Of a stretch of DNA of 64,000 nt, positions 1 to 64,000 are shown one piece after another. A program made the translations under genes and the position numbers. Origin of the DNA: Pseudomonas donghuensis (GTDB lineage Bacteria; Pseudomonadota; Gammaproteobacteria; Pseudomonadales; Pseudomonadaceae); assembly GCF_000259195.1 (NCBI RefSeq), contig NZ_JH650763.1:98592-162591 (forward strand). Direction: 5' to 3'. The notes under the pieces were generated by a model, which had not been told where the DNA came from, ran no database searches, and saw only the letters and a program-made list of their open reading frames with translations. How positions within the stretch are numbered: position 1 is the first letter of the stretch; the number at the start of each line of letters is the position of its first letter.

Positions 1-1391
1 CCCGCCGCCAGCGGGCCGTAGGTCATGGTCGCGATCAGGATCATCGCCACGATCAGCACCACCACCATCGGCTGGTTGACGCTGGCAGGATCCGCCTTGG
101 CCGGGTAGCCGGCCTTGTCGATGGCCGCGCGCATGGCCGCTTCGTCGAAGCCGCTGATTTTCCGCTCGCCAATGCTCACCACTACCTCGGTGCCGGCAGC
201 CGCCTCAGCCGAGCTGTAAGGCAGGCCCTGTTTGACCAGGAAGGTCTTGACCTTGTCGCACGGGCTGTCAAAACGCGCCTTGCCCACCGGGTCGAACTGG
301 AAGGTGCAGCCCTGCGGGTCGGCCATCACCACGATCGGCGCCTGACGGCTGGCGGCGTCGATCTGCGGGTTGGCGTAGTGGCTCAGGGCCTTGAACAGCG
401 GGAAGTACAGCACCGTGGCCAGCAGCAGGCCAAGCATCAGGATCGGCTTGCGCCCAACCCGGTCCGACAGCCAGCCGAAGAACACGAAGAACGGCGCGCC
501 GATCACCACGCTGATGATCAGCAGGGTGTTGGCCTGGGCCGGGTCCATCTTGAGCATCTGGGTAAGGAAGAACAGCACATAGAACTGTGCGGTGTAGAAG
601 GTCACCGCCTGGCCGGCGTTGATACTGAACAGTGCCGTGAGCACCACCTTGAGGTTGGGCCAGGAGCCGAACGACTCGCGGATTGGCGCTTTACTGGCCT
701 TGCCCTGGGCCTTCATTTTTACGAAGGCTGGCGACTCATGCATGCTCATGCGGATCCAGGTGGAAATCCCCAGCAGCACGATCGACAGCAGGAACGGCAG
801 GCGCCAGCCCCAGACTTCGAACTGGTCACCACTGATGTAGCGGCTACCGAGTACCACCAGCAACGACAACAGCAAGCCGAGGGTTGCGGTGGACTGGATA
901 AAACCGGTGTGGAAACCGCGTTTGCCGGGCGGTGCATGTTCGGCAACATAAGTGGCCGCGCCACCGTACTCACCGCCCAGAGCCAGGCCCTGCAGCATGC
1001 GCAACCCCACCAGGATGATCGGTGCGGCAATGCCGATGCTGGCGTAGGTCGGCAACAGGCCAACGGCAAAGGTCGACAGGCCCATCAGCACGATGGTCAC
1101 CAGGAAGGTGTACTTGCGCCCGATCATGTCGCCCAGGCGGCCGAACACCAGCGCGCCGAAGGGCCGCACCAGAAAACCGGCGGCGAAGGCCATCAAGGCG
1201 AAGATAAAGGCAGTGGTGTCGTTCACCCCGGCAAAAAACTGCTTGCTGATGACCGCCGCCAGCGCCCCATAAAGAAAAAAGTCATACCACTCGAAAACCG
1301 TCCCGAGGGATGACGCGAAAATGATCTTGCGTTCTTCCCGGCGGCTGTTGCTCACCGTTGCAGCGCCCTGCTCTTGAATGTAATCCGACAT
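1..1391 (-). CDS. MFS transporter, metabolite:H+ symporter (MHS) type, 3' end cut by window edge
   Basis: Reading the minus strand from the ATG at 1391 gives an open frame of about 463 codons that runs off the left edge, so the C-terminus is missing. The N-terminal part is typical of the MHS branch of the major facilitator superfamily: FEWYDFFLYG in the first helix, then GRLGDMIGRKYT in the first cytoplasmic loop, and a second GWLSDRVGRKP loop near residue 305. The family imports small organic acids or betaines with protons across the inner membrane. After about residue 340 there is a hydrophilic insertion of roughly 90 residues with two cysteines, before the next hydrophobic helix. The gene lies 100 bp downstream of the GMC oxidoreductase on the same strand, so the two may import and oxidise the same compound. 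The substrate is unknown. Confidence 0.85.
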   Translation of the reverse strand, partial: MSDYIQEQGAATVSNSRREERKIIFASSLGTVFEWYDFFLYGALAAVISKQFFAGVNDTTAFIFALMAFAAGFLVRPFGALVFGRLGDMIGRKYTFLVTIVLMGLSTFAVGLLPTYASIGIAAPIILVGLRMLQGLALGGEYGGAATYVAEHAPPGKRGFHTGFIQSTATLGLLLSLLVVLGSRYISGDQFEVWGWRLPFLLSIVLLGISTWIRMSMHESPAFVKMKAQGKASKAPIRESFGSWPNLKVVLTALFSINAGQAVTFYTAQFYVLFFLTQMLKMDPAQANTLLIISVVIGAPFFVFFGWLSDRVGRKPILMLGLLLATVLYFPLFKALSHYANPQIDAASRQAPIVVMADPQGCTFQFDPVGKARFDSPCDKVKTFLVKQGLPYSSAEAAAGTEVVVSIGERKISGFDEAAMRAAIDKAGYPAKADPASVNQPMVVVLIVAMILIATMTYGPLAA

Positions 1392-1491
1392 CGTTGCTGT
1401 CCTCGGCCTGCAGGCCCCAGTGATTATTCTTGTTGTTCCACTGTCGACGCCGGCAGACTGCGTCCGGCGTCGTTGTTGCTACGCACCCTGG

Positions 1492-3141
1492 TCAGGGCGT
1501 CGGTACTGCGGTGTTTTCGTCGATGCTGGTTGTGGATAACGTCCCCTGGCGAATCAGTTGCGCGGCCTTTTCGGCAATCATCAGGGTAGGGGAGCAGGTA
1601 TTGCCAGAGACGATTTGCGGCATGATCGAGGCATCGGCGATGCGCAGCCCCGGCACACCGTGCACGCGCAGCTGATTGTCGACCACATCCAGTGGCCCGT
1701 TGCCCATGCGGCAGGTGCCCACAGGGTGGAAGATCGTAGTGCCGATCTGCCCGGCGGCTTCATGCAATTGCTCTTCGCTTTGCAGGTCCGGGCCCGGCAG
1801 GTATTCGCGCGGGCTGAAGGCAGCCAGGGCAGGGGCCTGAACGATCTTGCGGGTCAGGCGAATGGCCTGGGCGGCAACGCGCAGGTCTTCAGGCTCGCTC
1901 AGGTAGTTGGGATCGATCAGCGGCGCATCGTCCGGGTTGGCCGAACGGATATCGATACGCCCGCGGCTGGCCGGGCGCAGGTTGCACACCGAAGCGGTAA
2001 AAGCCGGGAAGCGGTGCAGTGGCTCGCCGAAGCGTTCCAGCGACAAGGGCTGCACGTGGTATTGCAGGTTGGCTGAAGCCTGTTCCAGCCCGGAACGAAC
2101 AAAAGCGCCCAATTGGCTCGGCGCCATCGCCAGCGGTCCACTGCGGTCGTACAGGTAACGCAGGCCCATGCCAAGCTTGCCCCAGGGGCTGTTGGCGACC
2201 TGGTTGAGGGTTCGCGCCTGGGTAACCTGATAGATCAAACGCAATTGCAGATGGTCCTGCAGGTTGCCACCAACGCCGGGCAGCTCGTGACGAACAGTTA
2301 TCCCCAGGCTCTCGAGCAAGCCGCGCGGGCCGATGCCGGAGCGCTGCAGGATCCCGGGCGAACCCACGGAGCCTGCACACAGGATAATCTCCCGGCGTGC
2401 GCTGAAGTGCTGCCAATTGCCCTGCCAGCGGGCACGTACCGCGCACGCGCGGCCATCTTCCAGCAACACCTGATCAACCAGCACATCGGTCAGCACGGTC
2501 AGGTTGGGACGATTGCGGATCGGGCGCAGAAAGGCTTTGGCCGAGTTCCAGCGAATGCCGGCGCGCTGGTTGACCTGAAAGTATCCACAGCCCTGGTTAT
2601 CCCCGGTGTTGAAGTCAGCAACGCTGGCAATGCCGCTCTGCGCCGCCGCTTCGCGGAACGCATCGAGGATCGGCCAGGCGTAGCGCTGTTGCTCGACCCG
2701 CCACTCGCCTTGATTGCCATGCGCTTCGCTGGCGCCGCCGAAGTGGTGCTCGCTGGCCTTGAACAGTGGCAGCACGTCCTTCCAGGCCCAACCGGCATTG
2801 CCCTGCTCGGCCCAGCGATCGTAATCGCCAGCCTGGCCGCGCATGTAGATCATGCCGTTGATGGAGGAACAGCCCCCGAGCACCTTGCCTCGCGGATAAC
2901 CCAGGGTGCGGCCATTGAGGCCGGGTTGCACTTCGGTCTTGAAGCACCAGTCGGTACGCGGATTGCCGATGCAGTAGAGGTAGCCCACCGGAATGTGAAT
3001 CCAGGGGTAGTTGTCGCGCCCACCGGCTTCGAGCAGCAGCACCCGGCAGCCTGGGTCGGCAGATAAGCGGTTGGCCAATAGGCATCCGGCAGGGCCGGCA
3101 CCCACCACCACATAGTCGTAGACAGGATCGGCTGATGGCAT
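1492..3141 (-). CDS. GMC-family FAD-dependent oxidoreductase (choline dehydrogenase-like)
   Basis: This 549-residue protein begins with the FAD-binding motif VVVGAGPAG followed by an LLLEAGG strand. It has the GMC signature around YPRGKVLGGCSSING near residue 90. The conserved catalytic histidine lies in HPVGTCRMG near residue 465, and the C-terminal GNTCSPTLMIAEKAA block completes the active site. The family oxidises alcohols such as choline, glucose or aliphatic alcohols. The ATG at 3141 is preferred over an in-frame TTG six bases upstream, because GAGG lies 6 bp before the ATG. It is transcribed toward the MFS transporter and divergently from a LysR regulator, a common arrangement for a catabolic gene and its regulator. 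The substrate cannot be read from the sequence, so BetA identity is not claimed. Confidence 0.9.
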   Translation of the reverse strand: MPSADPVYDYVVVGAGPAGCLLANRLSADPGCRVLLLEAGGRDNYPWIHIPVGYLYCIGNPRTDWCFKTEVQPGLNGRTLGYPRGKVLGGCSSINGMIYMRGQAGDYDRWAEQGNAGWAWKDVLPLFKASEHHFGGASEAHGNQGEWRVEQQRYAWPILDAFREAAAQSGIASVADFNTGDNQGCGYFQVNQRAGIRWNSAKAFLRPIRNRPNLTVLTDVLVDQVLLEDGRACAVRARWQGNWQHFSARREIILCAGSVGSPGILQRSGIGPRGLLESLGITVRHELPGVGGNLQDHLQLRLIYQVTQARTLNQVANSPWGKLGMGLRYLYDRSGPLAMAPSQLGAFVRSGLEQASANLQYHVQPLSLERFGEPLHRFPAFTASVCNLRPASRGRIDIRSANPDDAPLIDPNYLSEPEDLRVAAQAIRLTRKIVQAPALAAFSPREYLPGPDLQSEEQLHEAAGQIGTTIFHPVGTCRMGNGPLDVVDNQLRVHGVPGLRIADASIMPQIVSGNTCSPTLMIAEKAAQLIRQGTLSTTSIDENTAVPTP

Positions 3142-3278
3142 GGGCAACCTCGCGCCTGATTATTATTCTTGTCCCAGCCCATGTTATTGATTAATTTCGG
3201 GATGAAAACGTTAGATTTCACTCAAGTGCTGTGCGTTTTAACACAACGTCCGTGAACACCTGATTCACAAGGAAAAGC

Positions 3279-4166
3279 ATGTTCGACTGGAATGATCTGC
3301 GGTTTTTTCTCGAGTTGCAGCGTAGCGGCCGCCTGCTGACCGCGGCCAAACGCCTCAACACCACCCACAGCACCGTGGCCCGGCACATCGACAATATCGA
3401 GCAGAGCCTGGGCACCGCGCTGTTCGTTCAACATGCCCAGGGCTACGAATTGACGCCGTCCGGGCAGGCCCTGCTCAAGCACGCCGAAGCGATGGAAAAC
3501 GTCGCCCTGCTGGCCCAGGAAGAGATCACCCAGGCCATCACCCCGCTGGGCAAGATTCGCCTGGGGGTGACCGAAGGCATCGGCATCATGTTCTTCACCC
3601 CGCGCATGGGCAGCCTGTTCGAACGCTATCCGGGCCTTGAGGTAGAGCTGGTGGCGGTGCCGCGCTTTGTCAGCATTCTCAACCGCGAAGCGGAGATCAG
3701 CATCCACCTGGAGCGGCCGAACGCCGACCTGTTGATAACTCGCAAACTCACCGACTACCGCCTGGCGCTGTACGCCAGCCCCGAATACCTGGCCCAGGCG
3801 CCGGCCCTCAATTACCGTGAAGACCTGGCCAAGCACAGCTGGATCGGCTACGTCGACGACCTGCTGTTCAGCCAGGAATTACTGTTTTTGAACAGCTTCT
3901 GCCGCGCACCCAATGTGGTGTTTCGCAGCACCAGCGTGATCGCCCAGCAACAGGCCGCTCGCGCCGGCCTGGGCATCGCCGTGCTACCCAACTACATGGC
4001 CCGCCACGATCCGGCGTTGGTGCGGGTATTGCCCAGCGAAACCATCCAGCGCAGCTACTGGATCTGTACCCGCCGCGAGCTGCACAAATCAGTACGCCTG
4101 CGCGTGGTCTGGGATTTTCTCCTGGCCCTGTGCGCGCAGGAGCAGGATGCCTTGCTGGCGGAGTAG
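3279..4166 (+). CDS. LysR-family transcriptional regulator
   Basis: The 295-residue product opens with the winged helix-turn-helix of LysR regulators: WNDLRFFLELQRSGRLLTAA, then the recognition helix in NTTHSTVARHIDNIE. A periplasmic-binding-protein-like effector domain follows from about residue 90 (GKIRLGVTEGIG). Length and domain order are normal for the family. It is divergent from the GMC oxidoreductase across a 137 bp gap, so the usual expectation is that it controls that gene and the downstream transporter in response to their substrate. This is inference from the arrangement; no operator was identified. Confidence 0.92.
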   Translation: MFDWNDLRFFLELQRSGRLLTAAKRLNTTHSTVARHIDNIEQSLGTALFVQHAQGYELTPSGQALLKHAEAMENVALLAQEEITQAITPLGKIRLGVTEGIGIMFFTPRMGSLFERYPGLEVELVAVPRFVSILNREAEISIHLERPNADLLITRKLTDYRLALYASPEYLAQAPALNYREDLAKHSWIGYVDDLLFSQELLFLNSFCRAPNVVFRSTSVIAQQQAARAGLGIAVLPNYMARHDPALVRVLPSETIQRSYWICTRRELHKSVRLRVVWDFLLALCAQEQDALLAE

Positions 4167-4170
4167 GGCG

Positions 4171-4989
4171 TCAGCTGCCCAAGGTTTTGACCGCCAGCAG
4201 CAAGGCTGCGCAGATCCCCACACCTGCAAACATTTGCTGCAAGCGCGGCCCGGCCAGCTTGCTGGCGAGCTGACGCGCCAGCAGCAGCCCGAGCACCGCG
4301 CCGCCGGCAAACGGCGCGCCCACCGCCCAATGCATGACGCCGCCGACTGTCGCGCTGACCACACTGCCAGTCGACACCAGGGCGATCACCGCCAGCGAAG
4401 TGGCAACGATGCTCTTCATGTCAAGGTTGGTGTAGCGGCTCAGCGCCGGGATGATCACGAAGCCACCACCGACACCGAGCAATCCCGAAAGCAAACCCGA
4501 CAGTACACCGGTAAAGGCCAGGGCGCGGGCACAGGGCAGGGTCCAGCGCAGTCGCCCCTGCAAGGGGTTGAGCACGCAGGGCATGACGTGGCGCGGGCCC
4601 AGTGGCGGCTCGCCGCGAAGCTCCCGGCGAGCCTTGAGCAGCATGCGCGCACAGGCATAGACCAGCACCAGGGCAAAGCTCAGGGCCAATGGCCCGTTCG
4701 GCAGACGATGGGCAAGCATCAGCCCGAAGGGTGCGATAGCGATGCCAATCAACGCCACGAACAGCGCCGCGCGATAACGCACCAGGCCCTGGCGCAATCC
4801 CAGCAGGGCACCTACCGCCGCCGCCATGCCGACGGCCAGCAAGCCGACTGGCGCCGCCTCGACCATCGACAACCCCAAGCCAAACACCAGCAAGGGCACG
4901 GCCAGAATGCCGCCGCCAGCGCCGGTCAGCGCCAGCACCGCACCAATAATCGCCCCTAAACCTGCCGCCAGAAATTGATGCTCGATCAC
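4171..4989 (-). CDS. Sulfite exporter TauE/SafE family membrane protein
   Basis: A 272-residue, strongly hydrophobic protein with two repeated halves, each carrying the glycine-rich motif of the TauE/SafE family (LTGAGGGILAVPLL near residue 25 and LLGVGGGFVIIPAL in the second half). The family exports sulfite or other sulfur compounds through the inner membrane. The chosen start is the GTG at 4989, whose GTGA overlaps the stop codon of the upstream SQR gene by four bases, indicating translational coupling. A longer reading frame starting further upstream would lie inside the SQR gene. In this operon a role in exporting sulfite made by sulfide and persulfide oxidation is plausible but unproven. 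Confidence 0.88.
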   Translation of the reverse strand: MIEHQFLAAGLGAIIGAVLALTGAGGGILAVPLLVFGLGLSMVEAAPVGLLAVGMAAAVGALLGLRQGLVRYRAALFVALIGIAIAPFGLMLAHRLPNGPLALSFALVLVYACARMLLKARRELRGEPPLGPRHVMPCVLNPLQGRLRWTLPCARALAFTGVLSGLLSGLLGVGGGFVIIPALSRYTNLDMKSIVATSLAVIALVSTGSVVSATVGGVMHWAVGAPFAGGAVLGLLLARQLASKLAGPRLQQMFAGVGICAALLLAVKTLGS

Positions 4990-6263
4990 CGCAGGCCCTC
5001 GGCGGCAACCCGGGGTTTGGCCAGCCATTCGCGGCCCTTGAGCATGCAGCGCCAGTACAACGGCGGCAGGATCTGCGCCTTCAGCAGCCAGGCCAGGCGC
5101 GTCGGCCGGCGGCCGTCGAGCAGCCAGCGCGGGAAGCTCGGCGCCAGCTTGCCGCCGTAGGTGAACTCGGCGAGGACGATCTTGCCGCGCTCGACGGTCA
5201 GCGGGCAGGAGCCATAGCCATCATAGTGGGCGAGGTTGGGCAGGCGCCCCAGCGCCACCAGCACGTTGTTGGCCACCACCGGCGCCTGTTTGCGCGCCGC
5301 CGCCGCAGTCTTGGCGTTGCTGGTATTGATGCCATCACCCAGGGCGTGGATGTTGCTGTAGCGTTTGTGGCGCAAGGTAGCCGGGTCGACATCGAGCCAA
5401 CCGGCCTGGTCAGCCAGCGGGCTGTTGCGGATGAAATCAGGCGCAACCTGCGGCGGCACCACATGCAGCATATCGAAGGGTTGAACCCGGGTCTCGCTGC
5501 TCCCATCGGGCAGGGTGCGCACAAAGGTGGCCCGCTTGCCCGGGCCATCGACAGCCACCAGGCGATGGGCGTACTGCAGGTCTACCGCGTACTTATCGAT
5601 GTACTCCATCAATGCCGGAACGTAGTCGGGCACCCCGAACAGCACGCCCCCGGCATTGAAGAACTGCGCCTGAATGTTGCCCAGACGACCATTGCGCAAC
5701 CAGTGATCGCAAGACAGGTACAAGGCCTTTTGCGGCGCGCCGGCACACTTGATCGGCATCGGCGGCTGAGTGAACAGCGCCTGGCCCTCACGCAGGTTCT
5801 GCACCAGTTGCCAGGTATAGGGGGCCAGGTCGTAGCGGTAGTTGGAGGTCACGCCATTGCGCCCGAGGGTTTCCCTCAGGCCTTCGATGGCATCCCAGTC
5901 GAGCTTCAACCCTGGGCAGACCACCAACTGCTCGTAACTGAGCAGCCGGCCGTCATCAAGAGTGACCGTTTGTGCCTGCGGGTCAAAGGTCTCGACCCGT
6001 GCCTTGATCCACTGCACGCCACCGGGAATGGTCGAGGCCATGGTGCGTGCCGTCGAAGGCGCCTGGAAGATCCCGGCGCCCACCATGGTCCAGCCGGGTT
6101 GGTAGTAGTGCACATCGGCAGGGTCGATGATCGCGACATCCAGCGAAGGGTCGCGACAGATCAGGCTGGAGGCGGCGGCGATACCAGCGGCACCGGCACC
6201 GACGATCAGCACTTTATGGTGGTCGCCTTTCGGCACCTCGGCAGGGGAGGGTTGAGCATGCAT
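4986..6263 (-). CDS. sqr: Sulfide:quinone oxidoreductase, type II-like
   Basis: The 425-residue flavoprotein has an N-terminal FAD-binding motif (LIVGAGAAGIAAA, residues 19-31). Two cysteines sit in contexts that match the active-site cysteines of human SQOR: C173 in PIKCAGAPQK and C353 in YDGYGSCPLT. SQR oxidises sulfide at the membrane, passes electrons to quinone and leaves the sulfur as a persulfide on an acceptor. The C-terminal region (SFPRWLLDGRRPTRLAWLLK) is amphipathic, fitting peripheral membrane attachment. It is downstream of the persulfide dioxygenase-like gene and overlaps the TauE gene by four bases, forming a sulfide-oxidation operon. Assignment to type II rests on the two cysteine contexts, without an alignment. 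Confidence 0.9.
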   Translation of the reverse strand: MHAQPSPAEVPKGDHHKVLIVGAGAAGIAAASSLICRDPSLDVAIIDPADVHYYQPGWTMVGAGIFQAPSTARTMASTIPGGVQWIKARVETFDPQAQTVTLDDGRLLSYEQLVVCPGLKLDWDAIEGLRETLGRNGVTSNYRYDLAPYTWQLVQNLREGQALFTQPPMPIKCAGAPQKALYLSCDHWLRNGRLGNIQAQFFNAGGVLFGVPDYVPALMEYIDKYAVDLQYAHRLVAVDGPGKRATFVRTLPDGSSETRVQPFDMLHVVPPQVAPDFIRNSPLADQAGWLDVDPATLRHKRYSNIHALGDGINTSNAKTAAAARKQAPVVANNVLVALGRLPNLAHYDGYGSCPLTVERGKIVLAEFTYGGKLAPSFPRWLLDGRRPTRLAWLLKAQILPPLYWRCMLKGREWLAKPRVAAEGLR

Positions 6264-6299
6264 GGCAGGGTCCTTCTAATAATAATTCTGGGGTGAAGC

Positions 6300-7184
6300 T
6301 CAGAGCACGTTGAGCGGGATCTTCAGGTAGCGCACTCCGTTCTCTTCAGGCTCGGGCAACTGGCCACTGCGCATGTTGATTTGCACCGAGGGCAGGATCA
6401 GTACCGGCATCTCCAGGGTGGCGTCGCGGGCTTCGCGCATGGCGACGAAGCTGTCTTCGCTGATACCTTCATGGATGTGGATATTGCTGGCGCGCTGTTC
6501 GGCGACCGTGGTCATGTAACGTAGTTCGCGGCCACCCGGCAGGTAGTCGTGGCACATGAACAGGCGCGTCTCGGCGGGCAGGGCAAGGATGCGCTGGATC
6601 GAGCGGTACAGGGTACGTGCGCTGGCACCGGGAAAGTCGCAACGGGCGGTGCCGTAATCGGGCATGAACAAGGTATCACCAACAAAGGCGATGCTCTGCC
6701 CGCCGACCTCCACCACATAAGTCATGCACGCCGGAGTATGCCCGGGCGTGTGCAAGGCACGCGCCTGAAGGTTACCGATGCCAAAGGGCTGCTCATCGTC
6801 GAACAGCACATCGAACTGACTGCCATCGCGAGCGAAGCGGCCATCGGCGTTGAACAACGCACCGAAGACCTTTTGCACCTGGGTGATCTGGCTACCGATG
6901 GCAATCTGGCCGCCCAGGATCTGCTTGAGGTAGGTCGCCGCAGACAGGTGATCAGCATGCACGTGGGTTTCCAGAATCCACTGAACCTTGCCGCCCAGTT
7001 CAGTCACCCGGCCAATCAGCTTGTCGGCCGAAGCACTGCTGGTGCGCCCTGATTTCGGATCGTAATCGAGCACACTGTCGATCAAGGCACAGTCGCCGCT
7101 GGTACGGTCCATCACCAGATAGCTGATGGTCGAAGTCACACTGTCGAACAGTGCCTCCACATACAAATTGCCGCCGATGATCAT
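6300..7184 (-). CDS. pdo: MBL-fold hydrolase, persulfide dioxygenase-like (ETHE1/Blh type)
   Basis: The 294-residue protein carries the metallo-beta-lactamase metal motif THVHADH at residues 73-79. Further metal ligands appear in HTPGHTPACMTYV (about 148), GDTLFMPDYGTARCDFP (about 170) and MCHDY (about 220). The D-Y-G-x-A-R-C-D-F sequence is characteristic of persulfide dioxygenases, which use one iron to oxidise glutathione persulfide to sulfite. In bacteria such genes sit beside sqr, as here: SQR makes persulfide and PDO removes it. It is first in a three-gene leftward operon and is divergent from a FisR-type regulator. A -24/-12-like promoter lies at 7254-7269. The neighbourhood makes the PDO call stronger than the fold alone would. 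Confidence 0.88.
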   Translation of the reverse strand: MIIGGNLYVEALFDSVTSTISYLVMDRTSGDCALIDSVLDYDPKSGRTSSASADKLIGRVTELGGKVQWILETHVHADHLSAATYLKQILGGQIAIGSQITQVQKVFGALFNADGRFARDGSQFDVLFDDEQPFGIGNLQARALHTPGHTPACMTYVVEVGGQSIAFVGDTLFMPDYGTARCDFPGASARTLYRSIQRILALPAETRLFMCHDYLPGGRELRYMTTVAEQRASNIHIHEGISEDSFVAMREARDATLEMPVLILPSVQINMRSGQLPEPEENGVRYLKIPLNVL

Positions 7185-7253
7185 TTACCACGCTCCGAAT
7201 TCTTCGCAAGTGCCAACCACGCTTCAAGGCTGGCTGGCAGTGGAGAAGCTGTC

Positions 7254-7269
7254 ATCAAGATATGTGCCA
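7254..7269 (-). promoter_or_regulatory. Candidate sigma-54 promoter of the pdo-sqr-tauE operon
   Basis: On the minus strand the sequence reads TGGCAC, five bases, then TTGAT. The -24 element is a perfect match to the sigma-54 consensus (TGGCAC-N5-TTGCA) and the -12 element matches TTG but has A in place of C. A transcript would start near 7243, about 60 bases before the pdo ATG. A sigma-54 activator is encoded divergently next door, which supports the reading. The imperfect -12 box keeps confidence moderate. Confidence 0.5.
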
Positions 7270-7331
7270 CCGTATGGGTAGGCTGTTTCCCAATGGTTAC
7301 GGCGATTTTCCGGGCGGCCTAAAACTCTGCG

Positions 7332-7389
7332 CTGCCAGACTGTCAGCATAGTTGGCAGTGACATGGCAGCACCTGACAGTTTTTGGCAG
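7332..7389. promoter_or_regulatory. Nested inverted repeats, candidate FisR upstream activating sequence
   Basis: ACTGTCAG at 7339-7346 and CTGACAGT at 7373-7380 form a perfect 8 bp inverted repeat. It is framed by CTGCCA at 7332-7337 and TGGCAG at 7384-7389, with two more TGGCAG copies inside at 7353-7358 and 7364-7369. The block lies about 65-120 bp upstream of the candidate pdo -24 element, the normal position for an enhancer bound by a sigma-54 activator. The binding role is inferred from position and symmetry only. Confidence 0.45.
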
Positions 7390-7438
7390 TCCTTGGCACC
7401 TTCAGTTAAGCTCTGCCCGAGCTTGCCCAGGTGTCGTC

Positions 7439-8752
<1,314 letters not shown>

Positions 8753-8907
8753 GCCCGGCGCAGAAACAACAAACCCCGGCTTTTTCTTCTACGCTGAAAC
8801 TGCTCACCCGCTGCGGAGAGCGTTCCATGCATCGATTGCCGAGTCGGTAACCAGGTGCCAGGGCGCCTGACGTTCCGCTCTGTCTTTTCTGCCACAGGAG
8901 CATCGTC

Positions 8908-10431
8908 ATGTCTGCCTGCCTTCACAGGGCGATTCTGCTCACCATCGCCATGCTCGCGCTTTTTGGCTGTTCCGAAGAGGATGCGCAACCTAAGGCAAGC
9001 GCCACGGCGCCGGCAACGGCTGTACCGGCTGTATCGGCTGTACCGGCTGTATCGGCCGCTCCGACGGCGCCAAGCGAGGCGGTATTCAGCACCGAACAGC
9101 TTGATCAAATGCTTGCACCGTTGGCGTTGTATCCGGACGCTTTACTGGCTCAGGTGCTGATGGCCACCACCTATCCAGGCAATGTCGCCGACGCGGTTGT
9201 CTGGTCCAAGGCGCATCCGAACGTCAGCGGTGATGCCGCCGTCAAGCAGGTCGCCGACCAACCTTGGGACCCTAGCGTGCAATCGTTGGTGGCGTTTCCG
9301 CAGGTGCTGGCCACACTTGCCCAGGACCCGGTCTGGGTGCAACGCGTCGGTGATGCCTTTCTCGCCCAGCCCGATGCGGTGATGAACTCGGTGCAGCGCC
9401 TGCGCGCCAAGGCCAAGGCTGCTGGCCACCTGGAGTCCAACGATCAGCAGACCGTTATCGTGCAACCGGCAAGCGCCCCTGCTGGCGGCACGACCACGGT
9501 GGTGCAAGGTGCCGCGCCGGCACAGACTATCGTTATCCAGCCGACCAACCCGCAGGTTGTATACGTCCCAAGCTACAACCCCTCTGTGGTGTACGGCAGT
9601 TGGTCCTCACCATCCTATCCACCAGCGTATTATCCGCCACCACCGGGGTATGCCATCGGCACGGCGTTAGCGACCGGCCTGGCTTTCGGTGCTGGCGTAG
9701 CGATCGTCAATTCGTTGTGGGGGGATTGCGACTGGGACGATCATGACGTCGATATCAACGTCAATCGCTACAACAATATCAACAACGTCAACCGCAGGCT
9801 CGATGCCAACCAGAACAACTGGCGCCATAATCCTGCGTATCGCGACGGCGTCCCGTACCGCGACCAAGCCAGTCGAGCCCAGTTCGACCGACGCTTACCC
9901 GGCAGTGCAGAGCGCACAGCCTACCGCGGTGACACGCCGGCCCGGGTCGAAGATCGCGCGCGAGCACGTGAAACCCTGGCACAGCGCGGCATCGAAGCAC
10001 CGGCAACCAGTAACCTTGAAGCCCGCCAACGGGTGCAGAGTGCCGACCGCGAGCGCGCCCAACAGAGCCTGGAAAAGCAGGGCATCAAGCCGTCCGGCAA
10101 TGCACGCGAGCGCGCCCAGGTTGCCGATCGCCAACTGAAGAGTGACGGTCAGGCCCGTCAGCGTGCGCAGGCGCCCCAGAAGAACCGCCAGCCTCAGCAG
10201 ACGGGGCGCAACCAACAAGTACGTCAGCAAGTCCGCCAGCAACATGTTAGCGCCCAGGCGCCCCGCAACAATGCGTTGGCCGGTGTGCGCAACCCTTCGC
10301 AGTCACGCATCGCGAGCAATCGTGGCCAGGTCAGCCAACGGAGCGCCAGCCGACCGTCCGCAGCGTCTGCGGGCCACCAGGTACAACGACCCGCGCGGAT
10401 GCAACCCAGCGGTGGCGGCCGTCGCCGTTGA
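8908..10431 (+). CDS. DUF3300 domain lipoprotein
   Basis: The 507-residue product begins with a lipoprotein signal peptide whose lipobox ends LFGC, placing the acylated cysteine at C21. A short Ala/Val/Pro-rich linker includes AVPAVS twice. The DUF3300 domain follows (FSTEQLDQMLAPLALYPDAL to about residue 165), containing the typical blocks YPDALLAQVLMATTYP and QSLVAFPQVL. A YVPSYNPSVVYG segment and a Tyr/Pro-rich stretch precede a hydrophobic Gly/Ala segment near residues 250-270. The last 200 residues are Gln/Arg/Ala-rich and probably disordered. The function of DUF3300 is not known; an envelope location is implied by the signal. It is followed at 14 bp by the DUF2950 gene, a pairing that suggests one operon. 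Confidence 0.85.
   Translation: MSACLHRAILLTIAMLALFGCSEEDAQPKASATAPATAVPAVSAVPAVSAAPTAPSEAVFSTEQLDQMLAPLALYPDALLAQVLMATTYPGNVADAVVWSKAHPNVSGDAAVKQVADQPWDPSVQSLVAFPQVLATLAQDPVWVQRVGDAFLAQPDAVMNSVQRLRAKAKAAGHLESNDQQTVIVQPASAPAGGTTTVVQGAAPAQTIVIQPTNPQVVYVPSYNPSVVYGSWSSPSYPPAYYPPPPGYAIGTALATGLAFGAGVAIVNSLWGDCDWDDHDVDINVNRYNNINNVNRRLDANQNNWRHNPAYRDGVPYRDQASRAQFDRRLPGSAERTAYRGDTPARVEDRARARETLAQRGIEAPATSNLEARQRVQSADRERAQQSLEKQGIKPSGNARERAQVADRQLKSDGQARQRAQAPQKNRQPQQTGRNQQVRQQVRQQHVSAQAPRNNALAGVRNPSQSRIASNRGQVSQRSASRPSAASAGHQVQRPARMQPSGGGRRR
9018..9056 (+). repeat. 18 bp tandem repeat inside the DUF3300 gene
   Basis: The unit GGCTGTACCGGCTGTATC is present twice in tandem (9018-9035 and 9036-9053) plus three bases of a third copy. 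It encodes the peptide AVPAVS twice, in frame, in the linker after the lipobox. Each unit is itself two near-copies of a 9-mer, so the tract could vary in length by slippage without breaking the frame. Confidence 0.8.
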
Positions 10432-10445
10432 GAGGAGAGTCAGTC

Positions 10446-11336
10446 ATGAATGCTGCTAGTCGAATTGCGCTGGTTCTGCTGCTGTTCTGGACGTCCAGCA
10501 GTTTCGCTCAGAAACACTTCCCAAACCCGCAGGCCGCCGGCGAAGCACTGGTGCAGGCGCTTGGTAGCGAGAAGGCCGATAGCCAACAGTTGGCGAACTT
10601 GCTTGGCAACGACTGGAAGAGCTATATCCCGACCAAGAACATCGATCGTAAAGATGTTGATGCCTTTCTCGCCCTCTACAAGGAAAAACATCAGGTTCAG
10701 TCCGACAGCCCGAAGCGCGTACATCTGGTTGTCGGCGACACGCCCTGGATATTCCCAATTCCCATCAGACACAGTACTGGCGGCTGGGCATTCGACACCA
10801 AAGCCGGCGCCGAGGAAATCCGTCAGCGCCGCATCGGACGCAACGAATTGGCGACAATGCAAGCGGCGCGTGCCTATCACGACGCGCAGATGGATTACGC
10901 CGAGATTGATCGCAATGGTGATGGGGTCCTCGAATACGCACAGAAGCTCATCAGTAGCGACGGGCAGTTCGACGGCCTGTACTGGCCGGAAGAGGAAGGC
11001 GTCGAAGAAAGTCCGCTCGGACCGCTTTTCGGTGATACCACGACTGGTGATGACTGGCACGGCTATCACTATCGTATCCTCACTGCCCAAGGCCCTTCGG
11101 CGCCGGGCGGCGCCTATGACTACAAGATCGGCGATCGCATGACGCGCGGTTTTGCCGTTATTGCCTGGCCGGCGGACTACGGGGACACTGGCGTGATGAG
11201 TTTCATGATCAGCCACGACGGCGAACTGTTCGAGAAAGACCTCGGCCGTGACAGCGCCAAGCAAGCTGCTGCGATTACGCGTTTCGACCCCGACAGCAGT
11301 TGGAGCGAAGTAAAGGAAGAGGAAGAGGCGCGCTGA
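10446..11336 (+). CDS. DUF2950 family exported protein
   Basis: A 296-residue product starting at the ATG at 10446, preceded by GGAGAG at a normal distance; an in-frame upstream start would overlap the DUF3300 gene end. It has a cleavable signal peptide ending about SSSFAQ. The body matches the DUF2950 family: FPNPQAAGEALVQAL near the N-terminus, then WAFDTKAGAEEIRQRRIGRNEL, and a C-terminal YRILTAQGPSAPGGAYDY block. An acidic D-x-N-x-D-x segment (IDRNGDGV) resembles a calcium-binding loop. The role of the family is unknown. It is probably co-transcribed with the DUF3300 gene, and a bidirectional terminator separates it from gyrB. Confidence 0.85.
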   Translation: MNAASRIALVLLLFWTSSSFAQKHFPNPQAAGEALVQALGSEKADSQQLANLLGNDWKSYIPTKNIDRKDVDAFLALYKEKHQVQSDSPKRVHLVVGDTPWIFPIPIRHSTGGWAFDTKAGAEEIRQRRIGRNELATMQAARAYHDAQMDYAEIDRNGDGVLEYAQKLISSDGQFDGLYWPEEEGVEESPLGPLFGDTTTGDDWHGYHYRILTAQGPSAPGGAYDYKIGDRMTRGFAVIAWPADYGDTGVMSFMISHDGELFEKDLGRDSAKQAAAITRFDPDSSWSEVKEEEEAR

Positions 11337-11373
11337 ACCGAGCAGCTCAACACATGGAAGCCAACGCAACAAA

Positions 11374-11393
11374 AAGCCCGCGTGAGCGGGCTT
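11374..11393. terminator. Bidirectional intrinsic terminator between the DUF2950 gene and gyrB
   Basis: AAGCCCGC (11374-11381), a GTGA loop, and GCGGGCTT (11386-11393) form an 8 bp GC-rich stem. There is an A run on the left, which serves leftward transcripts, and a T-rich stretch shortly to the right. It lies between convergent genes and can end both. Confidence 0.8.
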
Positions 11394-11424
11394 GATGATG
11401 TTGCTTTTTTGAACCTACACCTGA

Positions 11425-14950
<3,526 letters not shown>

Positions 14951-14969
14951 CTAGAGTCTGCTGGACAAA

Positions 14970-16073
14970 TTACAGACGCATCGGCATGACAACGTAAGCG
15001 GAGTCGTCGTTGTCAGCTTCCTGCAGCAGGGCACTGCTGTTGGAGTCCGACAGGATCAGACGAACCTGCTCAGTGGTCATGACACCCAGTACGTCCAGCA
15101 AGTAGCTGACGTTAAAGCCGATTTCCAGCGAGCTACCGTTGTACTCGACGCTGATTTCTTCTTCCGCTTCTTCCTGCTCAGGGTTGTTGGCTTGGATCTT
15201 CAGCTGGGCATTGGCCAGTTGCAGACGGATGCCGCGGTACTTCTCGTTGGACAGGATCGCGGTGCGGCTGAAGGCTTCGCGCAGCGCCTGACGATCGCCG
15301 ACCACCAGCTTGTCACCCCCCTTGGGCAGTACACGCTCGTAGTCCGGGAACTTGCCATCGACCAGCTTGGAGGTGAAGGTGAATTCACCGGTGGTGGCAC
15401 GAATGTGGTGCTGACCCAGGACGATGCTGACCATGCCGTCCGGCTCGGTGAGCAGACGCGCCAGCTCAAGGATGCCTTTGCGCGGTACGATGACCTGGTG
15501 GCGATCAGCCTGGCCGATATCGGCACGCATCGAGCACATGGCCAGACGGTGGCCATCGGTGGCGACGGCGCGCAGGGTGTCAGTGGACACTTCCAGCAGC
15601 ATGCCGTTGAGGTAGTAGCGCACGTCCTGCTGGGCCATGGCGAAGCTGGTGCGCTCGATCAGGCGACGCAGACGGCTTTGCTCCAGGTTGCAGGTCAGCG
15701 AGCCCGGGCCTTCTTCCACTGTCGGGAAGTCGTTGGCCGGCAGGGTCGACAGGGTGAAGCGGCTGCGGCCTGCCTTTACCACCAACTTTTGCTCATCGAG
15801 CTTGATGTCGATCAGCGCATCGTTCGGCAGGCTTTTGCAGATATCCATCAGCTTGCGTGCAGGAACAGTGATCTCGCCAGGCTCGGCCGGCTCTTCCAGT
15901 TGCACGCGGCCAACCAGTTCCACTTCCAGGTCAGTACCGGTCAGCGACAATTGCTGACCCTGTACCACCAGCAGTACGTTGGACAGTACCGGCAAGGTCT
16001 GGCGGCGCTCGACGACGCCTGCGACCAGTTGCAGGGGTTTCAACAGGGCTTCGCGTTGAATGGTGAAATGCAT
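14970..16073 (-). CDS. dnaN: DNA polymerase III beta sliding clamp
   Basis: A 367-residue protein with the normal length and start (MHFTIQREALLKPLQLVAGVVERRQTL, split here at MHFTIQREALLKPL). Three repeated clamp domains can be followed, and the C-terminus ends YVVMPMRL, the conserved end that forms part of the protein-binding pocket. The dimer encircles DNA and tethers DNA polymerase III. It starts 40 bp after the dnaA stop and is probably co-transcribed with it. Confidence 0.99.
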   Translation of the reverse strand: MHFTIQREALLKPLQLVAGVVERRQTLPVLSNVLLVVQGQQLSLTGTDLEVELVGRVQLEEPAEPGEITVPARKLMDICKSLPNDALIDIKLDEQKLVVKAGRSRFTLSTLPANDFPTVEEGPGSLTCNLEQSRLRRLIERTSFAMAQQDVRYYLNGMLLEVSTDTLRAVATDGHRLAMCSMRADIGQADRHQVIVPRKGILELARLLTEPDGMVSIVLGQHHIRATTGEFTFTSKLVDGKFPDYERVLPKGGDKLVVGDRQALREAFSRTAILSNEKYRGIRLQLANAQLKIQANNPEQEEAEEEISVEYNGSSLEIGFNVSYLLDVLGVMTTEQVRLILSDSNSSALLQEADNDDSAYVVMPMRL

Positions 16074-16113
16074 GGTCTAGTCCCTTGCCTTTAATAAGCT
16101 GCGCTGACGTTCA

Positions 16114-17631
16114 TCAAGTCGTCAGAGTCCGCAGCAGGTTCTTGTAGTCCTCGCGGATATCCGCGTCGGATTCCTTGAGTTCGTTGATCTTGCGGCACGC
16201 ATGCAACACGGTGGTGTGATCGCGGCCGCCGAATACGTCGCCGATTTCCGGCAGGCTGTGGTTGGTCAGCTCTTTGGACAAGGCCATGGCGACCTGCCGC
16301 GGACGGGCTACCGAACGGGAACGACGTTTGGACAACAGATCGGAGATCTTGATCTTGTAGTACTCGGCAACGGTGCGCTGGATGTTATCCACACTCACCA
16401 GTTTGTCCTGCAGTGCCAGAAGATCCTTGAGCGACTCGCGAATCAGCTCGATGGTGATGTCGCGGCCCATGAAGTGCGAGTGAGCGATCACCCGTTTCAG
16501 GGCGCCTTCGAGTTCGCGTACGTTGGAACGAATCCGTTGGGCAATGAAGAAAGCAGCATCATGCGGCAGGTCGACCTTGGCCTGATCGGCCTTCTTCATC
16601 AGGATCGCTACCCGGGTTTCGAGCTCCGGGGGTTCTACCGCAACGGTCAGGCCCCAGCCGAAACGCGACTTCAGGCGCTCTTCCAACCCTTCGATTTCCT
16701 TCGGATAACGGTCGCTGGTCAGAATGACCTGCTGACCGCCTTCGAGCAGGGCGTTGAAGGTGTGGAAAAACTCTTCCTGGGAACGCTCTTTGCGGGCGAA
16801 GAACTGAATGTCATCGATCAGCAGCGCATCGACCGAACGGTAGAAGCGCTTGAACTCATTGATTGCATTAAGTTGCAGCGCCTTGACCATGTCGGCGACA
16901 AAACGCTCGGAGTGCAGGTACACCACCTTGGCATTCGGATTCTTCTTGAGCAGGTGGTTACCCACAGCGTGCATCAAGTGAGTTTTACCCAGGCCCACGC
17001 CGCCGTACAGGAACAACGGGTTGTAGCCATGCTTGGGGTTGTCGGCAACCTGCCAGGCCGCAGCGCGGGCCAGCTGGTTGGACTTACCTTCGACGAAGTT
17101 CTCGAAGGTAAAGGTGCGGTTCAGGTAGCTGGTGTGCTTGAGCGCACCCTCAACCTGCACAGTGCGTTGTTCGGTGCGACCGCTTGGCGCCGGGGCGGCA
17201 TTGGCCTCGCCCATGGAATCGAAGCTGTCTCGCGAAGGCGCGTCCTCGACTTCAACCGTCGCGGCAGGGGCAGCAACAGGAGCGGCGACTGGTTCGTTGA
17301 CCACCGCCGTTTGCGCCGCCTGGGCCTGGGATGCAGCCACGGCAGCGGCGAGCGGTGCATTGGGCGCGGCGCGCGGTGCCGAACTGCGTCTGCTGCCTAT
17401 TAATAAGGAAAGCGCAGGTGCAATACCGTTGCCGTGTTCACCCAGCAGCTCGAGCAGACGGCTCAGGTACTTTTCATTGACCCAGTCGAGAACGAAACGG
17501 TTGGGCGCATAGACGCGCAACTCGTCGCCTTCGGCTTCGACCTGTAGCGGACGGATCCAGGTGTTGAATTGCTGGGCAGGCAGTTCATCGCGCAGAAGCT
17601 CCACGCACTGCTGCCAAAGTTCCACTGACAC
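16114..17631 (-). CDS. dnaA: Chromosomal replication initiator DnaA
   Basis: A 505-residue protein from the GTG at 17631, with GGGGAT just upstream; an in-frame extension to 17706 runs into the DnaA-box region and is rejected. Domain I begins [21 protein letters not shown] long Ala/Pro-rich linker (domain II, about 85-165) follows. The AAA+ domain III has Walker [15 protein letters not shown] and Walker B LIDDIQFF. Domain IV ends with the DnaA-box-binding signature [15 protein letters not shown]. It initiates replication at the adjacent oriC. DnaA boxes directly upstream suggest autoregulation. Confidence 0.99.
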
Positions 17632-18134
17632 GGATATCCCCTGAGTTGAAAGCCGGTGAGGCAAAAACAAGCGCCCATTGTACCCAGCGCCAGCGCAGTT
17701 ATCCACATGCAGGTGCGTCGAGGATGGCGATAAATCAGCACTTTAGTGACCAAAATGTCGTTTCGGACATGTGAATAAGCCCTGTGGATAACCGCACCTG
17801 AGGTCTTTGCACAACTGGGGGTCGAAATCGGTGGATAACCTGCCTGTGGATAACTGTCCATTTGATCCACAGCTTTTCCGAGGCTACACCACAGTCAGAA
17901 CACCTCTTCTCGACAAGGTTTCTTTCCTCTGTACATAAGGTATTTAAAGGTCTGTAGCTTGTTATCCACAGAAATCTTCCACATAAGCTTTATAAGATTC
18001 ACTAAAAAGCTTTAAATAAGTCCTCTCTTTTTTTCTATGTTTAAGTGATCCGTTGCTCGGGGTCTGTCAGGGCAAACCAGGTGAGCCACCGAATGAGGCC
18101 GATTTTCCGTCTATAAGGAAAAGCTGGTTGGAAA
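17632..18134. other. oriC: oriC, chromosomal origin with DnaA boxes and AT-rich unwinding region
   Basis: This gene-free stretch between dnaA and rpmH holds four perfect DnaA boxes: TTATCCACA at 17699-17707 and 17962-17970, and TGTGGATAA at 17783-17791 and 17845-17853. Near matches are at 17830-17838 and 17863-17871. An AT-rich tract with repeated AAGCTTTA-type segments (about 17985-18045) is the likely DNA-unwinding element. Position and content match the known Pseudomonas origin between rpmH and dnaA. Confidence 0.93.
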
Positions 18135-18163
18135 TTGACCTACGGCCCTGCTTTCTCTAGAAT
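18135..18163 (+). promoter_or_regulatory. Sigma-70 promoter of rpmH-rnpA
   Basis: TTGACC (18135-18140) and TAGAAT (18158-18163) are separated by exactly 17 bp, giving a strong sigma-70 type promoter. Transcription would start near 18170, about 54 bases before the rpmH ATG. Confidence 0.8.
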
Positions 18164-18223
18164 CGCCGGTCTCTTAAAACGGGGGCCATTCCGGCCCGTT
18201 GTCGACGAACCAGGTAACACGCC

Positions 18224-18358
18224 ATGAAACGTACTTTCCAACCAAGCACCATCAAGCGCGCTCGCACTCACGGTTTCCGTGCCCGTATGGCCACCAAGAA
18301 CGGTCGTGCCGTTCTGTCGCGTCGCCGTGCCAAAGGCCGTAAGCGCCTGGCAGTTTGA
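18224..18358 (+). CDS. rpmH: 50S ribosomal protein L34
   Basis: A 44-codon frame from the ATG at 18224 to the TGA at 18356-18358 encodes [19 protein letters not shown] and continues with [20 protein letters not shown], the highly basic and conserved L34. It is too short for ordinary ORF cut-offs. It follows a strong promoter and precedes rnpA, the invariant arrangement next to dnaA. Confidence 0.98.
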
Positions 18359-18371
18359 TTTTTCGGCACTG

Positions 18372-18776
18372 GTGGTGAGTCAGGACTTCAGTCGGGAAAA
18401 GCGTCTGCTTATTCCCCGACACTTCAAAGCGGTCTTCGACTCCCCAACCGGCAAGGTTCCAGGGAAATGCCTGCTGATCCTTGCTCGCGAGAACGGTCTT
18501 GATCATCCCCGCCTGGGGCTAGTGATCGGGAAAAAGAGCGTCAAGCTCTCCGTTCAACGCAATCGCCTGAAACGCCTGATGCGCGATTCGTTTCGCCTGA
18601 ACCAGCATTCACTTGCCGGTTGGGATATCGTGATCGTCGCGCGCAAAGGGTTGGGCGAGATTGAAAACCCAGAATTGCACCAACATTTTGGCAAGCTCTG
18701 GAAGCGCCTTGCACGCAGTCGGCCCGCTCCAGTGGTTAACACCGACTCTGTGGGGGTAGACAGTCAAGATGCGTAA
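18372..18776 (+). CDS. rnpA: Ribonuclease P protein component
   Basis: About 134 residues from tandem GTG codons at 18372/18375, starting [13 protein letters not shown]. The RNR signature is seen in [15 protein letters not shown]. The protein helps RNase P RNA bind and cleave pre-tRNA 5' leaders. The start is 13 bp after the rpmH stop; a longer frame reaching 18279 would overlap rpmH and is rejected. Its C-terminal codons overlap the yidD start by 8 bp. Confidence 0.96.
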
Positions 18777-19014
18777 ACTGGCGCTCGTTCCGATCCAGTT
18801 TTACCGTTATGCCATTAGTCCTCTGATGGCCAGTCACTGTCGTTTCTACCCCAGTTGCTCCTGCTACGCGATCGAAGCCATCGAAACACATGGCCTATTG
18901 CGCGGTGGGTGGCTTACCGTTCGTCGCCTGGGGCGTTGTCATCCGTGGAATGCCGGTGGTTTTGACCCGGTTCCACCTGCCTCCTCTTCCCGTACTTCTT
19001 CGATAGCCGAGTAA
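18769..19014 (+). CDS. yidD: Membrane protein insertion efficiency factor YidD
   Basis: An 81-residue protein with the family core [20 protein letters not shown] followed by [12 protein letters not shown] and a [15 protein letters not shown] block. YidD is thought to help YidC-dependent insertion of membrane proteins at the inner membrane. It overlaps rnpA by 8 bp and is 2 bp from yidC, so the four genes form one translation-coupled operon. Confidence 0.96.
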
Positions 19015-19016
19015 TC

Positions 19017-20699
19017 ATGGATATTAAACGCACGATCCTGATCGTCGCCCTGGCAATCGTGTCCTACGTCATGGTCCTTAACTGGAACCAGGACTATGGC
19101 CAGGCTGCCCTGCCGACTCAGAATACTGCTGCCAGCAACGTTGCCCCGGCCCTGCCGGACACCGCGCAGGCCGGTAACACTGGCGCCAGCGCCGATGTAC
19201 CGAGCGCCAACGCTGAATCCAGCCCCGCAGAACTTGCCCCGGTAGTGGTTAGCAAGGATCTGATTCGGGTCAAGACTGATGTCCTCGATCTGGCTATCGA
19301 TCCAAACGGTGGTGACGTCGCCCAGCTGATGCTGCCGAAGTACCCACGCCGTCAGGACCATCCGGACATTCCGTTCCAGTTGTTCGACAACGGTGGTGAG
19401 CGTACTTACCTGGCACAGAGCGGTCTGACTGGCGTCAACGGTCCGGATGCCCGTTCGTCTGGTCGTCCGCTGTATGCCGCTGATCAGAAAAGTTATCAAC
19501 TGGCCGATGGTCAGGACCAACTGGTCGTCGACCTGAAGTTCAGCGATGCCGGCGTCAACTACATCAAGCGCTTCAGCTTCAAGCGCGGTGAGTACGACCT
19601 GACCGTCACTTACCTGATCGACAACCAGAGCGCACAGCCCTGGACCGGTAACCTGTTCGCGCAGCTCAAGCGCGATGCCAGCTCGGATCCTTCCTCGAGC
19701 ACCGCAACCGGTACCGCGACCTACCTCGGTGCAGCCCTGTGGACAAGTTCGGAACCCTACAAAAAGGTGTCGATGAAAGACATCGACAAGGGAAATCTGA
19801 AAGAAAATGTTTCCGGCGGCTGGGTAGCCTGGCTGCAGCACTACTTTGTAACTGCCTGGATTCCAAACAAGTCTGAAAACAACATCGTTCAGACCCGTAA
19901 GGACAGCCAAGGCAACTACATCATCGGTTTCACCGGTCCGGCGCTGAACGTTGCCGCTGGCGGTAAAGGCGAAACCAGCACCACGCTGTACGCAGGTCCG
20001 AAGATCCAGGAGAAGCTCAAAGAGTTGTCCCCAGGTCTGGAACTGACCGTCGACTACGGCATCCTGTGGTTCATTGCCCAGCCAATCTTCTGGCTGCTGC
20101 AACATATCCACAGCCTGCTCGGCAACTGGGGCTGGTCGATCATCGTCCTGACCATGCTGATCAAGGCGCTGTTCTTCCCGCTGTCGGCTGCCAGCTACCG
20201 TTCCATGGCGCGCATGCGTGCCGTTGCACCGAAACTGGCTGCACTGAAAGAACAACATGGCGACGACCGGCAGAAAATGTCGCAAGCCATGATGGAGCTG
20301 TACAAGAAAGAGAAGATCAACCCACTGGGCGGCTGCCTGCCGATCCTGGTGCAGATGCCGGTCTTCCTCTCGCTGTACTGGGTTCTGCTGGAAAGCGTCG
20401 AGATGCGTCAGGCGCCATGGATGTTCTGGATCACTGACTTGTCGATCAAGGATCCGTTCTTCATCCTGCCGATCATCATGGGCGCGACCATGTTCATCCA
20501 GCAGCAGCTGAACCCGACTCCGCCGGATCCGATGCAGGCCAAGGTGATGAAGCTGATGCCAATCATCTTCACCTTCTTCTTCCTGTGGTTCCCGGCAGGT
20601 CTGGTGCTGTACTGGGTTGTGAACAACTGCCTGTCGATCGCACAGCAGTGGTACATCACTCGCAGCATCGAAAAGGCTACCAAGAAAGCCGCTGCTTGA
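19017..20699 (+). CDS. yidC: Membrane protein insertase YidC
   Basis: A 560-residue inner membrane protein. It has an N-terminal signal-anchor helix, a large periplasmic domain (about residues 65-350) and a C-terminal bundle of membrane helices starting at ILWFIAQPIFWLL. The conserved hydrophilic-groove region (PLSAASYRSMARMRAVAPK), GGCLPILVQMPVFLSLY and the final FLWFPAGLVLYWVVNN are present. YidC inserts proteins such as subunit c of the ATP synthase encoded downstream in this window. A terminator follows the stop codon. Confidence 0.99.
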   Translation: MDIKRTILIVALAIVSYVMVLNWNQDYGQAALPTQNTAASNVAPALPDTAQAGNTGASADVPSANAESSPAELAPVVVSKDLIRVKTDVLDLAIDPNGGDVAQLMLPKYPRRQDHPDIPFQLFDNGGERTYLAQSGLTGVNGPDARSSGRPLYAADQKSYQLADGQDQLVVDLKFSDAGVNYIKRFSFKRGEYDLTVTYLIDNQSAQPWTGNLFAQLKRDASSDPSSSTATGTATYLGAALWTSSEPYKKVSMKDIDKGNLKENVSGGWVAWLQHYFVTAWIPNKSENNIVQTRKDSQGNYIIGFTGPALNVAAGGKGETSTTLYAGPKIQEKLKELSPGLELTVDYGILWFIAQPIFWLLQHIHSLLGNWGWSIIVLTMLIKALFFPLSAASYRSMARMRAVAPKLAALKEQHGDDRQKMSQAMMELYKKEKINPLGGCLPILVQMPVFLSLYWVLLESVEMRQAPWMFWITDLSIKDPFFILPIIMGATMFIQQQLNPTPPDPMQAKVMKLMPIIFTFFFLWFPAGLVLYWVVNNCLSIAQQWYITRSIEKATKKAAA

Positions 20700-20725
20700 C
20701 GGGTTAGCCAGCTAACCTGTGGATA

Positions 20726-20748
20726 AACGCCCCCTCGTGGGGCGTTTT
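20726..20748 (+). terminator. Intrinsic terminator after yidC
   Basis: AACGCCCC (20726-20733), loop CTCGT, GGGGCGTT (20739-20746), then TTTT partly shared with the stem. It lies 27 bp after the yidC stop and ends the rpmH-rnpA-yidD-yidC transcript before mnmE. Confidence 0.8.
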
Positions 20749-20782
20749 GCTATCTGTCGTTTTTGTCGTGAGGCCCTCGAGC

Positions 20783-22153
20783 ATGAACACTGTGCGTGAA
20801 ACCATTGCCGCCATCGCTACCGCCCAGGGACGTGGGGGCGTGGGGATCGTGCGGCTATCCGGCCCCCTGGCCCAACAAGCCGGGCTGGCCATCTGTGGAA
20901 AAGCACTGACACCGCGGCACGCCCATTACGGAGCGTTCCGCGCTGAAGATGGCCTGGTGCTGGATGAAGGCATTGCGCTGTTTTTCCCTGGGCCCAACTC
21001 CTTTACCGGCGAAGACGTGCTTGAGCTGCAGGGCCACGGCGGCCCGGTAGTCCTCGATATGTTGCTGCAGCGCTGTGTACAACTGGGTTGCCGCCTGGCG
21101 CGCCCGGGTGAATTCAGTGAGCGGGCATTCCTCAACGACAAGCTCGACCTGGCCCAGGCCGAGGCGATCGCCGACCTGATCGAAGCCAGTTCTGCACAAG
21201 CTGCGCGCAATGCCTTGCGCTCGCTGCAGGGCGAATTTTCCCGCCGTGTGGATAACCTCACCGAGAAGTTGATCAGTCTGCGCATCTACGTGGAAGCTGC
21301 AATCGATTTCCCCGAAGAAGAAATCGACTTTCTTGCTGACGGTCACGTGCTGAGCATGCTCGATGAGGTGCGCAACAATTTATCCACAGTGCAGCGCGAA
21401 GCCGGGCAGGGCGCCTTGCTGCGCGACGGCATGACGGTGGTGATCGCTGGTCGGCCGAATGCCGGCAAGTCGAGCCTGCTTAACGTTCTGGCCGGCCGCG
21501 AGGCGGCGATTGTCACCGATATCGCCGGCACCACCCGGGACATCCTGCGCGAACATATCCACATCGACGGCATGCCGCTGCACGTTGTCGACACGGCTGG
21601 ATTGCGCGATACCGATGACCATGTGGAAAAGATCGGCGTGGAACGCGCACTCAAGGCCATCAACGAAGCCGATCGGGTGCTGTTGGTGGTCGACTCGACT
21701 GCACCGGAAGCCAGTGATCCGTTTGCCCTGTGGCCGGAATTTCTCGACCTGCGTCCGGATCCGGCCAAGGTTACGCTGATTCGCAACAAGGCAGATTTGA
21801 GTGGCGAAGCCATCGCCATGGAACAGAGTGAAGATGGCCACGTCACCATTACCCTCAGTGCCAAGGACACCGACATGGGGCTTGAGCTGCTGCGCGAGCA
21901 CCTGAAGGCCTGCATGGGTTATGAACAGACTGCTGAAAGCAGCTTCAGCGCCCGCAGGCGCCACCTGGAGGCATTGCGTCAGGCCGGTGCGCACCTGGAG
22001 CATGGACATGCGCAACTGACCCTCGCCGGTGCCGGTGAGCTGCTGGCAGAAGATTTGCGCCAGGCGCAACACGCCCTGGGCGAGATTACCGGTGCATTCA
22101 GTTCCGACGATCTGCTCGGACGCATCTTCTCCAGCTTCTGCATCGGCAAGTAA
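20783..22153 (+). CDS. mnmE: tRNA modification GTPase MnmE
   Basis: A 456-residue protein from the ATG at 20783 ([20 protein letters not shown]); an in-frame extension 12 codons upstream overlaps the terminator. The N-terminal formyl-THF-binding domain is followed by helices and an inserted G domain with G1 [12 protein letters not shown]2/G3 GTTRDILRE and DTAGLRD, and G4 RNKADL. The protein ends with the hallmark CIGK, whose cysteine is catalytic. With MnmG it makes the 5-carboxymethylaminomethyl modification of wobble uridine. It is separated from mnmG by a second oriC-like block. Confidence 0.98.
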
Positions 22154-22670
22154 GCGTCCTTATCCACAGTCGGGTCTGCAACGGACCCGACTGCAGCAGC
22201 CTTTTTCTCCAATCCCTTCTCCCGGTCAGGACAGCCACAGTGCTCGTGCTGCGCTGACTCCTGCGCGTCTATCCACATTCTGGTGAAATAAGCCCTGTGG
22301 AAAACCCACCTTCAGCTCCGTTGATAACTGGCCCTCAAGGCTGAAGATAACTCCCCTTGTGGGTAACTGGCCATTTCATCCACAGGCTTAAAGCGCTTAT
22401 CCAGAACGCTCATCCCCGGTAGGCCACAGGGTTTTGAATCTCTGTACATAAGGTAAATAAAGGCCTGTAGAACCTTATCCACAGAAAGGTGCCTGACTAA
22501 GAATAAACATAAAAACAAAGCTTTAATAAATTTCTCTCTTTTAATTTCTATTACCTGCCATTCATCCACAGCCTGGTTAAATTTTGTGCAAAAGGTTCCT
22601 TTAGAGGGGGGTAAGTCCCTATACTTGTGCGTTATCCCTATCTATTCCCGAAACAGGCACGAGGTGCGTG
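22154..22670. other. Second oriC-like DnaA-box cluster between mnmE and mnmG
   Basis: This 517 bp gene-free block has perfect DnaA boxes (TTATCCACA) at 22160-22168 and 22475-22483. One-mismatch boxes lie at 22269-22277, 22296-22304, 22358-22366, 22376-22384, 22397-22405 and 22562-22570. Its right half lines up with oriC at 17770-18040: both hold AATAAGCCCTGTGGA, then CTCTGTACATAAGGTA, then CCACAGAAA and an AT-rich tract containing AAAGCTTTAA and TCTCTTTT. It appears to be a diverged copy of the origin. Confidence 0.85.
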
Positions 22671-24563
22671 GTGGATTTCCCTTCCCGTTTTGAAGTGATC
22701 GTCATCGGCGGCGGCCATGCCGGTACCGAGGCTGCGCTTGCGTCTGCACGCATGGGGGTGAAAACCCTGCTGCTGACCCACAACGTGGAAACCCTCGGTC
22801 ATATGAGTTGCAACCCGGCCATCGGTGGCATCGGCAAGAGCCACCTGGTCAAGGAAATCGATGCGCTCGGCGGTGCAATGGCACTGGCCACTGACAAGAG
22901 CGGTATCCAATTCCGTGTATTGAACAACCGCAAAGGTCCGGCGGTGCGCGCTACTCGCGCCCAGGCCGACCGCGCCATCTACAAATCGGTGGTGCGCGAG
23001 ATTCTCGAGAACCAGCCCAACCTGTGGATATTCCAGCAGTCGTGCGACGACCTGATCGTCGAGCAGGACCAGGTACGCGGCGTGGTAACGCAAATGGGTC
23101 TGCGTTTTCTCGCCGACTCCGTGGTACTGACCACCGGGACCTTCCTCGGCGGACTTATCCACATCGGTTTGCAGAATTACTCCGGTGGCCGTGCCGGCGA
23201 TCCGCCGTCGATTGCCCTGGCGCGCCGCCTGCGTGAACTGCCGCTGCGCGTTGGCCGCCTGAAAACCGGTACACCGCCACGCATCGACGGGCGCTCGGTG
23301 GATTTCTCAGTGATGACCGAGCAACCGGGCGACACGCCGATCCCGGTGATGTCGTTCATGGGGTCCAAGGAACAACACCCGCGTCAGGTCAGTTGCTGGA
23401 TTACCCACACCAACGCCCGTACCCACGAGATCATTGCCTCGAACCTCGATCGTTCGCCGATGTACTCCGGGGTGATCGAAGGCATCGGCCCGCGCTACTG
23501 CCCGTCGATCGAAGACAAGATCCACCGCTTTGCCGACAAGGAAAGCCACCAGGTATTCATCGAGCCAGAAGGCCTGAACACCCACGAGCTGTACCCGAAC
23601 GGCATTTCCACGTCGTTACCGTTCGATGTGCAGTTGCAGATCGTGCGATCGATCCGCGGCATGGAAAACGCCCACATCGTGCGCCCGGGCTACGCCATCG
23701 AGTACGACTACTTCGATCCGCGCGACCTCAAGTACAGCCTGGAAACCAAGGTGATTGGCGGCCTGTTCTTTGCCGGCCAGATCAACGGCACCACGGGCTA
23801 CGAAGAAGCCGGTGCTCAGGGCCTGCTCGCCGGTACCAACGCCGCACTGCGCGCGCAGGGCCGTGAAAGCTGGTGCCCGCGTCGCGACGAAGCGTACATC
23901 GGCGTGCTGGTCGACGACCTGATTACCCTGGGGACCCAGGAGCCGTACCGCATGTTCACCTCGCGGGCCGAGTACCGCCTGATCCTGCGCGAAGACAACG
24001 CCGACCTGCGCCTGACCGAAAAAGGTCGCGAACTGGGCCTGGTCGATGACCAGCGTTGGGCCGCGTTCAGCGCCAAGCGCGAAGGCATCGCCCTGGAAGA
24101 ACAGCGTCTGAAGTCCACCTGGGTACGCCCGGATACCGCGCAAGGTCAGGCCATTGCTGAAAAATTCGGTACGCCGTTGAGCCATGAATACAACCTGCTC
24201 AACCTGCTGACCCGCCCGGAAATCGATTACGCCGGGCTGATGGCAGTGACCGGCGGCGCCGAGATCGACCCGCAAGTGGCCGAGCAGGTCGAGATCAAAA
24301 CCAAATACGCCGGTTACATCGACCGGCAACAGGAAGAAATCGCCCGGCTGCGCGCCAGCGAAGACACCCGCCTGCCCGACGATATCGATTACAGCGGTAT
24401 TTCCGGGCTGTCCAAGGAAATCCAGAGCAAACTCGGCCAGACCCGGCCCGAGACCCTGGGCCAGGCTTCGCGTATCCCCGGTGTGACCCCGGCGGCGATT
24501 TCCCTGTTGCTGATTCATCTGAAAAAACGCGGCGCAGGCCGCGAGTTGGAGCAAAGCGCTTGA
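22671..24563 (+). CDS. mnmG: tRNA uridine-5-carboxymethylaminomethyl modification enzyme MnmG
   Basis: A 630-residue FAD protein. The start is the GTG at 22671, with GAGG 6 bp upstream; the adjacent GTG at 22668 is too close to it. The dinucleotide-binding motif [18 protein letters not shown] is followed by [15 protein letters not shown]. The family signature [12 protein letters not shown] lies near residue 270 and the C-terminal MnmE-binding helices end the protein. It works with MnmE on tRNA wobble uridines. Its stop codon overlaps the TTG start of rsmG by four bases. Confidence 0.98.
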
Positions 24564-25204
24564 GTTCTCAGGTCACCCCTCAACATGCCGAAGAGTTGTC
24601 CACAGGCGCCCGCCAGCTCGGTGTCGAGCTGAGCGAGGTCCAGCATGCACAACTGCTGGCCTACCTGGCCTTGCTGATCAAGTGGAACAAGGCCTACAAC
24701 CTGACCGCCGTGCGCAATCCGGACGAGATGGTGTCCCGGCACTTGCTCGACAGCCTCAGCGTCATGCCGTTTATCCACAGCGAGCGCTGGCTGGATGTCG
24801 GCAGCGGCGGTGGCATGCCGGGTATTCCTTTGGCTATCCTGCATCCGGACAAGCACGTCACGGTGCTCGACAGCAACGGCAAGAAAACTCGCTTCCTGAC
24901 CCAGGTAAAGCTTGAGCTCAAACTGGATAACCTCACAGTTATCCACAAGCGGGTCGAGGAGTTCCAGCCGGAGCTGCCTTTCACCGGAATTGTTTCCCGT
25001 GCTTTCAGCAGCATGGAGAACTTCACCAACTGGACGCGCCACCTCGGTGACGCCCAGACGCAGTGGCTGGCAATGAAAGGGCTGCATCCTGCCGATGAGC
25101 TGGTAGCATTGCCGGCAGATTTCAGAGTGGATAGCGAGCAGGCCTTGACCGTTCCGGGTTGCCAAGGCCAACGCCATCTGCTGATACTGCGCCGCACGGC
25201 ATGA
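24560..25204 (+). CDS. rsmG: 16S rRNA (guanine527-N7)-methyltransferase RsmG
   Basis: A 214-residue SAM-dependent methyltransferase. The SAM-binding motif is [15 protein letters not shown] near residue 75, followed by [14 protein letters not shown]. The TTG at 24560 is taken as start because it overlaps the mnmG stop and gives the family N-terminus ([20 protein letters not shown]). It methylates G527 of 16S rRNA. It forms an operon with mnmG and probably parA-parB. Confidence 0.97.
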
Positions 25205-25222
25205 CTGGGAACACAAGCAAGA

Positions 25223-26014
25223 ATGGCTAAGGTATTCGCAATCGCGAACCAGAAAGGTGGTGTGGGCAAAACCACCACCTGTATCAATCTCGCAGCATCG
25301 CTGGTGGCAACCAAGCGCCGCGTGCTGCTGATCGATCTCGATCCACAGGGCAACGCCACCATGGGTAGCGGTGTGGATAAACACGTCCTGGAACATTCGG
25401 TCTATGACCTGTTGATCGGCGAATGCGACCTGGCCCAGGCCATGCACTTCTCCGAGCATGGCGGCTATCAGCTGCTGCCGGCCAACCGCGACCTGACCGC
25501 CGCCGAAGTGGTCCTGCTGGAAATGCAGATGAAGGAGAGCCGCCTGCGCACCGCGCTGGCGCCGATCCGCGAGAATTACGACTACATCCTGATCGACTGC
25601 CCGCCGTCGCTGTCGATGCTGACGCTCAACGCCCTGGTCGCCGCCGATGGCGTGATCATTCCGATGCAATGTGAATACTTTGCCCTGGAAGGTTTGAGCG
25701 ACCTTGTGGATAACATCAAGCGGATCGGCGAGCGGTTGAACCCGCAGCTCAAGGTCGAAGGCCTGCTGCGGACCATGTACGACCCGCGCCTGAGCCTGAT
25801 CAACGATGTTTCCGCACAGCTCAAGGAACACTTCGGCGACCAGCTGTACGACACCGTGATTCCACGCAACATCCGCCTGGCCGAGGCCCCGAGCTTCGGC
25901 ATGCCGGCCCTGGCCTACGACAAGCAATCGCGTGGCGCCCTGGCGTACCTGGCCCTGGCCGGGGAACTGGTTCGTCGCCAACGTCGTCAAACCCGCACTG
26001 CACAGACAACTTAA
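25223..26014 (+). CDS. parA: Chromosome partitioning ATPase ParA (Soj)
   Basis: A 263-residue deviant Walker ATPase. It has the P-loop KGGVGKTTTCINLAA at residues 10-24, the Walker A' segment LLIDLDPQGNATMG and Walker B DYILIDCPPSLSML. The normal chromosomal ParA length and lack of an N-terminal DNA-binding domain fit the Soj type. ParA binds DNA nonspecifically and moves ParB-parS complexes apart. It is followed by parB after 9 bp; parS sites are inside recF. Confidence 0.97.
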   Translation: MAKVFAIANQKGGVGKTTTCINLAASLVATKRRVLLIDLDPQGNATMGSGVDKHVLEHSVYDLLIGECDLAQAMHFSEHGGYQLLPANRDLTAAEVVLLEMQMKESRLRTALAPIRENYDYILIDCPPSLSMLTLNALVAADGVIIPMQCEYFALEGLSDLVDNIKRIGERLNPQLKVEGLLRTMYDPRLSLINDVSAQLKEHFGDQLYDTVIPRNIRLAEAPSFGMPALAYDKQSRGALAYLALAGELVRRQRRQTRTAQTT

Positions 26015-26023
26015 GGAATCCGC

Positions 26024-26896
26024 ATGGCCGTTAAGAAACGGGGTCTCGGACGTGGGTTGGATGCACTGCTCAGTGGTCCGACCGTCAGCGCACTCGAAGA
26101 GCAGGCTGTCCAGGTCGACCAAAAGGAACTGCAACACCTGCCGCTCGACCTGATCCAGCGCGGCAAGTACCAGCCGCGCCGGGACATGGACCCGCAGGCA
26201 CTGGAAGAACTCGCCCACTCGATCAAGAGCCAGGGCGTGATGCAGCCGATCGTGGTGCGCCCGATCGCTGACAACAAATTCGAGATCATCGCCGGTGAAC
26301 GCCGCTGGCGCGCCAGCCAGCAGGCCGGCATGGACACCATCCCGGCCATGGTCCGCGATGTGCCGGATGAAGCGGCCATCGCCATGGCCCTGATCGAGAA
26401 CATCCAGCGCGAAGACCTCAACCCGGTGGAAGAGGCCATTGCCCTGCAGCGTCTGCAGCAGGAGTTCCAGCTGACCCAGCAACAGGTCGCCGACGCTGTG
26501 GGCAAGTCGCGGGTTACCGTGGCCAACCTGCTGCGCCTGATCTCGTTGCCGGAAGTGATCAAGACCATGTTGTCCCACGGCGACCTGGAAATGGGTCACG
26601 CCCGGGCATTGCTCGGATTGCCGGATGAACAGCAGGTCGACGGGGCGCGTCACGTTGTCGCACGTGGCCTGACCGTGCGCCAGACCGAGGCACTGGTACG
26701 CCAGTGGCTCAACGGCAAACCCGAGCCTGCGGAACCTGCCAAGCCGGACCCGGACATCACCCGCCTTGAACAGCGTTTGGCAGAGCGTCTGGGCTCTGCC
26801 GTACAGATCCGCCACGGCAACAAGGGCAAAGGCCAGTTAGTTATCCGTTACAACTCACTAGATGAGTTGCAAGGTGTCCTTGCTCACATCCGCTGA
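26024..26896 (+). CDS. parB: Chromosome partitioning protein ParB (Spo0J)
   Basis: A 290-residue ParB/Spo0J-type protein. The N-terminal basic segment KKRGLGRGLDALLS is followed by the CTP-binding ParB motif region containing GERRWRAS near residue 90. The helix-turn-helix QQVADAVGKSRVTVANLLRL recognises parS, and a C-terminal dimerisation domain ends the protein. It loads at the two parS sites at 13884 and 14514 and slides to form the partition complex. Confidence 0.97.
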   Translation: MAVKKRGLGRGLDALLSGPTVSALEEQAVQVDQKELQHLPLDLIQRGKYQPRRDMDPQALEELAHSIKSQGVMQPIVVRPIADNKFEIIAGERRWRASQQAGMDTIPAMVRDVPDEAAIAMALIENIQREDLNPVEEAIALQRLQQEFQLTQQQVADAVGKSRVTVANLLRLISLPEVIKTMLSHGDLEMGHARALLGLPDEQQVDGARHVVARGLTVRQTEALVRQWLNGKPEPAEPAKPDPDITRLEQRLAERLGSAVQIRHGNKGKGQLVIRYNSLDELQGVLAHIR

Positions 26897-26941
26897 AACA
26901 ATTCCTTTTGTAGCGCGTAGTCGGAAATCACTACCCGGCAG

Positions 26942-26970
26942 TTGAATAGGGGTTAAACCGCCCCTATACT
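26942..26970 (+). promoter_or_regulatory. Sigma-70 promoter of the ATP synthase operon
   Basis: TTGAAT (26942-26947) and TATACT (26965-26970) are spaced by exactly 17 bp. The promoter lies about 75 bp upstream of the atpI start in the parB-atpI gap. Part of the spacer forms GGGGTTAAACCGCCCC, a small imperfect inverted repeat. Confidence 0.78.
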
Positions 26971-27045
26971 CTGCGCGCATTTTGTCGGCACAAATTATGC
27001 CAAGTCATAGCTGACTGGTTGGTCGACTTTCGAGGAGCAGTTGTG

Positions 27046-28339
<1,294 letters not shown>

Positions 28340-28467
28340 GACCGCCTGGCGTGTCTGATGACCCTTTTGCCGGTACGGGGAAGGGTCGAAAAAGTCCGCA
28401 AGGGCAGCTGTACCAAACGATTTTGTTTTACCGCTTCAAACTAAAAAACCTAACCAATACGACGTAA

Positions 28468-28740
<273 letters not shown>

Positions 28741-28797
28741 TCACTCGAATTCTCGAGTGGTTTGGTGTGATGGACAAAGAACGAGCGAGGTGTTGGC

Positions 28798-29268
28798 GTG
28801 AACATTAATGCAACCCTGATTGGTCAGTCCGTTGCGTTCTTCATTTTTGTGCTGTTCTGCATGAAGTTCGTGTGGCCTCCGGTCATCGCGGCATTGCAAG
28901 AACGTCAGAAGAAGATCGCGGATGGACTGGACGCTGCCAACCGAGCAGCTCGCGACCTGGAGTTGGCCCAAGACAAAGCGGGTCAGCAACTGCGCGAAGC
29001 AAAAGCTCAGGCAGCCGAAATCATTGAGCAAGCCAAGAAGCGCGGTGCTCAGATCGTCGAGGAAGCCCGTGATCAGGCCCGCGTCGAAGCTGACCGTGTG
29101 AAGGCTCAGGCTCAGGCCGAGATCGAACAGGAAATTAACGGTGTCAAAGACGCCCTGCGTGCCCAAGTGGGTCTGCTGGCTGTCGGCGGTGCTGAAAAGA
29201 TCCTTGGCGCCACAATCGATCAAAACGCGCATGCGGAGCTGGTTAATAAACTGGCCGCTGAAATTTAA
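28798..29268 (+). CDS. atpF: F0F1 ATP synthase subunit b
   Basis: A 156-residue protein starting at a GTG. One N-terminal membrane helix ([19 protein letters not shown]) is followed by a long charged helix that forms the peripheral stalk as a b dimer. The body is rich in Ala, Gln, Glu and Lys, as expected for the right-handed coiled coil. It is 12 bp upstream of atpH. Confidence 0.97.
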
Positions 29269-29280
29269 GCGAGGGCGATC

Positions 29281-29817
29281 ATGGCAGAACTGACCACGTT
29301 GGCCCGACCTTACGCTAAGGCGGCCTTTGAGCACGCCCAGGCCCATCAGCAACTGGCCAATTGGTCAGCCATGCTCGGCCTGGCTGCTGCAGTGTCGGAA
29401 GACGACACGATGCAGCGCCTGCTCAAGGCCCCGCGACTGACGAGCGCAGAAAAGGCCGCCGCGTTTATTGACGTGTGCGGTGACAAGTTCGATGCACAGG
29501 CACAGAATTTCATTCATGTTGCCGCGGAAAACGACCGTCTCCAGCTGTTGCCGGAGATTTCGGTTTTGTTCGACCAGTACAAGGCTGAACAAGAGAAATC
29601 CGTGGACGTGGAAGTCACCAGTGCTTTTGCGTTGAACCAAGAACAGCAAGACAAACTCGCCAAGGTTCTCAGTGCACGGCTCAGCCGGGAAGTGCGCCTG
29701 CATGCGACGGAGGACGCCTCCCTTATCGGTGGTGTCGTGATCCGCGCCGGCGACCTGGTAATCGATGGCTCGGTTCGCGGCAAAATCGCGAAACTGGCCG
29801 AAGCATTGAAATCTTGA
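29281..29817 (+). CDS. atpH: F0F1 ATP synthase subunit delta
   Basis: A 178-residue protein that matches the delta/OSCP family: [15 protein letters not shown] at the N-terminus and [20 protein letters not shown] near the C-terminus. It connects the peripheral stalk to the top of F1. Its position between atpF and atpA is standard. Confidence 0.97.
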
Positions 29818-29838
29818 GTTTGAAGGGGCAGCAGAGCA

Positions 29839-31383
29839 ATGCAGCAACTCAATCCTTCCGAAATTAGTGAAATCATCAAGGGTCGCATCGAGAAACTCGA
29901 CGTGACCTCCCAAGCCCGCAACGAGGGTACCGTCGTCAGCGTTTCTGACGGTATCGTGCGGATTCACGGTCTGGCCGACGTCATGTACGGCGAAATGATC
30001 GAGTTTCCAGGTGGCGTGTTCGGTATGGCCCTCAACCTGGAGCAAGACTCCGTTGGTGCGGTAATCCTGGGCGCCTACGACACCCTCGCTGAAGGCATGA
30101 GCGCCAAGTGCACCGGCCGCATCCTCGAAGTTCCAGTTGGTAAGGAACTGCTGGGTCGCGTAGTCGACGCACTGGGTAACCCAATCGACGGCAAAGGCCC
30201 ACTGGGCAACACCGAGACCGACGCGGTCGAGAAAGTTGCTCCGGGCGTGATCTGGCGTAAGTCGGTAGACCAGCCTGTACAGACTGGCTACAAATCTGTC
30301 GACGCCATGATCCCGGTCGGCCGTGGCCAGCGTGAGCTGATCATCGGTGACCGTCAGATCGGTAAGACCGCCATGGCGATCGACGCCATCATCAACCAGA
30401 AAGACTCCGGTATTTTCTGTGTTTATGTTGCTGTCGGCCAGAAGCGTTCCACCGTAGCCAACATCGTTCGCAAGCTGGAAGAAAACGGCGCCCTGGCCAA
30501 CACCATCGTGGTTGTTGCCAGCGCTTCGGAATCCGCCGCACTGCAATTCCTGGCGCCATACGCCGGTTGCACCATGGGCGAGTTCTTCCGTGACCGCGGT
30601 GAAGACGCGCTGATCGTATACGATGACCTGTCCAAGCAGGCCGTTGCCTACCGTCAGATCTCCCTGCTGCTGCGCCGTCCACCAGGACGTGAAGCGTACC
30701 CAGGTGACGTGTTCTATCTCCACTCCCGTCTGCTGGAGCGTGCATCGCGCGTTTCCGAAGAGTACGTCGAGAAGTTCACCAACGGTGCTGTAACTGGCAA
30801 GACCGGTTCCCTGACTGCACTGCCGATCATCGAAACCCAGGCTGGCGACGTTTCCGCGTTCGTTCCGACCAACGTGATTTCCATCACCGACGGTCAGATC
30901 TTCCTGGAATCGGCCATGTTCAACTCGGGCATCCGCCCTGCAGTGAACGCCGGTGTTTCGGTATCCCGTGTGGGTGGTGCCGCTCAGACCAAGATCATCA
31001 AGAAGCTCTCCGGTGGTATCCGTACCGCTCTGGCTCAGTACCGTGAACTGGCGGCATTCGCCCAGTTCGCTTCTGACCTGGACGAAGCCACCCGTAAGCA
31101 ACTCGAGCACGGTCAACGTGTTACCGAGCTGATGAAGCAGAAGCAATACGCTCCAATGTCCATCGCGGACATGGCGCTGTCGCTGTATGCCGCTGAGCGT
31201 GGGTTCCTGACCGACGTTGAAATCGCCAAGATCGGTAGCTTCGAACAAGCGCTGATCGCTTACTTCAACCGTGATCACGCCGAACTGATGGCGAAGATCA
31301 ACGTGAAGGGTGACTTCAACGACGAAATCGACGCTGGCATCAAAGCCGGTATCGAGAAGTTCAAGGCCACCCAAACCTGGTAA
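29839..31383 (+). CDS. atpA: F0F1 ATP synthase subunit alpha
   Basis: A 514-residue F1 subunit. It has the P-loop [15 protein letters not shown] near residue 170, the arginine-finger region [17 protein letters not shown] near residue 370 and the conserved N-terminus [16 protein letters not shown]. Alpha binds a non-catalytic nucleotide and gives the arginine finger to beta. The length is typical for gammaproteobacteria. Confidence 0.99.
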
Positions 31384-31389
31384 GCCGCA

Positions 31390-31411
31390 GCGGGGGCTTT
31401 GCGGCCCCCGC
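31390..31411. other. Intercistronic hairpin between atpA and atpG
   Basis: GCGGGGGC (31390-31397), loop TTTGCG, GCCCCCGC (31404-31411) make a perfect 8 bp GC stem. No U run follows, so it is more likely an mRNA-processing or stability element, or an attenuator of downstream expression, than a terminator. Confidence 0.55.
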
Positions 31412-31433
31412 TTGCTAACCTGATAGGTGTTAC

Positions 31434-32294
31434 ATGGCAGGCGCAAAAGAGATTCGCAGTAAGATTGCGAGCATCAAAAGCACGCAAAAAATTACCAGCG
31501 CCATGGAAAAAGTGGCGGTCAGTAAAATGCGCAAGGCACAAATGCGCATGGCTGCTAGCCGTCCTTACGCGGAGCGTATCCGCCAGGTTATCGGTCATCT
31601 GGCCAACGCCAACCCGGAATACCGCCACCCCTTCATGATCGAACGCGAAGTAAAGCGCGTCGGTTATGTCGTCGTGAGCAGTGACCGTGGTCTGTGCGGT
31701 GGCTTGAACACCAACCTGTTCAAGGCCCTGGTCAAGGACATGGCGGTCAACCGCGAGCAAGGTATCGAGATCGATCTTTGCGTGGTTGGCAGCAAGGGTG
31801 CGGCGTTTTTCCGCAGCTTCGGCGGTAACGTCGTCGCCGCGATCAGCCACCTGGGCGAAGAGCCGTCGATCAACGATCTGATCGGCAGCGTCAAGGTCAT
31901 GCTGGACGCTTACCTGGATGGTCGTATCGATCGTCTGTCCGTGGTATCGAACAAGTTCATCAATACCATGACGCAAACGCCAACGGTCGAGCAGTTGATT
32001 CCGTTGGTTGCAACCCCGGATCAAGAACTCAAGCACCACTGGGACTACCTCTACGAACCTGACGCCAAAGAGCTGCTGGACGGCCTGATGGTGCGTTACG
32101 TGGAGTCGCAGGTCTACCAGGCGGTGGTCGAGAACAACGCAGCTGAACAAGCTGCCCGGATGATCGCGATGAAGAACGCCACCGACAACGCCGGTGACCT
32201 GATCAGCGAATTGCAGCTGATCTACAACAAGGCGCGTCAGGCTGCGATCACCCAAGAGATCTCGGAAATCGTCGGCGGCGCTGCCGCGGTTTAA
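31434..32294 (+). CDS. atpG: F0F1 ATP synthase subunit gamma
   Basis: A 286-residue protein with the family N-terminus ([20 protein letters not shown], followed by [15 protein letters not shown]) and C-terminal helix [20 protein letters not shown]. The two long terminal helices form the rotating coiled-coil shaft in F1. Confidence 0.98.
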
Positions 32295-33698
<1,404 letters not shown>

Positions 33699-33703
33699 TC
33701 CCG

Positions 33704-33721
33704 GCGCCCCGCAAGGGGCGC
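33704..33721. other. Intercistronic hairpin between atpD and atpC
   Basis: GCGCCCC (33704-33710), tetraloop GCAA, GGGGCGC (33715-33721) form a 7 bp stem with a stable GNRA loop. There is no U run, so it probably tunes mRNA stability or the lower output of atpC rather than ending transcription. Confidence 0.5.
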
Positions 33722-33742
33722 TAATCAGGTTGAGGCAAGCAG

Positions 33743-34162
33743 ATGGCTATGACAGTCCATTGCGATATCGTCAGCGCGGAAGGGGAAATTTTCTCCGGTC
33801 TGGTCGAGATGGTGGTTGCGCACGGTAACCTGGGTGATCTTGGTATCGCTCCAGGCCACGCGCCGCTGATCACTAATCTGAAGCCAGGTCCGATCACGCT
33901 GACCAAGCAGGGTGGCGCCCATGAGGTGTTCTACATCTCTGGTGGTTTCCTCGAGGTCCAGCCGAACATGGTCAAGGTGCTTGCCGATACCGTGCAACGT
34001 GCCAGCGACCTGGACGAAGCTCAGGCTCAGGAAGCCCTCAAGGCTGCCGAAAACGCCCTGAACGAAAAAGGCGCGGAGTTCGATTACGGCGCCGCTGCCG
34101 CACGTCTGGCCGAGGCCGCAGCCCAGCTGCGTACCGTCCAGCAAATCCGCAGAATGAAGTAA
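33743..34162 (+). CDS. atpC: F0F1 ATP synthase subunit epsilon
   Basis: A 139-residue protein with the epsilon N-terminal beta sandwich ([34 protein letters not shown]) and a C-terminal two-helix segment. It couples the gamma shaft to the c-ring and can inhibit ATP hydrolysis. It is last in the operon and is followed by a terminator. Confidence 0.97.
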
Positions 34163-34200
34163 TACGGCGCTCGCCGGTCACTTCTGTTGCGATTGAGTTA

Positions 34201-34232
34201 AAGGGTAGCCTCGGCTACCCTTTTTCTTTTTC
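34201..34232 (+). terminator. Intrinsic terminator of the atp operon
   Basis: AAGGGTAGCC (34201-34210), loop TC, GGCTACCCTT (34213-34222), then a T-rich run ending about 34232. The 10 bp stem and U-tract are classic, about 40 bp after atpC. Confidence 0.92.
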
Positions 34233-34285
34233 CGAATGTCTTCTACTGGTCACAGCGCTGACCTTCCAGGATTGGTAGCCAGTCA

Positions 34286-35653
34286 ATGTCTCTCGATATC
34301 GTTATTCTTGCCGCCGGCCAAGGCACCCGCATGCGCTCGGCGCTGCCCAAGGTGCTGCATCCGGTCGCCGGCGACTCCATGCTCGGCCATGTTATCCACA
34401 GCGCCCGCCAGCTTCAGCCGCAGGGCATTCATGTGGTGATCGGGCACGGTGCGGAGCTGGTACGTGAACGACTGGCCGCCGATGACCTGAACTTCGTCCT
34501 GCAGGACAAGCAGCTGGGTACCGGTCATGCCGTGGCCCAAGCTCTGCCGGCGCTGAGTGCCGATACCGCATTGATCCTCTACGGCGATGTCCCGCTGATC
34601 GAAGTCGACACCCTCAAGCGTCTGCTGGCCAAGGTCACCCCGCAACAGCTCGGCCTGCTGACCGTGACCCTCGACGATCCAACCGGTTACGGCCGCATCG
34701 TTCGCGACGCCCAGGGCCAGGTGGCGGCGATCGTCGAGCACAAGGATGCCAGCGACGCGCAGAAAGCCATCCAGGAAGGCAACACTGGCATCCTCGCGGT
34801 CCCGGGCGCGCGCCTGGCTGACTGGCTGGGCCGTTTGTCCAACAACAATGCCCAGGGCGAGTACTACCTCACTGACGTGATCGCCATGGCCGTGGCCGAT
34901 GGCCTGGTGGTCGCCACCGAGCAGCCGCTGGACCCGATGGAAGTGCAGGGCGCCAATGACCGTCGCCAGCTGGCCGAGCTTGAGCGTCACTACCAACTGC
35001 GCGAAGGCCGCCGGCTGATGGCCCAGGGTGTGACCCTGCGTGATCCAGCGCGCTTCGATGTGCGTGGCGAGGTGACCGTTGGTCGCGACGTACTCATTGA
35101 TATTAACGTGATCCTCGAAGGCCGCGTGGTCATTGAAGACGAGGTGGTCATCGGCCCGAACTGCGTGATCAAGAACAGTACCTTGCGCAAAGGCGTGGTG
35201 GTCAAGGCTAACAGCCATCTGGAAGGCGCCATCATGGGCGAAGGCAGCGATGCCGGCCCGTTTGCCCGCCTGCGCCCTGGCAGTGTGCTCGAGGCTCGCG
35301 CCCATGTGGGTAACTTTGTCGAGCTGAAGAACGCCCACCTCGGTGAGGGTGCCAAAGCTGGCCACCTGACCTACCTGGGCGATGCCGAAGTCGGTGCGCG
35401 TACCAACATCGGTGCCGGCACCATCACCTGCAACTACGATGGCGCCAACAAGTTCAAGACGGTACTCGGCGAGGACGTGTTCATCGGCTCGAACAACTCC
35501 CTGGTCGCGCCTGTGGATATCCTCGACGGCGCCACCACCGCAGCCGGTTCGACCATCACCCAGAACGTCGAAGCGGCGCAGTTGGCCGTTGGTCGGGCGC
35601 GCCAACGCAACATCGATGGCTGGAAGCGGCCGGAGAAGATCAACAAGAGCTGA
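34286..35653 (+). CDS. glmU: Bifunctional UDP-GlcNAc pyrophosphorylase / GlcN-1-P acetyltransferase
   Basis: A 455-residue two-domain enzyme. The N-terminal pyrophosphorylase has [18 protein letters not shown] at residues 9-26. From about residue 250 the protein shows the left-handed beta-helix hexapeptide repeats of the acetyltransferase, with [13 protein letters not shown] near residue 375. It makes UDP-GlcNAc for peptidoglycan and LPS. With the downstream regulator and glmS it forms an amino-sugar synthesis cluster. Confidence 0.98.
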
Positions 35654-35670
35654 GTTACCCACAGCTGAGC

Positions 35671-35707
35671 AAAAGGCCGACTGGATTGTGCATAAGTCGG
35701 CCTTTTT
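35671..35707 (+). terminator. Intrinsic terminator after glmU
   Basis: AAAAGGCCGACT (35671-35682), a 12-base loop, and AGTCGGCCTTTTT (35695-35707) form a long stem with a U-tract. It can act in both directions because of the A run on the left arm. Confidence 0.88.
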
Positions 35708-35840
35708 GCATTCTGTGGATAAATACTCTATGTGGTTCGAGTTATTCACAGCACGTTTTTTACGCCACTGTCCTTGACGTACAAGCCGCTATAGGTTTTG
35801 ATTGGCACCACTAACTTTCGAAACGAAACTTAAAGGCGCC

Positions 35841-36619
35841 ATGTCGAAACGTAACACCCCCCAACGACGCCATAACATCCTGGCTTTGCTCAATGAGCAG
35901 GGCGAGGTGAGCGTCGACGCCCTGGCCAAGCGTTTCGAAACCTCGGAAGTGACCATTCGCAAGGACCTGGCGGCGCTCGAAGCCAACGGCCTGTTGTTGC
36001 GCCGCTATGGTGGTGCCGTCACCCTGCCGCAGGAACTGTTCACCGATCAGGGCCAGCCAGTCTCCCTCTATAAGCAGGCCATCGCCAAGGCTGCTGTGGG
36101 ACGTATCCGCGAACACGCACGAATCATCATCGACAGCGGCAGCACCACCGCCGCGATGATCCCGGAGCTGGGTCATCAACCCGGCCTGGTGGTCATGACC
36201 AACTCGTTGAATGTGGCACGTGCCCTCAGCGAGCTGGAACACGAGCCGGTACTGTTGATGACCGGAGGCACCTGGGACCCGCATTCGGAATCGTTCCAGG
36301 GCCAGGTAGCCGAGCAGGTACTACGCTCGTACGACTTCGACCAACTGTTCATTGGCGCCGACGGCATCGACCTGGCGCGCGGCACCACCACGTTCAACGA
36401 ACTGCTGGGCCTGAGCCGGGTGATGGCTGACGTCGCCCGGGAAGTGATCGTCATGGTCGAGTCCGACAAGGTCGGGCGCAAGATCCCCAACCTTGAGCTG
36501 CCTTGGGGCAGCGTCAACACCCTTATTACTGATGATCGCCTGCCCACCGAGGCACGCGAACAGATTGAAGCCCGCGGCATCAACGTGATTTGCGCCGCTA
36601 TCACCCAGGAGCATGACTA

Positions 36620-36620
<1 letters not shown>
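35841..36620 (+). CDS. glmR: DeoR-family regulator between glmU and glmS
   Basis: A 259-residue DeoR-type repressor from the ATG at 35841. The N-terminal winged HTH reads [20 protein letters not shown] then [16 protein letters not shown]. The C-terminal DeoR sensor domain has [15 protein letters not shown] and [19 protein letters not shown], as in sugar-phosphate sensors. Its stop codon overlaps the glmS start (TAATG), so it is translationally coupled to glmS. The equivalent P. aeruginosa regulator in this position has been called GlmR; a role in controlling glucosamine-6-phosphate supply is likely. Confidence 0.88.
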
Positions 36621-38455
<1,835 letters not shown>

Positions 38456-38487
38456 CGATCGCGGTTGTTAAGCCCAGAACTGGTTTT

Positions 38488-38526
38488 AGAGAATAAAAAC
38501 TGTCGCGAGAGAATAAAAACTGTCGC
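38488..38526 (+). repeat. Tandem 20 bp-period repeats at the glmS-proximal island end, probable TnsB sites
   Basis: AGAGAATAAAAACTGTCGC occurs at 38488-38506 and again, identical, at 38508-38526. Tn7 ends hold tandem 22 bp TnsB-binding sites with a similar ACAATAAA core, packed end to end near the glmS-proximal end. Position, spacing and core sequence support TnsB binding. Confidence 0.6.
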
Positions 38527-38612
38527 AGGAGCTCTGGGAGGCCTTTCCTTCCACCTCCTGCGCCTTCTCTTGGCTGACACCGTTCGCAGGGCCTACACTG
38601 AAGACCCGCAAT

Positions 38613-39749
38613 ATGCTGCTGAAAATCCAGAGAGATGAATCCCTGCGCTCGTACGTGGAGCGCAATAAATATGTCGACCCCGATAGTCCCTTCGTAGAGC
38701 TTCTAAAAGGACGTTATTGTTACTGGGGTAGCGATGAGGTAAACATCATTGCTAAATTTCTCGGCTGGGATGGATGCTATGGCTTCAATAAACTATTACA
38801 TCACCACACTCATTCACCCTGGGTTAGAGTATTTAAGTCAAGTTCTAATCGCACCTACTCTGAATCGGAGTACGTCATGGATTCTTGGACGTATGATGAC
38901 CTCACGATAGGTCGTTCATATTGCCCGTTATGCGTCAGGGATGACATAAAAGAATTTGGCTACTCTTATTGGAGGCGGCTTCATCATAAAGTTACGGTGT
39001 GCGCCAAGCACAACGTGATCTTGCTTTCGAACTGTCAGTTTTGCGGTAAGCCCTTTGCACGCGAAGGCCATGCTGTTCACGTCATGTGGAGCGGTTGCTC
39101 GGGCCGGCACCTAGGCGACGCAGAGACTGAGGTGAACGCTGACCCTGCCGCTCTGCGCCTGGCGAAATTTTACCGTGAGTTGTGCGCCCTACCTCATCAT
39201 GTGTCCAGGGATGTGGCATTACTCGTTACAAAGGAGAGGCTGACGAAACTAATCGAAGCAGCCGCTCCAGACATTCTTGTATTTGAGCCAATGTGGGGGC
39301 TTGGGTACTACATCTCTAGGGAAGGCGAGGCAAAAGAAACACATTCAGGCTATGATAAAATCACGTTCTGGATTGAGTTAGTTGCGCTAACTTATGAGAG
39401 CTTCGACGAGTTTTTGAAAGACTGTGCGTTGCATGAGCCCAATCCCGAACCGATAGACTCTTGTTGGAACGCGTACAATGTCCCAAGTACTGGGTCACGG
39501 GTGTACATTCAAGAGGACTATAATTTTGGAGTGGCTGTCTGGTCAGATACTGATCCCTTAAAGGACTTTAACAATCCCCTAAACATGGCGCTCCGGCTTT
39601 ATAACCGTCCTGTAACATACCCCTGTTGCAACCTACCCATTCCGCTGCGGCCTAAGGGGCACCAACTACAGCCGAATCGGGTAGGTGAAGCACTTCCTAA
39701 GGTCCCCAGGCTTGGAGGCGCCAGGTGGGCGTCTCCGCCCTCGACGTGA
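38613..39749 (+). CDS. TniQ/TnsD-family transposition protein, possibly truncated
   Basis: A 378-residue protein whose middle carries the TniQ zinc-binding pattern: YCPLCVRDD near residue 108, then YWRRLHHKVTVCAKHNVILL and CQFCGKPF. TniQ proteins link a TnsC ATPase to a target site. It is shorter than Tn7 TnsD (about 508 residues). The last 40 residues (from about CCNLPIPLRP) are Pro/Gly/Arg-rich and unlike a folded domain, so the original C-terminus may have been lost by rearrangement. It is the first gene inside the island, reading away from glmS, and is quite different from the second TniQ protein at 40397-41992. It may be a second targeting factor or a remnant of an earlier element at the same site. 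Confidence 0.75.
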   Translation: MLLKIQRDESLRSYVERNKYVDPDSPFVELLKGRYCYWGSDEVNIIAKFLGWDGCYGFNKLLHHHTHSPWVRVFKSSSNRTYSESEYVMDSWTYDDLTIGRSYCPLCVRDDIKEFGYSYWRRLHHKVTVCAKHNVILLSNCQFCGKPFAREGHAVHVMWSGCSGRHLGDAETEVNADPAALRLAKFYRELCALPHHVSRDVALLVTKERLTKLIEAAAPDILVFEPMWGLGYYISREGEAKETHSGYDKITFWIELVALTYESFDEFLKDCALHEPNPEPIDSCWNAYNVPSTGSRVYIQEDYNFGVAVWSDTDPLKDFNNPLNMALRLYNRPVTYPCCNLPIPLRPKGHQLQPNRVGEALPKVPRLGGARWASPPST

Positions 39750-39838
39750 ACCTACCAGTCATCCCCCTCTCACGATGCGCACCTCTCATAGGAGTAAGGT
39801 AAGCTTCACCCGAGGGCACAGCTGGTACAGGTGGCCAT
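39750..39838. other. Short non-coding junction
   Basis: No gene or convincing motif is seen between the TniQ stop and the DUF2384 remnant. The flanking sequences suggest a rearranged zone. Confidence 0.5.
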
Positions 39839-40102
39839 ATGCTTGCGATTGATTTGCTCGGCCCTTCACCTTCAGGACGTCCCCGCTGCTGGAGCGGCCA
39901 GTACCGTTGCTTCCTCGCTCGCTGGGACCAAGTTCAGAGTCTCGCGGCTTACGTTCTGGGCAATGACCGCTTAGCTGATGAATGGCTAATACGGCCGGCG
40001 ATCGGCCTAGAAAGACGCACTCCCTGTAGCCTTCTCGTCGATGCGCAGGGCTATCGCCAGGTCTGCCAATACCTCATGAGGATCGAGTACGGCATTTACT
40101 GA
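39839..40102 (+). pseudogene. Remnant of a DUF2384 (Xre/MbcA/ParS-type) antitoxin
   Basis: The 87-codon frame ends with a good DUF2384 toxin-binding C-terminus: RWDQVQSLAAYVLGNDRLAD, then EWLIRPAIGLERRTPCSLLV and a final RIEYGIY. Intact antitoxins of this family are usually about 130-160 residues with an N-terminal helix-turn-helix, which is absent; the first 28 residues here look unrelated. These antitoxins pair with RES-domain toxins encoded directly downstream. After the stop, the sequence at 40103-40200 could encode AWRELRR and AFAASRMG, faintly like a RES N-terminus, but no intact toxin frame exists. I regard the pair as decayed. Confidence 0.6.
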
Positions 40103-40396
40103 CGCGATGGGTAATGTGTGCTTGGCGGGAGCTTCGTCGCGTGGCGTTTGCTGCTAGCCGCATGGGCGTACTGACAGGCATCCTCTCTATTTGGCGCTGG
40201 ACCCACCTAGTTGCCACCAGACGGTGGTGTCTGCTGCGTTAATACAGTTGGCTGCTCTGATTAATTGCATACATCTAAAATGTATTGCGCAACATTCTGT
40301 ACCGTCAGGAGGCTATCATCTTCTCAGTGATGGACTGTCATACATGTACGTGGCCTTGTCGATACTTAGTATTACTAGAAAATCAATAAAAACAAA
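40103..40396. other. Gene-poor, AT-rich stretch
   Basis: No intact gene is visible. The left part may be the remains of a RES toxin; the right part (about 40255-40396) is AT-rich and lies beyond the stop codon of the leftward tnsD-like gene. Confidence 0.5.
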
Positions 40397-41992
40397 CTAA
40401 TGAGGAATTTCGGAGAGAAGTCTTCTCGTTTTTGAGTAGTGCGACTTCTGCTCAAGCGAACAGAAGAGGCTCGGCACCAGCTGATACAGGTCACGCTTGC
40501 GAATTTTTTTGAAACCGCTAGCGGACGTTTCTAGCATTTGCTTGATCAGCACGCACAAGTTTTCATCGCGGGCATCCCAATCAACGGCTACATGGTTTCC
40601 GCTTCTGCCACTTGGAAGTGCGCTCGTTTGTGACATTAACCATGTGCGATCGTTTCGATAGAGCCAGGCATATACTTTGGGAACTAATTTTTTAATTTTG
40701 TTTGCGCTAGCATTGGGCATTTGATTAACGGTTGAGCACCATACTTCCCGCTGTTCCGCACATTTTTCGAGGTAACGATTGTTAATAAACTGTTGGCAGC
40801 ATAATGGATTTAAGCGAAGCAGCCGATTCACTGTGCTGATAGATACCTCAAAGCGTGAGCAGACCTCTTTCTTACTGGCGCCAGTTAACATCGCATTCAA
40901 GATTTTATCTTTTAATTCATTACGTATTTTCTTAGGTCTTGGGGCGCCGGTTTGCCGTTCTGCCTGAGGAAGCTGCTCATCGACAGTTTGTGCCAGTACC
41001 AACTTTTGACAATGGCTATCATCTAAAACGTGCAAGTCTTTCGCGGCCTGTTGATAGGCGTCCACGAATGACTCTAGGCGTCCGAATAGCCACGAAATCA
41101 GAGTCAAATGCTTCAGTGGATGGCAGTAACCACGCGGCTTGCGTGTCATTTGAGAAATGAACCCTATTGCACACCGCCGAGAGCACGGTAAGGCGGTGAA
41201 GGGTGGGTACGGTTGGAGCTCTGAGCAACGTTGAGCAAAGCAGTCAGCAGCGGCTTCGCGCGCTTGCTGTGAGGCCCCCAGCTTACTGAAAGCTTCTTTG
41301 TAGACCAGGGCAACAGTATTGGGATCAAACCGAGTCGTGATGCCCATTTTGCATAGTGCAATGGCTGACTTAGACATTGTCTGGAGTGCTGTACTTGTTG
41401 CAGGGCTCAGGGCCGTTTGGCTAGTCGAAACGAGGGCGTTTTCATCTGGAAGCAGCCACTGATAGCCCCTTGACCATTGTCTATTTTCTGTTGACTCCAA
41501 TAGGAGAAAACCATGTATAGGACATGTAGTTACACCGGGAATTTGATGAGATAGGTGCCAGTACGTGGAGCCGTACGCAGATGTGTCAGCCGTCATGCAT
41601 TTCAAGCAGGCCTTTAACGGATGTGCTCCACCGAACCTACCAGTGACAAGCCCAAGTTTATATTTTAGTGATCCCAGTTGGGGGCCGCTCAGTGCTAGCT
41701 TGAGTTTTTGGATATTTTCAGGTGACTGGAATGGAAAGAATATAGGGGAGATAGTGTGTTCACAGATGATATTATCTGGGCTACCCCAGCACGACCTTGC
41801 CCTCTCGTTCAATAAGTTTAGGTTTTTAGGAAAGTCGTGTGCGAACGCCGTTGCGCTGTCTCCGAAAAGAAAATTCAGCGTCTCTTCTTGTGATTGGCTG
41901 CCCATAAAAATATGTTGCCGGCTACAAAGACTGTAAAAGCATTCGTCCTGTAACCAATGCAGATAAGGAGGCTGCTTGCTGGTGAGGTTCAT
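40397..41992 (-). CDS. tnsD: TnsD-like target-site selector (TniQ family)
   Basis: A 531-residue protein from the ATG at 41992, with GAGG nine bases upstream; a TTG five codons earlier is also open. The N-terminal half has the TniQ zinc pattern (LKACLKCM near 128, YWHLSHQIPGVTTCPIHGFLL). The C-terminal half contains a helix-turn-helix, GASKKEVCSRFEVSISTVNRLL near residue 375 when read in two parts, and a second domain ending KRDLYQLVPSLF, as in Tn7 TnsD. The length is close to Tn7 TnsD, which binds the glmS end and recruits TnsC. Here the gene faces the opposite way from tnsABC and lies between glmS and tnsA, unlike Tn7 where it follows tnsC. Confidence 0.82.
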   Translation of the reverse strand: MNLTSKQPPYLHWLQDECFYSLCSRQHIFMGSQSQEETLNFLFGDSATAFAHDFPKNLNLLNERARSCWGSPDNIICEHTISPIFFPFQSPENIQKLKLALSGPQLGSLKYKLGLVTGRFGGAHPLKACLKCMTADTSAYGSTYWHLSHQIPGVTTCPIHGFLLLESTENRQWSRGYQWLLPDENALVSTSQTALSPATSTALQTMSKSAIALCKMGITTRFDPNTVALVYKEAFSKLGASQQAREAAADCFAQRCSELQPYPPFTALPCSRRCAIGFISQMTRKPRGYCHPLKHLTLISWLFGRLESFVDAYQQAAKDLHVLDDSHCQKLVLAQTVDEQLPQAERQTGAPRPKKIRNELKDKILNAMLTGASKKEVCSRFEVSISTVNRLLRLNPLCCQQFINNRYLEKCAEQREVWCSTVNQMPNASANKIKKLVPKVYAWLYRNDRTWLMSQTSALPSGRSGNHVAVDWDARDENLCVLIKQMLETSASGFKKIRKRDLYQLVPSLFCSLEQKSHYSKTRRLLSEIPH

Positions 41993-42670
41993 GTTGGTGA
42001 TCCTCAAAAACCTAAAATAATCCCTAACTTTTACATTTGGAAAGTTCTATCCGTTATTAGTCAAAAGCTTGTTAGGTTATTCGGCTAATAGCCGGGTACG
42101 CATGCAGGCGCAGCCTTCCCTCCTCCAGCACCCCGGGTAGGGGACCGGAATCTTGTGTGCGCTTTGTGTAGGCGGAAATTTGTTTGCGGGAGATCTTGAG
42201 GAGTTTGCTATCGTTGGTGCGCAAACTTGTTGTCAGCCAGGAATTTCCGGCGTTAACATATTCTTTCGACCAAACTCATGGCGAAGAACGCGCCACCCGC
42301 TGATGGCCTTGACCAAGGCTCGCGAGGTGCTCGGATTCGCAACTGGCGGATACGCCTAAGGTAGACCTATCGAAAGAATTTCAGATGACAGCTAGCCATA
42401 CGAGAGAGCTGGAAGTCAGTTAGACAAGGGCCCAAGTGCGACCTTGGGCCCCTGTGGATAAGTCAGAAATGCTGCCTGACTTCTCCATTGTCTATCCCAT
42501 GCATGTGAGACGTCAAGTCTTGCACGGCTTCGCTCATCCACAAGAATCTGCGCGTTATCCACAGTCTGACGCGTGGTTACCTGCCCGCAGGATAAGGGTT
42601 TCGCCAGCGTGCCTGTTGTTATCCCCAACAGGTACGGCCTGCGGAATCCTGATGAGATTGGAATGCTTGG
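41993..42670. other. Divergent control region between tnsD-like and tnsA genes
   Basis: This 678 bp region carries no convincing gene. A 68-codon frame at 42153-42359 ends ALTKAREVLGFATGG and may be a fragment of a lost gene. A hairpin lies at 42428-42451 (GGGCCCAAG, six-base loop, CTTGGGCCC). Two perfect DnaA boxes follow, TGTGGATAA at 42453-42461 and TTATCCACA at 42555-42563. The left end is AT-rich and probably contains the tnsD promoter. Confidence 0.55.
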
Positions 42671-43630
42671 ATGAAACCGCAGGAAAGATTTGATCTCATC
42701 ATGAGCCGCCAGAGTCGGTTCAAATGGGGTGGGGAGTATGTACCGTCCACGCTGGCGGTTCCCCGGGAGGCTCCAAAGGGGTCTCGAATCAGCAGGCTGC
42801 ACAGTCAAAAGCTGAGACGTACGCTTCATCTCCTTTCTTGGCCGGAGAAAGTGTTCGCGCAATTAGCCCTCTACCATCCTGATCTGTTTGAGATGCACGA
42901 GCAGAAAATGCTCTGGCCCATCAATGCAGGCCATCCGTTACGAGGACACCCTTTGACGAAGGGGACCTTTCCGCCGCCTCTGCGCGGTACCGTCGATATC
43001 GCCGCAGAGATAGGTTTTAAGCATCATCAAATCGTAGTTGAAGATGAGAGTGGCAGACAGAGAGTGCCATACCCCTACCAAGGGGACCTTCTGTTGTACC
43101 TGCTGAATAGCCGAGGAGAACCTTACGCCGTCAACTGGACGGTCAAGGACCAGGCAGGAGCTTTCCGTGAGCGGCGAAGGACATCGCCGAAGACTCCTGT
43201 TCAGCAGCGGGGAGACCGTGAGCATGCCGAACTCAGGGGCGAGTTGGAGAGGCAATACTACGCGAGTGCCGACATCCGAACCGTTGAGGTTTCTCGCGAC
43301 ATGTTAACGCCCACGATCCAAGCGAACCTGGATCTCTTGTTTGGCATGCACGACCTGAATTCCTCTCTTGAGGCGACTTTGCTGGATGACTTCAGTAGCG
43401 CAGTGGCCGATGCCGTGCAGACTGGCAATCCTGTTGCCTACGTGGCGATCGAATACAGTGCTCGGTGGGGTTTGCGCGACCAATTCATCGCGAAAATCTA
43501 TCAGGATATTTGGGATCGAAGACTCCTCGTCGACTTTAGCGAACCTATCCTGATTGATCGCCCGCTCGTTACTGGTGGATGCGATCTGCTTCAGGAATTC
43601 AGCTCATTTTTCGAAGAGACGGCATTGTGA
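42671..43630 (+). CDS. tnsA: TnsA-like transposon endonuclease
   Basis: A 319-residue protein. The restriction-enzyme-like catalytic set is likely E59 (SWPEKVFAQL), D139 (YQGDLLLYLL) and K159 (VNWTVKDQ), comparable in order to the Glu-Asp-Lys of Tn7 TnsA. A C-terminal winged-helix part follows (ADIRTVEVSRDMLT onward). TnsA cuts the 5' ends of the transposon and works with TnsB to give full excision. The start at 42671 has a weak ribosome site; an ATG at 42701 is an alternative. It overlaps tnsB by four bases. Confidence 0.9.
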   Translation: MKPQERFDLIMSRQSRFKWGGEYVPSTLAVPREAPKGSRISRLHSQKLRRTLHLLSWPEKVFAQLALYHPDLFEMHEQKMLWPINAGHPLRGHPLTKGTFPPPLRGTVDIAAEIGFKHHQIVVEDESGRQRVPYPYQGDLLLYLLNSRGEPYAVNWTVKDQAGAFRERRRTSPKTPVQQRGDREHAELRGELERQYYASADIRTVEVSRDMLTPTIQANLDLLFGMHDLNSSLEATLLDDFSSAVADAVQTGNPVAYVAIEYSARWGLRDQFIAKIYQDIWDRRLLVDFSEPILIDRPLVTGGCDLLQEFSSFFEETAL

Positions 43631-45639
43631 GAGCCGGGTCGCGGGTCATCGCCCCGGAGGGTTTTCTCAACCTCACGCAAGGCACCGTCTACCACTTCCT
43701 GGCCAGTGATGGCTGGCGAAATCGAGTTCGCCTGATCGAGTTCAAAGACGATGGAAAACGGATAGAAACCCATCTGGTTCAACTGTCCCGGATCGATTTT
43801 GAAGAAGCGGTTGAGAATGGATGGCTACTGGAGGATGGCCAAGCGGATTCGACTCCACCCTGGCTGAAACCCGTCGAAGGTGTGGCTATCGACCATCTGG
43901 AGAACCGTCGGATCTCCCCCAAAGAGAGCTACGAGCAGAAGGTGAACAAGCGCTTTACTGCGATCTCAAGCTTGGTCAAAGGTCAAGCCGAGGTTTTTGC
44001 GAGCGATGACCCAGACGCTCTTATCAACGCTCACGCTAAGGCTCTGCGACCTCATCAGAATGCAGCCAGAATGAGGCTCTGGTTCTATTCCTATGTGGTG
44101 TTTGGCCAGAACAAATGGTCCCTGCTGCCCCCTCTTCACCGAATCGGGGCCTGGAATCGTGAAGGGCCTGGTCATAAAAAGAAGTTTGGCCGGCCCTCCC
44201 GCAAGGGGAAAAAGCATGGATATCGTTGTGACGGAATCATGCAGCAGAAGTTGCTGAATGGGTTCCTCGCTCATCAATCTCCTCATAAAACTCAAAACAA
44301 GATCTATAGGGAAATTCTCACCAAGGAGTTTGGTTGCGTCGTACTAAATCAACGCGGCGCGACGGTGGAATTTAGGCATCCTGAAGGCAAGCCGTTTCCT
44401 TCATTTGCCCAGTTTAGGTATTGGATATCCAAAATGATCAGCCCGAAGTCACTTCGTGCTGCTTTAAAAGGAGCGCATCGCGCCCGCGCTCAGTCCGGTT
44501 CGGAGGGAAGTTTCTCCGACAATCTCATCAATGTGAACCAGCGAATTGAGTTTGATGGCTACAATATTTCCGAGAAAATTTCTGGGTTGACTGAAGGTAG
44601 TGCTGTCGACAGCTTCTGTGTCGTTCGAGCTGTTTGTGCGCTGTCCGGGATGGTGCTGGGTATTGGCTTCTCGGAAGGCAAGGAAAATATGGCTGCTTAT
44701 CGCATGGCCATCTACTCCATGGCGTGCGACAAGGTCAAATTCTGTGAGCAGTTCGGTGTTGAGATCAGAGCCGACCAATGGCCTAGTGCTGGCTTATCCG
44801 GCGGGCTGGTGCTGGATAGAGGCCCTGCTGCAGGATACCAGGCAGAACCAGAAATCAATTGGTTGAGGTCGGTAGAGCTAACACCTATTTACTCAGGTCA
44901 GTCCAAGGCAACTGTCGAGTCCTCTCACCCTAGAGACAAGCAGACGCCCGGGCAGCCGACCTATTTTCACAGCAGGCTGGATTTTGTTCAGATGGCCAAG
45001 CGCGAGATCGTGCAGGTTCTAAAGGACAATCATGCCTCTGACGCTGGAAAGCGTATGGACGAGGAGATGATTCTGGCTGGCATCAAGCCGACTCCACATG
45101 ACATTTACACCTACTGGAGTATGCGTGGTCGAGATTCCTCGATCGGCGTTCCATTCGATACGGCTGTTAGACAGTTTCTTAATGTACGACCAGTTGCGAT
45201 AAGAAAAGATGGCGTCTATTTGTACGGACGGAAATATAGATCCCGGGCGTTGGACGAAACGGGTGTGTTTGATCTAGTAGCTCGGCGAGGCGTCATAAAC
45301 ACTTCTGCATATGTTTTGGTCATGTGCGTTCGACACATATGGATTGAAGTCAAAGGGATCTTGTATGAGTTAGATTTTGTGAGGACGGCGCGTACTGCAC
45401 TTGGCACTATCGATATTTCCCTGCGCGACCTTGAGGAAATTGACCAGATTCGTCGAGGTGGCGCTGCAGATCTTCGAGATGAGCGCCCTGCGCATGAACA
45501 ATATTTCGAAGACATATTCAAACAAAATACAGGCGAAGACTGGGATGCTGGTGAGCGGAAAATAGGACGGCCCTCGAAAGGTGGTGCTGCCCTGCGCGAC
45601 ACTGCCGACTACAACCGCTTGAGAGGAGCTTCGAAATGA
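43627..45639 (+). CDS. tnsB: TnsB-like DDE transposase
   Basis: A 670-residue protein from the GTG at 43627, whose GTGA overlaps the tnsA stop; a longer frame would overlap tnsA by 52 bp. The DDE triad is read as D310 (QRIEFDGYNI), D397 (GLVLDRGPAAGY) and E431 (SKATVESSHPRDK); the 34-residue D-E spacing is typical. N-terminal residues to about 290 contain the HTH DNA-binding domains that recognise the transposon ends. TnsB cuts and joins the 3' ends. It overlaps tnsC by four bases (ATGA). Confidence 0.93.
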   Translation: MRAGSRVIAPEGFLNLTQGTVYHFLASDGWRNRVRLIEFKDDGKRIETHLVQLSRIDFEEAVENGWLLEDGQADSTPPWLKPVEGVAIDHLENRRISPKESYEQKVNKRFTAISSLVKGQAEVFASDDPDALINAHAKALRPHQNAARMRLWFYSYVVFGQNKWSLLPPLHRIGAWNREGPGHKKKFGRPSRKGKKHGYRCDGIMQQKLLNGFLAHQSPHKTQNKIYREILTKEFGCVVLNQRGATVEFRHPEGKPFPSFAQFRYWISKMISPKSLRAALKGAHRARAQSGSEGSFSDNLINVNQRIEFDGYNISEKISGLTEGSAVDSFCVVRAVCALSGMVLGIGFSEGKENMAAYRMAIYSMACDKVKFCEQFGVEIRADQWPSAGLSGGLVLDRGPAAGYQAEPEINWLRSVELTPIYSGQSKATVESSHPRDKQTPGQPTYFHSRLDFVQMAKREIVQVLKDNHASDAGKRMDEEMILAGIKPTPHDIYTYWSMRGRDSSIGVPFDTAVRQFLNVRPVAIRKDGVYLYGRKYRSRALDETGVFDLVARRGVINTSAYVLVMCVRHIWIEVKGILYELDFVRTARTALGTIDISLRDLEEIDQIRRGGAADLRDERPAHEQYFEDIFKQNTGEDWDAGERKIGRPSKGGAALRDTADYNRLRGASK

Positions 45640-46982
45640 ACAGAACCATCGAAACTCGTTTCGACGGTTTTATGGACATTGAAAGCATCCGGCGTAGGGT
45701 TATCGCTCGACCAGAGCCTGTACTGGATTTGGAGGCGTTTCATCCCCTAGTGGGTGCTGAGCTTCTCGCCGGAAGATTGAAGGAGATGTACCTCCCTAAC
45801 GAGTTCTCTCTCAATTTCATTCATGAAATGATCGGCTTGGCGTACCTGCACAACCTCAAGGTTTTCAGCAGTGAAGCAGGGTACGCCGCAGGAGTCTTCA
45901 ACCCTCCCGAGGTGGAAGTGTCACCGGTCTGCCTTACCGGCTTGGCGGGGGTGGGTAAGAGCCAGACTATCGCTGCTCTGCGAAGGGCTCTGCCGCCACC
46001 GGCAGAGCTCACTTGTGCCCTGTTTGAAGGCAGCATTGAGCTGACCTCCCTGTGGTACGCGAGCGCGCGCGGCAAAGCAGGTGGTCGGCAGCTACTCCTG
46101 GATTTCGTTCATGGCAGCGGCCATGACGGGCGCGGCGGCAATTCGGCGAAACTGCTCGTTGAGTCTCGCCGGCGAGCCTATCGAGACGGCGTCTCCATGG
46201 TTGTTCTGGATGAAACCCAGCACAACAATACCGGTATGGGCGCGTCCAGAGTGACTGACATCCTGCTGACAATGACTGCCATCGGACCGCCGATGATCTT
46301 TGTTTCCAACTACAGCCTTGTGCACAAGCTGCTTCGACGTAATAGTGAGGACAAGCAGAGGCTGCTTTCCGAACCACGGATCATGATGCCTGAGGATCCA
46401 AAGAGCCAGGATTGGGCTGAATATGTAGACGAGTGCATCAGGGTCAGCGGCGGCCGTGTAAAAGCAGGCAAAAATGAGTTTGTAGCTGAGCTATACCGTT
46501 CCACCTTCGGTATCAAGCGGCTCGCTGTGCACCTGCTGAAGCTTGCTTATATCGAATGTCGTGCTGCCGGCAGGACTCGGATTGAGGTCGAAGATCTGCA
46601 CAAGGCCTACCGGTCCAGCGCATACACCAGTAATGCGATGGAAGTTGAAGAGCTGCAGCTGCAGGCCATCAACAATGGATCTCGCGGGGCGCATCTGGAT
46701 CTGCGGTGCCCGTTCGACTTGCCCGTTCAGTATAAGTCGAACGTGGTGAGCTTCGCCCGGGCCGATCGTGATAAGCGGGTGCAAGAGAGGGTTTTCGGTT
46801 CGTCGGCTACCGAGGCGGAGCGCTCAGTGCTGAAACATATCGCCTTGCCAGAGGAGAAAATTCCAGCCAAAGCTAGACGGCGTACACCAGCCCCAAAGTC
46901 GACAGATGCAGACCTTACGCGCGCTTTCCATCAGTACATGGAGTTGCACTCACCATCATCAGACCCTAAAAAGCCGAAGTGA
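45636..46982 (+). CDS. tnsC: TnsC-like AAA+ transposition regulator
   Basis: A 448-residue AAA+ ATPase with Walker A GLAGVGKSQ (102-110) and Walker B MVVLDETQHN (D192, E193). The sensor region contains PPMIFVSNYSLVHKL. TnsC forms filaments on target DNA and passes the TniQ/TnsD signal to TnsAB. The ATG overlaps the tnsB stop. No tnsD or tnsE follows it; the next genes are unrelated cargo. Confidence 0.92.
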   Translation: MNRTIETRFDGFMDIESIRRRVIARPEPVLDLEAFHPLVGAELLAGRLKEMYLPNEFSLNFIHEMIGLAYLHNLKVFSSEAGYAAGVFNPPEVEVSPVCLTGLAGVGKSQTIAALRRALPPPAELTCALFEGSIELTSLWYASARGKAGGRQLLLDFVHGSGHDGRGGNSAKLLVESRRRAYRDGVSMVVLDETQHNNTGMGASRVTDILLTMTAIGPPMIFVSNYSLVHKLLRRNSEDKQRLLSEPRIMMPEDPKSQDWAEYVDECIRVSGGRVKAGKNEFVAELYRSTFGIKRLAVHLLKLAYIECRAAGRTRIEVEDLHKAYRSSAYTSNAMEVEELQLQAINNGSRGAHLDLRCPFDLPVQYKSNVVSFARADRDKRVQERVFGSSATEAERSVLKHIALPEEKIPAKARRRTPAPKSTDADLTRAFHQYMELHSPSSDPKKPK

Positions 46983-47005
46983 AAGACCCAACTCAAGGCT
47001 GCGAG

Positions 47006-47312
47006 TCAGCGACCATCACGGAAAAAGTCTTCCTTGGTAGCCCGCCCGGAATCATCGTAGGGCCGTTGCGGGTCATCCTCAAACATGTTTGCTGTGCGCC
47101 GCTCCTGCTTTAGGTAAGCGATGGTTGCGAAGAAACAGGTTTCGCACAGATGTACGCTCATAGCGTTCGCCGTCGTGCAGCGCACCATAGCCCCAATGCG
47201 CGTGGAGCATCCCATACTCTAAGTTGCCGCTTTCCAGACGGGCGGAGCAACCGCATACGTCACAACGCACATCGGTCACAGTTTCAGTTTCAATACGGCC
47301 AGTAATTTTCAT
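47006..47312 (-). pseudogene. Small zinc-ribbon protein gene broken by a one-base insertion
   Basis: Two minus-strand frames fit together as one protein. From 47312 the first encodes MKITGRIETETVTDVRCDVC, then LEYGMLHAHWGYGALHDGERYE. The second frame continues with VHLCETCFFATIAYLKQERR and ends near 47006. Joining them needs removal of one base near 47156 (GAG-C-GTA to GAG-GTA), which restores a CxxC...CxxC zinc ribbon of about 101 residues. The family is a small conserved protein of unknown role. The break may be a true mutation or a sequencing error. Confidence 0.7.
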
Positions 47313-47354
47313 TCCAACCAGGCCTCTGCCAACGTGCTTACAGTCAACTGTGGA

Positions 47355-47585
47355 TTAAGGAAGGCTGGACCGAAGCTGAGCGATGGATTTCGTCAGACGC
47401 TGGGTATTGGCAGTCGAGCCCAGCAGATACATTGTCTCTTGGAACCCGTTGTAATCGATTAATGAGAGCATCACGACAGGCTTCCCGCGCTTGCGCACTA
47501 TGATCGTCGGCTCGTGGTCACGACAAACGTCATCCATTGCTTGTTTCAGTCCCTCTTGAGCCTGCTTTACGGTAAGCACATGCAT
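47355..47585 (-). CDS. Phd/YefM-family antitoxin, no toxin partner seen
   Basis: A 76-residue protein from the ATG at 47585, preceded by AAGGGG. It fits YefM: HVLTVKQAQEGLKQAMDDVC, then EPTIIVRKRGKPVVMLSLID and NGFQETMYLLGSTANTQRL. YefM binds DNA through its N-terminal dimer and neutralises a YoeB-type mRNA interferase through its C-terminus. The toxin normally follows directly, but downstream here (toward lower coordinates) is the broken zinc-ribbon gene. It may be an orphan antitoxin, a remnant, or an anti-addiction factor. Confidence 0.82.
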   Translation of the reverse strand: MHVLTVKQAQEGLKQAMDDVCRDHEPTIIVRKRGKPVVMLSLIDYNGFQETMYLLGSTANTQRLTKSIAQLRSSLP

Positions 47586-47833
47586 CACGAGCCCCTTGTT
47601 GAAAAGGAAGGCGACCAGGTGCCTGGAGACTTTAATAGACACCTACCTCGTAGAGACCACAGTAGGCTGTAGCTGGAACGACGTCGGGTAGATTTCCAAA
47701 GCGGTGATTAAAGTATGGGGCACCCTGCTAGCTAAGCTTAGCTTTCCGATCAACTGTGAGTGCCTGCGCCGGGGCCATGGCCTATCCCGTGTGTGCTGAA
47801 CAGGATTCGTCGCCGCTGAGCTTGGGGGTACAA

Positions 47834-49090
47834 CTAGGGCGCTAGAAAAATTGGGTCCACGTTCGATGCGGCAACAATCGACAGGACGGTTACGAGGGCC
47901 TTCTGAAACGCATCCCAATATTTCACAAGAGCAACCAGTACTGCCCCGGTCACTGGTAACCAAGATAGCGCTTTCAGAAGCCGAAACGTGTTTTCAAGCG
48001 TCTGTCCCTGCTTTTCAACTTGATCGATGGTGATTCGAAGCAACCCTTGAAGCTTGGGCGGGTAGGTTACTATTTTATCTTTGAAGTCATCGAAAACGAC
48101 GTTGAAGCTGTGTAGCAAACGCTTCGTCTGCAGGGTTTGATTGTGCAAGATCGCGAGTAGGATCACTGAAACAACAGCCAAGCCAAGCACAAGAACGAAA
48201 GCTTCGAAAGGTGAGGAGCTGTTCTTCAAAGCAAGCAGGCCTGCAAGAGAAATTGGAAGCGCAAGCATCTTCCCGGCGATATCACCCAAGACACCACTCA
48301 GTTTGGTGCCGTAGTCTATTTCTGCCTGTGCCAGCTCGCGACGGACCTTCTCAAACGAGAACCCATAGACATACGTTTGCAGGTTTGCGCGATAGATCGA
48401 GAGGATTTCGTTCCACTCTCGGACCACAACCAGGAAAAGGTTTTTTTCGCTTTCAAACTTCTCAATCACGTTCGCGATCGCCATTCGGATCATCAGCTTG
48501 CGTTCGGAAAGATGGGCTTTGGTCTCGTTCTTACGGTTTAGGATTTGTTCGAGCAGGCTCATATGCCTGAGCTCATGCCCAAGCAGTTGATCGTCGACTT
48601 GGGTCGGGAGTAGGAAGGTTCTAGGCGGCTTTGCACCGTCAGGCGGCAGAGCGAAGAACAGATTATAGGAGTCTGGGCTGCTTTCCTTGTCCACGCCGAT
48701 AGCCAGCATCGCCAAGAGCTCAATCAGTCTGCATATGCGCCTGAGCTCTTTGATCGGCTCTGGCTCGTTATCATCGAAATCAGCCCAAGCTAGATCAACG
48801 ACATAGATGTTCTTCGGAAACAGTCCTTTGCCCAACGAGCCCGAACGCGCGAGCTCGCTAACACTGGTGTAAAACCGGCCAAATTCATTCGAGGGTAAGC
48901 GGAGCTCTATTTCGAGTAAACCATCATGCTCGTCCTGATGCTGAATTTTTCCGAATGCCGGCTGTAGGTCCTTACAGCTTTGCAAAGCAGCAATGATTGC
49001 GGGTGTTGGCGCCCCCTCGTAGGAGGCAACACCGCCCTCAATGAGAGGTGATCCCATCGCGCGGTACAGAGCTACAACATCGGAAAACAT
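47834..49090 (-). CDS. Unrecognised membrane protein paired with the NA37 gene
   Basis: I do not recognise this 418-residue protein. The first 270 residues are soluble and mixed alpha/beta, with a polar segment DDQLLGHELRHMSLLEQIL that resembles, but does not match, an HExxH site. Two adjacent hydrophobic segments lie at about 290-330 (LALPISLAGLLAL and AFVLVLGLAVVSVILLAIL) and a third near residue 390 (SWLPVTGAVLVALV). It starts 3 bp after the NA37 stop and is surely co-transcribed with it. A soluble N-terminal sensor with a C-terminal membrane anchor is the simplest reading; such a layout is common among effectors that act on the inner membrane. Confidence 0.7.
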   Translation of the reverse strand: MFSDVVALYRAMGSPLIEGGVASYEGAPTPAIIAALQSCKDLQPAFGKIQHQDEHDGLLEIELRLPSNEFGRFYTSVSELARSGSLGKGLFPKNIYVVDLAWADFDDNEPEPIKELRRICRLIELLAMLAIGVDKESSPDSYNLFFALPPDGAKPPRTFLLPTQVDDQLLGHELRHMSLLEQILNRKNETKAHLSERKLMIRMAIANVIEKFESEKNLFLVVVREWNEILSIYRANLQTYVYGFSFEKVRRELAQAEIDYGTKLSGVLGDIAGKMLALPISLAGLLALKNSSSPFEAFVLVLGLAVVSVILLAILHNQTLQTKRLLHSFNVVFDDFKDKIVTYPPKLQGLLRITIDQVEKQGQTLENTFRLLKALSWLPVTGAVLVALVKYWDAFQKALVTVLSIVAASNVDPIFLAP

Positions 49091-49093
49091 AAG

Positions 49094-50227
49094 CTATCCA
49101 GCCCTGGCCTGTAGCTCTTTTTCAATCACGTCGATCAACTCCTGAGTAAGGTTCGACAGAATCAGTTTTTTGCGAGGCTCATCGTAGTAAACATCAGCAG
49201 TCGCCTCCTGCCCCAACGCGCCACGTTCAAATTGGAGGGACCAGCTGGCGGCGTCACCTTTGATTCGCGTCTTCGCTTTCAGTGATTTCGGGTTGACGGT
49301 GAAGTCTTCTGGAACTCGATGTTTCTCGTCATTGAGGTAGTCTTTCAGTCCAGCGATCTCATCCACAAGCTCTGCAGGAACATGTTGAATTGCTGCATGG
49401 CAAATGGCGTCGAGACGTGCGGATTTGCCGTCCACCAGTCGGTCCTGAAGGTATTTGACGACTGCTTCTTTTGCTTTGTAGGCAAAAGGCTTGAGCGCTT
49501 TCTTGTCTCGGAAGAAACGATCAACGTAGTCAATGGCATTTTTGGTGGCGCGGCCGGATGCCACGCCTTTGGCACATCCCAGAGCGGAGATGAAATAATC
49601 AGAGGCCTGGCTGTCTCTCCCTCGGCTGATAAAACACAGGTAGGTCGAATCAACTTCCTCTGCGTCCTCATCCTCCTCCGCCGCTTCTGCGCCGGCACCT
49701 TGTGCAACTGCGGCAGTGACTGTGACGAAACTTCCTAAATTAATCCTCGCAGCTTGTTGAACCGTCTTTAGGTCTACCTCCTGAATTTCCTTCGGGACGT
49801 AGTTCTCGTCGAGCTGGATGCCGCCTCGTTCTTTTATGCTGGCAACCAGGAAGAAGTCCGATGCACCTGACGTATATTGCGCGCAGAGAATATGTCCGCC
49901 AGTAGCCAAGGTTCGGCTTCCCGCCTGGTGGACCAATTGGTCCATCGCAAGGTGAGTTAGCGCAACGAACTGGTCCGTATCATTTTGCTGATCGATGAAA
50001 GCGCCAAAGCGTTCAGGAAACGGTCCCTGACGGCCGTCGTTGGCGAATTGACCATAGACAACGCTGTTACCTTCCTTGCCAATGAGGCCATTGATGCCTT
50101 CGACAAGAAGCTTGAGAGCCGGGTTTTCAGTATTTAGCACCACATCCTTTTTCACCACCTCTGAAACATACTCGGTGTAGGCCAGCTTCTTGAAGCTGTG
50201 GATGATGGCAGTTTTCAGGGTGATCAC
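49094..50227 (-). CDS. Nucleoid-associated protein, NA37/NdpA (YejK-like) family
   Basis: A 377-residue protein from the GTG at 50227 (MITLKTAIIHSFKKL); a TTG at 50254 would add nine residues. Family features are LTHLAMDQLVHQAGSRTLAT, an acidic stretch AEEDEDAEEVD, the conserved YLCFISRGRDSQASDYFISA and FRDKKALKPFAYKAKEAVVK. Related E. coli YejK is a nucleoid protein. In mobile islands NA37 proteins often sit beside other defence genes, but their activity there is unsettled. The membrane protein gene follows after 3 bp, so the two are likely to work together. Confidence 0.85.
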   Translation of the reverse strand: MITLKTAIIHSFKKLAYTEYVSEVVKKDVVLNTENPALKLLVEGINGLIGKEGNSVVYGQFANDGRQGPFPERFGAFIDQQNDTDQFVALTHLAMDQLVHQAGSRTLATGGHILCAQYTSGASDFFLVASIKERGGIQLDENYVPKEIQEVDLKTVQQAARINLGSFVTVTAAVAQGAGAEAAEEDEDAEEVDSTYLCFISRGRDSQASDYFISALGCAKGVASGRATKNAIDYVDRFFRDKKALKPFAYKAKEAVVKYLQDRLVDGKSARLDAICHAAIQHVPAELVDEIAGLKDYLNDEKHRVPEDFTVNPKSLKAKTRIKGDAASWSLQFERGALGQEATADVYYDEPRKKLILSNLTQELIDVIEKELQARAG

Positions 50228-50779
50228 AGGTCGATTTCCGTTCGGTAATATCAATATGAGATTACAAAAGTCTGGCCTACCTCAGCAAATCTACATTCGT
50301 CTGTGGGGGGGCCTATTCCGACGTGCAAAGGTGCATAGCTTGCGCTTTTTACTGTATGTACATCCAGTTTATTTGTCGAGTCTTTGATGTACATCGTCGT
50401 GATGCAACTGATCGGTGGAATGCTGCATATTTACGCTCCAGGTAAGGTGCTAAACAGCCAGTTTGGCTCAAACAATCCGTAGGAAGCCTATCTTCGTTCA
50501 CTCGAAGCCCTAATGCCGGGTAACCCACCCAATCGTCTCTAACTGCCGGCCGGTGGCTGCCTGGGTGGACCTTGCAATGCTCAAATCCAAGGCCGACGCC
50601 GCCAGCTGCTTCACATAATTCTCGTGCTTATCCTCATGTCCGACCGCCGGCCATCCGGCGGTAATGCTCGTTTGGAACCAGAATGGTACAGTGTCGGCAA
50701 GAGAACCGGCAAAATTCAATGCTCGGAAATTCTATAAGCCTTGAAAAACAAGGCGTAACGCAAGGTGCACAACCGGCAA
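50228..50779. other. Intergenic region between the NA37 pair and the fic gene
   Basis: The region probably holds the divergent promoters. A 69-codon leftward frame at 50510-50719 (containing KQLAASALDLSIARST) has no family I recognise and may be spurious. Nothing else stands out. Confidence 0.45.
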
Positions 50780-51961
50780 ATGGCATTCACACCATATATT
50801 CCCCAGGACAAGGCCCCCGAGGATCTGCAGGACCAAGTCGTCCAGATCATGCGGCTTGACGCGGCCCTTCACGCGAAGATCCCAGGCCCGTTGCGCGTGC
50901 CGATGATGAATCTGCTGCGGGTGGTGAACTCGTACTACAGCAACAAGATCGAGGGTAACTCCACGGTACCGGCCGACATTCTTCGCGCCGAGGACGCTCC
51001 CCAGGAGATCAAGGGAGCCAAGGACCTGCAGGAGCACAAGCGCCACATTGAAGCCCAGCGCCGGCTCACCGATGACCCGATCGACAAGATCGACGTGTGC
51101 ACGAAAGGCGCAATCTCACGCCTACACCGCGAGTTCTACGTCGGCGTGCCCGAGGAGATGCTGGATATCCAGCTGAACGAGAAAGGGGATACCGTGCGCA
51201 TGGTCCCCGGCGAATTTCGGCAGTTCGGGGTTCGCGTCGGCCAGCACATCCCGCCGACCGTTGAGCAGATGCACACGCACCTCAACGACTTTGAGCGCGT
51301 GTACCGCCTGGACTGGATCCACGGTCTCTCGCGCTTCTTTGCCGCTGCAGCATCGCACCATCGGCTGATGTGGATTCATCCGTTCATGGACGGCAACGGC
51401 AGAACCGGCCGCCTGTTCACAGACCAGTACCTCAAGGCTGCCGGCTTTGGTGGCTATGGCCTGTGGTCTATGAGCCGTGGATTCGCCCGCAATGTCGCCA
51501 CCTACTACGAGATGCTTGGAGCCGCCGATCACCCCCGCAAGGGCGAGCTAGACGGCCGTGGCGAGCTCTCGGATAGCGGCCTGCTGCGCTGGACCAGGTT
51601 TTTCGCGGAGACGGCCTTGGATCAGGTGCAATACTTCAGCACGCAGCTCGAACCGGAAAGGCTCAGTGAGCGGATCGACGTGTATTTTGAGATGCGGAGC
51701 CGTCGCGCGCTTTCGGACAGCAAAGGAGAAACCCTGCCTGAGCTCCGAATCGAGGCCCGGGATGTCTACAAGACGTTACTATACTTGGGCGACCAGCAGC
51801 GTGCCGATATCCAAGCCCGCTTGGGCGTCGGCGAGCGCACTACGCGCAGCCTGCTGAGCCAGATGGCCAAAGAGGGCTTGATTACCCTAGATGGCCGCAA
51901 GCCGGTATCCCTGAGCCTCTCCCGGCACTCGATCGAGTTTCTGTTCCCCTACCTCTGGTAA
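50780..51961 (+). CDS. Fic-domain protein with N-terminal inhibitory helix and C-terminal winged helix
   Basis: About 393 residues from the ATG at 50780; a GTG at 50765 is an alternative. The Fic active site HPFMDGNGRTGR starts at H200 and fits the HxFx(D/E)GNGRxxR motif in full. Near the N-terminus, S54 to G59 (SNKIEG) fits the (S/T)xxxE(G/N) inhibitory motif, whose Glu blocks ATP binding, so this is a self-inhibited class II Fic protein. A C-terminal winged helix is seen in QRADIQARLGVGERTTRSLL. Fic enzymes usually AMPylate proteins. The protein may switch state in response to DNA or a partner; its target is unknown. It stands alone in the island. Confidence 0.9.
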   Translation: MAFTPYIPQDKAPEDLQDQVVQIMRLDAALHAKIPGPLRVPMMNLLRVVNSYYSNKIEGNSTVPADILRAEDAPQEIKGAKDLQEHKRHIEAQRRLTDDPIDKIDVCTKGAISRLHREFYVGVPEEMLDIQLNEKGDTVRMVPGEFRQFGVRVGQHIPPTVEQMHTHLNDFERVYRLDWIHGLSRFFAAAASHHRLMWIHPFMDGNGRTGRLFTDQYLKAAGFGGYGLWSMSRGFARNVATYYEMLGAADHPRKGELDGRGELSDSGLLRWTRFFAETALDQVQYFSTQLEPERLSERIDVYFEMRSRRALSDSKGETLPELRIEARDVYKTLLYLGDQQRADIQARLGVGERTTRSLLSQMAKEGLITLDGRKPVSLSLSRHSIEFLFPYLW

Positions 51962-52233
51962 CCCTGACGGCCCTAGGCGTAATCCGTGTGGGGCCGCGTA
52001 TACATCAGGCAGGCCTGCCCCAACTGTCAGCAGCCGTTCTCCTGTGAAGGCTACAATCTGGGTGTGATGGGGCTAATGGGCTTAACGCAGAGTCCGGGAT
52101 TAGTTGACCACTACATTTTTCATTCCGGGTGGCGATGGCGCTCGATATCAGAGAATGTTTGTCTTGTATGCATCACAACAAGTCTAGGAAAGTGTATACG
52201 TCGGGCAACATCGCGTAACGATAGGAGTATTAC

Positions 52234-53352
52234 ATGACTGACCTTGGTGGCATCACCCGGCAGTTTTCTATGGAAGGAGCTACCCATCTCTATTCCAGTT
52301 TTCCAACCATGCTCACACCGGCCGATCTATACCGCGTCAAAGACAATCCGGTGCATAAGGAAGCACTTTTAGGGTGCAACATTTACCTCATCGTTCGCCG
52401 CCCGCGGATTTACCTCAAGCCGGAAGGATTCGCCCTGAACGGTCGCACGGTTACCGGTGAGTTTTTGGTGCTGCGCGAACAAGGTATGACAGCGATTCCC
52501 TTCGTCTACGAGATCTGCCTGTCGTCGATCCCTGATGGCATTCCGATCGAAAATGTCGCGGTGGCTCTCAACGGTACGTCAATGATCATCGTCACACCCG
52601 CAGGTAAGCAGTTCATTGCTGTGAATGCCATTGTTGCTGCCGCGAGAAGCTTGCTGACACCACAAGACACCGATCTTGAAGTGCTCTATGTAGGGCAGGC
52701 TATTGGCCGAACTTCGTCTCGTAATGCTCTGGATCGCTTGCTGTCGCACAACAAGTTTCAGCAGATCCTTGCCGAAACCTCAACGCATTTTCCCGAGCGT
52801 GAGGTACTGCTGTTGCTATATCGATTCGAGCATGGCAAAACGATCATCAGTAATGGAGGCGATTTCAATGTGGAAGCCCAAGCGTCTGCTGAGCAGGATT
52901 CGGCTCACATGGATCGCCTGCGCAACGTCCGGTTGAGTAGAAAGGAAGTTGTATCACTAGCTGAAGCGGGATTGATTAACTACTTCAAGCCGTACTACAA
53001 CACCCTGATCAAGACGAACAACTTTTCGTCGAAGGATAAGCTCAAAGTTTTAAAGCAGCTGTTGAAGAAGGGAATTGCTGGCTTGATGGTGGAACTCTGT
53101 TCTGTCAATTTGCGCTCGCGGATTGGTACAGTGGACGCAGTACCTATAGACCTTACAGAGATAATGCCTGTTGAGGTTCTAGACGGCCGAAATATTGATG
53201 AGGAGGACATCAAGGAACAATGGCAAGAGCAATTGAGGCAGATGGCGCATACGCACTACGCTAGATTTCCGCTTACCACCACGCAAGAAAGGAACACGTT
53301 CCTGCATGGTACGACATTCATCGGTCAGACTGAGGAACCGTGGAATTGGTAG
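52234..53352 (+). CDS. Protein with a GIY-YIG nuclease-like region
   Basis: A 372-residue protein. The second half has the GIY-YIG layout: VLYVGQAIGR near residue 152, a basic ALDRLLSHNKFQQIL helix, and a C-terminal SLAEAGLINYFKPYYN segment that supplies the conserved Glu and Asn. The first Tyr motif is degenerate (LYVGQ only), so catalytic activity is uncertain. The first 145 residues form a beta-rich domain I do not recognise. Similar long proteins occur as single genes in accessory regions. A restriction-like or DNA-processing role is inference. Confidence 0.65.
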   Translation: MTDLGGITRQFSMEGATHLYSSFPTMLTPADLYRVKDNPVHKEALLGCNIYLIVRRPRIYLKPEGFALNGRTVTGEFLVLREQGMTAIPFVYEICLSSIPDGIPIENVAVALNGTSMIIVTPAGKQFIAVNAIVAAARSLLTPQDTDLEVLYVGQAIGRTSSRNALDRLLSHNKFQQILAETSTHFPEREVLLLLYRFEHGKTIISNGGDFNVEAQASAEQDSAHMDRLRNVRLSRKEVVSLAEAGLINYFKPYYNTLIKTNNFSSKDKLKVLKQLLKKGIAGLMVELCSVNLRSRIGTVDAVPIDLTEIMPVEVLDGRNIDEEDIKEQWQEQLRQMAHTHYARFPLTTTQERNTFLHGTTFIGQTEEPWNW

Positions 53353-53602
53353 CGTAGGACGTATCTAGGGGGCATTCAATGGCATGGCCGGGAAATCTAT
53401 CATGCATACTTATGTGTAGCGAATTTTCCGACTTTATGTTGAAGCCATAAATTCGTATTTCAAGTAGCCGGTGCCGCAAAGGAACTCTTCTGCGTGCTGA
53501 CGGTAAATGCATATCCGCCATGTTGGATCAGCAACAATCGACAGCCAACCATACTCCCTAGTATGCAAGATGGGGCAAAGTGAATCGCCCCTGGTTTCCT
53601 AG
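53353..53602. other. Intergenic stretch without recognised features
   Basis: No gene is supported here. The sequence joins the end of the GIY-YIG-like gene to the CTAG-flanked MITE. Confidence 0.5.
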
Positions 53603-53746
53603 GGTCTGTATGAAATATCGCCGAGCGGCGCTCAGGCAAGGCGAAAACAGGCGAGGAAGCGGAGTTTACGTGTCGTAAATGAGCATTCCGAGCCTGCTTT
53701 CAACGCAGCATGAGCGTCGTGCAGGCATATTTCGTACAGACCCTAG
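53599..53746. mobile_element. MITE-like element with terminal inverted repeats and CTAG duplications
   Basis: GGGTCTGTATGAAATAT at the left end (from 53602) and ATATTTCGTACAGACCC at the right end (to 53743) are inverted repeats matching at 16 of 17 positions. Both are flanked by CTAG (53599-53602 and 53743-53746), a typical target duplication of the IS5 group. The inside (about 140 bp) has no coding potential. It is probably a non-autonomous IS5-type derivative. Confidence 0.72.
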
Positions 53747-53815
53747 ACTCTCTCCAAGTTCAGGAATTAGCATTTCTCACCCGCGCAGAACACTGCGCAT
53801 CTGCGCGGCACTGCC

Positions 53816-56800
53816 TTATGAGGTTCGCGACAAACGCAATTCCTTGAATTCTTCGCCCAAGAATCGAAACTTATGGCGGAAAAGGCCAGCAAGCTTGGTG
53901 TCTGCCGTAGCAAAGAAAATTTGCCTCGACCCGCTGATAGCAAGCTGGCGAAGATAGTCAAGGAAGGACAACATGTTTATATCGTCGATATGTGCAACTG
54001 GATCGTCAAACAGTAACAAAGGGGGGCCTGAGCGAAGACGGCCATTCATCGCCAGGAACAGAGACAGGGCGAATGCGGCACGCTGACCTGTGCTCATATG
54101 GTCGAGCTGAACCTCTGCACCCGTGCTTCTGCGGATGATGACAAGTTTTCCATGAGAGACTTGAATCTCAAACTCGTTAGGCATGTGGATGTTGGCAAAA
54201 GTACGAGCAATCTCTGCCGCGTTCTCGGCCAGGATCTGACTTGCAAGCTCGCCCCCCGAGCTTTGTTTGGCTAAGGTATCCAGCACCTGATCTGCCTCGC
54301 TTGCACGAGTGATCTTTGTGTTGCTGCCCTCGATCTTTTTGTCGAGATCTTCGATATTCTTGGCCTCGTCGTTGAGCGCCTTATTGTTGGCACCTTCCTG
54401 CGCCACGGCCGTGTCGACCTGGACGAGCAATTGTTGTGTAGCAGCGAGGTTCAGCGCGAGTTCCTCCGCTGTTGTCTCAGTGCTGATAGTCAGAATTGAC
54501 GAGAGATTCTGGCGTGCCCCCAAGGCAGCTTCCGCATCTGATATCAGTTCTTTGACGGCTTTTGCGAGTCTGTCGGTGTCTCCTAACGCTTCGATCGAAA
54601 GGCGTTCGGCCATCGCATCGCATTCCCGCCTCACGACTTCCGTCTCCTTGATGGCGGTCTTTTCAGCGCTTTGGAATGTTTCCAACATCTCTTTGTGATT
54701 CGACTGGATTCGTTCCAAATCCTCGAGCGAAGAAAGTTCGGCCATCCCCGCGTTCAGCAACTTGCTAGCAAGATCGTTGGAAGAGAGCCCGTTGGATCGC
54801 AGATGCTGTGCCTGCGTGCGGAAAGCGTCCAGCTCCTGGCGATCAAGCTCGAACGCAGTTCGCTCTTGGTCAATCAGTTTAAGCGTCTGGGCGACCGTGA
54901 CGGTTAAATCACTACTTCCAACAAACGAACGCAAGGGATGCAGGAGTGCCAACATGGCCTCAGCCTCCGCCATCGATTCATTGACAGACGAAATTTCCGC
55001 TTGGAGGAAGCTGGCTTGTTCAGACGCACCGCCCTCAACATCGGCCATCATCCGTGCAAGCAGCTGACCTTCTTCGAATTCGGTTCTGCATAAAGGGCAA
55101 TGGTCGGGATCGGCCGAGCGCTGTAGTATGTCTTGGGCGGTGCCCAGTAGGCGTTGCCTTAGCACGGTCATCGTGCTCTGTGTCTTTTCTAGAGTCTCGA
55201 GTGAAGCTTGTGCAATTTCGAGCCGTCGCTGATGCGTGTCGATTTCCATTTCGACTGAGTCAATAGCGTCTGCGACAGACCGTTCCAAAAACTGTTGAAT
55301 GGCGCTTCTATCGCCGACATCAGCGACTGTGCTCAACCTTGCCTTGCGCGAGCGAACTCGGTCTTGACAGTCAGTTGCCTGTTTTACAATTTGCGGGAAG
55401 TTGGTGCGCGCATAAGGAAGAAGCGCTTCTGCAGCAGCGCTTAGTGCCGCCGCTGATTGCGCCTCGCGACGTGCGTTGACCTGTGCTAACCGGCCGGCTT
55501 TGGCTCTCTGATCCAGAGCTACCGCTTTGCTCGCTTCCTCGTTCAGGCTGGTCAATAGCCGCAGCGCGGAATCGGGCTCGGCGTGAAGCATGTTGATCGA
55601 CGCATGTCGAACCAGTGCGGTGGAAGAGATGGCCCTCTGGATTTGCTCTCGTAACGCTGCGAGTTGACCTTTTTCGTCTGGGACCCTATTCCATCCCTGA
55701 CTTCTCAGCGCCGCGAGAAGTTCAAGAAACAAGCTGTCCGACAACTTTGGGGCAGCTTTGATAGCATCAAGACGCGCCAGGGCTGCCTCTTTCATTTGTT
55801 GATTGCTTGCGCTCTCGCGGCGTAGGTCCTTCAGCTCATCCTGTAGCTGCTTGAGAACGCGGCGTAGCCGGTCTGCCAGATTCTCTGCTGTCGCACCCAA
55901 CATCAAACGCGTGACGTCCGTTCCAATTTGTTCTGAACTTGCCGATACGCTGAGATCTACTGCAGCATCGGTGTCTAGAAAGTTAAATTTCCCGAAACTG
56001 TCCTGTATGGTGACTGTCTTCAGATCAGTCTTGGCGTACCAGTGCGAGTGGCGGGCACGAAGCCGTGTGGCATCAGTGGTCGAAGACAGCTTGTGCTCGG
56101 CTCCAAGAAGATCCACGACAATCGATGTGCTACTGAGAAGCGGGGAGGATCGGCGATTTCTTCCGCAGTAGGCGTATTCAATTGCTTCAAGTAGAGAGGT
56201 CTTTCCAACCCCGTTGCTGCCGACAATCAAATTCACTCGACCTAGCGGATGTTCCTTTTCCTCCGGGTGAGTGCGGAAACCTTGAATGGTCAAGCGCTTG
56301 ATGAAGCAGTTTGCGGCTTCCTGTTCGGCAGAGAGTAGAGCCACAGGAGATACTGGGCGCGACGCTCCATCCTTTATCCCCGCAACAATTCGCCGAACGG
56401 CATCCGGAACGGTGATGTCGCTATCCAGAATGAAGGCAAGGCCGTGCTGTTCGAGAATGTTTGACCATGTCGTCGCAAGGTCAACCGGCAGGGCTTTCGA
56501 AGGTACGGGCGCTGGTGCGTTGGCCAGCAATCCGGCGATCTCGCCTTCTCGTACAACCTGCTTGCGGGCATACTCCCGGTCCGACTCTATCTTGGCTTTG
56601 AGGTGACCGAACTCGCCCCTTTGGGCAGCTTCATCACTGGTGACGAAGTACAGGTAATGATTCCAGCGCAAATCAGTTGCGACGTCACTTGAGAAGTACA
56701 TCGGCGAGAGGACTTCTTCCTGGTAGCTTTTCAACGACTCAGCAGTAGTTGCGAGCCTATCGTTCAGATCGAAGTAGCGAATCGCATAGTCGCGAGCGCC

Positions 56801-56896
56801 GAAGCGGTCAACGCCTCGAAAAACACCCCGGCTTACACTTTCAAGATCGGGATAGCGGTCCTTGAGCATCGCTTCAACGCGTTGCGCATTAATCAT
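53816..56896 (-). CDS. SMC/Rad50-like ATPase with zinc hook and unusual N-terminal domain
   Basis: A 1026-residue protein. Residues 1-190 form a domain I do not recognise. The ABC head starts at about 200 (RLTIQGFRTH) with Walker A GSNGVGKT (226-233). Long coiled coils flank a CPLC zinc-hook motif near residue 605. The C-terminal head has the signature STGQRAAFAL (about 935) and Walker B LLLFDDPVAHID (about 960). Rad50-like proteins bind DNA ends or structured DNA. The gene overlaps the nitrilase-like gene upstream by four bases (ATGA), so the products are made together. The SMC plus enzyme pairing recalls Lamassu-type defence, where an SMC sensor activates an effector, but the N-terminal domain is different. 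Confidence 0.82.
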   Translation of the reverse strand: MINAQRVEAMLKDRYPDLESVSRGVFRGVDRFGARDYAIRYFDLNDRLATTAESLKSYQEEVLSPMYFSSDVATDLRWNHYLYFVTSDEAAQRGEFGHLKAKIESDREYARKQVVREGEIAGLLANAPAPVPSKALPVDLATTWSNILEQHGLAFILDSDITVPDAVRRIVAGIKDGASRPVSPVALLSAEQEAANCFIKRLTIQGFRTHPEEKEHPLGRVNLIVGSNGVGKTSLLEAIEYAYCGRNRRSSPLLSSTSIVVDLLGAEHKLSSTTDATRLRARHSHWYAKTDLKTVTIQDSFGKFNFLDTDAAVDLSVSASSEQIGTDVTRLMLGATAENLADRLRRVLKQLQDELKDLRRESASNQQMKEAALARLDAIKAAPKLSDSLFLELLAALRSQGWNRVPDEKGQLAALREQIQRAISSTALVRHASINMLHAEPDSALRLLTSLNEEASKAVALDQRAKAGRLAQVNARREAQSAAALSAAAEALLPYARTNFPQIVKQATDCQDRVRSRKARLSTVADVGDRSAIQQFLERSVADAIDSVEMEIDTHQRRLEIAQASLETLEKTQSTMTVLRQRLLGTAQDILQRSADPDHCPLCRTEFEEGQLLARMMADVEGGASEQASFLQAEISSVNESMAEAEAMLALLHPLRSFVGSSDLTVTVAQTLKLIDQERTAFELDRQELDAFRTQAQHLRSNGLSSNDLASKLLNAGMAELSSLEDLERIQSNHKEMLETFQSAEKTAIKETEVVRRECDAMAERLSIEALGDTDRLAKAVKELISDAEAALGARQNLSSILTISTETTAEELALNLAATQQLLVQVDTAVAQEGANNKALNDEAKNIEDLDKKIEGSNTKITRASEADQVLDTLAKQSSGGELASQILAENAAEIARTFANIHMPNEFEIQVSHGKLVIIRRSTGAEVQLDHMSTGQRAAFALSLFLAMNGRLRSGPPLLLFDDPVAHIDDINMLSFLDYLRQLAISGSRQIFFATADTKLAGLFRHKFRFLGEEFKELRLSRTS

Positions 56897-58713
56897 GATC
56901 TGTCCTCTGAAAAATCTACCGGTGATGCACTGGCCGGAACGTCGATGAGATTCATGCCTTCGGGGCCGCGTGCGCCAAAGCGGTTATTTCGTCGAAACAC
57001 CACGCAAAGCCGATCTTGAGCGCGCACGATGATGTCACTCAGTTCCTCTGCGCTCTTACCTGCTGCGCAAGCCTCATTGATTACCTGGTTGGTGATAGCG
57101 GTCCTAAGCTTCTGGTGCATGGCTTCGACCGCTAAATTGTTCGCCTGGTCCGAAAGGTAGACGAGTGTTGCTGGGCCCCGCACGCCAGCGTTTGTTTCGA
57201 CGTTGTGGTGGGGGGAGTTGCGTTTCCATGAAAACTTGAAGCCGTCCGCCAAATCCCGCACTGACGGTGGCCAGGGAACGTCGTTGTGTGCAAGTCCGAT
57301 TGCATCATGAGCACGCTGCAATCTTTGCAGGCGGTATGACGATCCTGGCCGAGTGAGGTCAGCGTCTTGGTGGACCGTCACTCGACGTATCGATTCCTCG
57401 TCCTTGTCTAGATGAACCGCGTCAAGCTCTTTGACTGTGTACCAAGTCGCTGGAGTTCCACGGGGCCCCATGAGAATCTCGATAGCGCGCTCAACCGCAA
57501 GCGGGCTTTCCAGCGAGGCCTGCCGCAAATGTTGAGCAATTGCTTGATATTCCGCTAGGGCGCCGGAGAAACCATCGTCGGCAACCGCACCACTCTGCCA
57601 GCTGTAGTTGTCCTCTCTCCAGGACCAGCGCTCTTCCACTGCGACGAAGTTCTTCGGCGCCAGAGCTTGCTCGCCAGGGAAAAGCAACTTCTGCTTTTGT
57701 AACTGAATGATCTGGCCTTCATAGTTCAGGAAGAACGAATGCCAGCGTTGGGCCAGCAAGCAGTAATAAAGACCTTTGCGATGCAACGAATCAATTATCC
57801 CGTCGTCAGCGCTAAATTTTATGGGCGGTGCGTACCAGGCTGAACCGGCGACATTATTCCAATCCGCATATTTGCCTCCGCTCTTGACCTCTTTGATGTT
57901 CCTGGCCCAGTTCAGGCACAGGAGTTCGACGTGACTGTTCGTTCCCACTGAACAAAGCCTGGTTCGGTAGGCCGCGTAGTCGGTGTGTGCCGGCTTTGGG
58001 TTGAGTTGGATATGAATGAGCAGGCAGTTGGTATGTATTTCGTCGATGTGCTCAGTGAAGTCAAAGGCGTCCGAGCAAATAATCGAGACGAGACTCATCG
58101 AGTTGATGCCACGATTGAAGGCGTATACCGTCTTGCCGAGGCACAATGAGGTTTGCTCTACATCCCGGTAGTCCCTGCATGCCACTGTCTTGAGTTGCGC
58201 GAGAAGGCACAGTACAGGCTGTCCGTCCTGGTTTTGGGCCCAGAAAATGTAGAGGAGCGGGTCGAGGTAACGCCGTTGCGCGGCCTGCCGCGCGTCAAGT
58301 GGTTCATGGTGAAATACGCATTCCCCTGCCGCGTTGTACTGTTGAGCCAACGACTGGAAATCAACCGGAGAGATGCTTTCACATCCAAGCACCCAGATGG
58401 CACCTTGTGGCGGTCGATAGTCTCCTGCCACGATTTCTTCTACGACTGACCAAGGGACGCAATATTCAGGTGCTACCGCCAGGTCAGAATGGCTTTTTGC
58501 CGCGGCGGAAAGAAATCCTCTGCATAAGGCGTGTCCAACGGCGGCGTCTGCGTGGCCGACCCGGACATCATTGGCTTCGACCATACCCGATGGTTGAAGC
58601 AAGATTGCCCTGTAGGGTTCTCGTGCTGGATTCAGGGCTTCCAGACTCATAAGCGTCAGAGGATGCGGCTGCTGACGTAGCACCTCTTCGACGTCTACGA
58701 TGTTTATCGCCAC
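56893..58713 (-). CDS. Nitrilase-fold (carbon-nitrogen hydrolase-like) protein coupled to the SMC ATPase
   Basis: A 606-residue protein. The N-terminal half shows a possible Glu-Lys-Cys nitrilase triad: E83 in LAVAPEYCVP, K175 in LLAQLKTVAC and C213 in SIICSDAFDF. These contexts are close to those of carbon-nitrogen hydrolases, which cleave amides or nitriles. The rest (about 330-606) is not recognised; an Arg/Gln-rich helical part occurs near 470. The ATG at 58713 starts the operon and the stop overlaps the SMC gene. Nitrilase-fold domains in conflict systems could hydrolyse a metabolite or a nucleotide-like signal; which one is unknown. It is divergent from the CHAT protease gene. Confidence 0.75.
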   Translation of the reverse strand: MAINIVDVEEVLRQQPHPLTLMSLEALNPAREPYRAILLQPSGMVEANDVRVGHADAAVGHALCRGFLSAAAKSHSDLAVAPEYCVPWSVVEEIVAGDYRPPQGAIWVLGCESISPVDFQSLAQQYNAAGECVFHHEPLDARQAAQRRYLDPLLYIFWAQNQDGQPVLCLLAQLKTVACRDYRDVEQTSLCLGKTVYAFNRGINSMSLVSIICSDAFDFTEHIDEIHTNCLLIHIQLNPKPAHTDYAAYRTRLCSVGTNSHVELLCLNWARNIKEVKSGGKYADWNNVAGSAWYAPPIKFSADDGIIDSLHRKGLYYCLLAQRWHSFFLNYEGQIIQLQKQKLLFPGEQALAPKNFVAVEERWSWREDNYSWQSGAVADDGFSGALAEYQAIAQHLRQASLESPLAVERAIEILMGPRGTPATWYTVKELDAVHLDKDEESIRRVTVHQDADLTRPGSSYRLQRLQRAHDAIGLAHNDVPWPPSVRDLADGFKFSWKRNSPHHNVETNAGVRGPATLVYLSDQANNLAVEAMHQKLRTAITNQVINEACAAGKSAEELSDIIVRAQDRLCVVFRRNNRFGARGPEGMNLIDVPASASPVDFSEDRS

Positions 58714-59071
58714 ACTGGCTCCTTTCCATGCTGAATGACCTACAACGCTCTCTTAGCGGTCCTGTGAAATACGCGCTTCAAGTCGTGATTATTTTTGCGA
58801 ATCTAGTGTAACAAGTTGCGGCCTTGCATCGAATTGATGCAGAAGCCGAATATACGTGCGCAGTATGCACGGCTGCCGACGCAGCGGGCCAGTGAGATCG
58901 GGCAACCGCTACCGCATCAGTGGATGCCGGCCTGACTTAAGCAAGGTGAGTTGGGCGGACGCTTACCCAGCTCCAGCGCATCGGCGAAGACATCAGCGAA
59001 AAGTTGGATTACACGCCGGGCGTATTCCCCGTACGCTCACGCTGCAAGGATGAAGGTTCTGGAGAATAACT
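58714..59071. other. Divergent promoter region of the nitrilase/SMC and CHAT genes
   Basis: This 358 bp gap separates two divergent genes and must carry both promoters. It includes a single IS66-type end at 58945-58966 (described separately). GGAG at 59059-59062 serves the CHAT gene. Short frames here are not convincing genes. Confidence 0.55.
58945..58966 (-). repeat. Lone IS66-type terminal inverted repeat
   Basis: On the minus strand the 22 bp begins GTAAGCGTCCGCCCAACT and ends CACC. It matches the right end of the palindromic element at 62355-62376 at 20 of 22 positions. GTAAGCG followed by ACTCACC is the form of IS66-family ends. No transposase or partner end is visible nearby, so it is a remnant or a solo end. 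Confidence 0.55.
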
Positions 59072-62000
59072 ATGAGTCAGGAAAACGGCTATTCCAATTG
59101 GGAGTCGAGGATCCAGCAGGGTCTTGCTTTGTGCGATCAGATGCTGGCAAATGGAGAGGTAGGGTCAGCCCTCGCGCATCTCCGCGGTCTGGAGCTTGGA
59201 GGCGAGGTGGATACCAAGGTTGTAGCCATTCAAATGCTTCATCGTGCTGGTTTGGCCGAACAAGCGTATAGAGAGGTCAAGCGCCTGGTACTTCCGGCTG
59301 ATCCCGAACCAGAGGCACTGCTACGGTTGGCCCATGTGTGTGCGGACGCTGGAGCTGACGCTGACGCTAAAAACTTCCTGGACAGAGTCGTCGATGATGC
59401 ATTCCCATTGGACTCTCTCTACATTGCTTCCCGCGTCGCCGAACGAATTGGCGATGCGAATCTTCAGGGACATTTCGAGAAACGCATGATCGATGAACAC
59501 CCCTCCTATAGCGGTGTCCGGAACTTGGTCTTGCAGCGGGCATTAGCCGACGGACGATTCGCCGAGGCAGCAACTGTGCTTCACCCCGATTTCATGAGTT
59601 CGCGCGAGCATCTTTACCATCTGCAGCTGCTTGCAGATTCTGATTCGCTTGATACTGAAGCAATGGTGATACTGGCTGAACGATCATCTGACAAGTTGGT
59701 GCCTTTGGCTATTCTTCGATACCTGCTTGCAAGACATGAGGTGGTGGCCGCGATCAATGTCGCTATCTTGCTCATGGGATCGAAGAAAGAAGAAGAAGTC
59801 AGAGAACTGTTGGCCGTTCTCGACGCATTTCTGCTGAGAAGGGGCTCAATTGACTTCTCCTTGGTTGAGAGCAAGGTTGCGGACATCATCAAGGAGATCG
59901 TTGGCTACTTGGCTGTCCGCCCGGAGCGGGGCTACGTTCGTCAGCGCCTGATAGAGCTGCTGTCGGTTGAGCGTAGTGGCGACATCGGTGTTCCACTCAT
60001 CTTGACGGTTATCTCCGATCTTATTGATGAAGGAGGGCTCATCCTCGGACCAGACATGTATCCGGCGTCTAGTTCGCAGAAGGCGCTAATAGAGAGCAAA
60101 ATCCCAGAAATCTGCCTTCAATGGTTCGTGGATCGCCAGCCATGCATCCCTGGCAAGACCAAGCTTCCACGTGAGTTGATCTCGATCAATCCAGACGTCT
60201 GTATGGCAACCATCTGTACGGTGATGAGTTCGGGGGCGATTGCAATTGAGTCACGCGAGGACGTAGACACCTTGAAGAACTGGCTTCTTCTTGGATGCGG
60301 TGTTGCGCCCCATACGTCTGCGCCTGATTTCTCTACTGTCTTGTTCCGAGTAGCGATGACGCGGCTAGGTAACGCCGGGTACGCGCAGCAGGCCAGAGAC
60401 CTCTGCGAGGAGCAGCTTTCTCAATGTGGTGATTCACGATCCCGGGCCCAAGCCGCATGGTTCAGCATGGCCGATGTCTACAGCCGTCTTCAGGACCGTC
60501 GAACCAGCCTGGTTGCCTTTGCGTGTGCTATTGCGGGCCCCAATATTGGGCAGACACCGTTGACCAGCTTCAATGAAATCAACCTTTGGGTACGGCTGCT
60601 TAGGGAGTCTGGACGGCTTGACCATGCCTTGGACGCACTGGAAATATCTAATAAGGCCTTGCATGCCCGCGGAACCTTTGACAGGGATCGACACCAGCAG
60701 CTTCATATCAGATTGACTATCGAGCTTGAAAGACTTGTTCGCGATCTTCCGGGCCGAGCTGACGAGATCCCAAATCTGCTCCGTCGTGCCGCCGAAGCTG
60801 GTCAGGATGCACTTGATAGAGGTGAGGACGGCGTCCAAGCGATGTCGCTGCTTGGTCAGCTCATCAAGCTTTCCAAGACCTTCAACGTTGAGATCCCGGA
60901 TAGCGCAACTCAAACGATGAAGGTACTCGCTGGCAATGCCTTCTCATCTAAGCCGTTCGTCCAATCGCTGATGGATAGCGAGGATCCTGTTGGCGCGCTT
61001 TGGACGCAGTACACATCTATAGAACCCGCAAAGTTCGCCAACGATGCAGCATATGACTCAATGCTGCTGACGGTCGCTGCCAGGATGGTGCTGACCCTTG
61101 AACGCAATAGCGTAGAGCCTGATGAGCTGTTTCTGCCGTTTGAGCTTCTGGCCGACAGAGGCGTCGCAGCTCCGGGATGGACGCGACACCCAAGGCCCCC
61201 GCACGCATTCGGGTCCCCTTCGGAGATTGTGGAGGTAGCCGAACATCTGCGTGGACATGGGATAGCCTTGGTGCTGGCCGCGTTCGACAACCTCGGTCAG
61301 CTAGTTTCCCTCAGGTATGAGGAAGGCCAGTTCACTCTTGTGGAAGAGCAGGAGTTCATCTACGAAAGCTTCAAGAGATGGTCTAGGTTGTACCCATATG
61401 ACTACTGCAAGGATGTGGGAACGCAGAGTTGGGAAAAGGAGCACGTCATGCAACAATCCCTAGCCGAGTGCAAATGGCAGACACTCCCGTCGAGCGCAAC
61501 CCTGGTCGTGATGGAGTCAGAGCTGCGTTCGATGCCGAGCAATCTGCTATGGACCAACAATGGCTTCTTCGGAGCCTCTCAACCTGTTGGTGCTGCACCG
61601 TCTATGGCTTGGCTCGCAGAGTCGTTCAGGCGCCGTCCTGCTGCCGTGCCGCGACTGTACGCCTGGATATCCAATGCAGGCGATCAGACACAGACCCTCA
61701 ACGTGCTACTCGGTTATCTGCAAGGGGAGTTCGAGGAATACGGGGTGGTACTGGATACCAGCAACCAGCCGCCCGCAACACTTGCAGGCTCGGACTTGGT
61801 GTTTATAGCTGCCCATGGACAGGTCTCCCCTGAGGGCAACTACTTCCATACCTTGAATGATGAGGGGTCGCTGAAGGTCCCTGCTGATGTGGTCGCAACA
61901 GCTGTTCGCGACTCGCGTGTGGCGGTGCTGTTTGTCTGCAGCGGTGGCCGTTCGGACAAGGTGCCGGACGCTAACACCACGAGTGGCTTGGCTAAGGAGC

Positions 62001-62212
62001 TTCTTTCTAATGGGTGTTCGACGGTCATTGCCTCGCCTTGGCCGGTCGAAGCAATGGTCGCAGCCAGCTGGGCGCCAAAGTTCCTAAAGCACTGGAAGTC
62101 AGGCAAGACCGCCATTCAGGCCTGCCATGATGCCAACAAGGAAATTAGTGGTGATCCTTCTCGAACTTTGGCGATGAATCTTTACGGAGATCCCTGTCAG
62201 ACCTGGTCGTAG
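59072..62212 (+). CDS. TPR-like repeat protein with C-terminal CHAT (caspase-like) protease domain
   Basis: A 1046-residue protein, ATG at 59072 with GGAGA six bases upstream. Residues 1-650 are helical and repeat-rich (for example AIQMLHRAGLAEQAYREVKR and ARDLCEEQLSQCGDSRSRAQ), as in TPR arrays. The C-terminal CHAT domain has the catalytic histidine H915 in FIAAHGQ and cysteine C956 in LFVCSGG, followed by GLAKELLSNGCSTVIASPWP. The His-Cys spacing of 41 fits CHAT peptidases. TPR-CHAT proteins act as proteases switched on by partner proteins, for example with type III-E CRISPR effectors; no such partner is here. Its gene faces the nitrilase/SMC operon, which is the likely trigger. Confidence 0.85.
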   Translation: MSQENGYSNWESRIQQGLALCDQMLANGEVGSALAHLRGLELGGEVDTKVVAIQMLHRAGLAEQAYREVKRLVLPADPEPEALLRLAHVCADAGADADAKNFLDRVVDDAFPLDSLYIASRVAERIGDANLQGHFEKRMIDEHPSYSGVRNLVLQRALADGRFAEAATVLHPDFMSSREHLYHLQLLADSDSLDTEAMVILAERSSDKLVPLAILRYLLARHEVVAAINVAILLMGSKKEEEVRELLAVLDAFLLRRGSIDFSLVESKVADIIKEIVGYLAVRPERGYVRQRLIELLSVERSGDIGVPLILTVISDLIDEGGLILGPDMYPASSSQKALIESKIPEICLQWFVDRQPCIPGKTKLPRELISINPDVCMATICTVMSSGAIAIESREDVDTLKNWLLLGCGVAPHTSAPDFSTVLFRVAMTRLGNAGYAQQARDLCEEQLSQCGDSRSRAQAAWFSMADVYSRLQDRRTSLVAFACAIAGPNIGQTPLTSFNEINLWVRLLRESGRLDHALDALEISNKALHARGTFDRDRHQQLHIRLTIELERLVRDLPGRADEIPNLLRRAAEAGQDALDRGEDGVQAMSLLGQLIKLSKTFNVEIPDSATQTMKVLAGNAFSSKPFVQSLMDSEDPVGALWTQYTSIEPAKFANDAAYDSMLLTVAARMVLTLERNSVEPDELFLPFELLADRGVAAPGWTRHPRPPHAFGSPSEIVEVAEHLRGHGIALVLAAFDNLGQLVSLRYEEGQFTLVEEQEFIYESFKRWSRLYPYDYCKDVGTQSWEKEHVMQQSLAECKWQTLPSSATLVVMESELRSMPSNLLWTNNGFFGASQPVGAAPSMAWLAESFRRRPAAVPRLYAWISNAGDQTQTLNVLLGYLQGEFEEYGVVLDTSNQPPATLAGSDLVFIAAHGQVSPEGNYFHTLNDEGSLKVPADVVATAVRDSRVAVLFVCSGGRSDKVPDANTTSGLAKELLSNGCSTVIASPWPVEAMVAASWAPKFLKHWKSGKTAIQACHDANKEISGDPSRTLAMNLYGDPCQTWS

Positions 62213-62255
62213 CCCAGTGGCGCTAACGCTTTTTGGATTGTGCAGGCGAACGTTT

Positions 62256-62376
62256 GTAAGCGTACGGCGGACACCTACCCGATCCCAAGCATAAGGGTGA
62301 TGGTGTCCACCTAAAAATACGTGGATACCATCACCCTTATGCTTGGGATCGGAGGGTGAGTTCGCCGGACGCTTAC
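62256..62376. mobile_element. 121 bp palindromic MITE-like element with IS66-type ends
   Basis: The left end begins GTAAGCGTACGGCGGAC at 62256; the right end, read on the minus strand, begins GTAAGCGTCCGGCGAACT at 62376. Inside, 62281-62310 and 62321-62350 form a 30 bp inverted repeat with one mismatch around a 10 base loop. The transcript would fold into a very long hairpin. No coding capacity and no target-site duplication were found. The ends identify it as a derivative of the IS66 family; it may also end transcription of the CHAT gene. Confidence 0.68.
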
Positions 62377-62520
62377 TATGGGTCTACCCGTGGCAGTTCT
62401 AGATGGCAAATAACAAAAGCCAATGCTGAGGGTCAGAGAGAGCGAAGCATTAATTTTTCCGGAAGGAGCGGAGCATTTGTAGGTTCTCAAATGGTAACAA
62501 GTCCCTTTCTCGCTCCCTAC
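62377..62520. other. Short gap between the palindromic element and the HEAT-like gene
   Basis: No gene or motif is supported; it lies between two convergent genes. Confidence 0.5.
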
Positions 62521-64000
62521 TCATTCCGAGATTCGCTCGCCTAGCCGCTTACGCGCGTACTCCCGCAGCGCAACCGAGCCTAAATCGTCGAGGACCGAGA
62601 ACGGCAGCAGCTCTGATGTATCGAGTATCCGGCGCGCGGGGTGGCCGGGTTCAAGGAGGTCTAGAATTTGATCGGCGATTTTACGATCACGTGTTGCCAT
62701 TGCGCTTGCGCCGACAAGGAGTAGGACTTGGCGACGGTTGACGCTAGCAACGCTGGTGAAAAGTTTCAGGGCGACGTCGGAGGTAGCGTGCGCGCCGACT
62801 AAATGGGCTGCGTGAGCGGCCAATATCGGCGGTAAATCAGTCAGAAAGGTTGGGGCTAGATGCTCGGTGACGCTCGGATCGAGGATTGCCGCATCAGCGA
62901 GCGCTACGAGAGCATCGAGGCGGATCCATCGTGACTCTCTGAGACTGACGAGGTTCGAGATCTTCTGCTGGATCTTGGAGCTGCACTTATTCGCTGCGAC
63001 TATCAGAGCGATTTGGCTGAGGGCTCTGTCGCTGGTAGTACTGGCAAGATCAAGGAGCATTTCGCCGACGGGATCCACCAAAGATGCATAGTTTGCGAGA
63101 GCAATCACCGCCTCTTGGGCAATGGTGTAAGTATCCCGGACAGAAGTATGGTAATCGGCACTTGACCATTGGTCGTGCGTCAATCCTAGAAGTGTCTTCT
63201 GGTGATCGGGGTGCGGCCTCTCGCGGATGACCGAAACAACTGCACGCCGTACTCTTGCGCTGGGGTCGGATGACAAAGCCAAAAGAGATGCGGGCAGCGG
63301 ATCTGACAAGGATGATGCAAGGTGGAGGAGCGCGGCGTGCCGGGCATCCGCCCGATTGTGCCGCAGCGAGCGCTCGACCAGCGCGATGTCGCCGATCTCA
63401 ATCGCCACTTTAGTCGCCGCGAGAGCATCATCCTTACTCTTCGCGATTGCGAGCCAGAACTCGACGCCCGGCGCAGCATTGCCACCATTCGCAACGATCA
63501 CTGGCACGACTAGGCCGAGCGTTTCCGAATCTAGTCCCAGGACGTTCTCGGTTAGAATCTTGAGCGCGTTAGGCCCCACACTTCCAGGGCCACTGTGGTC
63601 CGACGGGAAAGCACTGATGATTTCGACTAGCTCGACTGGAAGGTGGTCGGTGATCTGTTCCCGCGCTGCCGCTCGATCCTTGACATTGATCTGGTAGCTG
63701 GCGCGGTCGATATCGGCGAGCAACATAAGCTGCTTGCTAGGCTTAGCGGAAAGGCTGTTGATCTCGTTGACCAGAAGACCTGGCACTCTAGCTAATGCAG
63801 TCTGAGTGAGCGCCTTGCGTAGGTCGACTGCCATCACACCATCCGCAATCCTTCTCGCTAGCCTATGAACGACTTCAGGCAGCCAATTTTGCCCGAGAGC
63901 CTCCCAGACCTCGGGTTCGGCATCAAGCTCCTTCGCACACGTGACGATAGCGTCGAATTCGGCAGGCGAGGCATGAGTGTTGTTCAAGCGCAGATCTCGC
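62521..64000 (-). CDS. HEAT-like helical repeat protein, 5' end beyond window
   Basis: The frame is open from the right edge to the stop at 62521, at least 492 residues; the first start codon inside the window is a TTG at 63987, so the true start is probably outside. The protein is a series of Ala/Leu-rich helical pairs, such as NRADARHAALLHLASSLSDP and SSDPSARVRRAVVSVIRERP, as in HEAT or DUF2336 proteins. Such scaffolds bind proteins or nucleic acids. Its direction is convergent with the CHAT gene, with the palindromic element in between. No enzymatic motif is visible. Confidence 0.65.
   Translation of the reverse strand, partial: RDLRLNNTHASPAEFDAIVTCAKELDAEPEVWEALGQNWLPEVVHRLARRIADGVMAVDLRKALTQTALARVPGLLVNEINSLSAKPSKQLMLLADIDRASYQINVKDRAAAREQITDHLPVELVEIISAFPSDHSGPGSVGPNALKILTENVLGLDSETLGLVVPVIVANGGNAAPGVEFWLAIAKSKDDALAATKVAIEIGDIALVERSLRHNRADARHAALLHLASSLSDPLPASLLALSSDPSARVRRAVVSVIRERPHPDHQKTLLGLTHDQWSSADYHTSVRDTYTIAQEAVIALANYASLVDPVGEMLLDLASTTSDRALSQIALIVAANKCSSKIQQKISNLVSLRESRWIRLDALVALADAAILDPSVTEHLAPTFLTDLPPILAAHAAHLVGAHATSDVALKLFTSVASVNRRQVLLLVGASAMATRDRKIADQILDLLEPGHPARRILDTSELLPFSVLDDLGSVALREYARKRLGERISE

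Follow-up and report, generated by a model that had tools for sequence, protein, structure and literature searches.

The window, by which we mean the whole 64 kb stretch of DNA that was analysed, is the neighbourhood of the Pseudomonas chromosome origin and exhibits the gene order dnaN, dnaA (minus strand), dnaA-rpmH spacer, rpmH, rnpA, yidC, mnmE, mnmE-mnmG spacer, mnmG and rsmG; two open reading frames past rsmG are putatively parA and parB. The dnaA gene occupies positions 16117–17631 (minus strand), mnmE positions 20783–22153 (plus strand, presumably starting with the ATG at MNTVRET) and mnmG (gidA) positions 22668–24563 (plus strand, scoring above the TIGR00136 cut-off). The nearest named relatives of the MnmG protein come from a MAG filed as Paucimonas (95%) and from Pseudomonas faucium (94%), in a collection that possibly lacks the window's own record. 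The accepted Pseudomonas origin, referred to here as oriC1, lies in the dnaA-rpmH spacer (17632–18223): passages in the literature locate the P. putida origin between rpmH and dnaA (PMC3056050) and describe the P. aeruginosa origin as adjoining dnaA (PMC3642087). The subject of this analysis is a block in the mnmE-mnmG spacer (22154–22667), referred to as oriC2, from which mnmG is directed away. The original prediction had placed a second oriC-like copy between these genes at 22154–22670: such a copy is indeed present, although the spacer ends at 22667, as mnmG starts with the GTG at 22668, and the part that can be aligned to oriC1 is restricted to 22283–22551 (17771–18038 in oriC1). The GC skew of the 64 kb window did not discriminate between 17.9 kb and 22.4 kb.

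DnaA boxes near gidA were reportedly noted in P. putida by Ogasawara and Yoshikawa. Counting boxes with at most one mismatch, oriC2 contains eight (two of them perfect) in 514 nt and oriC1 contains seven (four perfect), and the cluster in oriC2 is thus beyond chance, as would be demanded of an oriC. Within the window the two blocks have a scaffold of four boxes in common, with the orientations and spacings (-)62(-)18(+)99(+), followed by an AT-rich element. In case of oriC2 the scaffold consists of an outer box at 22296–22304 (minus strand; TGTGGAAAA on the plus strand), whose counterpart by position in E. coli we take to be R4, an inner minus box at 22358–22366 (minus strand; TGTGGGTAA on the plus strand), an inner plus box at 22376–22384 (plus strand; TCATCCACA), 18 nt past the inner minus box, and a perfect last box at 22475–22483 (plus strand; TTATCCACA), which adjoins the AT-rich element and presumably corresponds to R1 of E. 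coli. An extra perfect box is found next to mnmE (22160–22168, plus strand) outside the alignable part, and boxes with one mismatch each are present at 22269, 22397 and 22562, the last of these also outside the alignable part. The oriC1 scaffold spans 17783–17970, with boxes at 17783 (-), 17845 (-), 17863 (+) and 17962 (+) and identical spacings of 62/18/99. The perfect box closest to dnaA (17699–17707, plus strand) is probably the dnaA promoter or autoregulatory box, because a perfect box is found in 13/14 loci that have a single box upstream of dnaA (L144, L149, L150, L153, L159, L167 and L169 are among these loci), with 11 of the 13 plus-oriented. Two other groups of boxes with at most one mismatch occur in the window. 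Five boxes lie at 35512–35750, one in the 3' end of the 34286–35653 reading frame and four within ~90 nt directly downstream of it; they are a possible candidate for a DnaA-binding site outside the origin. Four boxes lie at 42453–42627, upstream of the 42671–43630 reading frame, in a stretch without a listed reading frame of at least 150 amino acids.

A repeat search returned three pairs connecting oriC1 and oriC2: 62 nt with 79% identity (CTCTGTACATAAGGTA ... CCACAGAAA) and 45 nt with 73% identity (AATAAGCCCTGTGGA), both at a spacing of 4513, and 26 nt with 85% identity (AAAGCTTTAA ... TCTCTTTT) at a spacing of 4511. All five segments quoted in the original prediction as shared with oriC are present, in the same order and at a near-constant offset of 4511–4513. 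Local alignment of 17771–18038 with 22283–22551 is collinear and yields a score of 107, compared to a mean of 25 and a maximum of 48 for 1000 shuffles of the oriC2 block in which every DnaA box with up to two mismatches was held in place; the global alignment score of 336.5 likewise exceeds the shuffle maximum of 272. The comparison with shuffled, box-bearing sequences that had been proposed as a check thus came out clearly in favour of homology. When the oriC2 block was used as a blastn query against its own genome (64 contigs, E ≤ 0.001), only two places were matched, oriC2 itself and oriC1 (E 3.6e-14), and a more sensitive sequence model added one weak match on a different contig (18.0 bits, E 0.009). 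Comparison of the block with plasmid records gave no match, and a plasmid source is therefore unsupported. A paralogous duplication, as opposed to a chance cluster, had been suggested from the letters of the window, and the collinear alignment, the blastn result and the box re-placing test described below all support it.

The conservation of this arrangement was analysed in a genus sample comprising the window and 20 loci from 58 other genomes, a selection biased to divergent ones (L003–L031 were left out). A three-box core (spacings 17–19 and 97–101, at most 5 mismatches of 27) is present at the mnmG site of all 21 loci and at 18 of the 19 dnaA sites with data, with no occurrence in 2.26 Mb of the same loci outside both spacers (mostly coding DNA). 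The four-box scaffold (at most 8 mismatches of 36, first spacing 55–80) was found at mnmG in 21/21 genus loci, in a further Pseudomonadaceae locus (L080) and in 21/21 named close relatives, and at dnaA in 20/20 Pseudomonadaceae loci with data, with no occurrence in 2.17 Mb of background; the near-constant span of the scaffold is partly built in, because the search admitted totals of 177–182 only. The exact spacing 62/18/99 is exhibited by 21/21 genus loci on the mnmG side versus 17/19 on the dnaA side. Upon random re-placing of the boxes with the same search freedom, ten of the 12 sequences tested never reached the observed score in 300 trials, and Colwellia and Psychromonas did so once in 300 each. 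A blastn match to the oriC2 block was obtained in 58/59 genus genomes, some of these matches possibly being to oriC1. The mnmE-mnmG distance ranges from 0.4 to 8.9 kb within the genus and exceeds 1 kb in nine of the 21 loci (L033, L034, L036, L039, L040, L042, L047, L049 and L051): this interval accepts insertions, and the mnmG-side scaffold is intact in all nine. In every one of the 21 loci the scaffold starts 370–501 nt upstream of mnmG.

Adjoining the last box of oriC2 is a putative DNA unwinding element (22484–22553, plus strand), which consists of ~13 nt of mixed bases followed by the AT-rich CTAAGAATAAACATAAAAACAAAGCTTTAATAAATTTCTCTC; the AT-rich flank containing AAAGCTTTAA and TCTCTTTT is common to oriC1 and oriC2. 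At the level of sequence, oriC2 thereby possesses the AT-rich element next to the last box that is expected of an oriC, with a mean AT content of 72% over the 75 nt past this box in the 21 genus loci. Leaving the boxes aside, it is also in this element that the mnmG-side block is best conserved. Among 17 genomes having the spacing 18/99 in both copies, identity from +24 to +70, where counting begins with the first base of the last box, averages 0.733 for oriC2 versus 0.559 for oriC1, and oriC2 is the more conserved copy in 106/136 genome pairs, which are not independent of each other; in a gapped comparison from +9 to +100 the lead shrinks to 0.614 versus 0.538. The outer box and the middle spacer show the reverse, with conservation values of 1.0 and 0.605 in oriC1 versus 0.91 and 0.525 in oriC2. 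As regards DnaA-trio repeats, which in an oriC would follow the last box at a short fixed distance, a YTAR motif 11–14 nt past this box occurs in 31/72 blocks, drawn from all groups, versus 12% in shuffles; it is found in only 4/22 Pseudomonadaceae oriC2 blocks, that of the window included. A strict CTAA/trio signature did not hold across the blocks. Between the unwinding element and mnmG lies a probable mnmG promoter (22597–22625, plus strand), with a -10-like TATACT at 22620–22625 and a weak -35-like element at 22597–22602: a scan with the sigma-70 consensus found no promoter, and the probable role of the TATACT element is suggested by its conservation, as CTATACT is present within 400 nt upstream of mnmG in 21/21 genus loci. 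The length from the AT-rich element to TATACT varies within the genus.

In order to survey the family, we used a sequence model that covers the right half of each copy (model R1), trained on 19 dnaA-side and 22 mnmG-side blocks. "Both copies" was defined as a match just upstream of mnmG together with a second one 0.9–30 kb further up, which from its position was taken as the dnaA-side copy. At least 50 of 69 Pseudomonadaceae genomes contain both copies by this definition, a lower bound since the filters lose weak matches and contig breaks probably interfere in G424 and G445; 11 genomes have the mnmG-side match only, three the further match only and five neither. The two matches are separated by 4.4 to ~24 kb (dnaA itself was not located). 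The score is higher at mnmG in 44/50 genomes, which is not independent evidence, because the model was trained on both copies. G421, G436 and G447 (all genus g286) and G434 (g284) have neither copy near mnmG by this model, with one weak match 30 kb away in G447. The g286 genomes give 2600–3100 first-look candidates, compared to mostly a few hundred elsewhere, and hence may be AT-rich genomes with a changed origin.

Outside of the family, 59 of the 73 genomes of the order were sampled (the 14 left out include two with mnmG at a contig start and one with a split gene). The three-box core was found at only 16/58 testable mnmG sites and at 4/44 testable dnaA sites; where both sites were testable (43 loci), it is present at mnmG only in 10, at dnaA only in two, at both in one and at neither in 30. 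A genome-wide search with model R1 gave 26 matches in 21/73 genomes of the order outside Pseudomonadaceae, of which 10 lie just upstream of mnmG, five upstream of dnaA and 11 elsewhere or unplaced; placement was by comparison of coordinates, and the dnaA-side call in G389 is derived only from the distance to yidC. In L079, a locus presumably belonging to the Halomonadaceae, the AT-rich portion of the block at mnmG contains ACAGAACTTC, which appears as the unwinding element motif of Halomonadaceae origins in passages of a published study (PMC7174414). In the remainder of the class, 274 genomes gave a match, and 60 of these, spread over families, were sampled among the matches listed: the core is present at 1/56 testable mnmG sites and 0/18 dnaA sites, and the four-box search covered three of these loci only (L112, L117 and L121). 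Among named loci, the four-box scaffold was also detected in Salinisphaera sp. G21_0 (3 mismatches) and Porticoccus (7 mismatches). It was absent from the loci of Saccharophagus, Porticoccaceae, Oleiphilus, Acinetobacter, Chromatiaceae, two Methylococcaceae and one unassigned MAG, and from all 37 remaining, mostly betaproteobacterial, loci.

All 12 named loci of the Vibrio-Aeromonas-Shewanella-Alteromonas kind have the same scaffold in the mnmG-side spacer (four from Aeromonas, two from Shewanella and one each from Vibrio, Salinivibrio, Alteromonas, Colwellia, Pseudidiomarina and Psychromonas), as does E. coli SK1144; the mismatches number 2 to 7, the spacings are 72–74/18–19/86–89 and the total is 177–181. 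The oriC of E. coli, Vibrio and Aeromonas thus resembles oriC2 in having the same neighbour, mnmG, in the AT-rich element lying toward mnmG and in the box order (-,-,+,+): oriC2 is located directly upstream of mnmG with its putative unwinding element facing this gene, and its scaffold span of 179 (62/18/99 in Pseudomonas) compares with 180 in E. coli and Vibrio. The difference lies in the inner pair, which is ~11 bp, i.e. one helical turn, nearer to the last box in E. coli and Vibrio than in oriC2. A further difference concerns GATC, the richness in which is tied to Dam/SeqA control: no GATC is present in oriC2 (22154–22667) and two in oriC1, whereas the 460 nt that precede mnmG in E. coli contain 18. 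No Dam/SeqA control is therefore expected at oriC2, and our claim is accordingly one of common descent and like layout, as opposed to membership of the Dam-controlled enteric class. The dnaA-rpmH spacer of E. coli holds one perfect box and no scaffold (best hit 13 mismatches of 36). In E. coli, mnmE and mnmG are 36.5 kb apart and convergent; the idea that the E. coli oriC was merely displaced by an insertion between these genes was dropped, since their convergence means that an inversion was also involved.

The descent of the two addresses was analysed with trees of the blocks, which are short when aligned; blocks were collected with up to six mismatches, and a limit of five was applied for the tree and the topology tests, by which the dnaA-side block of L050 was dropped. 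With midpoint rooting, the Pseudomonadaceae oriC1 blocks form one clade (support 91) and the oriC2 blocks another (75), and the two are mutual sisters (62). Pairing of the blocks within genomes was rejected by every topology test. One ancient duplication that would separate all dnaA-side from all mnmG-side blocks was rejected by the AU (0.0019) and KH (0.0015) tests, though not by the SH test (0.354); the dnaA-side blocks of L059, L064, L107 and possibly L076 look as if they had arisen separately. A topology uniting oriC1 with the L076 dnaA-side block was not rejected (AU 0.255), and the duplication may therefore predate the Pseudomonadaceae. The lineages that branch next to the family in a phylogeny built from up to five proteins (L060, L065, L066, L091 and L076) have the core on the mnmG side, with a dnaA-side core additionally in L076 and, by model R1, in the genome of L066. 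The mnmG-side blocks of neighbouring lineages are closer to oriC2 than to oriC1 in 17/19 genomes. Judged from these sequences, the block trees are consistent with a single duplication close to the origin of the Pseudomonadaceae, and for these lineages mnmG would be the older of the two addresses, with the dnaA-side copy added near the family base. Calling oriC2 the diverged copy thus probably turns the relation round: it is the dnaA-side copy that looks newer and has the less conserved unwinding region. As far as descent is concerned, the suggestion of an ancestral or auxiliary origin gains support from the mnmG-address scaffold in relatives and in E. coli and from the sister clades. An older mnmG address runs against the usual view, found in passages of PMC8287927, that the dnaA-side origin is ancestral in bacteria and E. 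coli the rearranged case; this view covers bacteria at large.

Because address, orientation and layout are the same, we read oriC2 as a second complete oriC that corresponds by descent to the origin beside mnmG in E. coli, Vibrio and their kin, with the accepted oriC as its paralogue, and assign this reading a probability of about two in three. Building on the observed homology, scaffold, conservation and distribution, we infer DnaA binding, unwinding and firing at oriC2, together with the direction of the duplication. After a duplication near the base of the Pseudomonadaceae, both copies would have been inherited side by side without homogenisation. DnaA would load first onto the strong last box and the other good boxes, the weak boxes of oriC2 would be filled once ATP-DnaA is high, and the AT-rich element on the mnmG side would then be opened as at oriC1. 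A fork from either origin would soon replicate the other: as the two are only 4.5 kb apart, they would allow for one start per round, making the double state cheap. oriC2 would hence serve as an origin-competent partner or backup, whose boxes also hold DnaA.

The last of these roles could be the only one. A datA-like titration site is a DnaA-box cluster outside the origin that acts by IHF-assisted hydrolysis of DnaA-ATP, and oriC2 could be an oriC copy that no longer initiates and instead titrates DnaA after initiation, preventing a second start. Its eight boxes with at most one mismatch, most of them imperfect, are in line with such a reservoir, as is the fact that the block would be duplicated soon after oriC1 fires, given the 4.5 kb distance; at second hand, one of the P. 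aeruginosa elements discussed below is also described as dispensable. We nonetheless consider this reading unlikely, because a sink needs neither a conserved unwinding element nor fixed spacing, whilst the AT-rich element is better conserved in oriC2 than in oriC1 and the mnmG-side spacing was the one without exception in the genus. The better-conserved unwinding region likewise argues against a decaying relic, kept by chance since deletions near mnmG are costly: the lower number of perfect boxes compared to oriC1 (2 vs 4) and the family genomes in which model R1 misses one copy (14/69) or both (five) would suit decay, but the unchanged spacing within the genus and the presence of the scaffold in every named close relative make it the least credible explanation, to which we attach hardly any weight.

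The two copies could also be the halves of one bipartite origin, with DnaA bridging them across rpmH-rnpA-yidC-mnmE and opening at one of them. The frequent presence of both copies in the family is compatible with this, and origins with spacer genes have precedents in B. subtilis and H. pylori in the passages concerned of PMC4285127. It appears improbable to us, however, as the distance is not kept (mnmE and mnmG are separated by as much as 8.9 kb within the genus, and the family matches by 4.4 to ~24 kb), each copy has an AT-rich element of its own and some genomes have a single copy only. Even more doubtful is a DnaA-controlled mnmG promoter, in which the boxes would be regulatory and the likeness to oriC inherited but unused for replication: whilst the block stays by mnmG despite the insertions on the mnmE side (the nine of 21 loci above 1 kb) and the conserved TATACT lies downstream, this promoter-like element is separate from the AT-rich element and at a variable distance from it, and regulation leaves unexplained why the four-box geometry is common to the origins of E. 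coli and Vibrio.

The closest parallel to a second complete oriC comes from P. aeruginosa, for which Yee and Smith (1990) and Jiang et al. (2006) are said to be the original papers on two replicating elements; the title of Yee and Smith reportedly sets the Pseudomonas origins apart from the E. coli type as a class of their own. Passages of PMC4403523 describe two autonomously replicating elements, only one of them essential in laboratory conditions, and hence, like the window, two oriC-like elements on one Pseudomonas chromosome; these passages make no mention of a shared scaffold, retention across the family or a connection with the address used in E. coli. The mnmE-mnmG block may be the second of these P. 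aeruginosa elements. Within the window itself, oriC1 is the nearest relative of oriC2, with identical four-box spacing and the same AT-rich flank, and differs from it in its other address, its larger number of perfect boxes and its less conserved unwinding region. A mirror image of the Pseudomonas case is found in E. coli rnhA mutants, in which, according to passages of PMC12000880, a DnaA-dependent start zone observed after UV, oriK-3850, borders dnaA, with oriC next to mnmG; its full induction needs oriC too. The comparison of scaffolds and of the two addresses is likely to be new, no such paper being apparent by title or abstract opening among those listed in a search of mainly open-access literature.

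A more far-reaching version of the two-origin reading, which we put forward tentatively and regard as more apt to be wrong than right, holds that in this section of the Gammaproteobacteria the mnmG copy is the inherited origin, that the two-origin state has been kept in the Pseudomonadaceae ever since a duplication close to the family base, that oriC2 fires and that the E. coli and Pseudomonas types are two helical registers of one moving scaffold. If this is true, oriC2 would fire as a backup, or even serve certain species as their main origin, and duplication followed by loss would have shifted the scaffold between the addresses at dnaA and mnmG. The occupation of both addresses by copies of one scaffold offers a simple route by which an essential origin may move: duplicate, coexist and lose one. 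The Pseudomonadaceae also lend themselves, as a natural system, to the questions of why a pair of origins at a distance of 4.5 kb has been tolerated for so long and which spacings of DnaA boxes matter, given that nature uses two registers differing by about one helical turn.
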